This document shows, one piece after another, positions 1 to 64,000 of a DNA stretch of 64,000 nt. The stretch covers positions 10,111,135 through 10,175,134 of the forward strand of contig NC_133782.1 in NCBI RefSeq assembly GCF_003597395.2. Direction: 5' to 3'. Origin of the DNA: Chelonoidis abingdonii (Eukaryota > Chordata > Testudines > Testudinidae). A program made the translations under genes and the position numbers. The notes below the pieces were generated by a model that saw only the letters and a list, made by a program, of their open reading frames with translations, was not told where the DNA came from and ran no database searches. The stretch's first letter is position 1. The number at the start of each line of letters is the position of its first letter.

Positions 1-3000
1 CTCCAAGGACAGTAGGGGAGTGATTAAGAACTGGTTCAGAGGCAAGCAATAGCGCCCTGAACCTACCCCAGAGAAGAGAAAGCGCGAGACCCAGCAGAAC
101 AGTACCGGCAATTTGCCACAGTATCAATGGTAACAATGCTGAGCCCATAGAATATATATTTAGAGAGACTGACAGAGAATACTTCACCCCAAAGAAGGAG
201 AGTGTGGGAGGAGTAGGGAATTAAGATTTTGTTTGCTTTAGATTGTAATAACATCGTCAATGCCTCATGACTCTCTGATTGCCTTTTGTGACCCCCCCAC
301 CCCCAGTTGACAAACATTGGATTAGGCAGATAGACGGAACCTCCTGAGTTGCTATGTTTCATTTATGGATATCCCATGAAGATCAGCAGGAATATATCCA
401 AAGCCCAGTCCTGCATCCCCTCCTGCTTCAGCATATAGAACAACCTCCAACAGACAGGGCAAAGAAAAAACTTACATTAGAATGAGGTGATTTCATAATT
501 GCCCACTTCAGGGTTTTTTCACACTTCTCTGAAGTATTTGGCACTGCCTAGTTTCTGGTCTATGCAAATGCAATGCAATCTGACGTGGTAATTCCTATGT
601 TCCTTGTGTACCCAAAATTCCCACTGACTCAAGTGGGAGATCCAGGAGTGTAAGAAATGCAGGATCAACTAAGGTCACAGTGGGATTCACAATAATGGCT
701 TGGGTTTAACATCTGCTTGTAAGTGTTTTTCATTCAGCATTGACAGCTGATCAGTTCTCCCCCCCAAATAATCAAGGTCTAGTTGTATGTGGGAGTCATG
801 CTGACTATTTGTGGTCTCAGAAAAGCACAGTCAATTGGTTCCTGAAAACTCTGATAGGATGACAAGTTCTAGAATCTTGCATACAGATACAGAGCAGTTC
901 TTCTGACTCATTCTGGCAATTCTGACCTCCCAGCTGAGCCGGATAAAAGGAAGCAAGTTTCTAACAGAGCTGGTCAAAATATTTTTGATAGAACAAATTC
1001 TGCAAATAATTTCACATACCAAAAATAATTGCTGATTTTCCCTAAACATTTTTCAAAGTTCTCCCTTTAATGCAAGGTCTATCATTCTTCAATGTGTTTT
1101 TTCTATACAGCAAGAGGAAGGCTGGTAAAGGGTGTGACAGTAGGCCTTGCTTACCAAGCTGTAGAAACAGTATGCTCAGGAGGAAGTTCTGATTAAAGTT
1201 CATGGTGGTTTTTCAGTTAACAGTAAAGGAAGACCGTAGGAAGGGAGAGTATGTTTAGGATATATTCGTTCAGGTTGTTTGTGCTGTATTGAGAGCAGGG
1301 TGAGGGCATGTCTATGCACATCCTCCCTAAATGAGTTAAAAAGCATTTTGATCAATTTCCAAATCCCTGATAATTTGAAGAATTCCTTTCTATTGTCCAT
1401 GATCCTTCTGGACATAGATTTTTCATTGACAGCTGTATCTTCCCTTATCAATTGACTGCATTTCCTAACTGCTAATTTGCATTCAGTGCTACCAGGCTTT
1501 CCTCTTTTTCCATTTTTTATATACTGGATTATTATGATGATGATTATTTATTGCTGCGTCCACCACCCCGCTTTACAAGGATGGGTTTTTCTCCAAAGCA
1601 ACCTTCTTTAATGACTGCAAAATTATGAGTTTTGAGGGTAACTAATAAAGCATTCATAAAGAATTTCCAATTATCATCCCCTTTTCTATGTTTAAATATT
1701 TTAATTAGGACGACTGGTTATTTGTCCTCTCCAGGGAGGCTTGTTGTTCACATGTAGAAGCTTTAAGATAAGGACACTGGGATTTTTTTTGTGTCAATAT
1801 TTTATGTGAGGGTGTTTTCTTACAAGCCATGTGGATTTGTTTTATAGGACTTTTATAGAGCAATTACTATTGTGTGGGGCTTTCATTGGGCAATTAAGAC
1901 AAATGTTCTGCCAATTTGTTAATTACCAGACCACTGAAAAGATCAAACAAAACAGAGCACTCCATCTTGAAAGTAACTGAAGGATCACTTAAACTGGAGC
2001 ACCCTGAATTGGAAAATGTAAGCCACTAACAGATTGAATGTCTGCTATCTATATTATTTCCTCCTTCTGACACAAGACAGGTCAGGATGAAGAGATTGGA
2101 GGTGTTTCCCTACATCCAAATACAGTCCGTTCTTCAGAAAAAAGCTACCTTTCAGCTAAAGTTAAGGCAGTTAGTACTGAACAATTCAGTGTTGAAAGAT
2201 GTAATTTCTGTGTGCCTGGGTCACTCACGGAAAGACACTAGGGATATGGATGGACCATTCCTCCACCAGGTTCAGATCCATCCCAAAGTTTGTGCCTGAA
2301 AATTATTATTCTGTCTGTTCAAGGAGTTATTGGATCCAGTTTTTAGGCCTACCTCACTGGCTCCCTGGATGGTCATCTCAGCACACAACCCAAAAGACTA
2401 AATGCTGTGAAACTGAATGAGTTCTTCCCCCGCCCTATTACCTTCAGTGGTCCCTCCAGTTTGATTCATACAGTGATAGGCAGGGTGGAATCTTAAGCAG
2501 CTGTTCCCCATTAAGCACCAGGTTTTTTTGCAGGGAAGGAGGGGGGAATGTGTAATGTTTAACAATACTCTTCACCCCCCCACCACCCGATTCATAGCCA
2601 GACTGTCCCTGGGGCCTGAGAGGGTGTCCATGGAAGGGGACAGTGCTACATACCAGAGACAATCCTGCTTCTCTATGACCCTGTGCTGTGCTCCATTGAG
2701 CAAGTGAGGCTAGAGACGATCATAATAGTTTCATTGACTTCATTGACCTATCTGTTAAATACCATGTCCTCAGCTCTAAAAACTCAGGCGTCTCACTTTC
2801 AGCCCCCAGAATTAGTGGACACTTCTTTGAAAATGTCAGTCTTAACCACTGTGGCCTTGATTTTTTTCAAAATTAGTCAAGTACTACTGTAAGCCTACTG
2901 CACGAGCAATGCCACAATTATCCATGCACAAATGAATGACTGGTTAGAACACAACTGGCCATTACTGTGATTTCATGAGCCGGTTATGCAGGCAAAATTG

Positions 3001-3027
3001 CTCAGGCTGAAAATCAGCCCTATTGTG
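1..3027. other. Unique sequence, no gene seen
   Basis: No recognisable exon, RNA gene or transposon was found on either strand. All open frames are under 100 codons and resemble no protein family I know. The only notable composition is short C-runs near 289-303 and 2574-2588. An unrecognised ancient repeat or a small non-coding exon cannot be excluded by eye. Confidence 0.5.
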
Positions 3028-3125
3028 TCTCACTTTACCCATAGGTGAACTGGTGATAACCAAATCTACCTGCCTCAGAGAGGGCTGTGGGGATTTAGTG
3101 GCTATTCTTTAGGCAGCCCTTGAAT
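3028..3125 (+). repeat. MIR-like SINE fragment
   Basis: The stretch follows the 3' half of the MIR core in order: a pyrimidine-rich 'ctcactttaccc' block, 'gataaccaaatctacctgcctca', and 'ggctgtggggattta'. MIRs are ancient tRNA-derived SINEs shared by amniotes and are inactive here. Divergence is high, so the limits are approximate. Confidence 0.5.
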
Positions 3126-3255
3126 ATAGAAGTCCAGATCCTCCTTGGTTGGTGTAAATCTGCATGGCTCCCTTGATTTCAATGAAGTTACTGAGGTATC
3201 TGTCTTAGACACTATAACTCCCATCACCAGGGTATTTGAGGACCTCTCAATCTTT

Positions 3256-3430
3256 AATGTATTTGCCATCATAATGCCCCTGTGTTGTTACTTTGCAGAG
3301 GGGGAACTGAGGCAAAAAGACTGACTTGCACAAGGTCACAGGAGAAGTCTGTGGTGGGGAAGGAAATTGAATCCAGGACTCCACAGGCTAGCATCCTATT
3401 CACTGGATTGTCCTTGTTCTGCATCATCTC
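3256..3430 (-). repeat. MIR-like SINE fragment
   Basis: Reading the plus strand gives the reverse complement of the MIR core: 'ggggaactgaggcaaaaaga', then 'ttgcacaaggtcaca', then 'gaattgaatccaggactcc'. The element is therefore on the minus strand. It lies 130 bases from another MIR fragment in the opposite orientation, so these are two separate old insertions. Confidence 0.6.
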
Positions 3431-4383
3431 GGCATCTGGCCAATGAAGCACCACGAATTATGATGGTCATGATTACTACCTCAGTATTGAAGTTTGTCAA
3501 GAAGATGGCATTAAATCTCAGGTCCCAGATAGGAGACCTGGGGAGAAGGCATTACTTTGTGAGTGATAATCCCTTGCAAGCTTTTTTCTCTACCCTCTTG
3601 CTTTTTTTCCTTACTCCTCATTAGCTGCATTAGGCGTCCTAATCCCCATTATGGAAATAAGGTGATGAGCTAGATGACACACCCCCTAAGCAGCATTTTC
3701 TCTGGAGATTTTAAAAAGGGGGATGACACAAACTTAAAATCCATTGCCAGCCAATCAGAGTAAAAACATGAACCAGCAGTGGCCAAAGCCATATTATAAT
3801 AAGGGAATTAGTGCTGAAACCATGGTGTTCCAAAAATCCGTTTTCAAGCTTCAAGGATAATTTTTCTCTGACTCCCACTTTGCAAGGCTTGTTTGCCTGA
3901 TAAGAGTAAGAAAATTCACTCCTGTGCTGCATAATAGAGTGCCAAAATATTCAACACTTCCAAAAAGATTACTTCAGCATGGAAATCATCTGTCAAATGT
4001 CATAATATCTATTTTACAGGGATGAACAAATTTGCCAATCTTCCAGTAGAATATGATAATGGTGATGAATGCATTGACAGGATAGCATGCATTCCAGCAG
4101 CAAGCCATATTACAGAGAGGGATTCCCTTTGCAAAACAAAGAAGACAATCACAATCAACCCTGTAGACTAAATTCCTGAGTTGATGTAGCTACAGAGAAG
4201 TCTTAATATACCTCTGTCAAACATCTTTGGCCAGTTAATGGTAAACCCTGTGGCACACAGCCTCACTTACACTCCACCTGTTTCCTTTTCTGTTGTGCGT
4301 CAAGACTAATTATTAAAGCCTCTTTCAAGTTAAGGCTTTGACCTTTGTGATTCCTGAAGTCAGGATTTCTTAACAGGCGTCCC
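3431..4383. other. Unique sequence, no gene seen
   Basis: No coding potential, repeat family or RNA gene was recognised. Short open frames occur on both strands but lack any known motif. Confidence 0.5.
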
Positions 4384-4738
4384 TACTTGAGATTGTTACA
4401 ATTTTTCCAGTGGAACATATTCCATTGGAAAATGTCCAGTGCTTCAATTTCAGCAATGTTATTTAAGGGGGGAAAAAGTCAAAATGAAGAGTTCCATTTT
4501 GATCTTAGCAGAATGAAACATTTTGGTTGGATGTTTCTAAATGACTTTTTTATTTTGAAATCGATCAGATATTATATTATCAAATATAACATAGTAAATA
4601 ATAAAAGTCAAAATCAAAACAAAATATTTTTTAAAACTTGTTTTACAGGAAAATTTCAAAATTCTTTGGTTTTGTTCCGTTTTGGGATGAAAACAAATTT
4701 CAAAATAGCAGAATTTCCCATGAACTGGCAATTATGGC
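4384..4738. mobile_element. A/T-rich non-autonomous DNA transposon remnant, probable hAT
   Basis: The left part holds 'ttttccagtggaac' and 'ccattggaaaatgtcc', and the right end holds 'gaatttcccatgaactgg'. Together they resemble the ends of amniote A/T-rich hAT elements whose ends read like 'GGAAAATTTCCCATGGAAC'. The interior has no transposase frame. It resembles the better-defined copy at 30473-30880 in composition and in its GAAAATTT words. I could not fix a target duplication. Confidence 0.4.
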
Positions 4739-6317
4739 CCTGCACTTCTCTAGTGTCTCATCTCCCACCCCCATTAGTCCCTGTTAGTGTTAGGATCTCT
4801 GGTTCCTCTCCACCCCCCAACCCACAGACAGACAGACCAAGTTAACAATATGAGTGTGAAAGCTGAGCTGGGCTGTGATTCTTTGGGGGTTCCCCAACCA
4901 GTAAGGGGTTTATCACTACCTGCCCTGTGACCTTGGATGCCTCAGTGCTGTGGCAGCTTTGGTTCAGAGCCCTGACACCAGCAGCATGCCCCTAGCACAA
5001 AGATGTTACCTGGGCTTCCACCACCCTAGCTAGTCCTTGTAGGGTGATCCCAACAACTCTTTCAGTCCCAAGTCTCCCCAGTACCATCTCCCCTGCAGTA
5101 CTGAGTCCCTCTCCCTGGACACTCACAGAGACTTGGGCAAAAAGCAGCAGTTTCCAATTGCAGGCAGTTTCTTTGGATTGAAGGTAGATGGGTTTTGCTG
5201 TCACTGAACACAAAGCTTGAGTTCAAACTAGCCACAGGCCGACCTGAATATGTTGGGATCTCGATGCCAGGAAACCTGGGGGACTAAGTTAAGAATCATG
5301 CCTCACTGAGTTGCAGTTCCTTCCCTGGACTTGGGGGCAGCACAGCTACGCACCAACCTGTACTCAGGGCTCCAGTTCAAGTCTCACCCTCAAACTTGAT
5401 TTCTGGCAAGTGAAACAAAATTATAGAGATTTCACAAAGCCAAATGTTCTGTGTCACCTTCTCAAAGTGGGCTATGGACTTTGATGTATAGGGATACATT
5501 GGGGTGGGATTTTGACATATAATGAAAGATTTGATTCTATTGCAGACTTACATGGATGGATGAATTTAATTCCAAGCATGGGGAGCAGGAATCTGTTTAT
5601 GTTTTGAGGCTGTACACCTCCCAAGCACATTTGCCATTTAAGATCTTAAAAGTGCTAAATGAAAAGGAAAAAATAATTGACTGTTATTGCCATAACAGTG
5701 GTCTCCAAACATGGCCACCACCTAGAAATTTTCGTAGTGTATCTTATATTATTAGGTTTTGCTTTTGATCCATAATTTATTCAGTTTAGTGGGAGCTAAT
5801 CATTAATTCACAGGAAAATAAAAGACCCTTTAGATAAGAAACAGCATAAGAAGGAACCCTCCCCCGCTTTGCTTTATATTTAGTAAGTCAAACTGATATT
5901 TGTCACATAACTTATTGACTGAATTTCAGAAATATATACAAATATTAATTATTTTTAGTGAATCATTTTTCTTTGCTTATCCTCACACGTCTAACATGAA
6001 AAATCTCACATGCTGCTTGTTGTAAAAAATGGGGCTAAAGCTGAGTGAAATGCAATAACACCCTCCCAAACAACATGACGTGTGCTTCAGTTCATGCAAC
6101 CTTACAGTGAAACTGTCATTTTGGCTAAGTTTTCTCAGGGTTCATTCAAATTAAAAGTCAAAGGGAGAGATTGTGACTTTAGGCACAGCCCTGAATGAGG
6201 AATAAACTGCACCACTCCGAGATAGCCCCTGGAAGGTATTGTAACCCAAATACACTCCTTTGAGATATAATTTTCTCCGCTACTTCTCCCTTGCTTCAGA
6301 GAGCTAGTAATTTTGTG
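4739..6317. other. Unclassified sequence; first 700 bp is GC-richer
   Basis: From 4739 to about 5450 the sequence is richer in C and G than its surroundings and reads like a transposon or LTR fragment, but I could not match it to a family or find paired ends. The remainder to 6317 is A/T-rich and shows no gene or repeat that I recognise. Confidence 0.35.
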
Positions 6318-6351
6318 TTTATACCTGCAACAAATTTATACCTGCAACAAA
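6318..6351. repeat. 17-bp tandem duplication
   Basis: The word 'tttatacctgcaacaaa' occurs twice in perfect head-to-tail order. It is too short to be a minisatellite and is probably a recent slippage duplication. Confidence 0.9.
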
Positions 6352-6481
6352 TTACCAAAACCCTCAGCCATTTCAGCTCCATTTCCCCTCCCTCACCTTC
6401 TCCTTCATATACACACAGTTACTCCTGGGGAGAGACCAGACAGCACTCATGTACCACTCACTTATTCCAGAGCATCTGGAC

Positions 6482-6644
6482 CAATGGTGGGCAACCTGCG
6501 GCCCGCGCGCTGCACATGGCCCCTCAGGGTAATCTGCTGGTGGGCTGCCAGACTGTTTCTTTACATTTGCACAGCCGCTCGCAGCTCCCAGTGGCCGCAA
6601 TTCGCTGTTCCCAGCCCATGGGAGCTGCAGAAAGCCCACCACTG
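6482..6644. mobile_element. hAT-type MITE with 8-bp target duplication
   Basis: The element begins 'caatggtgggcaacc' and ends 'gcccaccactg', which are short inverted ends. It is flanked by 'atctggac' (6474-6481) and 'atctagac' (6645-6652), a 7/8 match to an 8-bp target duplication. An A at position 2 and G at position 5 of the end fit hAT terminal repeats. The GC-rich 163-bp body has no transposase, so it must have moved in trans. Confidence 0.85.
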
Positions 6645-6654
6645 ATCTAGACCC

Positions 6655-6850
6655 AGGATCTGGATATTATTATTATATATTTATATTGCAGTAGCACCTA
6701 GAGGGCCAGGCCCCATTGTGCTAGGCACTGTCCTAAAATATAACAAAAAGAGAGCCCTTGCCTGGAAGGAACAACCATCTAAGACAATAGGCAACAAGGA
6801 GAGTACAAAGAACCAATGAAACGAGGTTGATCACCATGATAACCAGTGGT
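6655..6850 (-). repeat. L2-like LINE 3' end
   Basis: Read on the minus strand, the sequence ends '...gcctagcacaatggggcc...' followed by '...taggtgctactgcaatataa' and a tail of ATT units (plus strand 'tattattatatatt'). This is the typical 3' end of an ancient L2/CR1-related LINE family widespread in sauropsids. No coding part remains. Confidence 0.55.
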
Positions 6851-7420
6851 CATAGGGAGGCTGTGTTGAGGTGTGATGGGAGCTGACCAGCAAAACCTAA
6901 AATGAATCCATGAAAAGTGCAGCTGGGAAAATGGATTTGCAGAACGCCCTGTGAACTAGAGAGACTTGGTTTGCGTGGTTCGACTCATGGCTGCCTTGTT
7001 TTCTCTGCATACAGCATTAACCAAACAGTACCCAGAGCGGATGAGACAACTTTCCCAATGAGGGAGATGGTTTAACTAAGAGCTTGATATACACATTGAC
7101 ATGTGCAGAGCAAGCCTTTTTATTGCATATTTATAAACAGCAGAAGTATATGTTGCAGGAAGGCTATTCATAGTTTGGGGGAAAGAAACATTTCAGGAAT
7201 ATGTTCTCTGTGCAAAAGTCTGCTGACAAAGGATAAATGTGTGGTATGTGCAGTCATAATCGTAAGCATTTAGGTGCTAATTATTTTTGTTACATTTATT
7301 CATCCAGCAGAAGTGATGTGCAAGAGGGGTCTGGTAAACAAGAGTACTTCGATAAATATGATTTAGAAACAGGCAACCCACAAATGCAAAATAGCCATGT
7401 GCTGATAGATAGTCTAGCTG
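6851..7420. other. Unique sequence, no gene seen
   Basis: No repeat, RNA or coding signal was recognised between the L2-like tail and the CR1 element. Confidence 0.5.
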
Positions 7421-7714
7421 TTCATAGAATCATAGAAGATAAGGTTTGGTAGAGATCTGAAGAGGTCATCTAGTCCAACCCCCTGCTCAAAGCAGGACAA
7501 ACCCCAAATAAATCATCCCAGCCAGGGTTTCCCTAGTTAACCCATTCCAGTGCTTCACCACCCTCCTAATGAAATAGTTTTTCCTAATATCCAACCTAGA
7601 CCACTCCAACTACAAACTTGAGACCAGTGCTCCTTGTTCTGTCATCTGCCACCACTGAGAACAGCCAAGCTCCATCCTTTTCGGAACCCTGCTTCAGGTA
7701 GCTGGAGGCTGCTA

Positions 7715-9564
7715 TCAGATCCCCCTTACTCTTCTCTTCTGCAGACTAAATAAACCCACTTCCTTCAGCCTCTCTGCATAAGTCATGTGCCCCAGCCCCC
7801 TAATCATTTTTGTTGCCCTCTGCTGGACTCTCTCCAATTTGTCCACATCCTTTCTGTAGTGGGGGGCCCAAAACTGTACGCAGTACTCCAGATGTGGCCT
7901 CACCAGTGCCAAATAGATGGGAATAATCACTTCCCTCGATCTGCTGACAATGCTCCTACTAATGCAGCCCAATATGCCATTAGCCTTCTTGGCAGCAAGG
8001 GCACACTGTTGACTCATATCCAGCTTCTTGTCCACTGTAATCCCAGGTCCTTTTTGGCAGAACTGCCACTTAGCCAGTTGGTCCCCAGCCTGTATGCAGT
8101 GCATGGGATTCTTCCATCCTAAGTGCAGGACTCGCACTTGTCAAACCTCATCAATTATCTTTTAGCCCAGTCCTCCAATTTGTCTAGGTCACATTGACCC
8201 TATCCCTACCCTCCACAGCATATCTACCACTCTTCCCAGTTTAGTGTCATCTGCAACTTGCTGAGGGTGCAATCCAGCCCATCATCCTAGATCAGTGTCT
8301 CCAAACTTTTTTGATCGCACCACCCATCAGTAAAAATTTTGAGTACACACCCCTGCTGTGCCACCCCAAGCAAAAAAAAAAAAAAAGAAAAGCCTCTTGG
8401 ACTCCTGCCTGAACTGCCGAAGCAAAAAAAAGAAAAAAAAAGGCTGCTCAGACTCCCGGACTCCCGCTCACTTTGGAGACCACTGATCTAGATCATTAAT
8501 AAAGATGTTGAACAAAACTGGCCCCAAGACGGACCTCTGGGGCACTATACTTGATACCGGCTGCCAACTAGATATTGAGCTGTTGATCACTACCCATTGA
8601 GCCTGACGATCTAGCCAGCTTTCTATCCACCTTATCGTCCATTCATCCAATCCATACTTTTTTAACTTGCTGGCAAGAATACTGTGGGAGACCGTTATCA
8701 AAAGCTTTGCTAAAGTCAAGATATATCACATCCACTACTTTCCCCATATCCACAGAGCCAGTTATCTCATCATAGAAGGCAATCAGGTTGGTCAGGCATG
8801 ACTTGCACTTGGTGAATCCTCTCCTCCAAGTGCTTCAAAATTGATTCCTTCAGGATCTGCTCCATGATTTTTCCAGGGACTGAGGTGAGGCTGACCAAGT
8901 CTCTAGTTCTCCAGATTCTCCTTCTTCCCCTTTTTAAAGATGGACACTATATTTGCCTTTTTCCAATCATCTGGGACATCCCCGATTGCCACAAGTTATC
9001 AGAGATAATGGTCAATGGCTCTGCAATCACATCAGCCAACTCCTTTATCACCCTTGGCTGCAGCGCTTCCAGCCCCATGGACTTGTGCTCATCCAGCTTT
9101 TTTAAATAGTCAATAACCTGTTCTTTCACCACTGAGGGGTGCTCACCTCCTCCCCATACGTGCTGCCCAGTGCAGCAGTCTGGGAGCTGCCCTTGTCTGT
9201 GAAGACTGAGGCAAAAAAATCATTTTTTTCCACATCATCTGTCACTAGGTTGCCTCCCCGATTAAGTAAGGGCTCCACACTTTCCCTGACCAGATTTCAT
9301 ACCTGTAGAAACCTTTCTTCTTACCCTTCACATCCTTTGCTAGCTGCACTCAAATTATGGGTTGGCCTTCCTGATTACACCCCTCCATGCTTGAGCAATA
9401 TTTGTATACTCCTCCCTAGTCATCTGTCCAAGTTTCCACCTCTTGTAAGCTTCCGTTTTGTGTTTAAGATCACAGAAGATTTCTCTGTCAAGCCAAGCTG
9501 GTCATCTGCCATATTTGCTATTCTTTCTTCACATGGGGATGGTTTGTTCCTGCACCCTCAATAA
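7715..9564 (-). pseudogene. CR1 ORF2 reverse transcriptase remnant
   Basis: Minus-strand fragments line up in CR1 order. 9132-8947 gives the pre-finger region (DYLKKLDEHKSMG, PRVIKELADVI). 8719-8498 gives the palm and thumb ([34 protein letters not shown]). The catalytic FADD box falls near 8246-8258 but has lost one base, so only ADDTKLG is legible across the frameshift. 8137-7715 gives the C-terminus (LDMSQQCALAAKKANGILG, LVRPHLEYCVQFWAP). The upstream linker continues to about 9560 without a clean frame. Frameshifts and stops show it is dead. Confidence 0.9.
8293..8485. mobile_element. hAT-type MITE inserted in CR1
   Basis: The element starts 'cagtgtctccaaac' and ends 'tttggagaccactg', which are inverted ends. 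The right flank is 'atctagat' (8486-8493); the left flank 'tcctagat' (8285-8292) is a diverged copy. The surrounding CR1 reads through once the insert and one duplicate are removed. It contains two A-rich blocks (about 8379-8395 and 8425-8440). Confidence 0.8.
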
Positions 9565-9590
9565 GGCTTCTTTAAAACACAGCCTTTGTG

Positions 9591-10191
9591 TCTGTGGCTG
9601 GTGCAAAAGCCTGGGTTTCTATTTTTTTCTGTTTTGAGCTTCATCAGGGAAAAAAGGTATAATCTTTAGTTTAGCACTTGGTGGCTATTCTTTGCAACAA
9701 AAGTTAATAAATGAGGCATTTTATTCCTGATCTCTTAGTGGTGACATGGATCCCCAGGGAATTTAAATAAATAAATAAGCACTGAATGGCAGCTTTACCG
9801 AGTAATCTAATTATAAAAACTACTTCTGAAGCTTTATCCTTTTTAGCTTAAACAGTTAATTCATGACCATCAAAGCTTTTTCTGAGATAGATTTCATCTC
9901 AGCGCACCATTTCATGCTTCATTATCCTACAGTGGTGGGGACTTTTGGGTAGTCATTACTCACTATTTTTTTAAGAAATGCAAATACGTTAATTGATCCA
10001 ATTATTTCTTATCTCTAGAAACATACTTTCAAAGAGTTTACAAATCAAATACATCAATAATTTGTCTGGATTGTTTTGCACTGTGTTGCGTCTGCTCACA
10101 AATTTAAATTGAAAACTCGGCATGTTTGTTCTTTGCCTGTTTGTGCAGTCTAACCATTGTGAAGAACTCTAAGATTCTGGGGGCAACATGG
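9591..10191. other. Unique A/T-rich sequence
   Basis: No gene, RNA or repeat family was recognised. Confidence 0.5.
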
Positions 10192-10315
10192 GCCAGATTC
10201 TGACACACTTAGGCACATCAGCTTTACTCTGCAAGTTGCTCCCTTGATTTTAATGAGACTTCTCACAGAATAAGATACTAGTCTCAGTGAGTAAAGGTGG
10301 CAGAATCTAGCCTTA
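10192..10315. repeat. Short palindromic MITE
   Basis: The ends are inverted copies: 'ggccagattctgacac' on the left and 'ggcagaatctagcc' on the right. Its centre includes 'ttgattttaatgagac', a variant of a core shared by several other short palindromes in this window (25340, 33948, 40411). It has no coding capacity. Confidence 0.55.
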
Positions 10316-11786
10316 CATACATAAGACATACCACAATAACAATGTTAACATAAATTGGCTAGTCTGTATGTGTACCTCTGCCTTCTACTGGATGGAATCA
10401 GAATTACAAGAGTACATCAAATCCCTATAATGCTAAAGGTGATTTTTCTTTCAAGCAGGGATTGTGCTTTGGGTACAGGAGGATCTGAGTTCTTGTTCTA
10501 TCAGCCACAGGAGGCTGGAGTAGAAATACTGGATCAGCCCATCCTCGGCCCCCCCAGGCTGCATCTCCTCCCTAGCTTCCCTATTTTTCTGTTGCTCTGG
10601 GCCCCCATATAGACCTCTCCAGGAGCAACCTGAAGTCCTGGGTGACGTTCCACGTGAAAACCATCTCCAAATGTCAATGTAAATAGGCCCAAACATTTTA
10701 AATGAGAACCAGCCAAATCTGATGCCCAGAATTCCATACTCATAAATCATGCTCATGAGAGATATGTTGCAACATGAAATTCATCCACAAGACCAGTCTT
10801 TTTGTATGATGAATATTCTTAAGCTATGTGCCAATTTCTTTTATTTAATTGACAATTCATATTTGTGGCCCTATTCACATTATGAATGATCAGTTTGCAC
10901 TGTTTTAACCAGCAGCTCCTCAAGATAATATAGTTCAGGATAAAAAATGCCAATGATTGAGGTGAGAAGGAATTTTATTTACCCATCAAACAATTCTTGA
11001 ACTGGAGACCAAATTCAGGCATGATGTTGGGTTTTTGTTCTTCTGGCTAGCTGTGGATGGGAATGTCATAGATTCCTCATCAGAGAGAAGACACTTTGTG
11101 CTATTGGTACCCAGATTCAGATTCAGAGTGCTATAATCAGGAAGGAAACCACTTCTCTTAGCTGTCACGGTGATTGTGGCTGCTGGAGCATATAAATATA
11201 TGGAGGAAAAGAGAGTGCACAATGAAAGAGGTTCTGAGTGTGTTGTGGAGAGCGAGGGTCTCTTTGGCCAAACACCTTTGTCTAGGTAGATAGGATGACA
11301 ATCTGCACTTCCTGGACTGAATACATGTTAAATACATAGCCTTTGCTGTTATTTTCCGTATGCCTGGAACAACTCTTGACTTAGAACTCTGTAAAGAACA
11401 GGCAAAGAGAGACAATTTTGTATTGCTGCTATATACTATTTTTGGGGGATAAGACGCAGGTGAAAATAAATAAGATCCAGGTTCCAATTTATCTCACCCT
11501 CCAGAGTTTGTGGAAAGGGATCAGGTAAAACGTTTTTTCTCGTCACTATTCTGGGCAAACCAGGATAGATTTGGTTTTGTGAAGTCAGAACTGATTGAGG
11601 AGGTTGCACTTGAGTCCCATTATATCCAAACCACCTGTGCTCAGGCAAATTTAAATGAAGGGTTCTGGTTTGGGTTTCTGTATAATCTAAAGCAGAAAAG
11701 ACTAGAATCTTACATTGTACCCTGAGTAAGGGGCAGGATGTACTTGTGCTGCCCAACGAGCAGAGCAGGGATTGAACTGTCACTCA
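10316..11786. other. Unique sequence, no gene seen
   Basis: Open frames of 78-115 codons occur on the minus strand, but they are overlapping, lack motifs and have no splice-consistent context that I could support. No repeat was recognised. Confidence 0.45.
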
Positions 11787-12008
11787 CAGAGGCGGCTCCA
11801 GGCCCCAGCACACCAAGCGCATGCTTGGGGTGGCAAGCTGTGGGGGGCACTCTGCTGGCGCCGCGAGGGCGGCAGGCAGGCTGCCTTTGGCAGCTTGTCT
11901 GCGAAGGGTCCGCTGGTCCCACGGCTTCGGCGGACCCTCCGCTGGCACGTCACAGAAGGCAGCCTGCCTGCTGTGCTTGGGGTGGCAAAATTCCTAGAGC
12001 TGCCCCTG
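11787..12008. mobile_element. GC-rich hAT-type MITE, perfect 8-bp target duplication
   Basis: The 222-bp element starts 'cagaggcggctcc' and ends 'gagctgcccctg'. It is flanked on both sides by exactly 'gtcactca' (11779-11786 and 12009-12016). The body repeats 'gcttggggtggca' near both ends and has an internal palindrome around 'ggtccgctgg'. The open frames inside are chance frames in GC-rich DNA. I recognise this family from turtle genomes. Confidence 0.92.
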
Positions 12009-12016
12009 GTCACTCA

Positions 12017-13270
12017 TAAAGTTGTAATTCAGTCTCTGCTCCCCCATGCTGTGCTGGCCAGGATGCTAGGGTGGGAGTAGAACTCAGGCTCTACCTATTC
12101 CCCTCTCTCTGCCCCTTCCCTGCCCTCCTCTATGGGGGTAGCAGTCTGGAGGCAGATGTGCTCCCCCACCATAGACACCAGCCATGATGCAGACTGCAGA
12201 CACAGAGGAGGAAGGGAGCTCCTTACACCTCATTACTGTCCAGCATGAGCACACACTGTGGGCCAGGATCTGGCCTTAAAGCAGCAGAGACCTGAAAACT
12301 AGGCCCTTTCTCCCTCCTAATATTAAAAGCCATGAATTGATGTCATTTTCTGTTTCTGATGATGTTCCCTTCCCAATATAAACAGAGAGGATGAAGGGAT
12401 CTAGGGAGATGGGGGTGAGCAATCCATGTCTCAGACCAAGTTCTTCCTTAAGAATAGCAGAGTTACCAGCCTGTGAGATGAGGGCAAAATTGCAGCTTGC
12501 CCTATGAGCCACACATTGGTGTATATTGACTAATATTTTTCACTTAGGGACACTATGTGGGTGGAGCCATTCTGGTAAATGGGGCATATGTATGTTGGAA
12601 AAAAATTAATGCTTTTTAATCCATCTTGCAAAGTGCCCTGCTCCTTTAATTGAGTGCTTTCAAACACTGCCTAACTATGCACTGCATTTACACAGTGCTC
12701 TGTGCACACTCTGAAGGATCCCTCACAGACTACTGTGCAACTATGGGCTATCTAAACAAGTCCAGAGTGTGGTATTTATATTATTGACAATAACTATTCA
12801 CATAGGTACTGCAGAATCATTAAAATAGATGAGATTAACTGTAAAAAGAAACAAAATAAATTAAACCACAAAGGCCTCTGGGTCAAGTCACCCTCTGGGC
12901 AGGGATGAGGGGACAGGAACACCACTTGTTCCTACTTGTTAGGTTTCCTTCAAATCCTTCTATTGGGCAACAGGGTTTTGCTCCCATCCCCCCTCTCCCA
13001 AGAAGCAAAGGGGTTATTCTTCAACACCCATGGAACTGAGATGTCCGTGAGAGCCCAGGCCAACAGGTCGAAGTCTGTGAGCAGAAGGATTTCTTCCTGC
13101 CTGGCTCCAGACCCTCAAGCTCCATGAGAGCACAACTTCCACACTGACAGCTGCCACTTTTTTGGGGAGGTTCGCAGTGTGGAGTGTCAACATTAACATT
13201 GACAACCTCAATATGAACATGTTCTCTAACACCCATTGAAGGCAAAGGAAAGGTTCCTGTTGCCTTCGGT
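12017..13270. other. Unique sequence, no gene seen
   Basis: No gene, RNA or repeat family was recognised. Local C-rich tracts occur around 12090-12160 and 12975-12995. Confidence 0.45.
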
Positions 13271-13357
13271 GGACATTGGATCAGGCCCTTAGGCATTGAG
13301 CTTGCTGAAGTCAATGGGACCTTTACATTCATTGGGAGCTTGTTAGGCCCTTACTTG
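13271..13357. repeat. Short palindromic MITE-like repeat
   Basis: It runs from 'ggatcaggcccttagg' to 'gttaggcccttac' and has the central words 'gaagtcaatggga' and 'attcattggga'. It belongs to the loose group of sauropsid palindromic repeats with a CATTGACTTCAATG-type centre. Confidence 0.35.
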
Positions 13358-14364
13358 TTAAAGGGTTAGTAGAGGGGCAATATCACATAGAACAGCCATC
13401 CCTACATTTTGCACCCTCTCCCTCACACTACATTGATCAGCCTTCCCCTCTCCCTCAGTCAGAAAGGATGCTCTGGCCCGCCATTAATGTCAGCGTAAGG
13501 ATTAGACAGAGGGTAATGCAAAGTTAAGGCTAGTTATACAGTAGCATCTGTCCTTAACTAATACAGTAATGTGAATGAAACATGGAATGCTGGCCTGGAT
13601 TTTTCTCTCAGTGCTTAATTTTGCTGCTTGTATGGGTTTAAATCAGATACTTAATGTTACTTTAATGTAATTTTTAGAAGTTTAATCATCTTTGACATGG
13701 CTGTCTATAGACATATTCTGCCCTCAGTCCATGGTGTATAGCAACTCCCATTGATGTCAGTGGGAGTTCTGGATCAACAGCGGAATATGGCCACAAGGGT
13801 CTTATATAAGAGACTCATTATGAAAAATCATTGTGTTTGTTTCCTGGGAGCCTTTTATGATCAGCCAGAGTTAATATAAGCAGACCTGGCTTTGGCTGGT
13901 AAACATAACTGTGCTCAGATCTCATTCTGTCAGAGTGATCTCTGTCACAAAAACTGTTAGCCAAAATTTAGATTTTAATAATGTGTTCCATAGCAAAATG
14001 GCCTTCCATCAAAAATGTCCACAAGTTGTACTGATGTCCCATCATGCAAGATTGTTTCAAATTAGCTGCTGTTTCTTCCATGAAAGATAAGGTGTTATTC
14101 CCATTTGTAAACAAATTGGGGATTCATTGTGGCTATAGAGAACAAACCAAAAAAAAAAAAAAACCTGCAACAGACTATCTTTAAATGTCTGGACAGATGA
14201 ATTTTGTTTTGCTCTTTTCTCCTCTACCTACAATAATGAATCACAGTTTCTCCTGCTTTCCATCGTTTCAGAGATGTGCTGCACCTGAGTGATGGCAAAT
14301 GTACTCATCTGTACATAGATACATGGCCATGTTATTTTATATGCTGTGTGGAAGATATATGGGG
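13358..14364. other. Mostly unique sequence
   Basis: A weak relative of the CATTGACTTCAATG palindromes lies near 13709-13793 ('attctgccctcag' to 'gcggaatatggcc'). A run of A occurs at about 14149-14163. No gene was recognised. Confidence 0.4.
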
Positions 14365-14433
14365 TGAAATTTTGGCCCCATAGAAGTCAACATGAGTTGT
14401 GCCAATGACTTCAGTGCAGCTGGGATTCCACCC
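14365..14433. repeat. Short palindromic MITE
   Basis: The left end 'ggggtgaaattttggcccc' is mirrored by the right end 'gctgggattccacccc', and the centre includes 'aatgacttcagtg'. It belongs to the same type as the copy at 33948-34021. Confidence 0.5.
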
Positions 14434-15887
14434 CTCAGTGATAAATGATTTGTGAATTTTTGAGTTCATGTATGGGGAGGGCTGCTAGAATTAGCTTAAG
14501 CCAGTTTCATTTCTATAACACAGAGCTTGGGCATGTATGAAGTTGGCCATCACAATACTGACCTACAGCATAGACTGTCCTGCTGCCAAAACCCAGCTTC
14601 AGGAACTGATTTCATTTTGGGCCCCAATAGCAAACCATTTTGGATTCTAATTCAGACAGGCATCCTTAATCAGACCAGCACACAAGCTAACTTGGAGTCT
14701 TTAATAAACCCAAATAGAAAACACTTAGGAGATATGGCTGTGACAGCTATTGCAAACGCATGCAATATCTTTGGGGGGCATATTGTATTACGCGTATGAA
14801 TGGTTTATGTATCCCTGTGCACCAGGGATTCTACTCCAGAGGCGGGAGGGTTGCCACAGCTCCATCAGGAATTAAAAACAGCAGGGGATGATTAAGGTGA
14901 ATCATTTAGTTTATAAACACCTCCCAAGAAACTGGTAATCTTTTAGCATGCATATAGGGACTTTTATTGTTTTCTCTGTAATGCTTTTACCTTACAAATT
15001 AAGGTGCTTGCTTAGAAAGAGCTATGTGATAACCTGTAACTGCTGGCAATACACTGTTCATAGCTCTCAGAGAGAAAGCAAAGCACAGGCACTGGTCTTT
15101 AGGCAGTCTGGTTTGCTGGGGCTATCACAGTGCAAGGCAGGGAGCTGTGCACCCTTAAGACCCTCGTCAGGAGACAGAGAGATGTGGGGCTCCACCCAAG
15201 AGAGGTGATGGATGGGAGCCAGAAACCTTAGGTTGGTGGGGAAAAACAGGTGCAGTTACACTGAAACTGTGACAGTGTTCATATTACATGGGCTCTTTCA
15301 TCTATATTACACCATGAGAAGATGTTGGTACTTGTGACTTTGTGATGAAGAGAGATCCAGATGACTCCAATCAAATTCATTTGTAATTGATGGCATTAAG
15401 CAAAATTCAGAACTGGATACTATAGCTGTTAGACAGAGCAAGATGAAACTGGTGGAAATATTTTGTTAAAATTCATATGGAATTTGTTTTCCATTATGCC
15501 GTTATTGTGTTGAAGTGCCTCGCTTGTGAATTCTGAACGAGCTAGAGGAGGTGGAAGTGATACAGCCCCATACTGATATTGGCCTAATAAATAAAAGCCT
15601 GATTGTAGAAGTACTCTCATTGACTACACTGGACATTGGAATGAGGTCTATCCGAAAGGCCCTGCATTCTAGTCCTACCTAAGAGTTCATGTGACAACGT
15701 GTACAGACCTCAGTAAGAGTTTAACCCTCTGAGTAGAGGAAGGACCACATCTTTCCTAACCTGCAACCCAGAAAATTCCAGTACTCAGGGCAAGAAATCA
15801 TTGACCTTCAATTAAGTAGAGGGTAAGAGGTAAACTTTTTACTGCTACCTTTTACTCCGACTCAAGACACCCCATCACACTGACCTT
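14434..15887. other. Unique sequence, no gene seen
   Basis: No gene, RNA or recognisable repeat was found. Short open frames are unsupported. Confidence 0.45.
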
Positions 15888-16010
15888 AATATTTTGTACT
15901 TTCCTAGCACACTTGGAACATTACATCACTATCTCCATTTTACAAATGGGAAAACTGAGACTTAGAAAAGGTCACACAACAAACTGATTGTGCATACAGA
16001 TTTGGCAGTT
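15888..16010 (-). repeat. MIR-like SINE fragment
   Basis: The plus strand reads 'ctccattttacaaatgggaa', 'aaactgagacttaga' and 'aaggtcacacaac', the reverse complement of the MIR core region. It is an old inactive copy. Confidence 0.65.
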
Positions 16011-16929
16011 ATGTATTTGAATGCCTAATTTGTTTATAAATCCTAACAAATTAGGCAGTCAAATCTTTGGGGTTGGTGTTTTTCTAACAATAGTATTCTC
16101 AGATTGTTCATACAAGATTTGTACAAAGGCCTTTATTGTAGAATGTTCCTAGATGCTACTTGCATTATATAGACTAGTTCCCACTAGAAATAACTTCCCC
16201 AGGCACTTGATATTTCTTTGTTTTTCCTTACTTGAAGGTTGAAGCTAGCATTACATGTGTATAATTGGACGAACCTGCTTTCTGTGTTGTATGCTTCAGG
16301 ATCATATTCAGTAAGTAAATATAATGGAACAGTTGTGCTTTGATCCTCTCAACTATCGCTTCCATTTGGCATCAAAGCTGTTCACATATATCCATTTGCA
16401 AACAAATGGGGACTCCTTTCATAACAGACAAACAGAAGTAATTGGCAGCAGTTTTCTTGTGTTTCTCATTGTTTTCAATTATTTTTATCAGCCAAGGATA
16501 GCAATAAGTGAACCATGTGATCCTGATGCTATTATCTTTAATGTATGATGAAAATGCCACAATTACAGTGGTCACGCTGCAAATCTCATCAATTGCCATT
16601 CATAACTCAGTAACATACTTCTATTATTGTACTATTCCTTATGCTAACAACAGGAGAAGGTAAAGAACTTTGTAAACATGGTTTCAAAGGTTATCTAAGG
16701 CAAAAACTGGAAAGTTTTACCATATGGTAAACTATTGATCTGAAGGGGAAGGGGGGAATACATTTTGCTAAGCAAATTGAAGGGAATAAAATAAAAATGC
16801 AAAAAAGCCCTTTTCTTTTTTCTGTGGAAGAGTTGCACTTTTTAATTATCTTGGATTGTGAACGTATAGCACTACAGGGGCCATTTTACAATTAAATCTA
16901 TCCATAGATGCATACAGCCCCCATCGCTA
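16011..16929. other. Unique A/T-rich sequence
   Basis: Two overlapping open frames of about 75 codons on opposite strands (16324-16599) have no recognisable motif and are treated as chance. No repeat was recognised. Confidence 0.45.
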
Positions 16930-17136
16930 CACTAGTAGAGCACCTCACAACCAGTAATAGATTTTATCCTCACAACACCCCTGTGAGGTAGGGCAGTGCT
17001 GTATCCCCATATTACAGGTTGGAAAACTGAGCCATAAGAAAGATTAAGTGACTTGCCAAGGGAATCTGGGGCTGAGACAGGAATTGGCTGCAGATCCCTT
17101 GACTCCCAGTTCAGTTCCCAATCCACTAGACCCATC
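16930..17136 (-). repeat. MIR SINE
   Basis: This is the best preserved MIR here. The plus strand shows 'ctcacaacacccctgtgagg', 'tatccccatattacagg', 'aaaactgagccataag', 'aagtgacttgccaagg' and 'gactcccagttcag', the reverse complement of the MIR body from the 3' part toward the tRNA-related head. Confidence 0.75.
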
Positions 17137-17208
17137 CAACATTTATGAGTTTTATCTATACACGGAACAATCATAGACTTATCTTGGACTACATTTCCCT
17201 CCATTAAG

Positions 17209-17316
17209 GCTGAGATTTTCATAGGATTCTAACCCCCTTAGGTGATCAACTCCCACTAAAAGCCCATAGGATTTGGGTGCCAAGCTCCCATAGGCTCCTT
17301 TGAAAATCCTAGCTTT
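17209..17316. repeat. Short inverted-end MITE
   Basis: The left end 'ggctgagattttcatagg' mirrors the right end 'tttgaaaatcctagc'. The interior 'ggtgccaagctcccatagg' resembles the interior of the copy at 30914-31022. Confidence 0.5.
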
Positions 17317-18045
17317 AATCTATAAATTCCCAATCCATTTCTAAAAATCATTCCTTCTTGATGGCTTGTCTGATTCAGTCACTCATTCTTGTCCACCTGA
17401 TACTCTCTTTGTTCTCCTTCAAATTCCAAAGTCACTACCTCCAGGAATTCTTTCAGTGCTAGTCTCCTTAGAAATGATCTCCTCTATCCTGAATGATTGC
17501 CTCACATTTTATCCTCTTTCTCTGAGGGTCTTGAAGTGGTGGGAGCATTGCTGGTGACTTCCATTGGGAGCAGAACCCAGGCTCTTAGACTGTAAACTCT
17601 TTGGAGCAACGACTGTACATTAATCTATGTCTTGCTAAGTGCTGTGTACATTTATGCAGCTGTTTAAAAGACTGATAATAAAACTCTTTATTCAGCTCTT
17701 ATAGCCTACTCCTGATTCTGCTTCGCCAACACCAAGCCTTCCCCACAAATACCCTCTCATGTTCTCCCAGGCCTGGAAGGAGCTCCCTGTAAAATCTGCA
17801 GAATTGCTACATTTTTCTACTTTAAATCTCACCTAAAACTGAGCTCTGCTGTAATGCCTTGAAAGCACTTGACAATGATTAGGCAGCTGATGTGCTGTCA
17901 CTGCTATTTTTTTATTGTCTCACAGTTTCCTTGTGCAGGGACCATCTTTTCATTATATATAGCTACCACACTTAGCACAATGGGGATGCAATCCTTATGT
18001 GAGGCCATTAGGTGCCTCTGGAATTATCATCATTAATAGTATCAT
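17317..18045 (+). repeat. Two adjacent L2-like LINE 3' ends
   Basis: Two plus-strand 3' ends occur in a row. The first has 'agactgtaaactctttggag' near 17589 and ends in 'gataataaaa' near 17682. The second carries 'ggcctggaaggagctccc' (about 17771), 'cagggaccatctttt' and 'cttagcacaatggggatg', ending near 18045 in ATT/ATC-rich DNA. They match the untranslated tail of an ancient L2/CR1-related LINE. No reverse transcriptase remains. Confidence 0.55.
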
Positions 18046-18938
18046 TAATAATCAGTTTAATAATCATTGGTGATTTATTATTAAAAGTAATAATATGTAA
18101 TGCATCATCTTATCCAATATTCACAATCACTTGTAAAACAGTTACTATTGAGATCTATACTTTAAGAAAACCTGTCAAAATTGTATGACAATAAACTTGT
18201 GCTTAATTCCTTTGACAGTAAATGAAAACAAAATCTCAATTCTTGTTGTTTTTTCTTAATTTTTTTAAAGTCTATTCTTTAAAAATAAATCACACTCCAC
18301 AGCTGAGATCGTCATGATCAAGTTTTTGTACCAGACTGTTCTAAAAGAAAGAGGAAGCAATCAGTACGTTTCTACTGCAGAACTATGGTTTCTCATCGCA
18401 AAAACATACGAACTGTCAAAAGGTGGTATGAACCCGAACAACAACTTCTTTAATTGGCTTAGCATCATTCTGGATTTAGGGTTCAAATAATGAAGTTGTC
18501 CACCTTTTTATACTGTATATACTTACTGGTAAATGGATATTTGGCTGTGAAAACTGGGTGTGATATTCTATTGTAGGAGCGTTAGCTATGGACATGGTTT
18601 GCGAGTCAGGATAAGCTTGCACTGACGTTTTAGGAATACTATCCGAACAGTTGCCCAAATTATGCATCTAATTGCTAAATAGTCATGCAACCCTTGTGAT
18701 CATGATTTTGCCAGAACTGGGGCAAAAAAAAATTGGTGGGAGTAGATGGGAAATGGTGTCTGTTCAGTTGTACTTACAGTGTTTTGTGTATGCAGTTCCA
18801 TGTGCATCTCAAGCTAGAGTTTGGTTTCTTTTTTTTTCAATTTGCACCCGGAAAACTTTAAAGCACCCCGCACATGAATCCTTCTAAAAAAAAAATGCTT
18901 CCTAGCTTTGATCTTGCATATTTCATAACACTGCCTCA
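18046..18938. other. Unique A/T-rich sequence
   Basis: No gene, RNA or repeat was recognised. The segment contains homopolymer tracts (A near 18725, T near 18828). Confidence 0.45.
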
Positions 18939-19053
18939 TAGGGTGACCAGATGTCCCAATTTTATGGGGACAGTCCCGATTTTTGGGACTTTTTCATATA
19001 TAGGCTCCTATTACCCCATCCCAATTTTTCACATTTGCTCTCTGGTCACTCTA
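18939..19053. mobile_element. TAGGG-type hAT MITE, copy A
   Basis: The inverted ends are 'tagggtgaccagatgtcc' and 'ctctggtcactcta'. Flanks are a perfect 8-bp direct repeat, 'ctgcctca' (18931-18938 and 19054-19061). The interior has the family words 'ggacagtcccgatttttggg' and 'ggctcctattacccc'. The 8-bp duplication and the A2/G5 end pattern place the family with hAT. Four more copies are in this window. Confidence 0.92.
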
Positions 19054-19297
19054 CTGCCTCATGAAATGAGAAACAATGACATTTGCTCCCTAGAATCTTC
19101 CATAGTGCATGAGCCTCACAGTTAACTAAGGCCAACTCCTGAAGTGCCCTATGCAAATGTGCAGTCCAAGAACTGTGGAAACTGCATTTCTGCAAATCTT
19201 TGGAAAACCTACACAGTAGGACTTCCAGGATGGGTGGCGTGATGAAAGTGTGATGGGAGGAATTGCTTGTTCCACTTTCAGGTAGATCCCCCACACA

Positions 19298-19650
19298 CAG
19301 GACCAGCGCTAGGGGTTTGAGCGCCCTAGGCGCATGGCCATTTCGACACCCCACGCACTGGTCCCCCAGCTCCACAGTCCTGCCTGCGGATGGTCGGCTG
19401 CTCCCGCGGCTCCAGTGGAGCTGCCGCAGTTGTGCCTGCGGAGGTCCACCGCAGCCGCGCAAGCAGCCAACAGTCCGCAGGCACGACTGTGGCAGCTCCA
19501 CCGGAGCCGCAGACCAGCGGACCCTCCACAGGTACCACTGCAGCAGCTCCACCAGAGCCGCCTGCTGCCCCCTCTGGCAAAATGCCGCCCCTAATAATGC
19601 TGGCGCCCTAGGCGATTGCCTAAGCCGCCTAAATGCAAGTGCTGGCCCTG
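19298..19650. mobile_element. GC-rich hAT-type MITE, perfect 8-bp target duplication
   Basis: The 353-bp element begins 'caggaccagcgctagg' and ends 'caagtgctggccctg'. It is flanked on both sides by exactly 'cccacaca' (19290-19297 and 19651-19658). Inner ends 'gcgccctaggcg' and 'cgccctaggcgattgcc' reinforce the inverted structure. The GC-rich centre contains repeated 'gcagctccaccggagccgc'-like words and creates open frames on both strands of up to 222 codons that are not genes. Confidence 0.93.
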
Positions 19651-19658
19651 CCCACACA

Positions 19659-20639
19659 GAGAGACAGAGAGAGATAATCATATGGATCAAACGCTTCTTA
19701 AGGAGGAGGGCCAAGCTTCATCCACTACTTCTCCCCCCTCCCAAACCATCAATAACCACCAGTGGGAAAATTACTTGGTGCTATAATCTTGAAAAACAAG
19801 GCAAGGCTATGAATTCCTACTGTCAGCCTCTCTGGGTTGCAGCAGCTTCAAGATACCAGAGCCATTCACCCAGGCTCACTGGCTTGTTCAATAAAGGCTC
19901 AACCCTCAGGTACTAACAAAAACCTGGTTTTGATTAATCTATAGCTCATTGCCCAGCTAAAATCCCTATCAAATGCCTTTGTTGGCCACTTGCTATGAGC
20001 CAAGGGCGTGATTTCATTACATACCCATGACAAGAGAAAAATATACCATACAATCACTAGGATCCCTAAGACATTTTCTAATTTTTATCTGACCTTTTCC
20101 TGAAATGTTATCATGTAAATGTACTTTCCATTTGGGCCATGCTTTTAACAGAATACAAGGGCCAGAGAGAAAATAGAAGGTTTTTTAAATACATATATAG
20201 CTCCAGTAAATAAAGCTCTGAATGAAAAATGGATGCAACTTTTCTTTTTCACCCTTTTTCCTCTTATCAGAAATGCACTGAGCTTTATCTCACCGAATAT
20301 ATTCACTGATCTCGGCTATTCATTAAAAGTAATAGAACAGAGAAATAACTTTGGTACACAGTGGTTTCAACATTTTTTGTTTAGATTCTTCAATAAATCA
20401 TATTGTCAGGGGTTACTTTATTTTACTATTGTGTCACTGTAAAAGAATGAACTGTATTTTGAAAATTTCCATTCTTGCTGCTTAAGCTTTGCTCCACTAA
20501 GTTTAAAACACTGACAATTCCAGCCATAATTTACTCCTTGGAACAGGTCATTAAGTACGCATTGCTGCTTCATACTTCCTCTTTGATCCATTGCCTTTTA
20601 TAAAATATAGAAACATTCTAAATAGTCTCCAAGGAGAGA
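19659..20639. other. Unique sequence, no gene seen
   Basis: Mostly A/T-rich DNA in which no gene, RNA or repeat was recognised. Confidence 0.45.
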
Positions 20640-21180
20640 ATTTTCTTCTAGATTGTATTTAACTATGAATCATAATACATAATTTACCCACCCATCCACT
20701 CTCCCGTGACATGCTGGCATGTTGCTTTCATTAAAGTCAGCCATATGGCAGTTCAATCATTTGTCACGGTGGATTGATTGAGAAATAATAAGGTTAATTC
20801 CATTACCATAGCTAAGTGATCTACGCACCAGTAAGGTGGGTCGTATCTTCTGGCTTTCCTGGAGATAATATGATCACTTTTGCAGCAGTCCACTGGGGGC
20901 TGTCATAGTTGATAATTGAAACCTGATATGATTTGGTGTGTAACAACCATGTGTCAGGTCACGTTGCCTGAGAAGACATTATGGAGCTATAAGCTTCTCT
21001 CATATGCCAATCAAAGCTGTTAATTACACAGCTGGGAATGGTCACTGTAATGATGTAGCTAATCTCTAGGGAGGAAATTCATCTTCATCTTTCTCCTCCA
21101 AAGAAATGTACTCTGTCACCCAAGAGGGAGTATGTTAGTACCTTTTTGAATTAAATCATCATGTCACAATTACAGGAATG
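20640..21180. other. Repeat-poor block, candidate conserved regulatory element
   Basis: The block has no recognisable transposon and is rich in homeodomain-type TAATTA words (for example 'gttaattacacagctg' near 21018) and E-box-like CAGCTG. Words such as 'ttgattgagaaataataagg' give it the texture of vertebrate conserved non-coding elements. This is inference from texture only. It could equally be neutral unique sequence. Confidence 0.25.
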
Positions 21181-22707
21181 TTTCTACAGATCAGCTCAAG
21201 AAAGGCCTGAACCTGCAAACTTTCCCACTGGGTCAGTGGGATAAATCACGTGAACAAGAGTCATGTAATTAGGAACTTGCAGGACCGTGTGCAAAGAAAG
21301 CATCTATATTGAGATGGTGCTATGGTGCCAAATGTTGACATCCCTACTGTTGACCGGTTCTTTTCCCTGCTACCCAGAACACATAGGTTCAGACAGACTC
21401 TTGAGCTGAAGATGTATGTCGTTGATTCATTTCTTCAGTGAGGGATCAGTGCACCGAAACAGGGCACAGCATAGGGTTGAATGCAAGCACATCCCCACAT
21501 TTAAGTGCCCACCTTAAATACACTGTTACAAAAAGTTATTCATTATATATTGTATAAACACTTTTCTTCCTAACACTGCAATTAGTTTGCTAATACAGTT
21601 GTTTACCTGACTGGACTGCTGGGCAAGTAGTTTGGTTGATTAGGTTGCTAGCTCAGCTGTTTTTTTACGTGGCTGTTCGCTTTCTTTGACAGACAAGCAG
21701 GAATCTTTTCACATGTCCCAAAACCCAAAATATACATTCCACATATTACATCCTACACTTATTCACAATGACTAGTACCTTACTATGCAACCAGTCCCAC
21801 TGCAATCCATATTGCACTAATAAATTATATGTAGGGCCAGGCAGATTCTCGTTAAGGTATAATTTTGTACAAAGGACAATTATTTCTATAAATACAAGGT
21901 AATAACTGAATAAGTAGCTCCAGCATCCTAACATATGGATACGTTTTGCAATCCATTCTCCAAATGGTCCATTAATTCACCTGACAAATCAGGTTGATCT
22001 ATTTTTTAAGTTTATTTTTTCATTTGTATTAATTATTTAAATGAAATCTATGTATAAAAATAATGTATTTACAAGTCTAGACATCTGAATATTCAAGCGC
22101 CTTTCCTCATTCCATGCAGTAACAATTGATTAGCTGTACCTAGAGAAAATTTGTCAAAGAGTATCTGCCAATATTAACATCTGCCAGCTGTTCCCCTTTA
22201 TAATCAGCTGCAGAAAGAAATGATTCTGCCTCTTGGGAGAGCTTTCAAAGTTTCCTGTCTCAATTTGCACTTCGCATTTCTCAGAGGTGTGAATATGAAT
22301 AATATTACAATTCTCCACGGCTTCATCTATCAAATGTTTAAACTGATGACAAGATCCTAGTAACAAAACACTGGGACAATTTTATCCCCTGGACTGTTCT
22401 ACCAGCAGAAAATACCAGGGTCAGCTTAAATGGGGTGTGATCTAAAATGAACTCTGGGAGTAGAATTGTAGGGAAAGGAAAAGAGAAAGATCTGTGCAAA
22501 AGCACATTCAGGGATGGTACCTTAGTGAGAACAAAGTTAGATCTTAGCAGAAATGTGCAGATCAGACCAGACATTTTTATAAGAAAACAGAGCTGAAATT
22601 TCAAAGCCACACAGAGGATTTGGATGATGCCCAATTCCTAATAATTTTAGTGGGGATATTGCATCCAAATTCCTTAGGAGGCTTTGAAGTCCTCAGCACA
22701 AAGTATA
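21181..22707. other. Unique sequence, no gene seen
   Basis: No gene, RNA or repeat family was recognised. Open frames of 62-98 codons on the minus strand lack motifs. Confidence 0.45.
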
Positions 22708-23113
22708 TGTTACGTGCCTGAGTGCTCTGCAAGGACGAGGCCCACACACACAGTGAGTTATTTGGCTTTAATGAAGGTAAAGTGACACATCCGCAACGGG
22801 GACCCTGGGCGTTGCTGTCACTTAGGCGGGGAACCCAGCACCGAAGCTCAGCTCGGCCTGGGTCGGAGTCCAAAGGCGGACCGGGAGCATACAGCTATAT
22901 ATACACAATACAAAAGCAACTCATACATATGCAAAAAGGGACTTCCCACAGGCTATGTCCAACCTTTGGCCTAAGGCCATACAAACTGGTTTCAACCAGT
23001 TAAAAGCAAGTTATAACTGGCATGCTGTGTCCTACAATGACCGGCCACTTAGCAAGCAGGGGCTTTTCACAAGGCCGCCGAGAAAGCGGAGACACCCTAG
23101 CTAGGCTGTGACA
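22708..23113 (-). mobile_element. Probable solo retroviral LTR
   Basis: Read on the minus strand, a roughly 405-bp unit runs from 'tgtgtcacagcctagc' to 'ggcacgtaaca', giving TG...CA ends. In order it holds an upstream U3-like part, a TATA-like 'gtgtatatatagctg' (about 22895-22910), a CpG-rich stretch, then 'cattaaagccaaataactc' followed by a GT-rich stretch (about 22745-22770), as in a polyadenylation site at the R/U5 border. No gag, pol or env sequence adjoins it, so it would be a solo LTR left by recombination of an endogenous retrovirus. I could not find a clear 4-6 bp target duplication, so the limits are uncertain. Confidence 0.55.
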
Positions 23114-24249
23114 CAGTCTTCCATAGTCCCCTACATTATCAATAAATGTTCAAGACCTGACCCTGATCTCACTCACACCAGCGTACCCCAGGACCAACTC
23201 CACTAAAATCTATGCAGTTATACTCAAACTGAGATCACAATCAGGCCCTGGGAGCTTACCAGCCAAGGAGAAATGATGTGCAGTGGTGCCTTGGGAAGTC
23301 AAAACCAAATTCCATTGCTACCAATGCCAGAAATCATGGTATTCTTCCTAGAATGAGAAGCTGTATCTCAGGAGCTAATATCACAACAAATCTCCTTATC
23401 CTCCCCCAAAGTGGTAGAGGTATTGATCAACAACAGTGACAAAGTTTCCTTCCAAAATATGATGCTGCACATGATATCACTTGAGGAAAGCCTATATACA
23501 GCTGTTATCATTAACTGAGACCCAATCTCCTCCTCTGTCCTTACAACAGGAAAGAAGAGGTAAATCCTGTGTCTTCCATATGGTGCTTCCTGGTAATGGA
23601 GCCACTGCTGCTATGTTGTGTAAGCTGTGGTGTGGGAGTGCAGAGGGCAGGTATCCCTGTGTGTCATGGCACCCCAAGGTATAGGGGATGACAGCATGCA
23701 AGGAGTGGGTGGATTCATGCCAAGTGAGGTGTGGGGTTGGGGTGTCCGATGCTACATGGATCCTCCTCATTCTCTGGAGAGTGTACGTTAGGACCAGGAG
23801 TGGACTTGTCATGGGCTAGCTGGCTCTTTAAGGCAAGCTGACGTCAGCCTAGCCTGTGACCTGGCAATCCCAGGGATATTTAGTGACCACAAGTGACTCT
23901 GTTAGGGAAATTTAATTATAGTGACTTACCCCAGCTGCAGGGCGAAGTGAGGAAGCACTTAAACAGAGCTGAATTCAGTCAAGGAGAAAAGAACAAGGAA
24001 GATTTCCTTTCAGAAAAAGGTGTGGAGAAGGTCAAGCTGAAAGATACCCCCAGGGAGCAGCTTAGGCTCATGGGGGGCAAATCCTGAGACAGGGGCAGGA
24101 AGATTCCTGAGGTAAACAATCAACATCTGTGGGAGAAGGGAGGGTGGAACTGTGGGGAATCCTGCTAACAATCTAAACTCTGAAGTGCCCCAAAGTAGAG
24201 GCAAGGCAGAGAACTTCAGTGGGGCCAGAGGGGACAGAATAAGCTAGTA
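23114..24249. other. Unique sequence, no gene seen
   Basis: No gene or repeat was recognised. The region around 23820-24240 is purine-rich and unclassified. Confidence 0.4.
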
Positions 24250-24257
24250 GTGTACAG

Positions 24258-24590
24258 CAGTGGTTCTCAAACTAGGTCTGCCACTTGTTCAGGGAAAGCT
24301 CCTGGCAGGACGGGCTGGCTTGTTTACCTGCTGCGTCCGCAGTTTTGGCCAATCGCAGCTCCCAATGGCCATGGTTCACCGCTTCAGGCCAACTGGGGCG
24401 GCGGGAACTAGTGGCCAGTACATCCCTCGGCCCGCGCCACTTGTTGCAGTCCCCATTGGCCTGGAGTGGCAAACTGCAGCCACTGGGAGCCACGATCGTC
24501 CAAACCTGGGGACACGGCAGGTAAACAAACCAGCCTGGCCCGCCAGGGGCTTTCCCTGAACAAGCGGCAGCCCTAGTTTGAGAACCACTG
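24258..24590. mobile_element. hAT-type MITE, almost a full-length palindrome
   Basis: The ends are exact inverted copies of 'cagtggttctcaaactagg', and the symmetry continues inward for roughly 90-150 bp per arm: 'ttgtttacctgc' on the left is matched by 'gcaggtaaacaaa' on the right. Target duplication is 'gtgtacag' (24250-24257) against 'gtgtagag' (24591-24598), 7/8. Because both arms encode the same frame, near-identical open frames appear on opposite strands; they are artefacts of the palindrome. Confidence 0.92.
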
Positions 24591-24598
24591 GTGTAGAG

Positions 24599-25339
24599 AT
24601 TTATTTTGGACTTGTAGTTGGACCTTTTGTTACCCTGGAAGGAGACTGCACCCTTAACGGACCTGGCTACAGGACCAGGCCCTGGAAGACTGTCAGAAAA
24701 GGACTGTGCAAATGGCCATTAAGGGTGTCAGAGATGAGGATCTCACACAAAGCTGCCTTTGAGTATGAGAGGGTACCCAGGAGGTGAGGTTGCATTATAA
24801 TAGGACTACAATTTCCCTTAGGGCATTTGGGCTGGGCTGTAGCAGGTTCTTTTGAGCCTGACCCCAGTGTCACAGACACCACTGCTTGGAACTGTTGGAA
24901 GGCATTTGCTTTTTAATGGTGACCTATTTAAAGACTCCATTTGTCGTGTGTTAAAACTGTTGTGCTATTCAATGGAAGAGCAGAAAACTTGAGACAAACT
25001 AGCCATTACCACTCACACTAATTCCGTTAAAAAACAAGAAGATTATATGGTGGAGTAACTTCACGTCCTCTTCTATTAATTTTATATCAGCTGGAAAAAT
25101 TCATCACTTGGGGTTGAGTCTATTTTGGCCCATAACAATTAATCACAAAAGCATAAGTGAACTAGGAATGCTCAGCAGTGTTGTTCAAGTGTTTTTTTTG
25201 GCAACATCATTGTTGTTCAGGTTAATAAGAAACTCAGAAAACCAGTTAAAATGACAACTATCCTGGCAGGTGTGATTTGTAGATTAGACAACATAACCCC
25301 CAAAGCAACAGGACAAGCTAATTTATCACATATGTATGT
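24599..25339. other. Unique sequence, no gene seen
   Basis: No gene, RNA or repeat was recognised. Confidence 0.45.
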
Positions 25340-25433
25340 GGGTCAAATCCTCAGCTGGCGTAACTCAGCATAGCTTCATCTACTTCAATGCAGTTACGGT
25401 GACTTACACCAGCTGCCTATCTGCCCCATAATA
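25340..25433. repeat. Short palindromic MITE
   Basis: 'gggtcaaatcctcagctgg' at the left mirrors 'caccagctgcctatctgcccc' at the right, around 'catctacttcaatgcag'. I recognise it as a degenerate member of an amniote palindromic repeat with a GGATCCTCAGCTGGTGTAA-type arm. Confidence 0.6.
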
Positions 25434-26705
25434 CATCTGTGATAAGCAGCTATTTTACTCAGAAGAAGCTTTTCCCCTCTAAAGATAAAAGACTTGCTTT
25501 ATACATTTTTTCCTAAAAGGCTGTTGACATATTAGTTGAAAAGCCAACAACTGACTGAACCAAGCTCAGTATAATGTCATCATTTATACTTAGATTCGGA
25601 AACGTGTGCTGGGATTGAAGTTATTTTACTCCCACAGGGGTAACACTCTATTTTAAGTGCCCATTAACTAATCCTTAACAGCAGTGGAAAATCAGTGGAA
25701 ATACATATGATAGCTACATGAATACCAAGTGAATTCATGAAGATCGCTGCTGAATACAAAATTATTTCACTATAATAGGAACACTTGAACTAAAATATTG
25801 CTGAAGAAGTAGCTAGTCATAAAAAATAAGTATCCTTTGATAAGATTTCTTTGATGTCATACTGCTATATTCCAGGGGTGGATCTGCAGTTATATTATAA
25901 ACCCTATTTTCAGGGACTTATAATTTGGCTGTTAAAACTGGCTCCACCTGGGCAAAAACTTGGCAGTAATACATTTGTGGCCTGGGAGCAAATTTTGTTT
26001 TAATAGAATTTTTTTTCTAATGGCCATTTTAAAACTGAAATGCTGCATAAAATATGAAGACTCCAAGTGCATTTTGTGCAATTAATGTTTAATTGTTTTG
26101 GTTTTAAAATGAAATATGAGGAGTTTTTTTGAAATATTTGTTACTGCCTACTTACACTAAAGCTGTGTCAGTGAGCTTTTCAGTAAGGGCCTGGTCCTGT
26201 TCCCATTGAAATCAATGAAAGCAGAGTGTGACCCTAAGAGTCTTAGTACACAGACTAATGGCCAGATCCTATCTATTTACTTATATAGTCCCCAACACTG
26301 CAGCATCTGAGTGACTGTCCATTAATGGTCCTCAGCTCCCATTGGTTTAGGAACCTATATTAAATCTGCATATAGGAATCCATGGCTCGACTTTCAGAAG
26401 TACTGAGCTCTCCCATCTCGCAGAAAAGTTAAATCAGGCTACTGCTTGTTTTAAACAAGTGCTGAGTTAGGAACATAAATGCCAATGCAGGTGCCTAATT
26501 ATAGGCACTAAAACTTGAAAATGTGGTTCTCAATCAATGGAAATTGCAGGTGCACTGTGTCTTGAAGGATCAGATCTAGGTGAGTATTCATGCAATAAGT
26601 CCATTGACCCTATGTGGAAGCCAGAACTCCATCAGTGCGCTAACTGTGTAGGGAATGAGAGAGAGAGAATATAAGCAGAAAAAGAATGGGCCCACGCTCA
26701 TTGTG
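25434..26705. other. Mostly unique sequence
   Basis: Fragments of palindromic MITE-like sequence occur near 26186-26250 ('cccattgaaatcaatga') and 26390-26525 ('gtgcctaattataggcac'), but I could not delimit them. No gene was recognised. Confidence 0.4.
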
Positions 26706-27133
26706 ATGTGGAGAAAGTGGATAAGGAAAAGTTATTTACTTATTCCCATAATACAAGAACTTGGGGTCACCAAATGAAATTAATAGGCAGCAGATTTAAA
26801 ACAAATAAAAGGAAGTTCTTCTTCACGCAGCGCACAGTCAACGTGTGGAACTCCTTACCTGAGCTAGGACTATAACAGCGTTTAAAAGAGAACTGGATAC
26901 ATTCATGGTGGTTAAGTCCATAAATGGCTATTAGCCAGGATGGGTAAGGAATGGTGTCCCTAGCCTCTGTTTGTCAGAGGATGGAGATGGATGGCAGGAG
27001 AGAGATCACTTGATCATTGCCTGTTAGGTTCACTCCCTCTGGGGCACTTGGCATTGGCCGCTGTCAGTAGACATATACTGAGCTAGATGGACCTTTGGTC
27101 TGACCCAGTACAACCGTTCTTATGTTCTTATGC
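26706..27133 (+). mobile_element. CR1 LINE 3' end fragment
   Basis: The segment matches the 3' part of the CR1 copy at 36855-37350 in this window: 'ggggtcaccaaatgaaatta' then 'aataggcag', later 'cctagcctctgtttgtcag', 'tggggcacttggcattggcc' and 'gatggacctttggtctgac'. It ends in the tandem tail 'ttcttatgttcttatg', the typical CR1 3' end. Only the last coding codons and the UTR are present, so it is strongly 5'-truncated. Confidence 0.9.
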
Positions 27134-29124
27134 TCCATGCCCTGGAAGAGTGTACATGGTGCAGTTATTGAGTATATTCATCCTAGAATATAATGCATAG
27201 ACCAGATGATAAATACATTAGACACGGTAGCTAAATAACACATTGATTTAGAACAGGAGTACTTGTGGAACCTTAGATTTAGGAGTTTCTTTAACAGGAT
27301 GGTTGGGGTTTTCCATTAACCCACCCTGTTATCTGATCTCAGAATCCTCAAGGAGATTCTGACTGATTCCTCTTGGCATGCTGTGATTCATAAATATTAC
27401 CCTGGACACAAACCAGGTGAAATAACTGTATAGACACGGAGAACTAGACTTTGGCATGGAGAGGTCTCCGCAGGGAAACCCAAGTGATAGCCAGGTTTAG
27501 GATGTGGTTTATGATGTCTTGTTGTGGCAATCCTATTTATTTAGCTCTTGAGTGATGTAGACTGAGGAGCACTTTGTCCATTCAGATTTACTTATGGCTA
27601 AGTCCTGTATAAATGCTCCATGCCTACAGGAAATGGTCAGGGCCATGACTTGGAATGCGCCTTACAAAACTGGTTTGGTTAACAAATCATTGATAATACG
27701 CTGATGTGTATTCAAATTAATTCTTAAAATGGGGAGCTCTTTGGCTGACTTTAAGCAGAAGGAAACTATTGGAAAGAGACAACAGAGTATCGACCAATTT
27801 TATTTGAGGGTAGCACAGTAAGTGCTATTAAAGGACATTTTAAGTCCTGTTTTGCACACTCATATTTTACATATGTAACCGGTTGTGCTCACAAAGGATG
27901 GCATGCACCTGCAAATCAAGCACCTGATTTATGTACACAAATATAGGCTTTGCTCAAAAAAAAAAAAAAATTAAGGTTTGCTATTAGGGAGTCAGACAGT
28001 TCTGCTCCAAAAAGTGGTCTGGCAAAACCTAGAATACCTCACAGCTGACTGAAGATATTACTCTATAAAGGAATATGTGCATTATTAGTAGAATTGGGTT
28101 TCCTTTACAAAACAGCGAATTAGATGTGGCTGGGGATTTGGTTTGGCCTGCATTATCCATATATTCACATCGCAAGTAGAGGGCTGTTTTGGCAGGAATG
28201 AATGAGGATTAGGCTACAGAAGTATGGCCAGTAGGTAAGGACAGGCAATGTCTTTTCCTTAAGAGTTTGATGTATTCTGTTCAGTGACAGTGACTGACAC
28301 CTCCTGCTGGTTAACAGAGTCAAATCTTTTGTTTAGAGAATTCTCTACTTTGCAATTTATGTTATTTCCTTCCTTTTTATTTTTCTGCCTCAGGATGGAG
28401 ATGGAAGATATTCTGCAGACCTTTTCAGGGTCTTTTGTTTATTATTATGGCAAACCAGATAGGATTGTAAAATTAAATAGTAAATTGGGCAGTTACAGGT
28501 TTGATCTGTAGGAAGCCCATTTTAATCTGCAGCTTCTGAACAACTGGGAATCAAGCCAAGGGGCCAGATTTTCAAACAAGTTAGAGGAACAATTGTGAGA
28601 GAACTTTGCACGAATAATTGTAAACCTAAGATATTCAGAAAATCAGACACAAAATATACTGATAAGAAGCATCTCTAGTTCTGTGTGCCAATGGTCTGAC
28701 AAATGAAACACAAAGCAAAGCTGCATTTCTTAACCTTTCTAATTATATCTACCTGTTTAGCTGAAGGATTTTTGGAGAGGGGCTAGTGTCCAAGGTTTCT
28801 TGATCATGCACAAGATCACTTGAGTGTCCATGCTGACCAGGCTCTGGAAGACTTGGCCTGCTAGTAGCAGCTTTGGTTTCTCCTGCCAAAGCAGAGTCAG
28901 ATCTTTGCAGCAAAGGCTGCCTGGTTCCCTTGCAGACTTGCACAATGACCTTCCCTCAGCTATTGAATGGTTGACATTTATACTAACATGCTTGACTTGA
29001 ATGTTTATGTAAATGAAGCCACAATAAAGAAAGTCTACATGGATAGAAAAGAATTGTTGTCTATGACAGTCTAAATGTATTTATTTAGACATACAGAAAT
29101 CCTGAAAAGAGCACTTGATCTTCT
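27134..29124. other. Unique sequence, no gene seen
   Basis: No gene, RNA or clear repeat was recognised. An A-run lies at about 27957-27970. A partial 'ggccagattttcaaac' MITE-like word lies at 28562. Confidence 0.4.
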
Positions 29125-29335
29125 AGTAGCAGCTCGGACTCCAACCAGGCCGCTAGATTGTGTACCTGACCAAAAAAGATAGATGCACACCATCAATCAA
29201 AAGGGCTGCAATAGTTCTTGCATGATGCTCCAGTTGCTTCTCCCAGCCAACTAACCTCACTTTAGCCTTGTCTGGATTGAGACTCATCCAGCTAGCTCTC
29301 CTCTATGTGCCAATCTCACCCAGATGCTGAGTAAA
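29125..29335 (-). pseudogene. L2-like LINE reverse transcriptase fragment
   Basis: On the minus strand the frame near 29290-29230 reads 'MSLNPDKAKVRLVG', close to the 'LNPDKTEVLLVG' motif that follows the catalytic box in L2-type LINE reverse transcriptases. It continues 'QLEHHARTIAALLIDGVHL'. Upstream codons ('DFTQHLGEIGT') end in a stop. It is a short dead fragment. The family call rests on one motif. Confidence 0.45.
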
Positions 29336-30464
29336 ATCATTGTTTTGGCTTGATGAGCCTGCTTTCAAACTGAAGCTGATATTCCAGTTAAAAGATTTCA
29401 TGTTCCTGTAGATCAAGATTTTGACAATTCAGGAGCATCAATGGAGCAACTAGAAAATGACTCAGTGCAATGACATCTGTACTCAATTTATGTCACTTAT
29501 GAAAAGGGACATGTATAAATCTGGTAGATTACAGGTTTAAAGATTTTTCTTTGTAGCAAGAATATGTATTAAATTCACTTTCTTGTTCTCCAGGACTCAG
29601 AGGAGGACTTCATTAATGTCACTTAAACATGAGAATATTACTATTTAGCTGGTTTATTAGTAGAGAACAATGTACATGGGAACAGAGCCCAAAGATCACT
29701 TGAAATAATTAAAAAGAGCAAAACATTCTTAATACCTCAGTGATCACTAAGGCATTTAGTTGGGTATTTTGCTTAAAAATGTATCAGAGCATTAACACTT
29801 CCTATGGTCTCCAGCTATAATACCATCTACAGCTCTGATGATGATGATGATTATTGTTACACACGTATATACTGTTCCTTTCACTATAGAACTGAGGAAC
29901 CATTGACAAAATTAAAATTCAAGCTAGGATATTGTCCCAAAATGAGGACTGTTCCTTGGGGATAAAAACTTCCAGCATGGACACCAGTGTCCAAGAGCAA
30001 TATAAAGAGTATGTAATGGAAAATGAAACTTGCAATGTGATCTAAGAGTGGGAAGAACTGCACTCTGCCAGCTGATCTGTGGGGATGACTTCCATAATGC
30101 ACAACCCACCATCTCATCTCGATCCCCTGCACATTTAACGCTAGATTTCACACCATTACTTATGTCTTGAGTCATTCCTTTACTATTTTCAGTCACTCGG
30201 TGGAGTGCAGGAAAGTAAACCTAGAAAAGGGATGACCTTTGGTCAAGATTTTTAGAAATAGGTACTGAAATGGGTCTCCTGAGGTAGAATGTACGAAAAT
30301 GCCTTTGTGACTTAAGAGTGCAAGTCTTAGATTGAAAGTCAGTGCTTATTTGCTTAAAACACTACTGGAAGGTGTTCTGATGCCACAGTGATAAGTGCAC
30401 TCTAAGAACCTATATAGAATAGAATAGAATTTGGGAGCAGTCTCAGTGGTTTTATTTTCAAAAA
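29336..30464. other. Unique sequence, no gene seen
   Basis: No gene, RNA or clear repeat was recognised. A short GAT run lies at about 29837-29852. Confidence 0.45.
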
Positions 30465-30472
30465 GTGCTGAG

Positions 30473-30880
30473 TAGAGCCGGGTGGAGGACAGAAATTTTG
30501 TTTTGTGAGGGATTTTGAGATTTTCAAATTTGTTTTCATTTAACTTGAAAATTTCAAAGGTTTCCATAAAAGAACATTTTAAAAAATCATTTTAGGTTGA
30601 TGAAAATGTTTTTTCAACAAAAATATTTTGATTTTACCTTTATAATTATATTTTAATCACATATATGATTAAAATATAATTCATGATTAAAATATAAATC
30701 AAAATGTTTCATTCCAAAACATAAAAACGGGACATTTTGACAATCAGAACTTTTTTCAGTTTTTCTCCTAAATGAAATTGCAGCAAATTCAATGTGATTT
30801 TGCCAAGTGCTTTGACTTTGACACCCTTTCACAAAAGTGTATTGTCCAGTTTTCTGCTGACGTTTTTCCAACCAGCCCCA
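30473..30880. mobile_element. 408-bp A/T-rich hAT-type element, perfect 8-bp target duplication
   Basis: The left end 'tagagccgggtggag' mirrors the right end 'ttccaaccagcccca'. Flanks are exactly 'gtgctgag' (30465-30472 and 30881-30888). The interior is A/T-rich with GAAAATTTT words and a small inverted pair 'tgattaaaatataa' / 'ttatattttaatca' around 30645-30690. No transposase frame is present. Confidence 0.85.
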
Positions 30881-30913
30881 GTGCTGAGCACTCAGCATAT
30901 CTAACTGAAGTCA

Positions 30914-31022
30914 GTGGCTAGGATTTTCAAATGGACATAGAAGAGTTAGGTGCCCAGCTCCCATTGAAAGGTAATGTGAGTTAAGCACCTATGTCCCCTA
31001 GATGCCTATAAGAATTTCAGCC
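30914..31022. repeat. Short inverted-end MITE
   Basis: 'ggctaggattttcaaatgg' at the left mirrors 'ctataagaatttcagcc' at the right. The interior carries 'taggtgcccagctccc' and 'gttaagcacctatg'. It appears related to 17209-17316. Confidence 0.5.
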
Positions 31023-31129
31023 AAAGGAAGTTATTGAGTGCACAGCACTTCTGAAAAAGCAGGACTCTGAATTAGGCATTTAAATACATCTCCTAGGTGC
31101 CTAACTTTAGACCTTCCGTTGTTTAAAAC

Positions 31130-31450
31130 CTTGGCCTCTATCTATTTCTCCCACTGTCTTCCTTTAAATTCCTCCTTAAAACTTTCCTCTGCCTACAAAA
31201 AAATTGACACAGTCTAGGGAGCTAGTGTTCTGAGACAGCTGCTTTTCATGCTGACCAGTACCAGCTCATTGCTCTCATTTGCTTCCCACATCTGTTCCTT
31301 GTATCCAACTGTCATATTGTCTTAGATATAAACTCCTTGAGCCAATAACTGTCTTTTTATTCTGTTTGCACAACACTTAGCAACCCGGAGGCCTGGCCTA
31401 TGAATGGCCTATGAATGGCCTACTGCAGTACAAAGAATACATAATTTACA
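31130..31450 (+). repeat. L2-like LINE 3' end
   Basis: 'tctatttctcccactgtctt' leads into 'ataaactccttgagcc', 'tgtctttttattctg' and 'gcacaacacttagcaa', which is the order of an L2/CR1-related LINE 3' end like those at 17317-18045. Inside it, the 11-bp unit 'ggcctatgaat' is repeated at 31395-31405 and 31406-31416 with a partial third copy. Confidence 0.5.
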
Positions 31451-32899
31451 TTGATCACATTTTGTGTTTTGTGGAGACTCTCTCGCCATAACGAGTGTGC
31501 AAGAAATCCATTACCAGTTCCTCCTACCTGTGTGAGCAGATGTTCCTTTGGATTATCTGTCAGTGCTTCTTTCTCTGAGCATTAAGGCACAGCTGACCTA
31601 AGATGGTGAGTGAAACATTTACCCTGAAAAAGGCAGTGTCTCCTTTTGACAGCTTTCCTGGCTGCCATATTCTCACACATCACATTTCAGCATGTGCATT
31701 CTTTACATTTCAGATAAATAAATATATTTCAGCAATCTTACTAGCACTTTACCATTTTTAAGAGATTTCTGTGCATTAAAACCACTGTCTGGCTCAAACC
31801 TTGTTAACAGCTTCTTTTTTATGGCCTCGTAAGCCCAGGCTGGGCAATTAAGAATTTTTGTTATTGTTGTTTATAGAGAACAATGATTCCATTCTCCTCT
31901 TTATACTGTATGTGTATATATTGCATGTGGTGCATTTTCTATAATTAAATTACCACATTGCTGTCAAACCAATTCTTTTATTCAATCATTCTATAACACA
32001 ACTCCTTTTAGTCTCTCTCTACTCATTTTTTAATTCAGGTGGAAATAGATATAGATCCTAAACAATTAGAAACAGGAGAAGCCAGATTGTGACTGAACTA
32101 GACAGTCTGAATTCTTTTGCATTCTTAGGCACAGCCAAAAGAGACTAAAAGAAACACAGTTGCCATATATTTATGATGTGTCATGAAAATGCTGTCCATC
32201 CTCATCTCATTGCTCAACCCTGCAAGGTGCTAAGCTGCTAATTCTGGTTACTTGCAGCACTACTTAAAACAGATTGTAGAAGAAGGCACTCAGCACCTAG
32301 CAGAACAGGGTCTGTATTCACCAAGGCCCTGAATCAAACCCCTGGAAGTGAATGGAAGGATTATGTTATGTTAGTTAAAATGTGTTCGCTAATATTATGT
32401 GATGCCCCATGTGCGTTGTCAGCATGGGGATAAGACCTGGGATCTATAGCTAAAAACATAAGTCTTTACTGCCATCTCTGTTAGGCAAGGCTGTAGCAGG
32501 CTCATTAACCTCTCTGTGTGACTCGGCCAACACTAGGGGTGGATAGAATGCTACTCTGAGTAAGCATGCGTCACCCTAACATGTTTTAAAACATGACTGT
32601 TTATCCTAATGTAGCCATGAGCTGAGTGGCAGGAGAATCTCTCAGTGGCCACTCCTGAAATTATTGCTCCCCATCACTACTGCTACTTCAAGCCCATAGA
32701 GGGCTTTCTACTGCCCCAAATCTCAGCAATCCTCAGGAACAGGGAAGGTCTGTGAAGCATAGGACCATGTTGCACAGATAGTGTAGAACCCAGAATTGAC
32801 ACTCAGAATTCAGAGATATACATGGCCTCTCCTTGGGCTTAAGTATTGGTGCTACACGTGCAGAGAATGTGAAATGATTCTTACATTGCATTCTTTGGT
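31451..32899. other. Unique sequence, no gene seen
   Basis: No gene, RNA or recognisable repeat was found. Confidence 0.45.
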
Positions 32900-33170
32900 A
32901 CTAGTCAATATTTGACTTGGATAACAGAGTGGAGAGTATGCTTATAAAATTTATGGATGACATCAAGCTGGGAGAAGTTGCAAGCACTTTGAAGAGCAGA
33001 ATTAGAATTCAAAATGAGCATGACAAATTGAAGAATTGGTCTGAAATCAATAAGATGAAATTCAGTAAAGACAAGTGCAAATTACAACAGTTAGGAAGGA
33101 AAAATCAAAGGCCCAACTACAAAATGGAGAACAAGTGACGAGGTGGTAGTACTGCTGAATAGGATCTGGG
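32900..33170 (+). pseudogene. CR1 reverse transcriptase fragment
   Basis: The plus-strand frame from 32917 reads 'ESMLIKFMDDIKLGEVAS' then 'KLKNWSEINKMKFSKDKC' and 'RKNQRPNYKM'. This is the CR1 palm region carrying the catalytic box, here FMDD where CR1 normally has FADD. It is an isolated fragment with no CR1 3' UTR following, so both ends are truncated. The substitution and early stop show decay. Confidence 0.85.
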
Positions 33171-33489
33171 GGTTACTTATAGTGAACTTAATTGCCATGA
33201 GAGAGTACTTAGCTAAAATCTCAGGCAGCCTTCATAAGGAAAATATTAAATCTGTAGTAGTCTCGTTATGCTTGGCTGATAGATATTCCCTGTTGTGTTC
33301 TGATTAAGTCTGTTTTTCCTGATATGTTTTCCTTTCACTGTTTATATTTTAATCCTGGGTTTGTCTTCAACCAGTTTTATTTAATTTGCCATTTCCCCCC
33401 CTTTCTTTTTCTTATTTCCTAGTGTTATCTCTGGTCTCTTATTCATCTTCCTAGATAGTGATACAGGCCCCCATGAATATGTTACCCTA
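33171..33489. other. Unclassified sequence
   Basis: No gene or clear repeat was recognised. The first 120 bases may be diverged LINE sequence that continues the fragment before it. Confidence 0.35.
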
Positions 33490-33722
33490 GGGCTTCACTC
33501 TCTATACTGTCTTTCCATTGAATACAGAGTTAAAATCAAGATCTCTTCCACATCAGGCAAAGCCTTCTATGGCATTGGCTCAAGCTACCTGAAAGATTAG
33601 GTCTCCCTCTGCAACCATGATCTCCTAACTCAAGAGCAATGGAACCGTCTACCACTACGTGAGATTCACGAGGGCATCAGACAAAATGTTCTCAGCAGCT
33701 GAACCAACATCATGAAATGCAC
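33490..33722. repeat. Possible old LINE fragment
   Basis: 'ccattgaatacagagttaaa' followed by 'gcaaagccttctatggcatt' and 'gctcaagctacctga' resembles the untranslated 3' region of L2-type LINEs. The resemblance is from memory and weak. Confidence 0.3.
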
Positions 33723-33947
33723 TACACAAGCCATAGGAAAGCCCATGGACTTTACCATTTTGGGAACAAAATCAAAACTTATTTTTTGCAATCTTCCGAT
33801 AACAACTATATTATTATTAACAAAAACAAAGACAACTACCGGCAAAAGAAAACAAATACTTTATTTCAATGGGATTGGGGAGGAAAAATTAGTGATATTT
33901 TGTTTACTTAATGCTTGATAAGATACTTCATACTTAATAAGGTACTT

Positions 33948-34021
33948 AGGGTGAAATCCTGGCCCTAGTGAAATTAATGGCTAAATTCCCATTGACTTCA
34001 GCAAAACCAGGATTTCACCCT
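33948..34021. repeat. Short palindromic MITE
   Basis: 'agggtgaaatcctggccc' is mirrored by 'accaggatttcaccct', with the core 'cccattgacttcagc' between them. It is a close relative of the copy at 14365. Confidence 0.7.
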
Positions 34022-34122
34022 CAGATTTTACAATGGTGGACACAGTATAATAACCTAGAGAGAGAGAGATTTTTGATTGTTTAGTAAATAGCTATATTTT
34101 CTTGACATATAGGGACAGATTG

Positions 34123-34230
34123 CAATATCCTTATTCACAATGCGTAATACCTTATTCCTTCAGTATTCCAACTGATTTCAGTGAGACTACTCAAGGACTA
34201 CAGTATGATTCAAGATGAGTAAGGGTATTG
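34123..34230. repeat. Short inverted-end MITE
   Basis: 'caatatccttattcac' on the left mirrors 'gatgagtaagggtattg' on the right, and the centre has 'tgatttcagtgagact'. It has no coding capacity. Confidence 0.5.
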
Positions 34231-35449
34231 TTAAGAGCTGATGTAAAGGGGAACATAAAGAAAGCCATTGGCAGAATACAACAATAGCAAGTTTTATTGG
34301 TTCTATAGCCATCTAGACAGACAGAGCATACTTGAAATAGGTCCCGTAGTCCAGCCCCTAAGATGAATCATTAAGATATCTCAAACCACCATACTGTTAT
34401 CTCATCGTCATTTTTCCTCCTCTCTGCATGTTAGAATGTGCACTTCTCTACTGTATCTATCACATTTTAATTTATTCTGAAGATTATTATGGTAGAGGAT
34501 GTAAATACAGTGTTTAAAATTAAAAACAAAAAAATCTTCACAGCTTCATTGCTGCTTCATAGTGTTCCAATTTCTATGAGTATTCCTTAGCACAAACCTT
34601 TCCTAATTTAGCCCTTAGTCTCCTCATTGTTTTTCATTTAGGTAGCAGAAGGCAAGATCTGTAGCAAACCAAGAATTAGAAACAAAATCATCTATGGTCA
34701 AAAAATACATTTCTCTGCAATTTACTTTCAGATGCAACATTGTGATACTGAATTCCTTGACTCATCTCGTTTCTTTTTTCTTCTTCATACTTATATTTTA
34801 GTATCCTCTGCACCTGTCAGTGGGGTTCACATAGTAGCACATATGTTTCTGGACTGGCCAGCTTGTCTCTTGCATTCCTTGTTGCTAATGCTGCTGCAGC
34901 GAGTAAATCTGGCTTTAAAACTCCATCCCCAGAATACCTCTGTGGGTGGGAGGTGGTGGAATCATTTATATAGGGAGGAGGTTAGCACCCTAAATTAAGG
35001 TAAAGGTGCTCCAGTGTAGTTCACCCCTCCCTCAGCCATTAATGCTGCTACTGCTTCTGTAATGAGGAAAGGTTGCTAGAGCTACTTAGATATCTAACTT
35101 CTTAATTTGTCTGCACACATTCCTGTTCTTATTTGCAAGCAATTGTGCATGGAACTTCTTTGTGAACAATTTCAGAGGCTGGGTTTTTTTGGAGGGTGGA
35201 GATTGGAGGAAGCCCTTAATTACTGTATCGGTTACAAGTAGTAAGAGGTTGGGGAGCAGAATGTGGGGATATAAATTCATTTCCTCCATCTCCCATCCCC
35301 GTCACTACTGTTTTCCAAGACTCCAATCCACTAAAGTGCTTAGGCATATGCTTAACATTAAAGCAAGTGAGTAGTCCCATTGAACTTGGAGTACAGGCAA
35401 CTCCCTCCCATTGGAGCCAACAGAATATTATTCTCACACGGGAACTGTC
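34231..35449. other. Mostly unique sequence
   Basis: No gene was recognised. A palindrome-type fragment with 'gtgcttaggcatatgctta' lies near 35336-35400. Confidence 0.4.
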
Positions 35450-36850
35450 CCAGATTGAGGTATCATTAGAGTCGTCTTTGGAACAAATTAATAAATTAAA
35501 CAGCAAATGAGTCACCAGGACCAGATGGTATTCACCCAAGAGTTCTGAAGGAACTCACATGTGAAATTGCAGAACTACTAACTTTAGTCTGTAACCTGTC
35601 ATTTAAATCAGCCTATGTACCAGATGACTGGAGGATAGCTAATGTGACACCAATTTTTAAAACAGGCTCCAGAGGTGATCCCTGCAAGTGCAGGCCTGTA
35701 AGCCGGACTTCAGTACCAGGCAAACTGGTTGAAACTATAATAAAGAACAATATTGTCAGACATATAGATGAACATAATTTGTTGATAGGGTGACCAGATG
35801 TCTGGTTTTTAAAGGGACAGTCCGGTGTTTTGGGACTTTTTCTTATATAGGCACCTATTACTCCTTACTCCCTGTCCTGTTTTTTTCACAGTTGCTATCT
35901 GGTAACCCTATTTGTGGAGGAAGAGTCAACATGGTTTTAGTAAAAGGAAATCATGTCTCACCAATCTACTAGAATTGTCTGAGGGGGTCAACAACATGTG
36001 GACCAAGGGGATCCAGTGGATATAGCATACTTAGATTTTCAGAAACCTTTGACAAGGTCCCTACTCAAAGGCTCTTATGCAAAGTAAGCTGCCATGGGAT
36101 AACAGGGAGAGTGCTCTTATGGATTGGTAACTGTTTAAAAGATAGGAAATGAAGGGTAGATATAAATGGTCAGTATTCAGAATGGAGAGAGGTAAATAGT
36201 AGTGTGCCCCAGGAATCTATTCTGGAACCAGTCTATTTAACATACTCATAAACAATCTGGAAAAAGGGGTAAACAGTGAGGTGGCAAAATTTGCGGATGA
36301 TAGAAAATTACTGAAGATAGTTAAGTCCCAGGCAGACGGCGAAGAGCTACAGAAGGAGCTCTCAAAACTGAGTGACTGGGTAACAAAATGGCAAATGAAA
36401 TTCAATGTTGATAAATGCAAAGTAACGCACATTGGAAAACATAATCCCAACTATAAAATGTGGGGTCTAAATTAGCTGTTAGCACTCAAGAAAGAGATCT
36501 TGGTGTCATCGTGGATGGTTCTCTGAAAACATCCACTCAACGTTCAGCAGCAGTCAAAGTGAACAGAATGCTGGGAATAATTAAGAAAGGGTTAGATAAT
36601 AGGACAAAAAATATCATGTTTTCTCTATATAAATCCATGGTACACCCGCATCGTGAATTCTGTGTGTAGATGTGGTTGCCCCATCTCAAAAAAATATATT
36701 GGAATTAGAAAAGGTTCAGAAAAGGGTAACAAAAATGATTAGGGGTATGAAACGGCTTCCATAAGAGGAGAGATTAATAAAACTGGGACTTTTCAGCTTG
36801 GAAAAGAGAGGGCTAAGGGGAGATATGATTGAGGTCTATAAAATCATGAC
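35450..36850 (+). pseudogene. CR1 ORF2 reverse transcriptase remnant
   Basis: In plus-strand order: 'PGPDGIHPRVLKELTCEIA' and 'DDWRIANVTPIFKTGS' (35520-35670), the MITE interruption, 'LFNILINNLEKGVNSEVAKF' with the catalytic box FADD (36281-36310), 'LSDWVTKWQMKFNVDKCKVT' (36367-36430), 'ERDLGVIVDGSLK' and 'NRMLGIIKKGLDNRTK' (36460-36615), then 'MVHPHREFCV' followed by a stop. Several frameshifts and stops break the frame. The catalytic FADD is intact even though the gene is dead. Confidence 0.9.
35786..35910. mobile_element. TAGGG-type hAT MITE, copy B, inside CR1
   Basis: Ends are 'tagggtgaccagatgtc' and 'atctggtaaccсta'-type (35897-35910). Flanks 'tttgttga' (35778-35785) and 'tttgtgga' (35911-35918) match 7/8 and both derive from the CR1 host sequence. 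Orientation is the same as copy A. Confidence 0.9.
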
Positions 36851-37164
36851 TGGTATGGAGAAAGTAGATAATGAAGTATTGTTTACTCCTTGCCATAACA
36901 AAAGAACTAGGGGTCACCAAATGAAATTAATAGGCAGTAGGTTTAAAACAATGCACAGTTAATCCATGGAACTCTTTGCCAGAGGATGTTGTGAAGGCCA
37001 AGACCATAACAGGGTTCAAAAAAGACCTAGATAAATTCATAGAGGACAGCCAGGATGGGCAGGAATGGTGTCTCTAGCCTCTCTTTGCCAGAAGCTGGGA
37101 ATGAGCGACAAGGGATGGATTACTTGATGATTGCCTGTTCTGTCCATTCTCTCTGGGGCACCTG

Positions 37165-37281
37165 TAGGGTAACCAGAGAGCAAGTGTGAAAAATTGGAGT
37201 GGGGGGTAATAGAAACCTATATAAGAAAAAGACCCAAAAATCAGGACCGTCCCTATAAAATCGAGACATCTGGTCACCCTA
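37165..37281. mobile_element. TAGGG-type hAT MITE, copy C, inside CR1
   Basis: Ends are 'tagggtaaccagagag' and 'catctggtcacccta', in the opposite orientation to copies A and B. Flanks are exactly 'ggcacctg' (37157-37164 and 37282-37289). The interior has the reversed family words 'aatcaggaccgtccctataa'. Confidence 0.93.
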
Positions 37282-37351
37282 GGCACCTGGCATTGGCCAC
37301 TGTCGGAAGACAGGTTACTGGGCTAGGTGGACCTTTGGTCTAACCCAGTAG

Positions 37352-38468
37352 CAGGGGTGAAAGTAATTTAAAAGATTTACCGGTACTTCAGAGTCCTTAG
37401 GAGGGGGCGGGGCCTCAACAGAAGAGTCATGGCCTCTACCGGAAGAGGCAGTGCCTTGAAGTCCCCAGACACTTTAAATCAGGATTTAAAGGGCCCAGGG
37501 CTGCGGTTGTGGTAGCAGCAGCTGGGAGCCCCGGGCCCTTTAAATCACCTCCAGAGCTACCCGCTACAGAGGCCCCTGGGAGCCCCAGGGGTGATTTAAA
37601 GAGCCTGGAGCTCCAGCTGCTGCTACCGCAGCAGAGCCACGGGCACTTTAAATCACCATCAGAGGGGGGCCCAGTCTCTGGCGGAGCTTTAAAGGGCCTG
37701 GGACAGTAGTGGCAGCCAAGCCCCTGGCCCTTTAAATTGCCACCTGAGCCCTGCCGCCGCTACCTCAGGGCTTTGACAGGTTCCGGGGATGATTTAAAGG
37801 GCCCGGGGCGGTAGCAGCTGCCGGAGCCCTGGACCCTTTAAATTGTCCCTGGAGCTCTGCTGCTGGAGCCCGGGGCAGGCAGCAGCTTGGCTCCAGTGAC
37901 TATTTTAAGGGCCAGGGTGGTAGCTGCTACCGCAGCCCTAGACCCTTTAAATCGCCGCCTGAGCCCCACCACCGCTACCCCAGGGCTCCGGCAGGCTCCA
38001 GGAATGATTTAAAGGGCTGGGGCAGTAGCGGCTGCCACAGCCCTGGACCCTTTAAATAGCTGCCAGAGCCCCGCCACTGCAACCCCAGGGCTTCAACAGG
38101 CTCAGGGGATGATTTAAAGGGCTGGGGCAGTAGCAGCTACCAGAGCCTCGGACCCTTTAAATTGTCCCTGGAGCTCTGCTGCTGGAGCCCTGAGGAGGCA
38201 GCAGCTGGGCTCCAGTGGCTATTTTAAGGGCTGGGGCTGTAGCGGCTGCTGCAGCCTCAGATCCTTTAAATAGCTGCCGGATCCCCGCTGCCGCTACCTC
38301 AGGGCTCCGGGGATGATTTAAAGGGTCTGGGGTGGTAGCTGCGGCAGGCGCCCCATGCCCTTTAAATCGCCGCCCAAGCCCCGCTGCCGCTTCCCCAGGG
38401 CTCTGGCAGCAATTTAAAGGGCCCGGGGCTCCAGCGTACCAGAGCGTACCGGCTTACTTTCACCTCTG
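37352..38468. mobile_element. 1.1-kb hAT-type element with internal higher-order minisatellite
   Basis: The element begins 'caggggtgaaagtaattt' and ends 'gcttactttcacctctg', with inverted ends and an inner 'taccggtac' / 'gtaccgg' pair. Flanks 'cccagtag' (37344-37351) and 'cccagtgg' (38469-38476) match 7/8 and sit in the CR1 tail. The interior is an array of 'ccctttaaat' and 'atttaaaggg' words alternating every 40-65 bp. Units of about 105-107 bp (for example at 37791, 38006 and 38111) are grouped into a 319-bp higher-order unit: 'ggaccctttaaattgtccc' occurs at 37831 and again at 38150. No transposase is encoded. Confidence 0.88.
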
Positions 38469-38608
38469 CCCAGTGGAGCCATTCTTATGGGTAGTTCCCA
38501 TCGCATTGTAGTCAATGGGAATTACCTGTAGTGTGAGGAGAGAGAATTAGGCCTCAGATTGAAGACAGTGGACTACTCACATGCTGAACGTGAAGCCTGT
38601 ACTGAGGT

Positions 38609-38729
38609 TAGGGTGACCAGACAGCAAATGTGAAAAATCGGGACTGGGTGGGGGGTAATAGAAACCTATATAAGAAAAAGACCCCAAATCAGGACTGTCC
38701 CTATAAAATCAGAACATCGAGACACCTTA
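38609..38729. mobile_element. TAGGG-type hAT MITE, copy D
   Basis: The left end 'tagggtgaccagacagc' is intact; the right end 'catcgagacacctta' is degenerate. Flanks 'actgaggt' (38601-38608) and 'gctgaagt' (38730-38737) match 6/8. Orientation is as copy C. It lies about 120 bp beyond the CR1 tail. Confidence 0.82.
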
Positions 38730-38737
38730 GCTGAAGT

Positions 38738-40410
38738 GCTTGGCCACATCGGGGCCAAAATGACCCTCTTAAACCTTTGCTGCTGACACATCAGGTTTTG
38801 CTAGGCAGCTTTTTCTTCCTCCTTTTGCTATGCAACTTGTTGCCTGAGCAACCCTTGTTGTCATTGGCACAAGTGGCAAAGATCAACTGTCGCTTTCTAA
38901 ACAAACATAATGGCTTTAAAATGTGTGTACTGAGTTTGATTGATTTATTTATTACTATTCATGGCAGTTGTATCTAATTCATTTTTCTCTCTTTTTAGTT
39001 TCATGCATTCATTGACTTTCCTTATTAATAGGAATATTGGGCAGCAGAATTCCTGCCCTGATAAGCAATATCACGGATATGTTTATCATTTATAATGGAC
39101 TGTATGATGCAAAATAAATAAAAATTATATGCCAATATCAATCTGATGGCCAACATGTTGGAGAATAGCTTTAAATTATTATAAGATGCCTTGTGATGGC
39201 AAAGACTCAAAGGAACATTTGCAGAAAGTTTTTAGATTCATCCTGTGACCTCAGATCACAGGCCCTACATACCTAAAACTTCCTAGGTTTAAGTACCCCT
39301 TAAAGGATAAAGGAAGGTCAAAGTATACCACGTAGGTAATTCCCATCTGACTACAAGGCAAGCTGTACATTTATCTCTCTCTCTTTTTTTTTTTTTACAG
39401 CTGAATTCCCTTCACACCCACCCATCAATGTCTGCTAAAATGCATGCTTAGTTAGACTTTAAGTTTTCATAATGCCCTGTACTTCTAAAGGCAACGTATG
39501 AATATTATTCCTATGCAGAAGCTTAACCCCTTTGTTCTCTGTTGAGTACATCTGTAATATAAACATCAAATCTCACAAGTTCACAATCTTAAACAACTAT
39601 TGTACTTTGAGGCACAAAGAACATGTGAAAAAAGTCAAAGGATTATTTCCTCTTAGAATAAACTTCGAATTTCATTACAGTACTCACCAGGTTATGTTCA
39701 GTAAAGTCTGATTTGTATTAAACTTTACAGATACACTTATTTGTACAAAAAAAGCAGTCATGAATATTCCCAGTAGGTTTTGGACGTTTTCCCCAAGTTT
39801 AGCTGTCTGCTGTGGAATGCGTTTTGTTTCATCACAGACAGTGAGATATGGAATAATGAGGATGTCATTTCGTTTAGAAGCTTGCATCAAAAATGTACAA
39901 AGCCCAGTGCAATGCTTGCTGCTTCATGATGTGATTAAAAGTGCTGCAAACAATTTTTGGAAAAGGATATTGGTTTTTCTGAGAAGGAAGATCATGGCAT
40001 TTTCTAAACATCCTTCTGCTTTGCCATTCTTCCCCCCTGAAGAGGCAAGACACTGTGTGACTAATTACCCAGTGTAATCAGTTAGGGTCATGGTATCCTC
40101 CATTTCACAGTTCTGCAGATGCCAGCCAGCTAGCTCCATTCCTATCTCTTTCACAGAGATTATGGATCAATATTCAGTGTTCAAACTGAAAACCAATTCT
40201 GATCAGTCTGAAAACAGTTTATCTATTTGCATCTGGGAGGGTAATTCCAATGCCTTAGCTCATGATGAGGCAAGTGACATGTGAAACAAATGGAGTCATA
40301 CATATACATATTCAGCCAGGAATTTTTTTTAAGTTAGGCTGACATCTAATCTAAATATATAATTAACCTGATTGTGCATGTAGAGCTGGTACTTGTTAGC
40401 TACACACACA
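38738..40410. other. Unique A/T-rich sequence
   Basis: No gene, RNA or recognisable repeat was found. The block around 39000-39230 ('atattgggcagcagaattcc', 'gataagcaatatcacgg') is repeat-free and could be conserved, but I see no direct sign of function. A T-run lies near 39386-39400. Confidence 0.4.
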
Positions 40411-40495
40411 GGCCCCAGTTCAGCAAAACATTTAAACATGTGCTTAACTTTAATGGGACTTAAGCACATGCTTAATGTTTTGCTGAATCAGGGCC
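40411..40495. repeat. 85-bp palindromic MITE
   Basis: 'ggccccagttcagcaaaac' mirrors 'gttttgctgaatcagggcc', and 'catgtgcttaac' mirrors 'ttaagcacatg', around the small loop 'tttaatggga'. The element is almost entirely stem and would fold into a hairpin. Flanking duplication could not be assigned. Confidence 0.75.
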
Positions 40496-42091
40496 ATACC
40501 TGTCTCTCTGGGCTGTTTCCTGAATTGTGATGTGAGAAGGTGCCATTCCCAACCTGCTCTCAGATACTGCCCATACACTCGGTGCAGTCCAAAGTCATCC
40601 CTTTCCTGGGGTTTGTTTTTATTAACACACAAATTAGAAATAATACAAAATAAAGCTTTGTTTATGACCTCTCCTTAGGCTTGGCAAATCCTAGGGTTCC
40701 TCCATCACAATTGCAAAGCCCACAGCCTAGGTCTTCTGTCTTTATAAAGACACTCCTCCTACCTTCCTTAAATTGGGGTAGGATAATAAGCCACCTGCAA
40801 TCATAAGTAATCAGAACCAAATTAACTTTCCCCAGAAAGAACAACAACAGCTGGCAGGGTGGGGTGTATCAGGCAAAAACTAGCAACCTGCTACATCATG
40901 TAATATCCATGCATAAGTTAGATATATACTAAATTTAAAACAATTGTGTGTCTGTTAAATTGACTTTAAAAGAACATGTACACATTAACCCCTTAGTGTG
41001 CCCATTTCCCACAGATAAATGTGTGTCACTTTGAACCTTTTTTCCCTCAATAATCCCCAATTTATCTGTGCACAAGCATAGTTTGTGTAGTCTACAGGAG
41101 TTCAGGGCAGAGGCTGATTGAAGTAAATGGAAAACAGCCAAGCAGAGGCAAAAATGGGCGAGAGAATGCAGTACATATTTGGCATGACAATTAGTTTGTG
41201 CTCAGAACAAGCCCAGGGTTAGTGCTGTAGATCAGGATTGAAGTGCAGTGGCAGAACTGTTTAGGGTAAACTGGCACAGAACCTGCATGTGTTGTGCCAA
41301 GCTGAAGCCAGAGATCTCACCCTATGCTCAGTTTCACTAGCAGCACATTTACACACACGCTTTCTTGTTTTTAACAAATGAAAAGTATATCTTGGAATTA
41401 CCTTATTCTATCCAAGCCTCAGGAAACCCTGATTCCAGTCATAATTTCAGTGCAGTTTACAAGTAAAACTGAATTCCAAATCTAACCTAGAATATTTTAC
41501 AGAGAAGGACTAGAATGAGGGAACTGAAAGAAAGTAAGATGGGAAGAAAGAGGAAAAGTCAAAGAATCAAACAGCCTAGTTCAACAAAGCTTAAAAAAAA
41601 AATCTCAGATTCAGACATCTGAAAATCAGCCCTCCTTAAGGTGTCTCAATTTGGGCACCCAAAATCACTAGCCTTTTTTTAAAAAAAAAAAAAAAATCTT
41701 GGGCTAAAAGCCTGGTATGTGCCCCTGCTATGCTCATTACATGCTCTACATCACCACTCAGTCCTTACTCCTATGTTCAGCTGTTAAACTTAAAGAGATC
41801 CTTAAAAGGGCCATTTACAGGTTCTATTGCCTCATCAGTAGAGTTACTATTCTGGGAGCTACAAATATAGTAGGCATAACTCTGCTGTCAGGTATATCCC
41901 TGCAACTTCATTGGCTATGAGCAGAATTCGGGGCATCTTATTTTGTTTTGTCTTCACATCATCCATATTCACACAGACATTCCAATCACTAAGGTTCAGA
42001 CGTTAATTCCTTTGGTCTGCATACTTCCTTGGGGATACACATGTAAACAAGACAATTTTTTTTCACATTACAGGTAACATTCGTGGAAATC
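40496..42091. other. Mostly unique sequence
   Basis: No gene was recognised. Fragments near 41600-41700 include 'gattcagacatctgaaaatc' and a long A-run (41681-41696) and may be diverged MITE sequence. Confidence 0.4.
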
Positions 42092-42106
42092 TAGTACTGA
42101 AAGAGT

Positions 42107-42290
42107 ATCAGAGGGGTAGCCGTGTTAGTCTGGATCTGTAAAAGCAGCAGAGAATCCTGTGGCACCTTATAGACTAACAGACGTTTTGGAGCGTGAGCTT
42201 TCATCTGACGAAGTGGGTATTCACCCACGAAAGCTCACGCTCCAAAACGTCTGTTAGTCTATAAGGTGCCACAGGATTCTCTGCTGCTTT
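42107..42290. mobile_element. Penelope-like element tails arranged as a perfect foldback
   Basis: The element starts with 'atcagaggggtagccgtg' (just after the flanking repeat), the start of a short Penelope-related repeat I know from turtles. The 64-bp segment at 42139-42202 is then repeated as an exact reverse complement at 42229-42292, with 26 bp between them. The right arm matches the 3' end of the coding Penelope copy at 60453-60505 ('gtctgttagtctataagg', 'gccacaggattctctgctg'). So the unit is one forward and one reverse copy of the same terminal region. No protein is encoded. The exact symmetry implies a recent origin or ongoing arm correction. Confidence 0.88.
42205..42242 (+). ncRNA. 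Hammerhead-ribozyme-like motif in Penelope tail
   Basis: The plus strand shows a CTGACGA box (42205-42211; pattern CUGANGA), stem II 'gtgggt'/'acccac' (42213-42218 with 42223-42228, loop ATTC), a GAAA box (42229-42232), a 3-bp stem III 'agc'/'gct' (42232-42234 with 42239-42241, loop TCAC) and C at 42242 as the cleavage-site base. These are the hammerhead core parts in the right order, with the minimal stem III known from Penelope-type hammerheads. One extra A (42212) separates the core from stem II. Activity is not shown, and in this copy the perfect foldback would compete with the ribozyme fold. Confidence 0.6.
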
Positions 42291-42305
42291 TAGTACTGAA
42301 AGAGT

Positions 42306-43014
42306 TAAGAGGAGCTGGAACTCCCTATTAGCCCATTCTGTGGCACCTGGAGAGGAGACACATAATTAAGGATTAGATGCAGCTGGGGAGAACCAGTCTG
42401 GGTGCTTCTGATAAAGGAAGGACTGCAGGGTAATAAGAGGAAGTTTTGGGGAAGGAGATTCTTTCTGAGAAAAACAGTCTGCAAAGAGGCTTGTAGGAAA
42501 GAACTTGTATTATGGGATCATTCCTGAAGGAAGAGAGCAGATAGAGACTCTTAAAGTAGGCTTGGGAAAAGACAGATAGTGGAGAAGAAGCCTGGTGGCT
42601 CAAGAGAAGACAACCCTGAGAGGCAGAGATCTATAACCAAGTGAGGAAGATTTTGGACATGGTAACCCATGGAAGGCGTAGGACTCTGTGTGACATGTCA
42701 AGAGAGCTAAGTGTACAGACCACTGATATCTTGAGCAGAAACAGGGAGACGCTATAGCTGAAGTGCCAGGACTTGCCACAGGAAGTTTCTCCAGCATGGT
42801 GAGTATGGCAACGTACTGTGACAGCTACAAGCATATGGTTATGATTGGTGCACATCCATTGTACTGTAGTGCTGGGGGGGGGAGGGATTGGTTGTTTAAC
42901 CTCTTCTGGTTTAGCATATGTGAGCTCATGTACAGTATGGCTAGGTGTAACCAAAAGCCACTGTATTCATTGGAAACTAGAACAAATAGAAACATTCTCA
43001 CAGATTGCTACCCC
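42306..43014. other. Unique purine-rich sequence
   Basis: A purine-rich stretch at 42306-42780 ('ggaagagagcagatagagac') has antisense open frames without motifs. No gene or repeat was recognised. A G-run lies at about 42874-42882. Confidence 0.4.
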
Positions 43015-43317
43015 CGGTCTAGTGGTAATGTATGGCACGTGTGCCAAAGTTGGCACGTGAGTTGATTTTCAGTGGCACTCACACTGCCTGGGTCCTGGCC
43101 ACCGGTCTGGGGGGCTTTGCATTTTAATTTAATTTTAAATGAAGCTTCTTAAACATTTTAAAAACCTTTTTAGTTTACATACAACGATAGTTTAGTTATA
43201 TATTATAGACTTATAGAAAGAGACCTTCTTAAAATGTATTACTGGCACATGAAAGCTTAAATCAAAGTGAATAAATGAAGACTTGGCACACCACTTCCGA
43301 AAGGTTGCCGACCTCTG
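43015..43317. mobile_element. hAT-type non-autonomous element, left end degenerate
   Basis: The body matches a turtle repeat I recognise: 'ggcacgtgtgccaaagttgg', 'cagtggcactcacactgcc', 'ttttaaatgaagcttctta' and the right end 'aaaggttgccgacctctg'. The expected mirrored left end has decayed to 'ctagtggtaatgtatggcac', so I could not confirm an 8-bp flank. No transposase frame is present. Confidence 0.7.
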
Positions 43318-43373
43318 TATTAAAGAGAGTGATTCTAATGAAAATGGAGATGATAATGTATATTACTTTTGTC

Positions 43374-43502
43374 TAGGATGACCAGGTGTCCTGATTTTAT
43401 AGGGACAGTCCTGATATTTGGGACTCTGTCCTTTTTTTTAAAGGGCTCGTATTTATCCCCACTCCCTTCCCGATTTTTCACACTTGCTATCTGGTCACCC
43501 TA
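43374..43502. mobile_element. TAGGG-type hAT MITE, copy E
   Basis: Ends are 'taggatgaccaggtgtcc' and 'gctatctggtcaccсta'-type (43486-43502). Flanks 'cttttgtc' (43366-43373) and 'ctgttgtt' (43503-43510) match 6/8. Orientation is as copy A. It is the most diverged of the copies with both ends readable. Confidence 0.85.
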
Positions 43503-43510
43503 CTGTTGTT

Positions 43511-44864
43511 CAATCAGCAGTGCAAGCAAACTCTGCATTTGTTCCCTAATCCGAACGCATGCAAAGTCACAGTCAATGTAGGAATCTTAGGGCATGCCCT
43601 GCTAGCCTAAATAGAAGGAACCCCCTCCAGAATCTCACTTTCAGATTCTTTTTCTGTTTTATGTCTCATTCTCATGTCTCCCTTGTTCAATAAAAACAGG
43701 AAGGGCAAGTTCTTCCAACAGCCAGACATTGATATTCAATAATAACTTACTATAGGCTCAATTCTGCATAACGTACTTGCTGTGAGCAGTTTACGGAGAG
43801 CAGTTCTTGCTCATTGCCCTTACCTCACAGCTCCACACACAACCTCAATCCCTAATCACAGTTATGAGAGAATAGAAGCTGTAGTCAGGACCTGGTTGCT
43901 AAAATTAATACCATTTTGGCTTCTTTCTTCTCAGTGCTTCCATTCCCCTCTCCTAGCTGTCTGTGGGTGTTTTGAAAATGACATTAAAGGTCAGTTGAAA
44001 AACCAGTTGCAAAGATACCACTAAGCCTGAATGAGTCTATAGGTAGTTATAAGAACTTGTTTCACATTATTCAACATTTCCAGCACAGTTGCTGGGGGTT
44101 AATTAGATTTTTGACCCCTAAAAATTTTAAGTGTCTGTGATGACTGACTTTCCAACTGATCTCTTTCTGTTTCTCACACAAAATTAATAACAAATAGACT
44201 GTGAATAAATAAAACTCTTTTTGTATTCATTCATACAGGGACAAAGAATGTGTTTCTGACACTTAATTAAATATCCAAATGTCTACAAGATCTATAATAA
44301 ACCACTTCAAGACCTCTAAATGTCAGGGGAAAACACACATCTTACACAAAATGTTTTCCCATCACTAAAGCTGTGAAGAAGATATAGCACTTATAGAAAA
44401 AAAACAAACAAGTGCACATTTTATCTTGAAAGTACTATTTCAAAAGCTACTGAACTACTAGTTTTGCAGCATGATGAGTGGAATTATTTTAATTTATTGC
44501 ACAGGAGCTTGAAACATTAGTTTTACAGATGCCTGGCTGTTATGAAATAATTCAAATACTGAGATTAGGCTGTTTGCATAACAAAACACTGAAAACATTT
44601 AACTCTGTTCTCTTACTTAAATTCACCTAGCTCGTTTCAATGGGATCCAGTCTTTTATTTTATTTTTTTTTCCTTTTCTCCTCCCCTTCATTCCAAAGGC
44701 ATATACCTGTACTTGGACAATAGTGGTGGGTTTTTTTGTTTGGGTTTTTTTAATTTAACGCCATAGGAACTCTAGCACGCCCCTCACCCTCTCTACCCCA
44801 ACACCTCTCCCTTGTAATATTTTTTTGTTTAAATGTTGGGTGCAGAATATGAGCACCATATTAA
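43511..44864. other. Unique sequence, no gene seen
   Basis: No gene, RNA or recognisable repeat was found. T-rich tracts occur at 44655-44680 and 44731-44755. Confidence 0.45.
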
Positions 44865-45015
44865 TACCCCTTGGCATTCTTTAGCACCTTTGATGCAAGG
44901 ACTCCAAAGGGATATTGCAAATGTTACAGAATCAAGCTTCATAACACCCTTGTTGGGTAGGTAATTGTTTTTATGCATTAGTAAACTGAGGCAAAGAGGC
45001 TAGGCTTCTTGAAGG
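44865..45015 (-). repeat. MIR-like SINE fragment
   Basis: 'cataacacccttgttgggta', 'ggtaattgtttttatgc' and 'agtaaactgaggcaaagagg' are the reverse complement of the MIR 3' half. Divergence is high. Confidence 0.55.
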
Positions 45016-46492
45016 ATTGTGAGAGAGGCCTAAATACTAGTGAAATTCGGTGTCAGTTGGGTGTCAAACTCCCTCAGGGGTCTCTGCAAACAGCAGCCTA
45101 AGTTGCTAAGTCCTGGAAGAGAGTGCTGCATACAAGATGGCACAAGTGAGCAACAGGTTGTGTGTTCATACAACTCCACAAATGCTGTGGGGTTGACGAA
45201 TGGCTCCTCACCCTAAAAATGCACAAGAAGCAATGCAGTCACTACTGTGGGGCCTAGGCAGTAACGGAATTAGCTCCTGTTCCCACTCAAGTGGTGTCTT
45301 CACCCAATGCTTCCGTGCTGTGCATGGGCTAATGGCGTAAGCCTGTCCACATCCACCCCAGTGCTGCATCTGTTCCACAGTAAGCAGTAATGGCTGGAAC
45401 CATCTAGCAGTGCAGATCAAGCACAGCATAGCCCTACTCTCAGACAGTGGAAATGCTGCAATTCTGATGCACTTGTGGCATTATAGGCACATGATAGACG
45501 CAAATGTGAGCGGGCTCTGTGGCTTGTTCAAGTCTACATTAAAATAATAATCCAAGCAACTATGGCTGAATTTGGACAGCAATCTACTACAGGTGCTCAG
45601 ACACCCACATTAATAGTAAGTGACTGAGTACTGTTACATTAAATGTCAGAGAAATAACAAAATAACAACAACAAAAGCTGCTTATTTCTAAAGGGTTTCT
45701 AGAATATGGGTGGTAGTTATGAAGATCTTTCATACTTTGGCTCCTGTTGTGTGTCTACTGCTGACGCAGGTCCAAAATCTCTTTATTTTTTAAAGCAACA
45801 ACAGATACTTAAGGCCCTAAAATAAACAGTATACCAGTAAAGTAGGTTGGATGTAATGTTAGTAAGGGGTAACAAATGCTAGAGAGGTGTCCAACCCGAA
45901 CCTTAGATCTGAACCTGGAAGAGTTCAAAATATGGATCCAGATCAGAATTTTGGCCCTGATTGATTGAAACTGAAATCAATGAAAAGTTTCAATGGGTTT
46001 TTTGGATCAGCTGCTTAGTGACCTGAGTTCACGTTTAGCCAATGCAGTTTTAAAAAATGCATGATGATCAGCTTTTCCATTTACTTACATGCTAATCCAA
46101 AACATGGAATGCAGTATTTTCTCCTACAGACTCCTCCTATAGTGTCTTCAAACACAATTGTGGTAGCAACCGCAAAAATCCCAGCATAAAACTGAAAGTC
46201 AGATGGGTTCCACTTGCTCTTGGGCACTGCCCCAACACTACTCTGCTTTTGCAAGGTTGTCTCAATCACTCTTGTTGGGTAGCAGTGATCTGGGCAGGCA
46301 TTACTTAATCTGTTTACTGTACTGGAACACAAGCAATGTGTTACACACACATGTACTTTGGTCAAATTCACAATCCAACAGAGACATCTCATGATAAGAG
46401 GATGTGATTCAACATATGATGCAATGAATTATATTGTGAGGCATCCATGAAGACAGTTGTCAGATTCATTTGTGACTTGTTACCTTACTAGA
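45016..46492. other. Unclassified sequence, no gene seen
   Basis: The GC-richer part at about 45090-45530 may be an unrecognised repeat. No gene or RNA was recognised. Confidence 0.35.
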
Positions 46493-47440
46493 GGGACCAG
46501 GTGTTCAGTTTTTGACCAGAACACCCAGTAGAAAAGGGATCCTAGTGGCTCCAGTCAGCACCACTGAATGGGCTGCTGACTATCCAGTTGGCAGTGCCAC
46601 ACAGCTCCATGCCACGCAGCTCCTAGGCTTAGTGGCAGCCAGGGGAGGTCTGCATGCTACCCCACCCACAGACACAGTTCCCAATGGCTGGCTCAGGGCA
46701 AGGGATGAACTAGCATGACTCGCAAGCACTCAGCAGGTGGCTGTTGAGGGGTCATGGCGTGTGCCTCTCCCACTGCTGCCGGCCATCTTCTCCTCCTCAG
46801 GCTCCTCCTGTGGCTGGGCTCAAGCTGCGGCATGTGCTTCTGTGGCAAACCGTGGTCTGTCGCCCCATCACTAACACCCAGGAGTTCAAGGTATCCCCTT
46901 CTCTGAGTGCTGGGAATGAGGCTGTGGGAGGGGGGGCGGAGAATGAGACAAACCCAGCATGTGGCCTGGGCCGGGCTCCTCAGGGAGTTGGCCTCTTCCT
47001 CTGCATCCTCTCTCTTCCACCCCCTGCCTCCATCTTTTCCGCTCCAGCCTATCCTCCTCCTTTACTGGCTGGGTGGCTTAGGCAGCCCCTGGAAGAGTGG
47101 AGTCCTCCTGGGCACCATCATGATCAGACAGAGAAAATAAAAAGGCAATAAAACTCAGTCAGCAGCCCAGGCAGAGCAGAGCCCCCTCAATGCCAGGCAG
47201 CCAGCTTCCAGCCTCTTTGCTCTGGGGCCAAACCTTCACACTGGGCACGGCAGTACTGCAGCCTCCTCGGTGAGGGGCTTAGAGGCACAGGAAGTCTCCT
47301 GCAGGTAGGGTGACCAAGCAACGGAAGGAGGGGAGATGAAGTGAGTGGAGGTTGGGGCCTTGGGAAGGGATGGGGCCTCGGAAGGGGCAGGGCAAGGGTC
47401 TTTGGCTTTCTGGAATTAGAACGTTGGCAACCATACCCTC
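46493..47440. mobile_element. GC-rich composite turtle-type repeat
   Basis: The left side 'gggaccaggtgttcag' followed by 'tttttgaccagaacaccc' is a GC-rich repeat I recognise from turtle sequences. The right side, read in reverse ('ggttgccaacgttctaatt', then 'cccttgccctgccccttcc'), is another familiar turtle repeat start. The outer edges 'ctagaggga' and 'accctctag' are inverted, which may mean one long element. The limits and the number of elements are uncertain, and the open frame of 135 codons inside has no motif. Confidence 0.45.
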
Positions 47441-47924
47441 TAGATGATTAAATCTCAGAACCTATATGAAGTTCTGAGTATGAGCAATGCGAATTCCACA
47501 TGCTGTCTGTTATTACAGTATCATGCCACTGCTATGGAAATCATGCTTTTCTCTCTCCTCACTTTGGGAGGCTCATTGTGTGCTCTGCTCACTGACTACT
47601 TGAAGGAAGGTTCTGCAAGGCAGTCAGAACAGTAGCAGGAAAAGAAAAGACATGAGTGTCATCCTCTCTTTCAACGGCAAATGCACGAAAACAGGCAGTA
47701 TAGGAAGTGGTGCTGGTACCAGCAGAAGGCTTGGGTGTGTCAGTTTGCTTGCTTGGTATAATTTTGATCCATGGAGTCATACAGCTTTGCAGTCTTATTT
47801 CTTTGCAAATGGTACTGTGTGCAAAATGAGGCTGCCCAAAAATAATGTGCATTTCCTGCTTGTATCCAATTTCCACAGAAATATATTTAGCATGTTATAC
47901 AGGTGACACCCTAGTCACTGATTT
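47441..47924. other. Unique sequence, no gene seen
   Basis: Overlapping open frames of 84-95 codons on both strands (47589-47906) lack motifs. No repeat was recognised. Confidence 0.4.
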
Positions 47925-48960
47925 GGAAGATTGATAATCACTGTTTACCTACAGGTAAATACCCCAAATAAGGTGCTGTCTCTTTAAACACAACATAACA
48001 GCATTGCATGGAGTTAATTCATCTCCACAGGTGTCCTCCCACCGGACCTGTTGTCATAATATGCATATTGACATAACGCTATCTGTGTCACTCTGTATCA
48101 TGGGTGTAGATGACTAGATCCAGCTACTTTGCAAGGGCAGCCATTGTAAATGTCATTGCATTTGCAAACCATGTCAAAGCAAATACCTACAATTGTTTTC
48201 ACGTCAGTCACCACTGTGTCTGCTGTTGCCTGTAATGTAAATGGATAATTAAATCCCTATCTTGCGTGTGCTGTAAAAATCTGTCTTTAAAAAAGGATCA
48301 CTGATCTAAACAAATAAAAATGCTGGTCACTGGATTGCCCTTGGCCTCTTCAGTGGATTTTCTGCCCTTTTTTTTTTTTAATCTTCACCCCTACCCCAAT
48401 TTTCCACCAATATTCTTAAAACAAAAATAGCTCATTTTGGGGGGAATGGGGGTGGAAATCTGGCTCTGATTATTGTTAGTTTGCTCGGAATGAAGGAGGA
48501 AGGTTAATTAGCTTTTTTGACCTGAGGAGTCTTAGAAATATCCCTGGTGACTCACTAATTGCAGCTCAGTGCATAATACTGTTGGTGAAGCGAAGTACTA
48601 TCTGCATCTAGATTCATGCAATGTTACTTTGATTTAAAATTCTAAAGCTGCAAGGACATCATAGTGTTTCAGTACAGCCTGTGCTCCACTGATAGATCTA
48701 AATATCTGCCAAATATTCATTCATATTATTGGCAATGCTGGTCCCTAATCTTAATTTGAATTTATATTATGTACAACTGTGTTGCTCATATTGAAAGTAA
48801 ATGCCAGCTAAGGTATTAAAGATAAAGAGTTGTAACAAATGTGCTTCTATTACATGCAGTAACCATGCTGTCTGTGCAAGATTGGAGTTTGGGCTTATTT
48901 ACTGGGCAGCTACATTTGTCATTAAAGTTTCAAAGTATTAAATAAAAGTAACCAAAAAGA
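47925..48960. other. Repeat-poor block, candidate conserved regulatory DNA
   Basis: A kilobase without recognisable transposons. It contains words typical of developmental enhancers: an octamer-like palindrome in 'aatatgcatattgac' (48058), 'aaggttaattagc' (48501), 'ggataattaaatcc' (48243) and 'ttactttgatttaaaattc' (48625). This is inference from texture and from the absence of repeats; conservation cannot be tested here. Confidence 0.28.
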
Positions 48961-50155
48961 ACTACATCTATTCAGAACTGGAGGTGGAAAACTGATCCCC
49001 CTCTGAACCACAGGAAATGGCCATCACGTTAACTTTTAACATGGTGTGTGAGACCTGCCAACCATAAGGAGTTTCAAGGAACATATGGAATTAAGCTCCC
49101 AGTAAAAGTCCCCTGTAGTTCCAGAATTGCTCAGTGCATATGTCATATTTGCATATTTCGGTAGCTACCAATTACCATGTAATGATGAGGATTTTAATAG
49201 GCAACACAGGTCTGTATTAGCTCTGTAAATCAGTAGCTGCCAACCTGTCTCTAAATGCCCCTGATAGAACAAAATATGAACTCGCCATTTCTTAGTAGTT
49301 CCTGTGGTGCATTTTTCTTGATTTGCTTATTGTTTAGAATACTCCTCCCTCTACAATTATAAACACCATTTTCATGTAAAATATCTATTTGGTGCCAGCG
49401 GTATAGCTTTCTTAACAGACCTTCTATGAAAATGCCCAATGAATGGGTTATGAAGCAGTGCCATGGCAATATATCTTCCCATAATAGATTCTTACACAAA
49501 TGACTCTCATTTGCATCAACTATATTACTCTGTTTCCTGGTTAGTGTTGGAGTAACGGTGTCAGTTTCAATTTTGCATTCGTTGTTGTTGAACAAGTTGC
49601 TAAATCAACTAGCTAGAGTCATTCAGTGACAAACTATGTACCTTATTTATAAGCTAAAGCACAATCCTGGGGTTTTTGGCTTAATACAGAAAAGGTGTGT
49701 GACATTGTCTCTTGTGATGGCTTACAAGTCATAGTCTGTAAATCAAAATCCACCTGTTAGCCTATTCTTTACCTTCTTTTCTTGCATCCATTTCACCCTG
49801 TGCCAGATGATAAAATTTAGCCTGACCTACATAATGAGGATCTTGACTCAAATGAGGAAAACCTCATGTACCCTGCCAAGACCTCTCACATGTGGGCAGC
49901 TGGCAGGAGCTACATAGCCTGGAGATGAAGCAGAGAGGAAGGAATGCAAATGCGCAGACGCTTCTGGAGCTAGAATATTGGCATGTACTAGTCTACTTGT
50001 GTGCTACAAGTGAAAAGCAGCAGCTTGGGTGATACTCACCCTGTCCACGGTGTCTTTTGTTAGCCTGTATTTCAGACACTAGGAGGATTACACTATGGAT
50101 GATTAGCCTTTCTAACAGATCTATCTCAGTCACAGTAGAAAACATCATATTTGAG
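48961..50155. other. Unique sequence, no gene seen
   Basis: No gene, RNA or clear repeat. A minus-strand open frame of 114 codons (49251-49595) has no recognisable motif. Confidence 0.45.
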
Positions 50156-51022
50156 AATCACAGAAATGTAGGACTGGAAGGGACCTTGCAAGATCATCTA
50201 GTCCAACCCTCTGTGCTGGGACAGGACCAAGTAAACCAAGACCATTGCTGACAGGTGTCTGGAATTTAAGAACTGGTTAGGCAACAACAGGGATTCCACA
50301 ACCTTCCTGGGATGCTTATTCCAGAGCTTAAATATCCTTTATAGTTAGAAAGCTTTTCCTAATATCTAACCAGTATCTCCCTTGTTGCAGATTAAGCCCC
50401 TTACTTTTTCTCTGGCCTTCAGTAGATATGGAAAAACAACTGATCACTGTCCTCTTTGTAACAGCTCTTAACATATTTGAAGACTTTCATAGTTGTGCAT
50501 TTGATTATTTTTTCTGAAGTGTAGTACTTTGCACTTTATTGAACTTCATCTTGTTGATTTCAGACCAACCCTAAAATTGGTCAAGGTTGTTTTGAATTCT
50601 AATCCTATCCTCTAAACTGCTTGCAACACTCATCCCATTTTGATGTCAGTCATAAATTCTATAAGCATAGTCTTCACTCCGTTATCCAAGCCTATACTGA
50701 AAATATTGAATAATTCTGGACAAAGGCCTGGTCCCTGCAGGACCCCAGTAGATGCATTTTCCCAGTCTGACAGTATGCCATGGAAAACTAATCTTAGAGT
50801 AATAGTCTTGGAACCAGTTCTGCACCCACTTTATAGTAATATCTTCTAGACTACATTTCCTAGTTTGCTTAGGAGAATGTCATGTGGGACGAAAGCCTTT
50901 CTAAAATCAAGATTATCCTGTCTGATTCCCTTCCTCTCCCAATCCACTATGCCATAACCCTGTCAAAGGAAATTCTGTTAGTTTGACAAATATATACTGG
51001 TTATTACTACTTCCTGACTATC
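50156..51022 (-). mobile_element. CR1 LINE 3' fragment
   Basis: The low-coordinate edge 'gaatcacagaaatgtagg' then 'gactggaagggaccttgc' and 'catctagtccaaccctct' is the reverse complement of a CR1 3' UTR. Higher coordinates ('ctgtccctgcagg'-type text at 50732-50760 and 'gagaatgtcatgtgggac' at 50873) match the CR1 coding region that also occurs at 8500-8720 in the other CR1. Frameshifts are many, and it is older than the copy at 7421-9590. Confidence 0.8.
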
Positions 51023-51030
51023 CTCTAGGT

Positions 51031-51360
51031 CAGTGGTCCCCAACCTTTTTTGTCTGGTGGGCACCAGATGACAAGCCATAGAGGACCGTGGTGGTGGATG
51101 AGCATCTGCCAAAATTCTGCCGACAAGGGGCAATATCAATAGGCCTCACCGCCAAAATGCTGCCAACAAGTCGCATCATCCAGAAGCGTTGCTGCCAAAA
51201 TGCCACCCAAAATCGGCAGCATTTTGGCAGCAACACCTCCGGATGACACAGCTTGTCAGCAGCATTTTGGCGAATGCTCATCTACCAGCCAGTACGCGGG
51301 TGCACTTAGACGCCCTGGCAGGCACCATGGCACCCAAGGGCACAGCATTGGGGACCCCTG
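51031..51360. mobile_element. hAT-type MITE
   Basis: The 330-bp element starts 'cagtggtccccaacctttt' and ends 'gcattggggacccctg', which are inverted ends. Flanks 'ctctaggt' (51023-51030) and 'ctctcagt' (51361-51368) match 6/8. The interior has several 'gccaaaatgctgcc' and inverted 'ggcagcattttggc' words, making an internal palindrome cluster at 51110-51275. Confidence 0.85.
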
Positions 51361-51368
51361 CTCTCAGT

Positions 51369-53759
51369 GCTCACTCATTGATTGATTAACTTATTTAAGA
51401 GGGTTCCTGCTTTCTCTGGGCCAGACTGCATGGTCCTTGTTAGAGTGAGGAGTGGAGGGGCTTTCCCTGGCCCATGCATGGCTGTGCAAGGAAGTCCCAC
51501 AGTAGCAGGCCTGATGCTCCTTGTGTTCAGAGGATAAAAACATCTGCTGGTGCCACTGGGGAACAACACACCAAAAGTGGCGTGAAGTGGGGATGTGAGT
51601 TCATGGCCTATGGAGGACTGGCGCTTACTGGAGAGCAATCTACTCCACTGTACATACCCTGAGTGAACTCCTGGTCCTACTGAAGTTGACTTTATTGGGT
51701 GAGGGTTTTGCCCCTGGTGTATAGGCACAATCCTTCTTGAGAATTCCCCATATGAGGTCCAATCCCTCCCATATTTCTATTCTGTGATATAAATAGTGTG
51801 ACCTAGCTTTCTGAGTCTCTCCCCAGCTTCGTGGCAGATTCAGCTTAAAGGTCTCCTATCCTGTATGTCTCTTGATCAGTGATGGCTATGGATGGGGAAT
51901 GAAGAAGAACAGATTTCCTCTGTCTGGCAGGTTTGACCTACAGCTTGTGGGACCACTAGTACCACTGGCTGGAAGAATCTGCACAGGGTGATGGTTCTAA
52001 ACCAGGAATATTGACACCACTTTTTCCTGTATTCCATTTCTCCTTGTCACTTCTGTTTCAGGTCAAATATCCAGTATCTTGACAGATATGAGATTCCCAA
52101 ATCACAAAAGACTCCCTATATCTTGAGTATCTTTAACTGATCTTATTAAGCTACAGTCACTCGCACAGTCACATGAGTTGTTCTAATGTAACATGTCATA
52201 GTGAGGTATTCCCTGATAAAAACCATTAGACAGGCAAAAAAGTGGTTATTTTTCTTATTCGTTAAATATCTATGAAGGCAAACACGAGACCATGTCAGTT
52301 TAATATGTATTTCATCTGATCTAAATTAAAGTAGGTGCAGGCTAATGCAGATATTGTTTCTAAGATTTCCCATAATATCAAGCTACATGTATTTTGTATT
52401 AATGAGTACAGGACTAGAATTGTCTTTATTCTACTGTCCAGTGAACTTAACTCTTTTTCTTTCTAAAATATTTCCCTTCCAATCTTGTAGTGCTAAATCA
52501 TACTAACTTTACTCAACTCATAGCTAGGCAGTTGATTGGTTCCCCAACACCTTCATATATGAGCTTTCTGTAGGTTAAACAATAACATTCCACTAGACTC
52601 TGCTTGCAAGTCTCTGTATCGTGGTAAGGGTAGGGAGTACAGTGCTACTAGTCTAAGTGGCTATTTACCAGGAGAGCTTGCATAGAGGGAAGCTGTGCTG
52701 AATGAGTCAAGCCTTGTGGTTCTTTTTAACTTGTGCACTGTTCCACTTCATGACCTCATGGACATTCTGGGGTTGATCTCCAGGGTACAGAGCTGAGTTA
52801 GGCACCACTGATGGCAAGAGTGTCTGTACAGAGTCAATGGATTGAAGGCACCTTTCCCAGCATCATGAAGGTAACAGTAAAGACAAAATCTGAGTTTTTA
52901 AAGTTTTTAAAAATTAACAGGATCTGTTTTTGGGATGAAAGGGTGGGCTTGAATCAGTTCTGGAAGTGGATATGGCTTGACTTAAATCATTGGGAGTGAC
53001 CTGCTCTGTTACTTACTGTTGAAGGAACTCTGCCACACCCACCCACCCTTTGCAATTCCAGTTCCAATGTCCTTTGCAGCACCATCCAAGATGTGCCCTG
53101 AGATCAAATCCTGCCCTTCCCTCTGCATGGAGGGCCCTGGTGACAGTGGAACTAACATAACTTGTGCTGCATGGAAAAACTTCCCCTGCACCAACCCTAA
53201 TTACTTGTTAGTTAGCTTAACTATTCATCCCCTTGTATGCCACCTGTTTAGCTGAACGTTCTTGGCCTGGTTCTTTTGTATTGATCTGGGGGGGGGGGGA
53301 AATTAGAGGAAAATATAAACAAAACCAATTAAAATGCTTCAAAAATGTACAGGAGGATGCTGCCTCTCTTCTTATTTCCCAACTTTTATAAAAGTGGCTG
53401 GGAGTGGGAGGTTGGTGGAAGTTGCCCAAGGAAGAGGCTGTCACAGCTGGGTGCACGGTGGAAAGCATGAGTGAAACACTTGTGTGTGGAGGGGGGGAAA
53501 TACAAAAAATAACTGTAGGGAATTTCATTGTTACAGTTGACAGATGTTTCAGGAGTCCAGACCTGTATTCCTTTTGCAGGAAGAACTCTCATTGGCTTCC
53601 ATGCAAACAATGGGTATTTGGGATCTCTGAAATCAGGCTGCTACTTTAAGTGCTGAAGGTTAGGCATCCAAACGTGCATCTTTTTTGGCCACAGTACTTT
53701 CCATTAATTCTTAGATTCTGTTGCAAAGAGTTCCACTATCATAAAGCAAATGACAAAAT
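51369..53759. other. Mostly unique sequence
   Basis: No gene was recognised. The open frames of 60-117 codons lack motifs. A G9 run lies at about 53290-53298. A weak MITE-like piece 'cctactgaagttgacttta' lies near 51677. Confidence 0.4.
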
Positions 53760-53767
53760 CTCAGGAC

Positions 53768-53973
53768 CAGGGCCGGTTCCAGGGGTTTTGCTGCCCCAAG
53801 CAGCTTTAAAAAAAAAAAGAAGCCGCGGTCGCGATCTGCGGCAATTCAGTGGGAGGTCCCTCACTCTGAGCTGGAGTGAGGGACCCTCCGCCGAATATCT
53901 GGATGTGCTGCCCTGCTCCAGAGTGGCTGCCCCAAGCACCTGCTTGCTAAGCTGGTGCCTGGAGCCGGCCCTG
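53768..53973. mobile_element. hAT-type MITE, perfect 8-bp target duplication
   Basis: The 206-bp element starts 'cagggccggttccagg' and ends 'cctggagccggccctg'. Flanks are exactly 'ctcaggac' (53760-53767 and 53974-53981). The interior has 'gctgccccaagcagc', an A-run, and the inverted pair 'gtccctcactc' / 'gagtgagggac'. No coding capacity. Confidence 0.93.
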
Positions 53974-53981
53974 CTCAGGAC

Positions 53982-54502
53982 CAACTATGCATAAGCTGAG
54001 AGATGGAAACACCAAGGAGACATACAGATATCATCAGCCAAATATTGATATTAATGTACAGAAATGTTTGAAGGAGAAACTGGTATCTTTTTCTGCAAAT
54101 GACCCTGCTAATGTTTCCCATGTGGTTCAGTCACTAGTGTTCTGTTGGGCTGGGGGAGGGAGGAGAGGAGATAATGTGAACGCAATGGACTTTTTCTCCC
54201 AACACTTGACTAGATCATAAATCTTGCTCTGAAAATTAAGGGATAAATTTTAGTCAGACATTGCCATGTAGGCTTGTGTATCATCGTTTGATGTTTGTTT
54301 ACACCAAGAAGTAGCTTTTTCTAACGGTCTTGAGATACTTCAGGTCCTTCTCTGAAGAGACATTCATAATTCTGTTTGAACATGGAACAAAATTATATGT
54401 GACGGGTTTTCAGAAGCTATTCAGGATTTTGAGTGGTCTCAAGTGTAAAACATTTGTCTGTTTCCTCTGTGTCCTTACAAAATGCTCTACCCTATTAAAA
54501 CA
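53982..54502. other. Unique sequence, no gene seen
   Basis: No gene, RNA or repeat was recognised. Confidence 0.45.
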
Positions 54503-54724
54503 TGTCTGCACTGCCATCCAAGGTTGGACCGCATCTTTGGGTGGATCTAACTCTGCTAGTGCAGCTAAAATAGTAATATTGATGCAGTGGCATGGGCTAG
54601 AAACATGAGTCAGTACCTCTGTCTGCTTGCACTGAATCCTGTGCCGCTACCTCTACACTGCTATTTTTAACTGCTAGTGCAGCTACAGGAGCTGCAGTCA
54701 CACCTCAGATTAGTGTAGTCATAC
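54503..54724. repeat. Possible MITE with TGTCTACACT-type ends
   Basis: The left 'catgtctgcactgcc' and right 'attagtgtagtcata' are imperfect inverted ends. 'gctagtgcagctaaaat' (54556) recurs as 'ctgctagtgcagctac' (54671). The family is guessed from memory of amniote repeats. Confidence 0.4.
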
Positions 54725-56281
54725 CTTCAAAAATGCAACTCTTGCATATCACTGACTACCATCAGGAGCTGTGTATGTAAATGTTCCAGGACACATTTTC
54801 TAGCTTGCAGAGTGGGTGACCAATTGGTCACCCACATGTCCTTAGATCCAACAGGTCCAATAAGAGCTACATCAAAGCCAAACTGTAGAGATGTAGCAGT
54901 CTGAGCAGGTATCTGACCATATCGCAAGTTACCGTCTCTGCAATTTTGGATAACTTGCTTTATCTGTATTTTATATTTCATCAAAGACTTTTCTCCCAAG
55001 CTTGCTGCCCTAGGTCACTGGCCTGTAGAAGCTGAGTCAAGATTCAGCTCACGAAAGAGAAATTTGATGGCTGCAGATTATTAGAACACTTATTTCTATG
55101 GGCTCTTCAGGTTCTATTACATTAAACTAGGCTGAGGGGCACGATGCTGCAGATTGTTCCTCGGCTGGTTCTGCTGTGCCCAATATCACTCGGGGAATGT
55201 ACAGTAAAAGTACACCACCTGAATGACACAATAGTATCGTCCTGACACCAAGTGGTGTTCTTCATACAACCCCTCTCCAAATGACTCATTGTAAATTTCT
55301 ATGCCTTCATTTTCACACAAGTCTGTTATAGGCAGAAAATCCACCCAAAATTTGGTCCAGTATCAAATACGTGTGGTAAGGGAGTCATTGCCTGCCTACT
55401 TGAGGGCACCAGAGAGGCAGGGCACTCTTAACCAGTAAGTGAACTCTGCATAGAGTAGTTCATATACTAACTGATTTATTTATGGTGCCCATCACCAGAG
55501 TGTCTGAGTAATGAGGGCATATTGCTGCCTTTGGGGTTTCTTTTGTATCCTACCTTCCACCAGCATTGCCATAATGCTTAAGTGACAATCCAGCAAAGGG
55601 TTCTTATCTCATGCAATGTTCTGGCAGAAAATTACTTACTGAAATATACTAAGCTGCTCTTTGACTTTGCAGATATCTGTTCACAATTCACCTAAACTAG
55701 CGTTTACAGAGAAGAGTTAGTGCAGAATTCTTGTTTCAAATTGTATTAGGCCAATATGCACTGGGGAACTTGTAGTACGTGATAGCAGGATCCATATAGC
55801 TAGCTAGTGTGCAGCAAGCTAGGGATGCAGATTTACAGTTTCCAGGCACTAACTGTTCGTCTAGACAAGCCCTAGGTGATTCCTGTTTAACTGGTGGCAA
55901 TACAGGGTCAAACTGAGCTTCATCAGAACTCAAAACTACAGTTAATGTAACAGCTGCTTGGTTTAGCACTTCTCAGGAATAGTTTCCTTTCTGTTCCTGA
56001 ATGAAATAGAGGCTAAGCAGTGCCCATGCTCATATGATTCAATCCCAGGTAAATGTTTCATTTTATTATCAATTAAATCGTAAACAGAGAAATCATGCCT
56101 TTGCTCTTGCTAAACTGTGGCTGGCTCTCCCACTCATTAGCTATCATTACCAGACACTTGTCTAGAGGTGTGTATGTGCCTTGTCTTTTTTTGTGTGGGG
56201 GTTTTTGGAACAGTTTGAAAACCTTACAGGAAGTAACAGAACCAAAGATATCTTTCACACTCCCTTCATATCCCATGCTGT
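54725..56281. other. Unique sequence, no gene seen
   Basis: No gene, RNA or recognisable repeat was found. Confidence 0.45.
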
Positions 56282-56556
56282 GTCTCACTCCAGTAAACAA
56301 GGACCACAGTAATGGTCTCAAGTTGCAGTGGGGGAGGTCTAGTTTGGATATTAGGAAAAACTTTTCCACTAGGAGGGCAGTGAAGCACTGGAATGCATTA
56401 CCTAGGGAGGTAGTGGAATCTCCTTCCTTAGAAGTTTTTAAGGTCAGGCTTGACAAAGCCCAGGCTGGGATGATGTAGTTGGAGATTGGCCCTGCTTTGA
56501 GCAGGGGGTTGGACTAGATGACCTCCTGGGGTCCCTTCCAACCCTGATATTCTCTC
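56282..56556 (+). mobile_element. CR1 LINE 3' end fragment
   Basis: 'tctagtttggatattagg', 'actggaatgcattacctagg', 'gtggaatctccttccttag', 'agcagggggttggactagat' and 'cccttccaaccctgatatt' are the typical CR1 3' UTR in sense order. It is the same subfamily type as the minus-strand copy starting at 7421. No tail repeat is preserved. Confidence 0.88.
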
Positions 56557-56824
56557 CTAAGGAAACCCAGGCTAGTAAAGGTTTCAGAATGGTAGTGGGT
56601 TCTAGTCCACAAAAGCATATGACCAAATAAACAGGATAGTAAAGTGAGCTGAAGCCTTTGGGGGACTCAGTCCTTAGAATATTTTTTTCCTTTTTCCTCC
56701 ATTAAGGCCCCAATTCAAGAAAGAGTTCACAGCCCACTGGCTTTGTTAGTATCTGAGCAGCTCACAGATGCTATAATGATAGGGGCCACACAAGTGCCTG
56801 AGTTAAGTTTTAAATGCAGTTATC
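56557..56824. other. Unique sequence
   Basis: No gene or repeat recognised. Confidence 0.4.
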
Positions 56825-57885
56825 CTGAAAGACCCCTGGTAGAGCAGTGCTGTTATGCCCACTTGTGGAGGGGGAACTGAAGCACAGAGTCTAAAGTCTA
56901 GATTTCAGAGAGATTTAGGTGCCTAACTGCAAAACATCTGTCCAACTGCCACCTCATGTTGTAAGTGTCGAAGTCCCCTAGGTGCCTAAATTTCCACAGG
57001 GGCAGGCACAAAGCCACGTCAGTGCTGATGCCACTGGGCTGGCCCGTGCTTAAACCCCAGTGGGATCTGTGTTCCATGTCTCTTATTGGTGGGGCCCACT
57101 CCAGTAATGCTTAGAGACTGCCTCCTGGCTTGCGCCCCCCACACAACAGAGGTGGTAGCCTCATCTCAGCTGGGATGTGGAACATAGGTCTCCCACAGCA
57201 CAGGTGCATGCTGTAGCCACTGGAATGTAACCAGCCTAGGAAGGGCCTCACTCTTGCCCTGGCTCAATGAATCGAGATTGAGAGTCACTGTAGCCTAGTG
57301 ATTAGGTCCTTAATGTGGGAGACCTGGTCCCTCCTCCGAGTCAGGCAGAACAGAGAGAGAAACCCAGATCTCCATTAGGCCTAAAAGGTGTAGCAGCTCC
57401 TCCTCCTCCTCTGGGTGTGTGGGTTTGGTTGGCTTTGTGAAAAGGGCTGCCTAGACTTGGCTTGGCTGCCTAAGTCTGCTTCTGTGAATCGCAGGTAGAC
57501 AAGCGCCTCCCTCCAGCCTGCTGTTTGGGCATCTAACTCCCTTTCAGGGCAAAGCTTAGGTTCTATCCATCTCCTCAGCATTTCCTATTGGCTAGCTTAG
57601 GCAGCTCCCTGCTCAGAATCCTAGCTTTTGTGAATCCTATTCTTAGGTGCTTAACTCTACCCATCCATTGCATAGGGACCCTGACCACCTCACTCAGGCC
57701 TGAGGATTCTCCTGGGCAGCAGGGCAACTAAAATTAGGCATAGCAATGCTGAGCCTAAATCCCCTTTTGTGGATCTAGCCCTAAATGATTTGACCAAGGT
57801 CACACAGAATCTGTGGCAGAGTAGGCTCCTGACCACAGGTCTCTTACATCCTAGACTAGTGTCCTAATCAGTGGGGCCATCCGTC
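56825..57885 (-). repeat. MIR SINE split by a later insertion
   Basis: The two MIR halves are 56825-56893 ('ggggaactgaagcacagag') and 57784-57885 ('tttgaccaaggtcacacag', 'ggctcctgaccacaggtctc'). Joined, they give the normal reverse-complement order of MIR. The 890 bp between them is a separate element, described in its own entry. Confidence 0.65.
56894..57783. mobile_element. 890-bp DNA-transposon-like insert in MIR
   Basis: The left end 'ctagatttcagagagattta' then 'ggtgcctaa' is mirrored at the right by 'gcctaaatccccttttgtgg' then 'atctag'. It inserted into MIR sequence. A short 'ctaaa' occurs at both junctions, but I could not fix a clean target duplication. The body includes GA/CT-rich and 'ttaggtgctta'-type words and has no transposase frame. 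Confidence 0.6.
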
Positions 57886-59479
57886 CTCTCAAAGCTTAAA
57901 GTCGAGCACCTACATCTGTGCTGTCCTGAACAGAGATCCTTACCTGAATCAAGGCCTAAATGGTTATAGTTCTTTGCCTGGGCAGTTAAAAATGGGGACA
58001 CTACTTTTCTAGAGAACTTATAGTTCTGAGTTCTCCAGGAGCCTATATTTAAGATCTGTCAGTATCATGGGAATTTCTATAATAATTTTTAATCTAATAA
58101 AGCAGTTCTGGATAAGGAGGGAAAATCGCCCTGTCCTCTGTCTCCCCCTCCCACACCTTCAATCGTGCAGTATTTCTAGGCCTAATCGAACAACACATTT
58201 TTGCCTTAATGATCTAGCATACAGCAAATTGTTCTGTATATTTATGTGCCAAGATAGACTCCCTGTGATGGTTAGTACAGAGGTATAATTTTCCTGGAAT
58301 GGAGAAGGCCTATGTAACATTTCAACAGAGCATAATTACCTTGCAAAGATGCTGGCATGATGGTTATGCTCACCACCCCAAGAAATGAATTTAGGGACAT
58401 ACTTTTAGATGGATTTATAAATGAAACTCCATGTTCATGGCTTTGAAAACCTATTCCTCTAAACCCACTGAGAAGCTTAATGCATCTATGGATGTTAACA
58501 CCTCCGAATGTATGTACATAACTTACATAGACATAAAAGAGGGGAAAACCTGTCACCATATTTGAATTTCTTACATAAATCCCCATGGGCAACAACTTCA
58601 TCCCAAGGATAACAGGCCTCTGTCTAAAGCAGATATTTTCCTCTGTAGATTTAATTTTGAATTGAGGATTTTATGACAATAGAATGGAAGTCTGGGATTT
58701 TCCTTTTTTATTCCCCACCAATAGAGTACTTAACTCTTATATTGATCTGTAGCAAACATTACTTCTCCTAAGCATACTATCAGACTAGCTGCCAGCTTTC
58801 ATTGTGATGGTGAACTTCAGTCGCTGTTATCGAGACCATTTAGCAGCAGTTGACTTTAGGAGTGACACTTTCACTTTGTCCTTACCCAGTCCATCCTTAA
58901 CGTATCCTGCTGCATCTATAGTAAACATTGTATGTCCTAGAAGATTAAGTACTAGGACCCAGCCAGCTGCTATTCATAGTCCTGTGACCAACCAAGTGAA
59001 GTGGAGAGGCTGCTCAAGTAGGTGCTTGCCTGGAGTACCTCTTCTCTGGGTTTCACTGTTGAATGGTCCCTTGGGAGGCCACTGCAGCTGAGCACGTCTT
59101 ACAATAGTCCTGATGCTGCTCTAATCTGTGTCAGTCCCACAGTTGGAGTGTGGATGAAGATGGCATAAAGGCTCTAATCCTGAAGCTCCAGAAAATCATG
59201 AAGTTGTATTTCTCATAATTCAGGCTCTTTAACAAGTGACTGTAATAGTCTAATTCATTATACTTAAGTTCTTGCATGGCTCTGAAAAAAAACTTCTGCT
59301 AGTAATGTCGTCTCTGAAGATGCCTATATCATTGCAGCTATGCCGATGAGATTCTGTTAGCCTATTGTATTGCATTCCCTGCCCCTTCCTTAGCTGTATA
59401 TATATAAAAAAAAAATTACATGCCCTGACCTCAAAGACCAGAAGATATTTAAATAAATAAACTTTCACTTTTGAAGGTT
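57886..59479. other. Unique sequence, no gene seen
   Basis: No gene, RNA or recognisable repeat was found. An A-run lies at about 59406-59415. Confidence 0.45.
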
Positions 59480-59499
59480 TGTTATAATATGTAATATAA

Positions 59500-60349
59500 T
59501 TACAACCGCATCTGCTCTAACCCCTCAGACAGAGACCAACACCTACAAAATCTCCACCAAGCATTCTCAAAACTACAATACCCGCACGAGGAAATAAGGA
59601 AATAGATCAACAGAAGCCAGATGTGTACCCAGAAGCCTCCTACTATGCAAGACAACCCAAGAAGAAAACCCAACAGGCTCCACTGCGATCACATTAACAG
59701 CCCCAGCTTAAAACCCTCATCAACGCTCATCACGTCTACAACCCTTCCTGGACATGATCCCACACTTCACAGGGCTTGCGTGGCAGGCCAGTCTCGCCAC
59801 AGACAGCCTGCCAACTTGAAACTATTCCACCAGGCAACGCAACACCGCACCATAGTAACTCTAGCTTCAGGAACCCAATCCATGCACAAACCTCTGATGC
59901 AACTCTTGCCCAATATCTACACCAACGACACCATCACAGGACCTAACCAGATCAGCCACACCATCACCGGCTTCATTACCTGCACGTCCACCATGTTAAT
60001 ATATGCCAGCCAATGCCCCTCTGCTATGTACATCGGCCAAACTGGACAGTCTACGGAAAGATAAATGGACACAAATCATATCAGGAATGGCAATATTACA
60101 AAAAACCATGTAGGAGAGTTACTCAAACCTCCCTTTGCCCACTATAGCAGACCTTCAAGGTGGCCATCCTGCAGCAAAAACTTCAGGACAGACTTCAAAA
60201 GAAACTGCTGGCTTCAGTTCATCTGCAAATTTGACACCATCAGCTCAGGACTAAACAAAGACTGTGAATGGCTTGCCAATTACAGAACCAGTTTCTCCTC
60301 CCTTGGTTTTCACACCTCAACTGCTAGAACAGGGCCTCATCCTCCCTGA
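59500..60349 (+). pseudogene. Penelope GIY-YIG endonuclease region, broken
   Basis: The frame first reads 'NRICSNPSDRDQHLQNLHQA', the segment that usually follows the Penelope reverse transcriptase thumb. A frame from 59621 then gives a linker ('HTITGFITCTSTMLIYASQC') and the GIY-YIG signature, with LIY at about 59997-60005 and YIG at 60029-60037 ('AMYIGQTGQSTER'). A stop at 60062 cuts the domain where the catalytic Arg/His helix should continue; the conserved 'NGH' text survives in another frame. The next frame (60065-60349) holds the degraded C-terminus. It is not functional. Confidence 0.82.
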
Positions 60350-60425
60350 TTGAACTAACCTCGTTATCTCTAGCTTGCTTGCTAGCATGTATATACCTGC
60401 CCCTGGAAATTTCCACTACATGCAT

Positions 60426-60463
60426 CTGATGAAGTGGGTATTCATCCACAAAAGCTCATGCTC
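60426..60463 (+). ncRNA. Decayed hammerhead-ribozyme-like motif in Penelope tail
   Basis: The same order as at 42205: CTGATGA (60426-60432), stem II 'gtgggt'/'atccac' (60434-60439 with 60444-60449, one wobble), stem III 'agc'/'gct' with loop TCAT (60453-60462) and C at 60463. The G of the required GAAA box is A here (60450), a change expected to abolish cleavage. The extra A before stem II (60433) is present as in the other copy, so it is a family trait. Confidence 0.6.
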
Positions 60464-60517
60464 TAAAACGTCTGTTAGTCTATAAGGTGCCACAGGATTC
60501 TCTGCTGTTATAATATG

Positions 60518-61237
60518 GTGATTATAGTTCAATTTAATCAACTCCCTGCATGAGTTCCTCAACTTGTTTTTATAGGTTTACTCAAAGCTGCAAGCCTCAA
60601 TTAAAACAAATTTGACTAGCTGTCCAAACCACTCCAAAATCACATCTTTATTTGCTCCTGTTGATTTGGCATCTGACCTTATTAAAGTGGATGGCTGCAT
60701 GTCAAAATTGGCACTAAAAGTATAATAATTTTCCCTATTAAGAGAGCCCCCCCAAGGAAAGCCATGTGCTGAAAGCAGTTTTAGGAAAGACAGGTGGTGG
60801 ACTTGCATCCTGCCACATGTGTGCTGGGTTTGGGAACAAGTCCCCAAATAAAGTGTAGCCATATTTTTCTTGAGTACCAGAGTCGAACCTTGTTTAACTC
60901 TCTGTATACCCCCATAATGCTAACTCTTTGGATTAAAGCCTTGGATGGAGCCATAGCAACACCTCTATTACGTTTATTTAATTGTAATTCCTCCACCCCC
61001 ATCCCCCCCCACACACACACTATCTATGTAGGCTAACATTTTCTGTTGTGATCTCTGCTTTTGGTGAAATACGGGCCACATCCTGAGAGCTAATGGGCAA
61101 CCATAAATGGTTATTTACCTGAACCAGAACAGGATACAAAAAACCCCAAAGTTCAAGTGAGAGGATTTTAAATCTGGATACAAGTTCTCATGCAGGCATG
61201 TGTGCATATACACTAACATTTACAAGCATGTGTGTGT
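60518..61237. other. Unique sequence, no gene seen
   Basis: No gene or repeat was recognised. A C-run followed by a short CA run lies near 61000-61020. Confidence 0.45.
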
Positions 61238-61263
61238 ACACACACACACACACACACACACAC
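61238..61263. repeat. (AC)n microsatellite
   Basis: Thirteen uninterrupted AC units, preceded by a short TG run (61230-61237), so the strand can form a small hairpin or Z-DNA. Confidence 0.97.
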
Positions 61264-61969
61264 TATCCGTTTTGATTCAGCTTCTAGGACTCCTAATACA
61301 GACCTAGACCAAATGTCAATGACACTAAAATTCCACACCTCAGTAACCTCCTTTGTGGTGATTCAGATACTTACAAGGCTAGCTAAAACAAAATCACAAT
61401 TCCTGCCCTGCCAATGTCATCTGGCACATTGAGTCATTAATTTTTAGCGTCCACTAATATTATTTATTCATTGTGGTGCTTAAGGGCCCAAGTCGTTGAC
61501 CAGGACTCCATTGTCATAGATGCTGGAACAATCAGTTAAGCATCATGCCATTGCTGAATGTAATGTTTTGGGTACTGTTAAAATATCTTAGGCACCTCTT
61601 AAGGAAATGGTACTATAAGAAATGTCAGTCAAGAGCATCACTTTTTTTGGTTTAGAGATATCTATTAAGAATTCTAGTAATCACTGAACAGAGCAGACCT
61701 CCTTCCACAGCTCTAATAACATATGTTATAGCGGTATATAATGTCAGAAGTTGTGTGAATTCTCTGCTGCTTTTCATAATATGCTAAAACATGGTTTTAC
61801 ACTGACTCTGGTCACTTCCAGAAAGAAAATAATGTATAAATCATAAAAAGAAAAGTGGCTTTAAAATGTATTCCTTGATCTAGTCCCCATCACTAAATTG
61901 AACTTCAGTGTCTGGCTAGGTAAATATGTTCTTTTACATGCTACTGTAAATTGCTCACTTCAATGCTAC
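61264..61969. other. Unique sequence, no gene seen
   Basis: No gene or clear repeat. The word 'attctctgctgctttt' at 61759 matches the Penelope tail but is isolated. Confidence 0.4.
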
Positions 61970-62094
61970 CTATATATATATATATAATTTATATTATATA
62001 ATATATATATATATATATATAATATATATATCATAATATTAATTATATTATATATATATACTATTATATATAATATAATATTTTTATTTTTTTT
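61970..62094. repeat. (TA)n-rich low-complexity tract
   Basis: About 125 bp of nearly pure A/T with TATATA blocks (61971-61985, 62002-62020, 62049-62060) and interspersed ATTAT words. It is strongly cruciform-prone. The minus-strand open frame through it is low-complexity and not a gene. Confidence 0.95.
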
Positions 62095-63588
62095 ACAGGC
62101 GAAGCTAAACAAATTGAAATCAACACAAACAATATTTTTAAACTTCCTCAAACCTAATAGCCTCACAGACTCTGCAGGCCATTCCAGGTCCCCATGCCAA
62201 CCCCTGAAAGTAGCATATGAATAGTGATCCAAACACTGAAATTGAATGCTGTTTAAAATTATCTTTTAACAATGGATGCATAGGCAAACACCACCAGTAT
62301 TTACAAGCCAGACATTTTAGGAACCCTAAATAAGTGGGCAACAATACAGTTAAAGAATGAATGCCAGTAAGGCAAGTGGAATGCATCTGTCAGCCTTCCC
62401 CTCTAATTAGACCCAATGCTCTTTAAATAATCTCCTGGGATGTGGGCCATATCACTTACCACTTCCCTTTTTAAATCCCAGTCCCGTCAAAGTTCACTAT
62501 CAAGAGCCTAATTCAATTACAAAAAAAAAAACACACCTTACCCCGTATTTTAAAAGAAACTCAGTGGGATCAAAGCCCCCTGAATTGTGCTGGTTTTGAG
62601 AGATAGTAAAAACACCTTAACACGATAATTCCAGTACGAAAGTTTAACACCTCTGTGGCTTCTCTTTGAAAAGATTGAGGGAAAACTCTGTGTTAGGAGA
62701 AAGAGAACAAAGTGAAACATTGAAAAGTAATAATCCTGTTTCGTGCTTTGCCACCCTAGTGAGTTTCTCTTCTTGGCTTTCACCCAGAAGAATCTCACCT
62801 TGGAACTTTCTGGTAACCCAGTTTTCTAGTTCCACCTTCAATATCTTTTTTGCCCTGTGAATAAATATCAGCAGCAAGGTGTTTGTGTCCAACAAAGTAA
62901 AATTTTTTTTTTTCCGTTTTGAATGTTTACCCTACTGAAGGCCATGTCTACCCAGAAATGTCAGCTAATTACAACAGGAACCATTTAACGCTAAAGCTTG
63001 TTTATGCTCTAGTCCTTATTTCTACCACTTGCCTGACCACTGTGGGATTAATGAGTTTCCTTATTTTGCCAAAGGTGTGGCCTCAAATCCACTCTAATGT
63101 TTCGTTAATTACACAGGCTAAAGTGCTTGCAAGAGTTTGCTTTTAGTCTGACTGTCTAACTGGCTGTGGTGTATCATGAGCTTTTAAATAGCGCCCCCTG
63201 CCCCAGGACATTCCATTCAGGAAGCTCAACCCTTAAGGCAAAGACCCTCCCCATTACCCATATCCTACCTAACTTGGCCAGAACAAACTACGAAGGGCAT
63301 GTTTTCATGGCAGTCTGGCAGGAATAGTTATACAAAAACCACAACTCTTGCTGGAAGGTAGGCCAAACTAATGCTATTTCCTTAGCAATTCAGAACTATA
63401 ACAACAACGCACAGAAAAAAACAAAGCAGGCTGCTTCCTAAAATAAGGCCCACAATTCACCCCTTACTCATATAATTCTGTTCTGAATTGCTCCCCAGAT
63501 CCCCTCACCTACAGAGTACCTAGCCTGCCAAAAGCAGGTCCAGGCCCCCCTTTCATCCTCATCCTTCTACCACAAGAGCGTGTCCCGG
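62095..63588. other. Unique sequence, no gene seen
   Basis: Open frames of 64-83 codons on both strands near 62550-62900 overlap each other and show no motif. No repeat family recognised. Confidence 0.45.
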
Positions 63589-63609
63589 CCCCCCCCCCCC
63601 CACAACACA

Positions 63610-63637
<28 letters not shown>
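63589..63637. repeat. Poly-C tract followed by (TC)n microsatellite
   Basis: A C13 run (63589-63601) is followed by 'acaacaca' and then about 14 TC units (63610-63637). One strand is entirely pyrimidine over most of the tract, favouring triplex or i-motif structures. Confidence 0.95.
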
Positions 63638-63641
<4 letters not shown>

Positions 63642-64000
63642 AATTCCAATGTAGTCCTCAATATGCCACAAAGACAATCTTAGCAATGAAGTTGAACCTT
63701 CTAAGAAAATGAAAGCCAAATCCTGAGCATCTTCAGGCAACTAATGAACACCAGGCTTAGCAAACATTAGGGTTTGGTCAACTTTGGACTAGATTGACCA
63801 GTAAAATCCAAACTATTTTGTTTGGCAATGCAAAGCAGGTCAGTTTAGCTGGGTTTACTTTGCATTGCTGAAGTGGCGCAGAGCAGCTAGAGTGTACTTG
63901 GAAACCTGGTCCTTTAGTCAGAGTAGAATATTAGTTTTAAATCTTTAAATCTCTTCTATGTAATAGAGCCTCAATAATACCTCTAGCATAATGTTACTTA
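63638..64000. other. Unique sequence, no gene seen
   Basis: No gene, RNA or clear repeat was recognised. A small inverted pair 'tttggcaatgcaaagcagg' / 'actttgcattgctgaagtgg' lies at 63820-63875. Confidence 0.4.

Follow-up and report, generated by a model that had tools for sequence, protein, structure and literature searches.

What kind of event leaves two facing copies of the same transposon end at one genomic site? In a 64,000-nucleotide stretch of the genome of Chelonoidis abingdonii (part of contig NC_133782.1; hereafter the window), two inverted copies of a Penelope 3' region lie head to head, with their 5' sides facing, inside a single pair of direct repeats. This foldback is a real, single-event Penelope insertion whose two halves differ in an informative way: it is reduced to a minimum, two arms each of which has an end absent from the other, an outcome that a simple model of an element copying itself does not give. 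In published work on the integration of Penelope-like elements, the later steps are called unvalidated (PMC11167929) and inverted ends are ascribed to self-priming on antisense RNA (PMC3846280). The asymmetry of the foldback fits the two-strand extension seen in vitro, and its small size suggests how the copy arose.

Layout and Penelope origin of the foldback

The unit measures 184 bp (42107-42290) and sits between exact 15-bp duplications; its arms are identical at 64 of 64 positions, inverted, and 26 nt apart (Table 1). The initial annotation had described this pair within its direct repeat, and the description holds throughout 42092-42305. In a scan of the whole window for exact inverted repeats of at least 20 nt with copy starts within 2 kb of each other, it is the sole one longer than 22 nt among the six listed. 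The right arm and the right duplication overlap by 2 nt (TA), so the boundary of the unit is ambiguous by 2 nt, and base 42202 (C) can be assigned to either arm. At the inner junction the arms meet directly, sharing no more than 1 nt. One pair of duplications lies outside both arms and no duplication lies between them, in agreement with the earlier view that the structure integrated in one event.

Nothing separates the arms except the 26 nt that belong to the right one, and neither an ORF nor direct pLTRs are present there. The 184-bp unit as a whole also contains no ORF, and for this reason we class it as a truncated product of the Penelope machinery rather than as an element. Folded as RNA, the unit reaches -135.8 kcal/mol, whereas its shuffles average -50.55 (z = -18.49) and none of 200 folds as well.

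Table 1. Positions in the window of the parts of the foldback and of the Penelope copy used for comparison
Feature	Positions	Strand	Details
Target-site duplication of the foldback, left copy, TAGTACTGAAAGAGT	42092-42106	no strand	15/15 against 42291-42305
Tail, outer end of the left arm only	42107-42138	-	32 nt; 34 including shared TA
Left arm, antisense copy of Penelope 3' region	42139-42202	-	64/64 with right arm
Inner extension, right arm only	42203-42228	+	26 nt; continues the match to 60423-60507
Hammerhead-like core	42205-42242	+	CTGACGA, extra A, 6-bp stem with 4-nt loop, GAAA, AGC/GCT stem, TC
Right arm, sense copy of Penelope 3' region, tailless end	42229-42292	+	64/64 with left arm
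Target-site duplication of the foldback, right copy, TAGTACTGAAAGAGT	42291-42305	no strand	exact match to left copy
Target-site duplication of the comparison copy (12 bp), left, TGTTATAATATG	59480-59491	no strand	2/2000 left-flank shuffles share at least 12 with the right
Comparison copy, Penelope fragment with GIY-YIG-like region, tailless end	59492-60507	+	5'-truncated, frame-broken
Target-site duplication of the comparison copy (12 bp), right	60506-60517	no strand	2 nt (TG) shared with element end

Sequence comparison supports the derivation of the arms from a Penelope 3' region, as had been proposed: the right arm is identical at 80 of 85 positions, in the same orientation, to 60423-60507, where a Penelope fragment that contains a GIY-YIG-like frame has its 3' end. 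At all five differences the foldback has C or G and the fragment has T or A (three of the five are at CpG), a pattern that makes the fragment look more decayed than the foldback. This comparison copy had been taken for a coding copy at 60.5 kb, which it is not: it is truncated at its 5' side, its frame is broken, its endonuclease region is broken, and it contains no intact ORF with reverse transcriptase and GIY-YIG. Its longest open frame is 152 aa and is identical at 39 of 67 positions to a Malaclemys terrapin protein (P0001), the sole one of five candidates at E up to 0.001. The terrapin protein in turn matches GIY-YIG (E = 0.00028) with 21.6 bits, below the Pfam cut-off of 22.6, and a Pfam search of the 152-aa frame itself gave no match.

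The tail had likewise been described as of the same type as that of the comparison copy. However, the comparison copy stops 4-8 nt before the end of the right arm, a range set by the bases that element ends and duplications have in common, and the outer 32-34 nt of the left arm are missing from it. The perfection of the arms is weak ground for the idea that they are recent or correct each other. We count no differences in 79 pairs (64 of the arms and 15 of the duplications), which places pairwise divergence below 3.7% (95%); such a bound does not prove recency, and arm-to-arm correction or gene conversion is not required.

Unequal ends and the hairpin of the arms

The arms are not simple mirror copies of each other, and the initial annotation needs correction on this point. 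In sense orientation, the 96 nt of the left arm extend from GAAAGCTC to CTCTGAT, and the 91 nt of the right arm from CATCTGACG to GCTTTTA. They have 64 nt in common; the stretch private to the left arm is the outer 32 nt (34 when the TA shared with the duplication is counted), and that private to the right arm is the inner 26 nt. The 32-nt tail is absent from the right flank, where its best ungapped match is 13 of 32, a value equalled by 74% of 500 shuffles. By hand count, 21 of its 32 nucleotides are A or C. Given private ends on both sides, neither arm can simply have been copied from the other, and snapback copying of one arm is ruled out in its simple form. The private ends imply that both arms were copied from element RNA or DNA, with different starts and different stops.

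At its inner end the left arm halts at the foot of a stem-II-like hairpin, which forms part of a hammerhead-like core. This core has a stem II and a short stem III, with one extra base after CUGANGA. When both strands of 60 mononucleotide-shuffled windows were scanned for the arrangement, it turned up in 0 of the 120 scans. Its GAAA reads AAAA in the 60.5 kb copy. The hairpin (GUGGGU/ACCCAC) is present in both the minimum-energy and the centroid fold of the right arm, and single-arm folds are no better than those of shuffles (right arm z = 0.36). No stem I pairing could be seen by eye. At gathering thresholds Rfam returned nothing for the whole window, hammerhead included, and no hammerhead match was found in the foldback unit or in 60300-60600 at E up to 10. 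Since neither a stem I nor an Rfam match was found, we do not claim an active hammerhead ribozyme. A microRNA precursor was also considered and rejected: a permissive search gave 23 Rfam matches in the unit, nearly all to microRNA families and all below gathering (the best, MIR4374, scored 74.2 against a gathering value of 105), and any long hairpin gives such matches.

Proposed two-sided priming and its alternatives

We favour, with moderate confidence, an origin of the foldback by two-sided target-primed reverse transcription in which one strand started at a distal and the other at a proximal site, and the cDNA ends were then joined. A Penelope-like protein would cut both target strands with a 15-nt stagger, and both target 3' ends would prime reverse transcription on element RNA. 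From the bottom strand, the primer would start at the proximal internal site (...CTGCTTT/TA) and copy through stem II to about CATCTG, yielding the sense arm without a tail. From the top strand, the primer would start at the distal site 32-34 nt downstream (...CTCTGAT) and halt at the foot of stem II, yielding the antisense arm with the tail; this cDNA would end at the G of GAAA, where the predicted 6-bp hairpin GUGGGU/ACCCAC has its foot. The two cDNA ends, sharing no more than 1 nt, would then be joined with their 5' sides facing, and gap filling would produce the 15-bp duplication.

Several features of the locus bear on this proposal. The 15-nt duplication implies staggered cuts, with both 3' ends carrying the duplicated bases. 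At the top 3' end (...AAAGAGT) the sequence continues with the complement of ...CCCCTCTGAT, which would be cDNA begun at the distal site; at the bottom 3' end (...AGTACTA) it continues with the complement of ...CTGCTGCTTT, which would be cDNA begun at the proximal site. The duplications, the identity of the arms, their orientation, their private ends and the halt of the left arm at the hairpin foot can all be read directly from the sequence. We infer that the two strands primed separately, on one RNA or on two, and that their ends were joined afterwards; on a single RNA, the 64-nt overlap of the cDNAs would need strand displacement, the alternative being two RNAs. In favour of two-sided priming, the right arm ends within 4-8 nt of the end of an independent copy (60507) that has a 12-bp duplication of its own, and the left arm is 32-34 nt longer, near published tail lengths. 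Against it, this is a single locus, in a window with two Penelope insertions where the distal start is seen once; both right ends have 2 nt in common with their duplications (TA and TG), and an offset of 4-8 nt separates the two ends called “proximal”. A perfect 9-bp helix between arm and tail near the proximal start is weak, being equalled in 19 of 2000 shuffles and in 70 of 2000 random 96-mers from the window.

The closest biochemical precedent is the Penelope protein of Anolis carolinensis (Poseidon), which cleaves and extends both target strands in vitro (PMC11167929). As described there, reverse transcription begins inside the RNA at two adjacent sites, and an optional genomic tail of 30-40 bp corresponds to the sequence between these start sites. 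No difference in start site was found between top and bottom strands, a result that predicts that both sites are usable, not that the strands differ (PMC11167929). According to the same study, the start sites are not homologous to the cut DNA, the hammerhead is dispensable for insertion in vitro, and products were mapped strand by strand, with joined two-sided inserts not demonstrated. The equal use of start sites by the two strands and the lack of homology both count against our reading of the foldback. The foldback resembles the Anolis system in that both strands appear to be extended, in its two apparent starts separated by the tail, and in a tail that is AC-rich in both. It differs in being a joined genomic insertion with differing starts, where the Anolis products were obtained per strand in vitro, and in that 2 nt may be shared with the target.

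We tentatively extend the proposal to Penelope-like elements at large, which may insert by two-sided priming with each strand independently using one of two internal RNA sites; we regard this as possible rather than probable. If true, such an independent two-site rule would explain head-to-head pLTRs, the one-sided tail and the target-site duplications, and it would need neither an antisense template nor self-priming.

A first alternative comes from LINE-1 elements. In LINE-1 twin priming, which starts at the poly(A) end, a second strand primes internally on the RNA that is being copied from its 3' end, and the inverted part lies within one pair of duplications, as it does in the foldback. The product would be similar in outline, with its 5' part inverted, duplications on the outside and a shared 2-nt TA at the internal start, and the scheme differs from two-sided priming only by its single RNA and its primer-matched internal site. 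However, ordinary twin-primed copies divide one RNA between two cDNAs, whereas the cDNAs of the foldback overlap, the 64 nt present in both arms having been copied twice, and start at or near Penelope-type ends. In addition, no more than 4-8 nt separate the would-be internal site from the position (60507) where the independent copy ends, which argues for a preferred start rather than a chance primer match. We consider twin priming unlikely here.

In the self-priming model of PMC3846280, antisense element RNA folds back at its 3' end and copies itself, and the hairpin product is inserted. Head-to-head arms would be expected from such a process, and a loop longer on one side would be natural. 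That study argues for self-priming from palindromes at inverted junctions, and in our case the hairpin-forming stem GTGGGT/ACCCAC does adjoin the junction. However, the arm with the 26-nt inner extension, which would have to be the template, is tailless, and the would-be copy is tailed. A copy cannot gain 32 nt that its template lacks, so self-priming would need an added later loss. Moreover, when the + strand is folded, the 10 nt that separate the foot of the hairpin from the junction stay unpaired, so the supposed self-priming end would not be annealed. The asymmetry of the foldback speaks against simple self-priming at this site, where we judge it quite unlikely; one locus does not refute the model generally.

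The initial annotation had suggested a short non-autonomous family that uses the Penelope machinery. For a mobile foldback family of this kind, the hairpin would have been joined beforehand in a source copy, transcribed as one RNA and inserted by the Penelope protein, which fits the duplication and the internal initiation at the right end. In addition, other sequences have been moved in trans between pLTRs, with duplications, according to PMC3846280. Against such a family, the window holds one 184-bp unit and no second, and the left end of the foldback would have to coincide with the 5' end of an RNA at what appears to be a start site. Searches of viral, prokaryote, phage and plasmid collections, the viral and phage ones by protein as well as by DNA, found no further copies, and such collections say nothing about copy number. 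We find this explanation very unlikely; a single two-sided insertion accounts for the structure, and no family need be invoked.

Finally, two separate insertions are ruled out by the one outer pair of duplications that brackets both arms, which abut with at most 1 nt shared and so leave no room for an inner duplication. The assembly might also have added an inverted duplicate of one arm, as such errors do arise, but a hairpin of this origin would mirror its flank and could not supply a 32-nt tail absent from both the other arm and the flank. Taken together, separate insertions and an assembly artefact are hardly credible.

Known inverted layouts and other repeats in the window

The foldback is a reduced variant of the head-to-head inverted pLTR-with-tail layout already known for Penelope-like elements. 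In PMC3846280, a typical element has its ORF flanked by two pLTRs, with an inverted pLTR next to them and a target duplication of 9 bp. This typical structure (Pen2a_Av, from Adineta vaga) is said there to occur in fruit flies and fish too, and head-to-head is given as the commonest inverted arrangement. One inverted pLTR carries a 31-bp tail, the inverted copy is 37 bp shorter than the direct one and overlaps it by 15 bp, and pLTRs are also found around non-Penelope sequence (PMC3846280). PMC8969392 likewise mentions inverted pLTRs, as well as individual copies with short 3' extensions.

Like Pen2a_Av, the foldback has inverted terminal copies head to head with a target-site duplication outside them. 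Its inverted copy is also shorter, by 26 nt at the inner end (37 bp in Pen2a_Av, at an end that the passage leaves unstated), and one arm only is tailed, by 32-34 nt as against 31 bp. The two differ in that the foldback lacks both an ORF and a direct pLTR, so that only the two arms are left, in the length of the duplication (15 bp versus 9 bp), and in the overlap at the junction (at most 1 nt versus 15 bp).

MITEs and DNA-transposon foldbacks also place an inverted repeat between duplications. The present foldback differs from these in that its arms are not terminal, the tail lying outside one of them, in its unequal ends, and in its 15-bp duplication. Among the open-licence papers surveyed we found none in which an ORF-less head-to-head pair serves as an argument for two-sided priming, and none that prints any of four words taken from the sequence.

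Other matches and repeats were recorded alongside the foldback. At 61759-61774, an exact 16-nt match to the element (ATTCTCTGCTGCTTTT) ends near the proximal start site, with no adjoining element match listed; it is possibly a very short insertion, chance being likelier (blast E = 0.011). When viral contigs were searched by protein, four stretches matched a pattern and none was confirmed. In one viral contig (L001:2045-2061), 21 nt match the Penelope tail exactly (antisense AGGGGTAGCCGTGTTAGTCTG), with nothing else of the element seen by eye in 301 bases. Within the window, 24253-24595 is a 343-bp imperfect palindrome, 77% identical to its own reverse complement, which starts with TACAGCAGTGGTTCTCAAAC and ends with GTTTGAGAACCACTGGTGTA and looks MITE-type. 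A GC-rich tandem array at 37688-38310 has periods of 105 and 319 bp, inner inverted repeats and TTTAAAGGGC motifs. Two further imperfect palindromes, at 51150-51272 (123 bp) and 40411-40495 (85 bp), are 78-79% identical to their own reverse complements.
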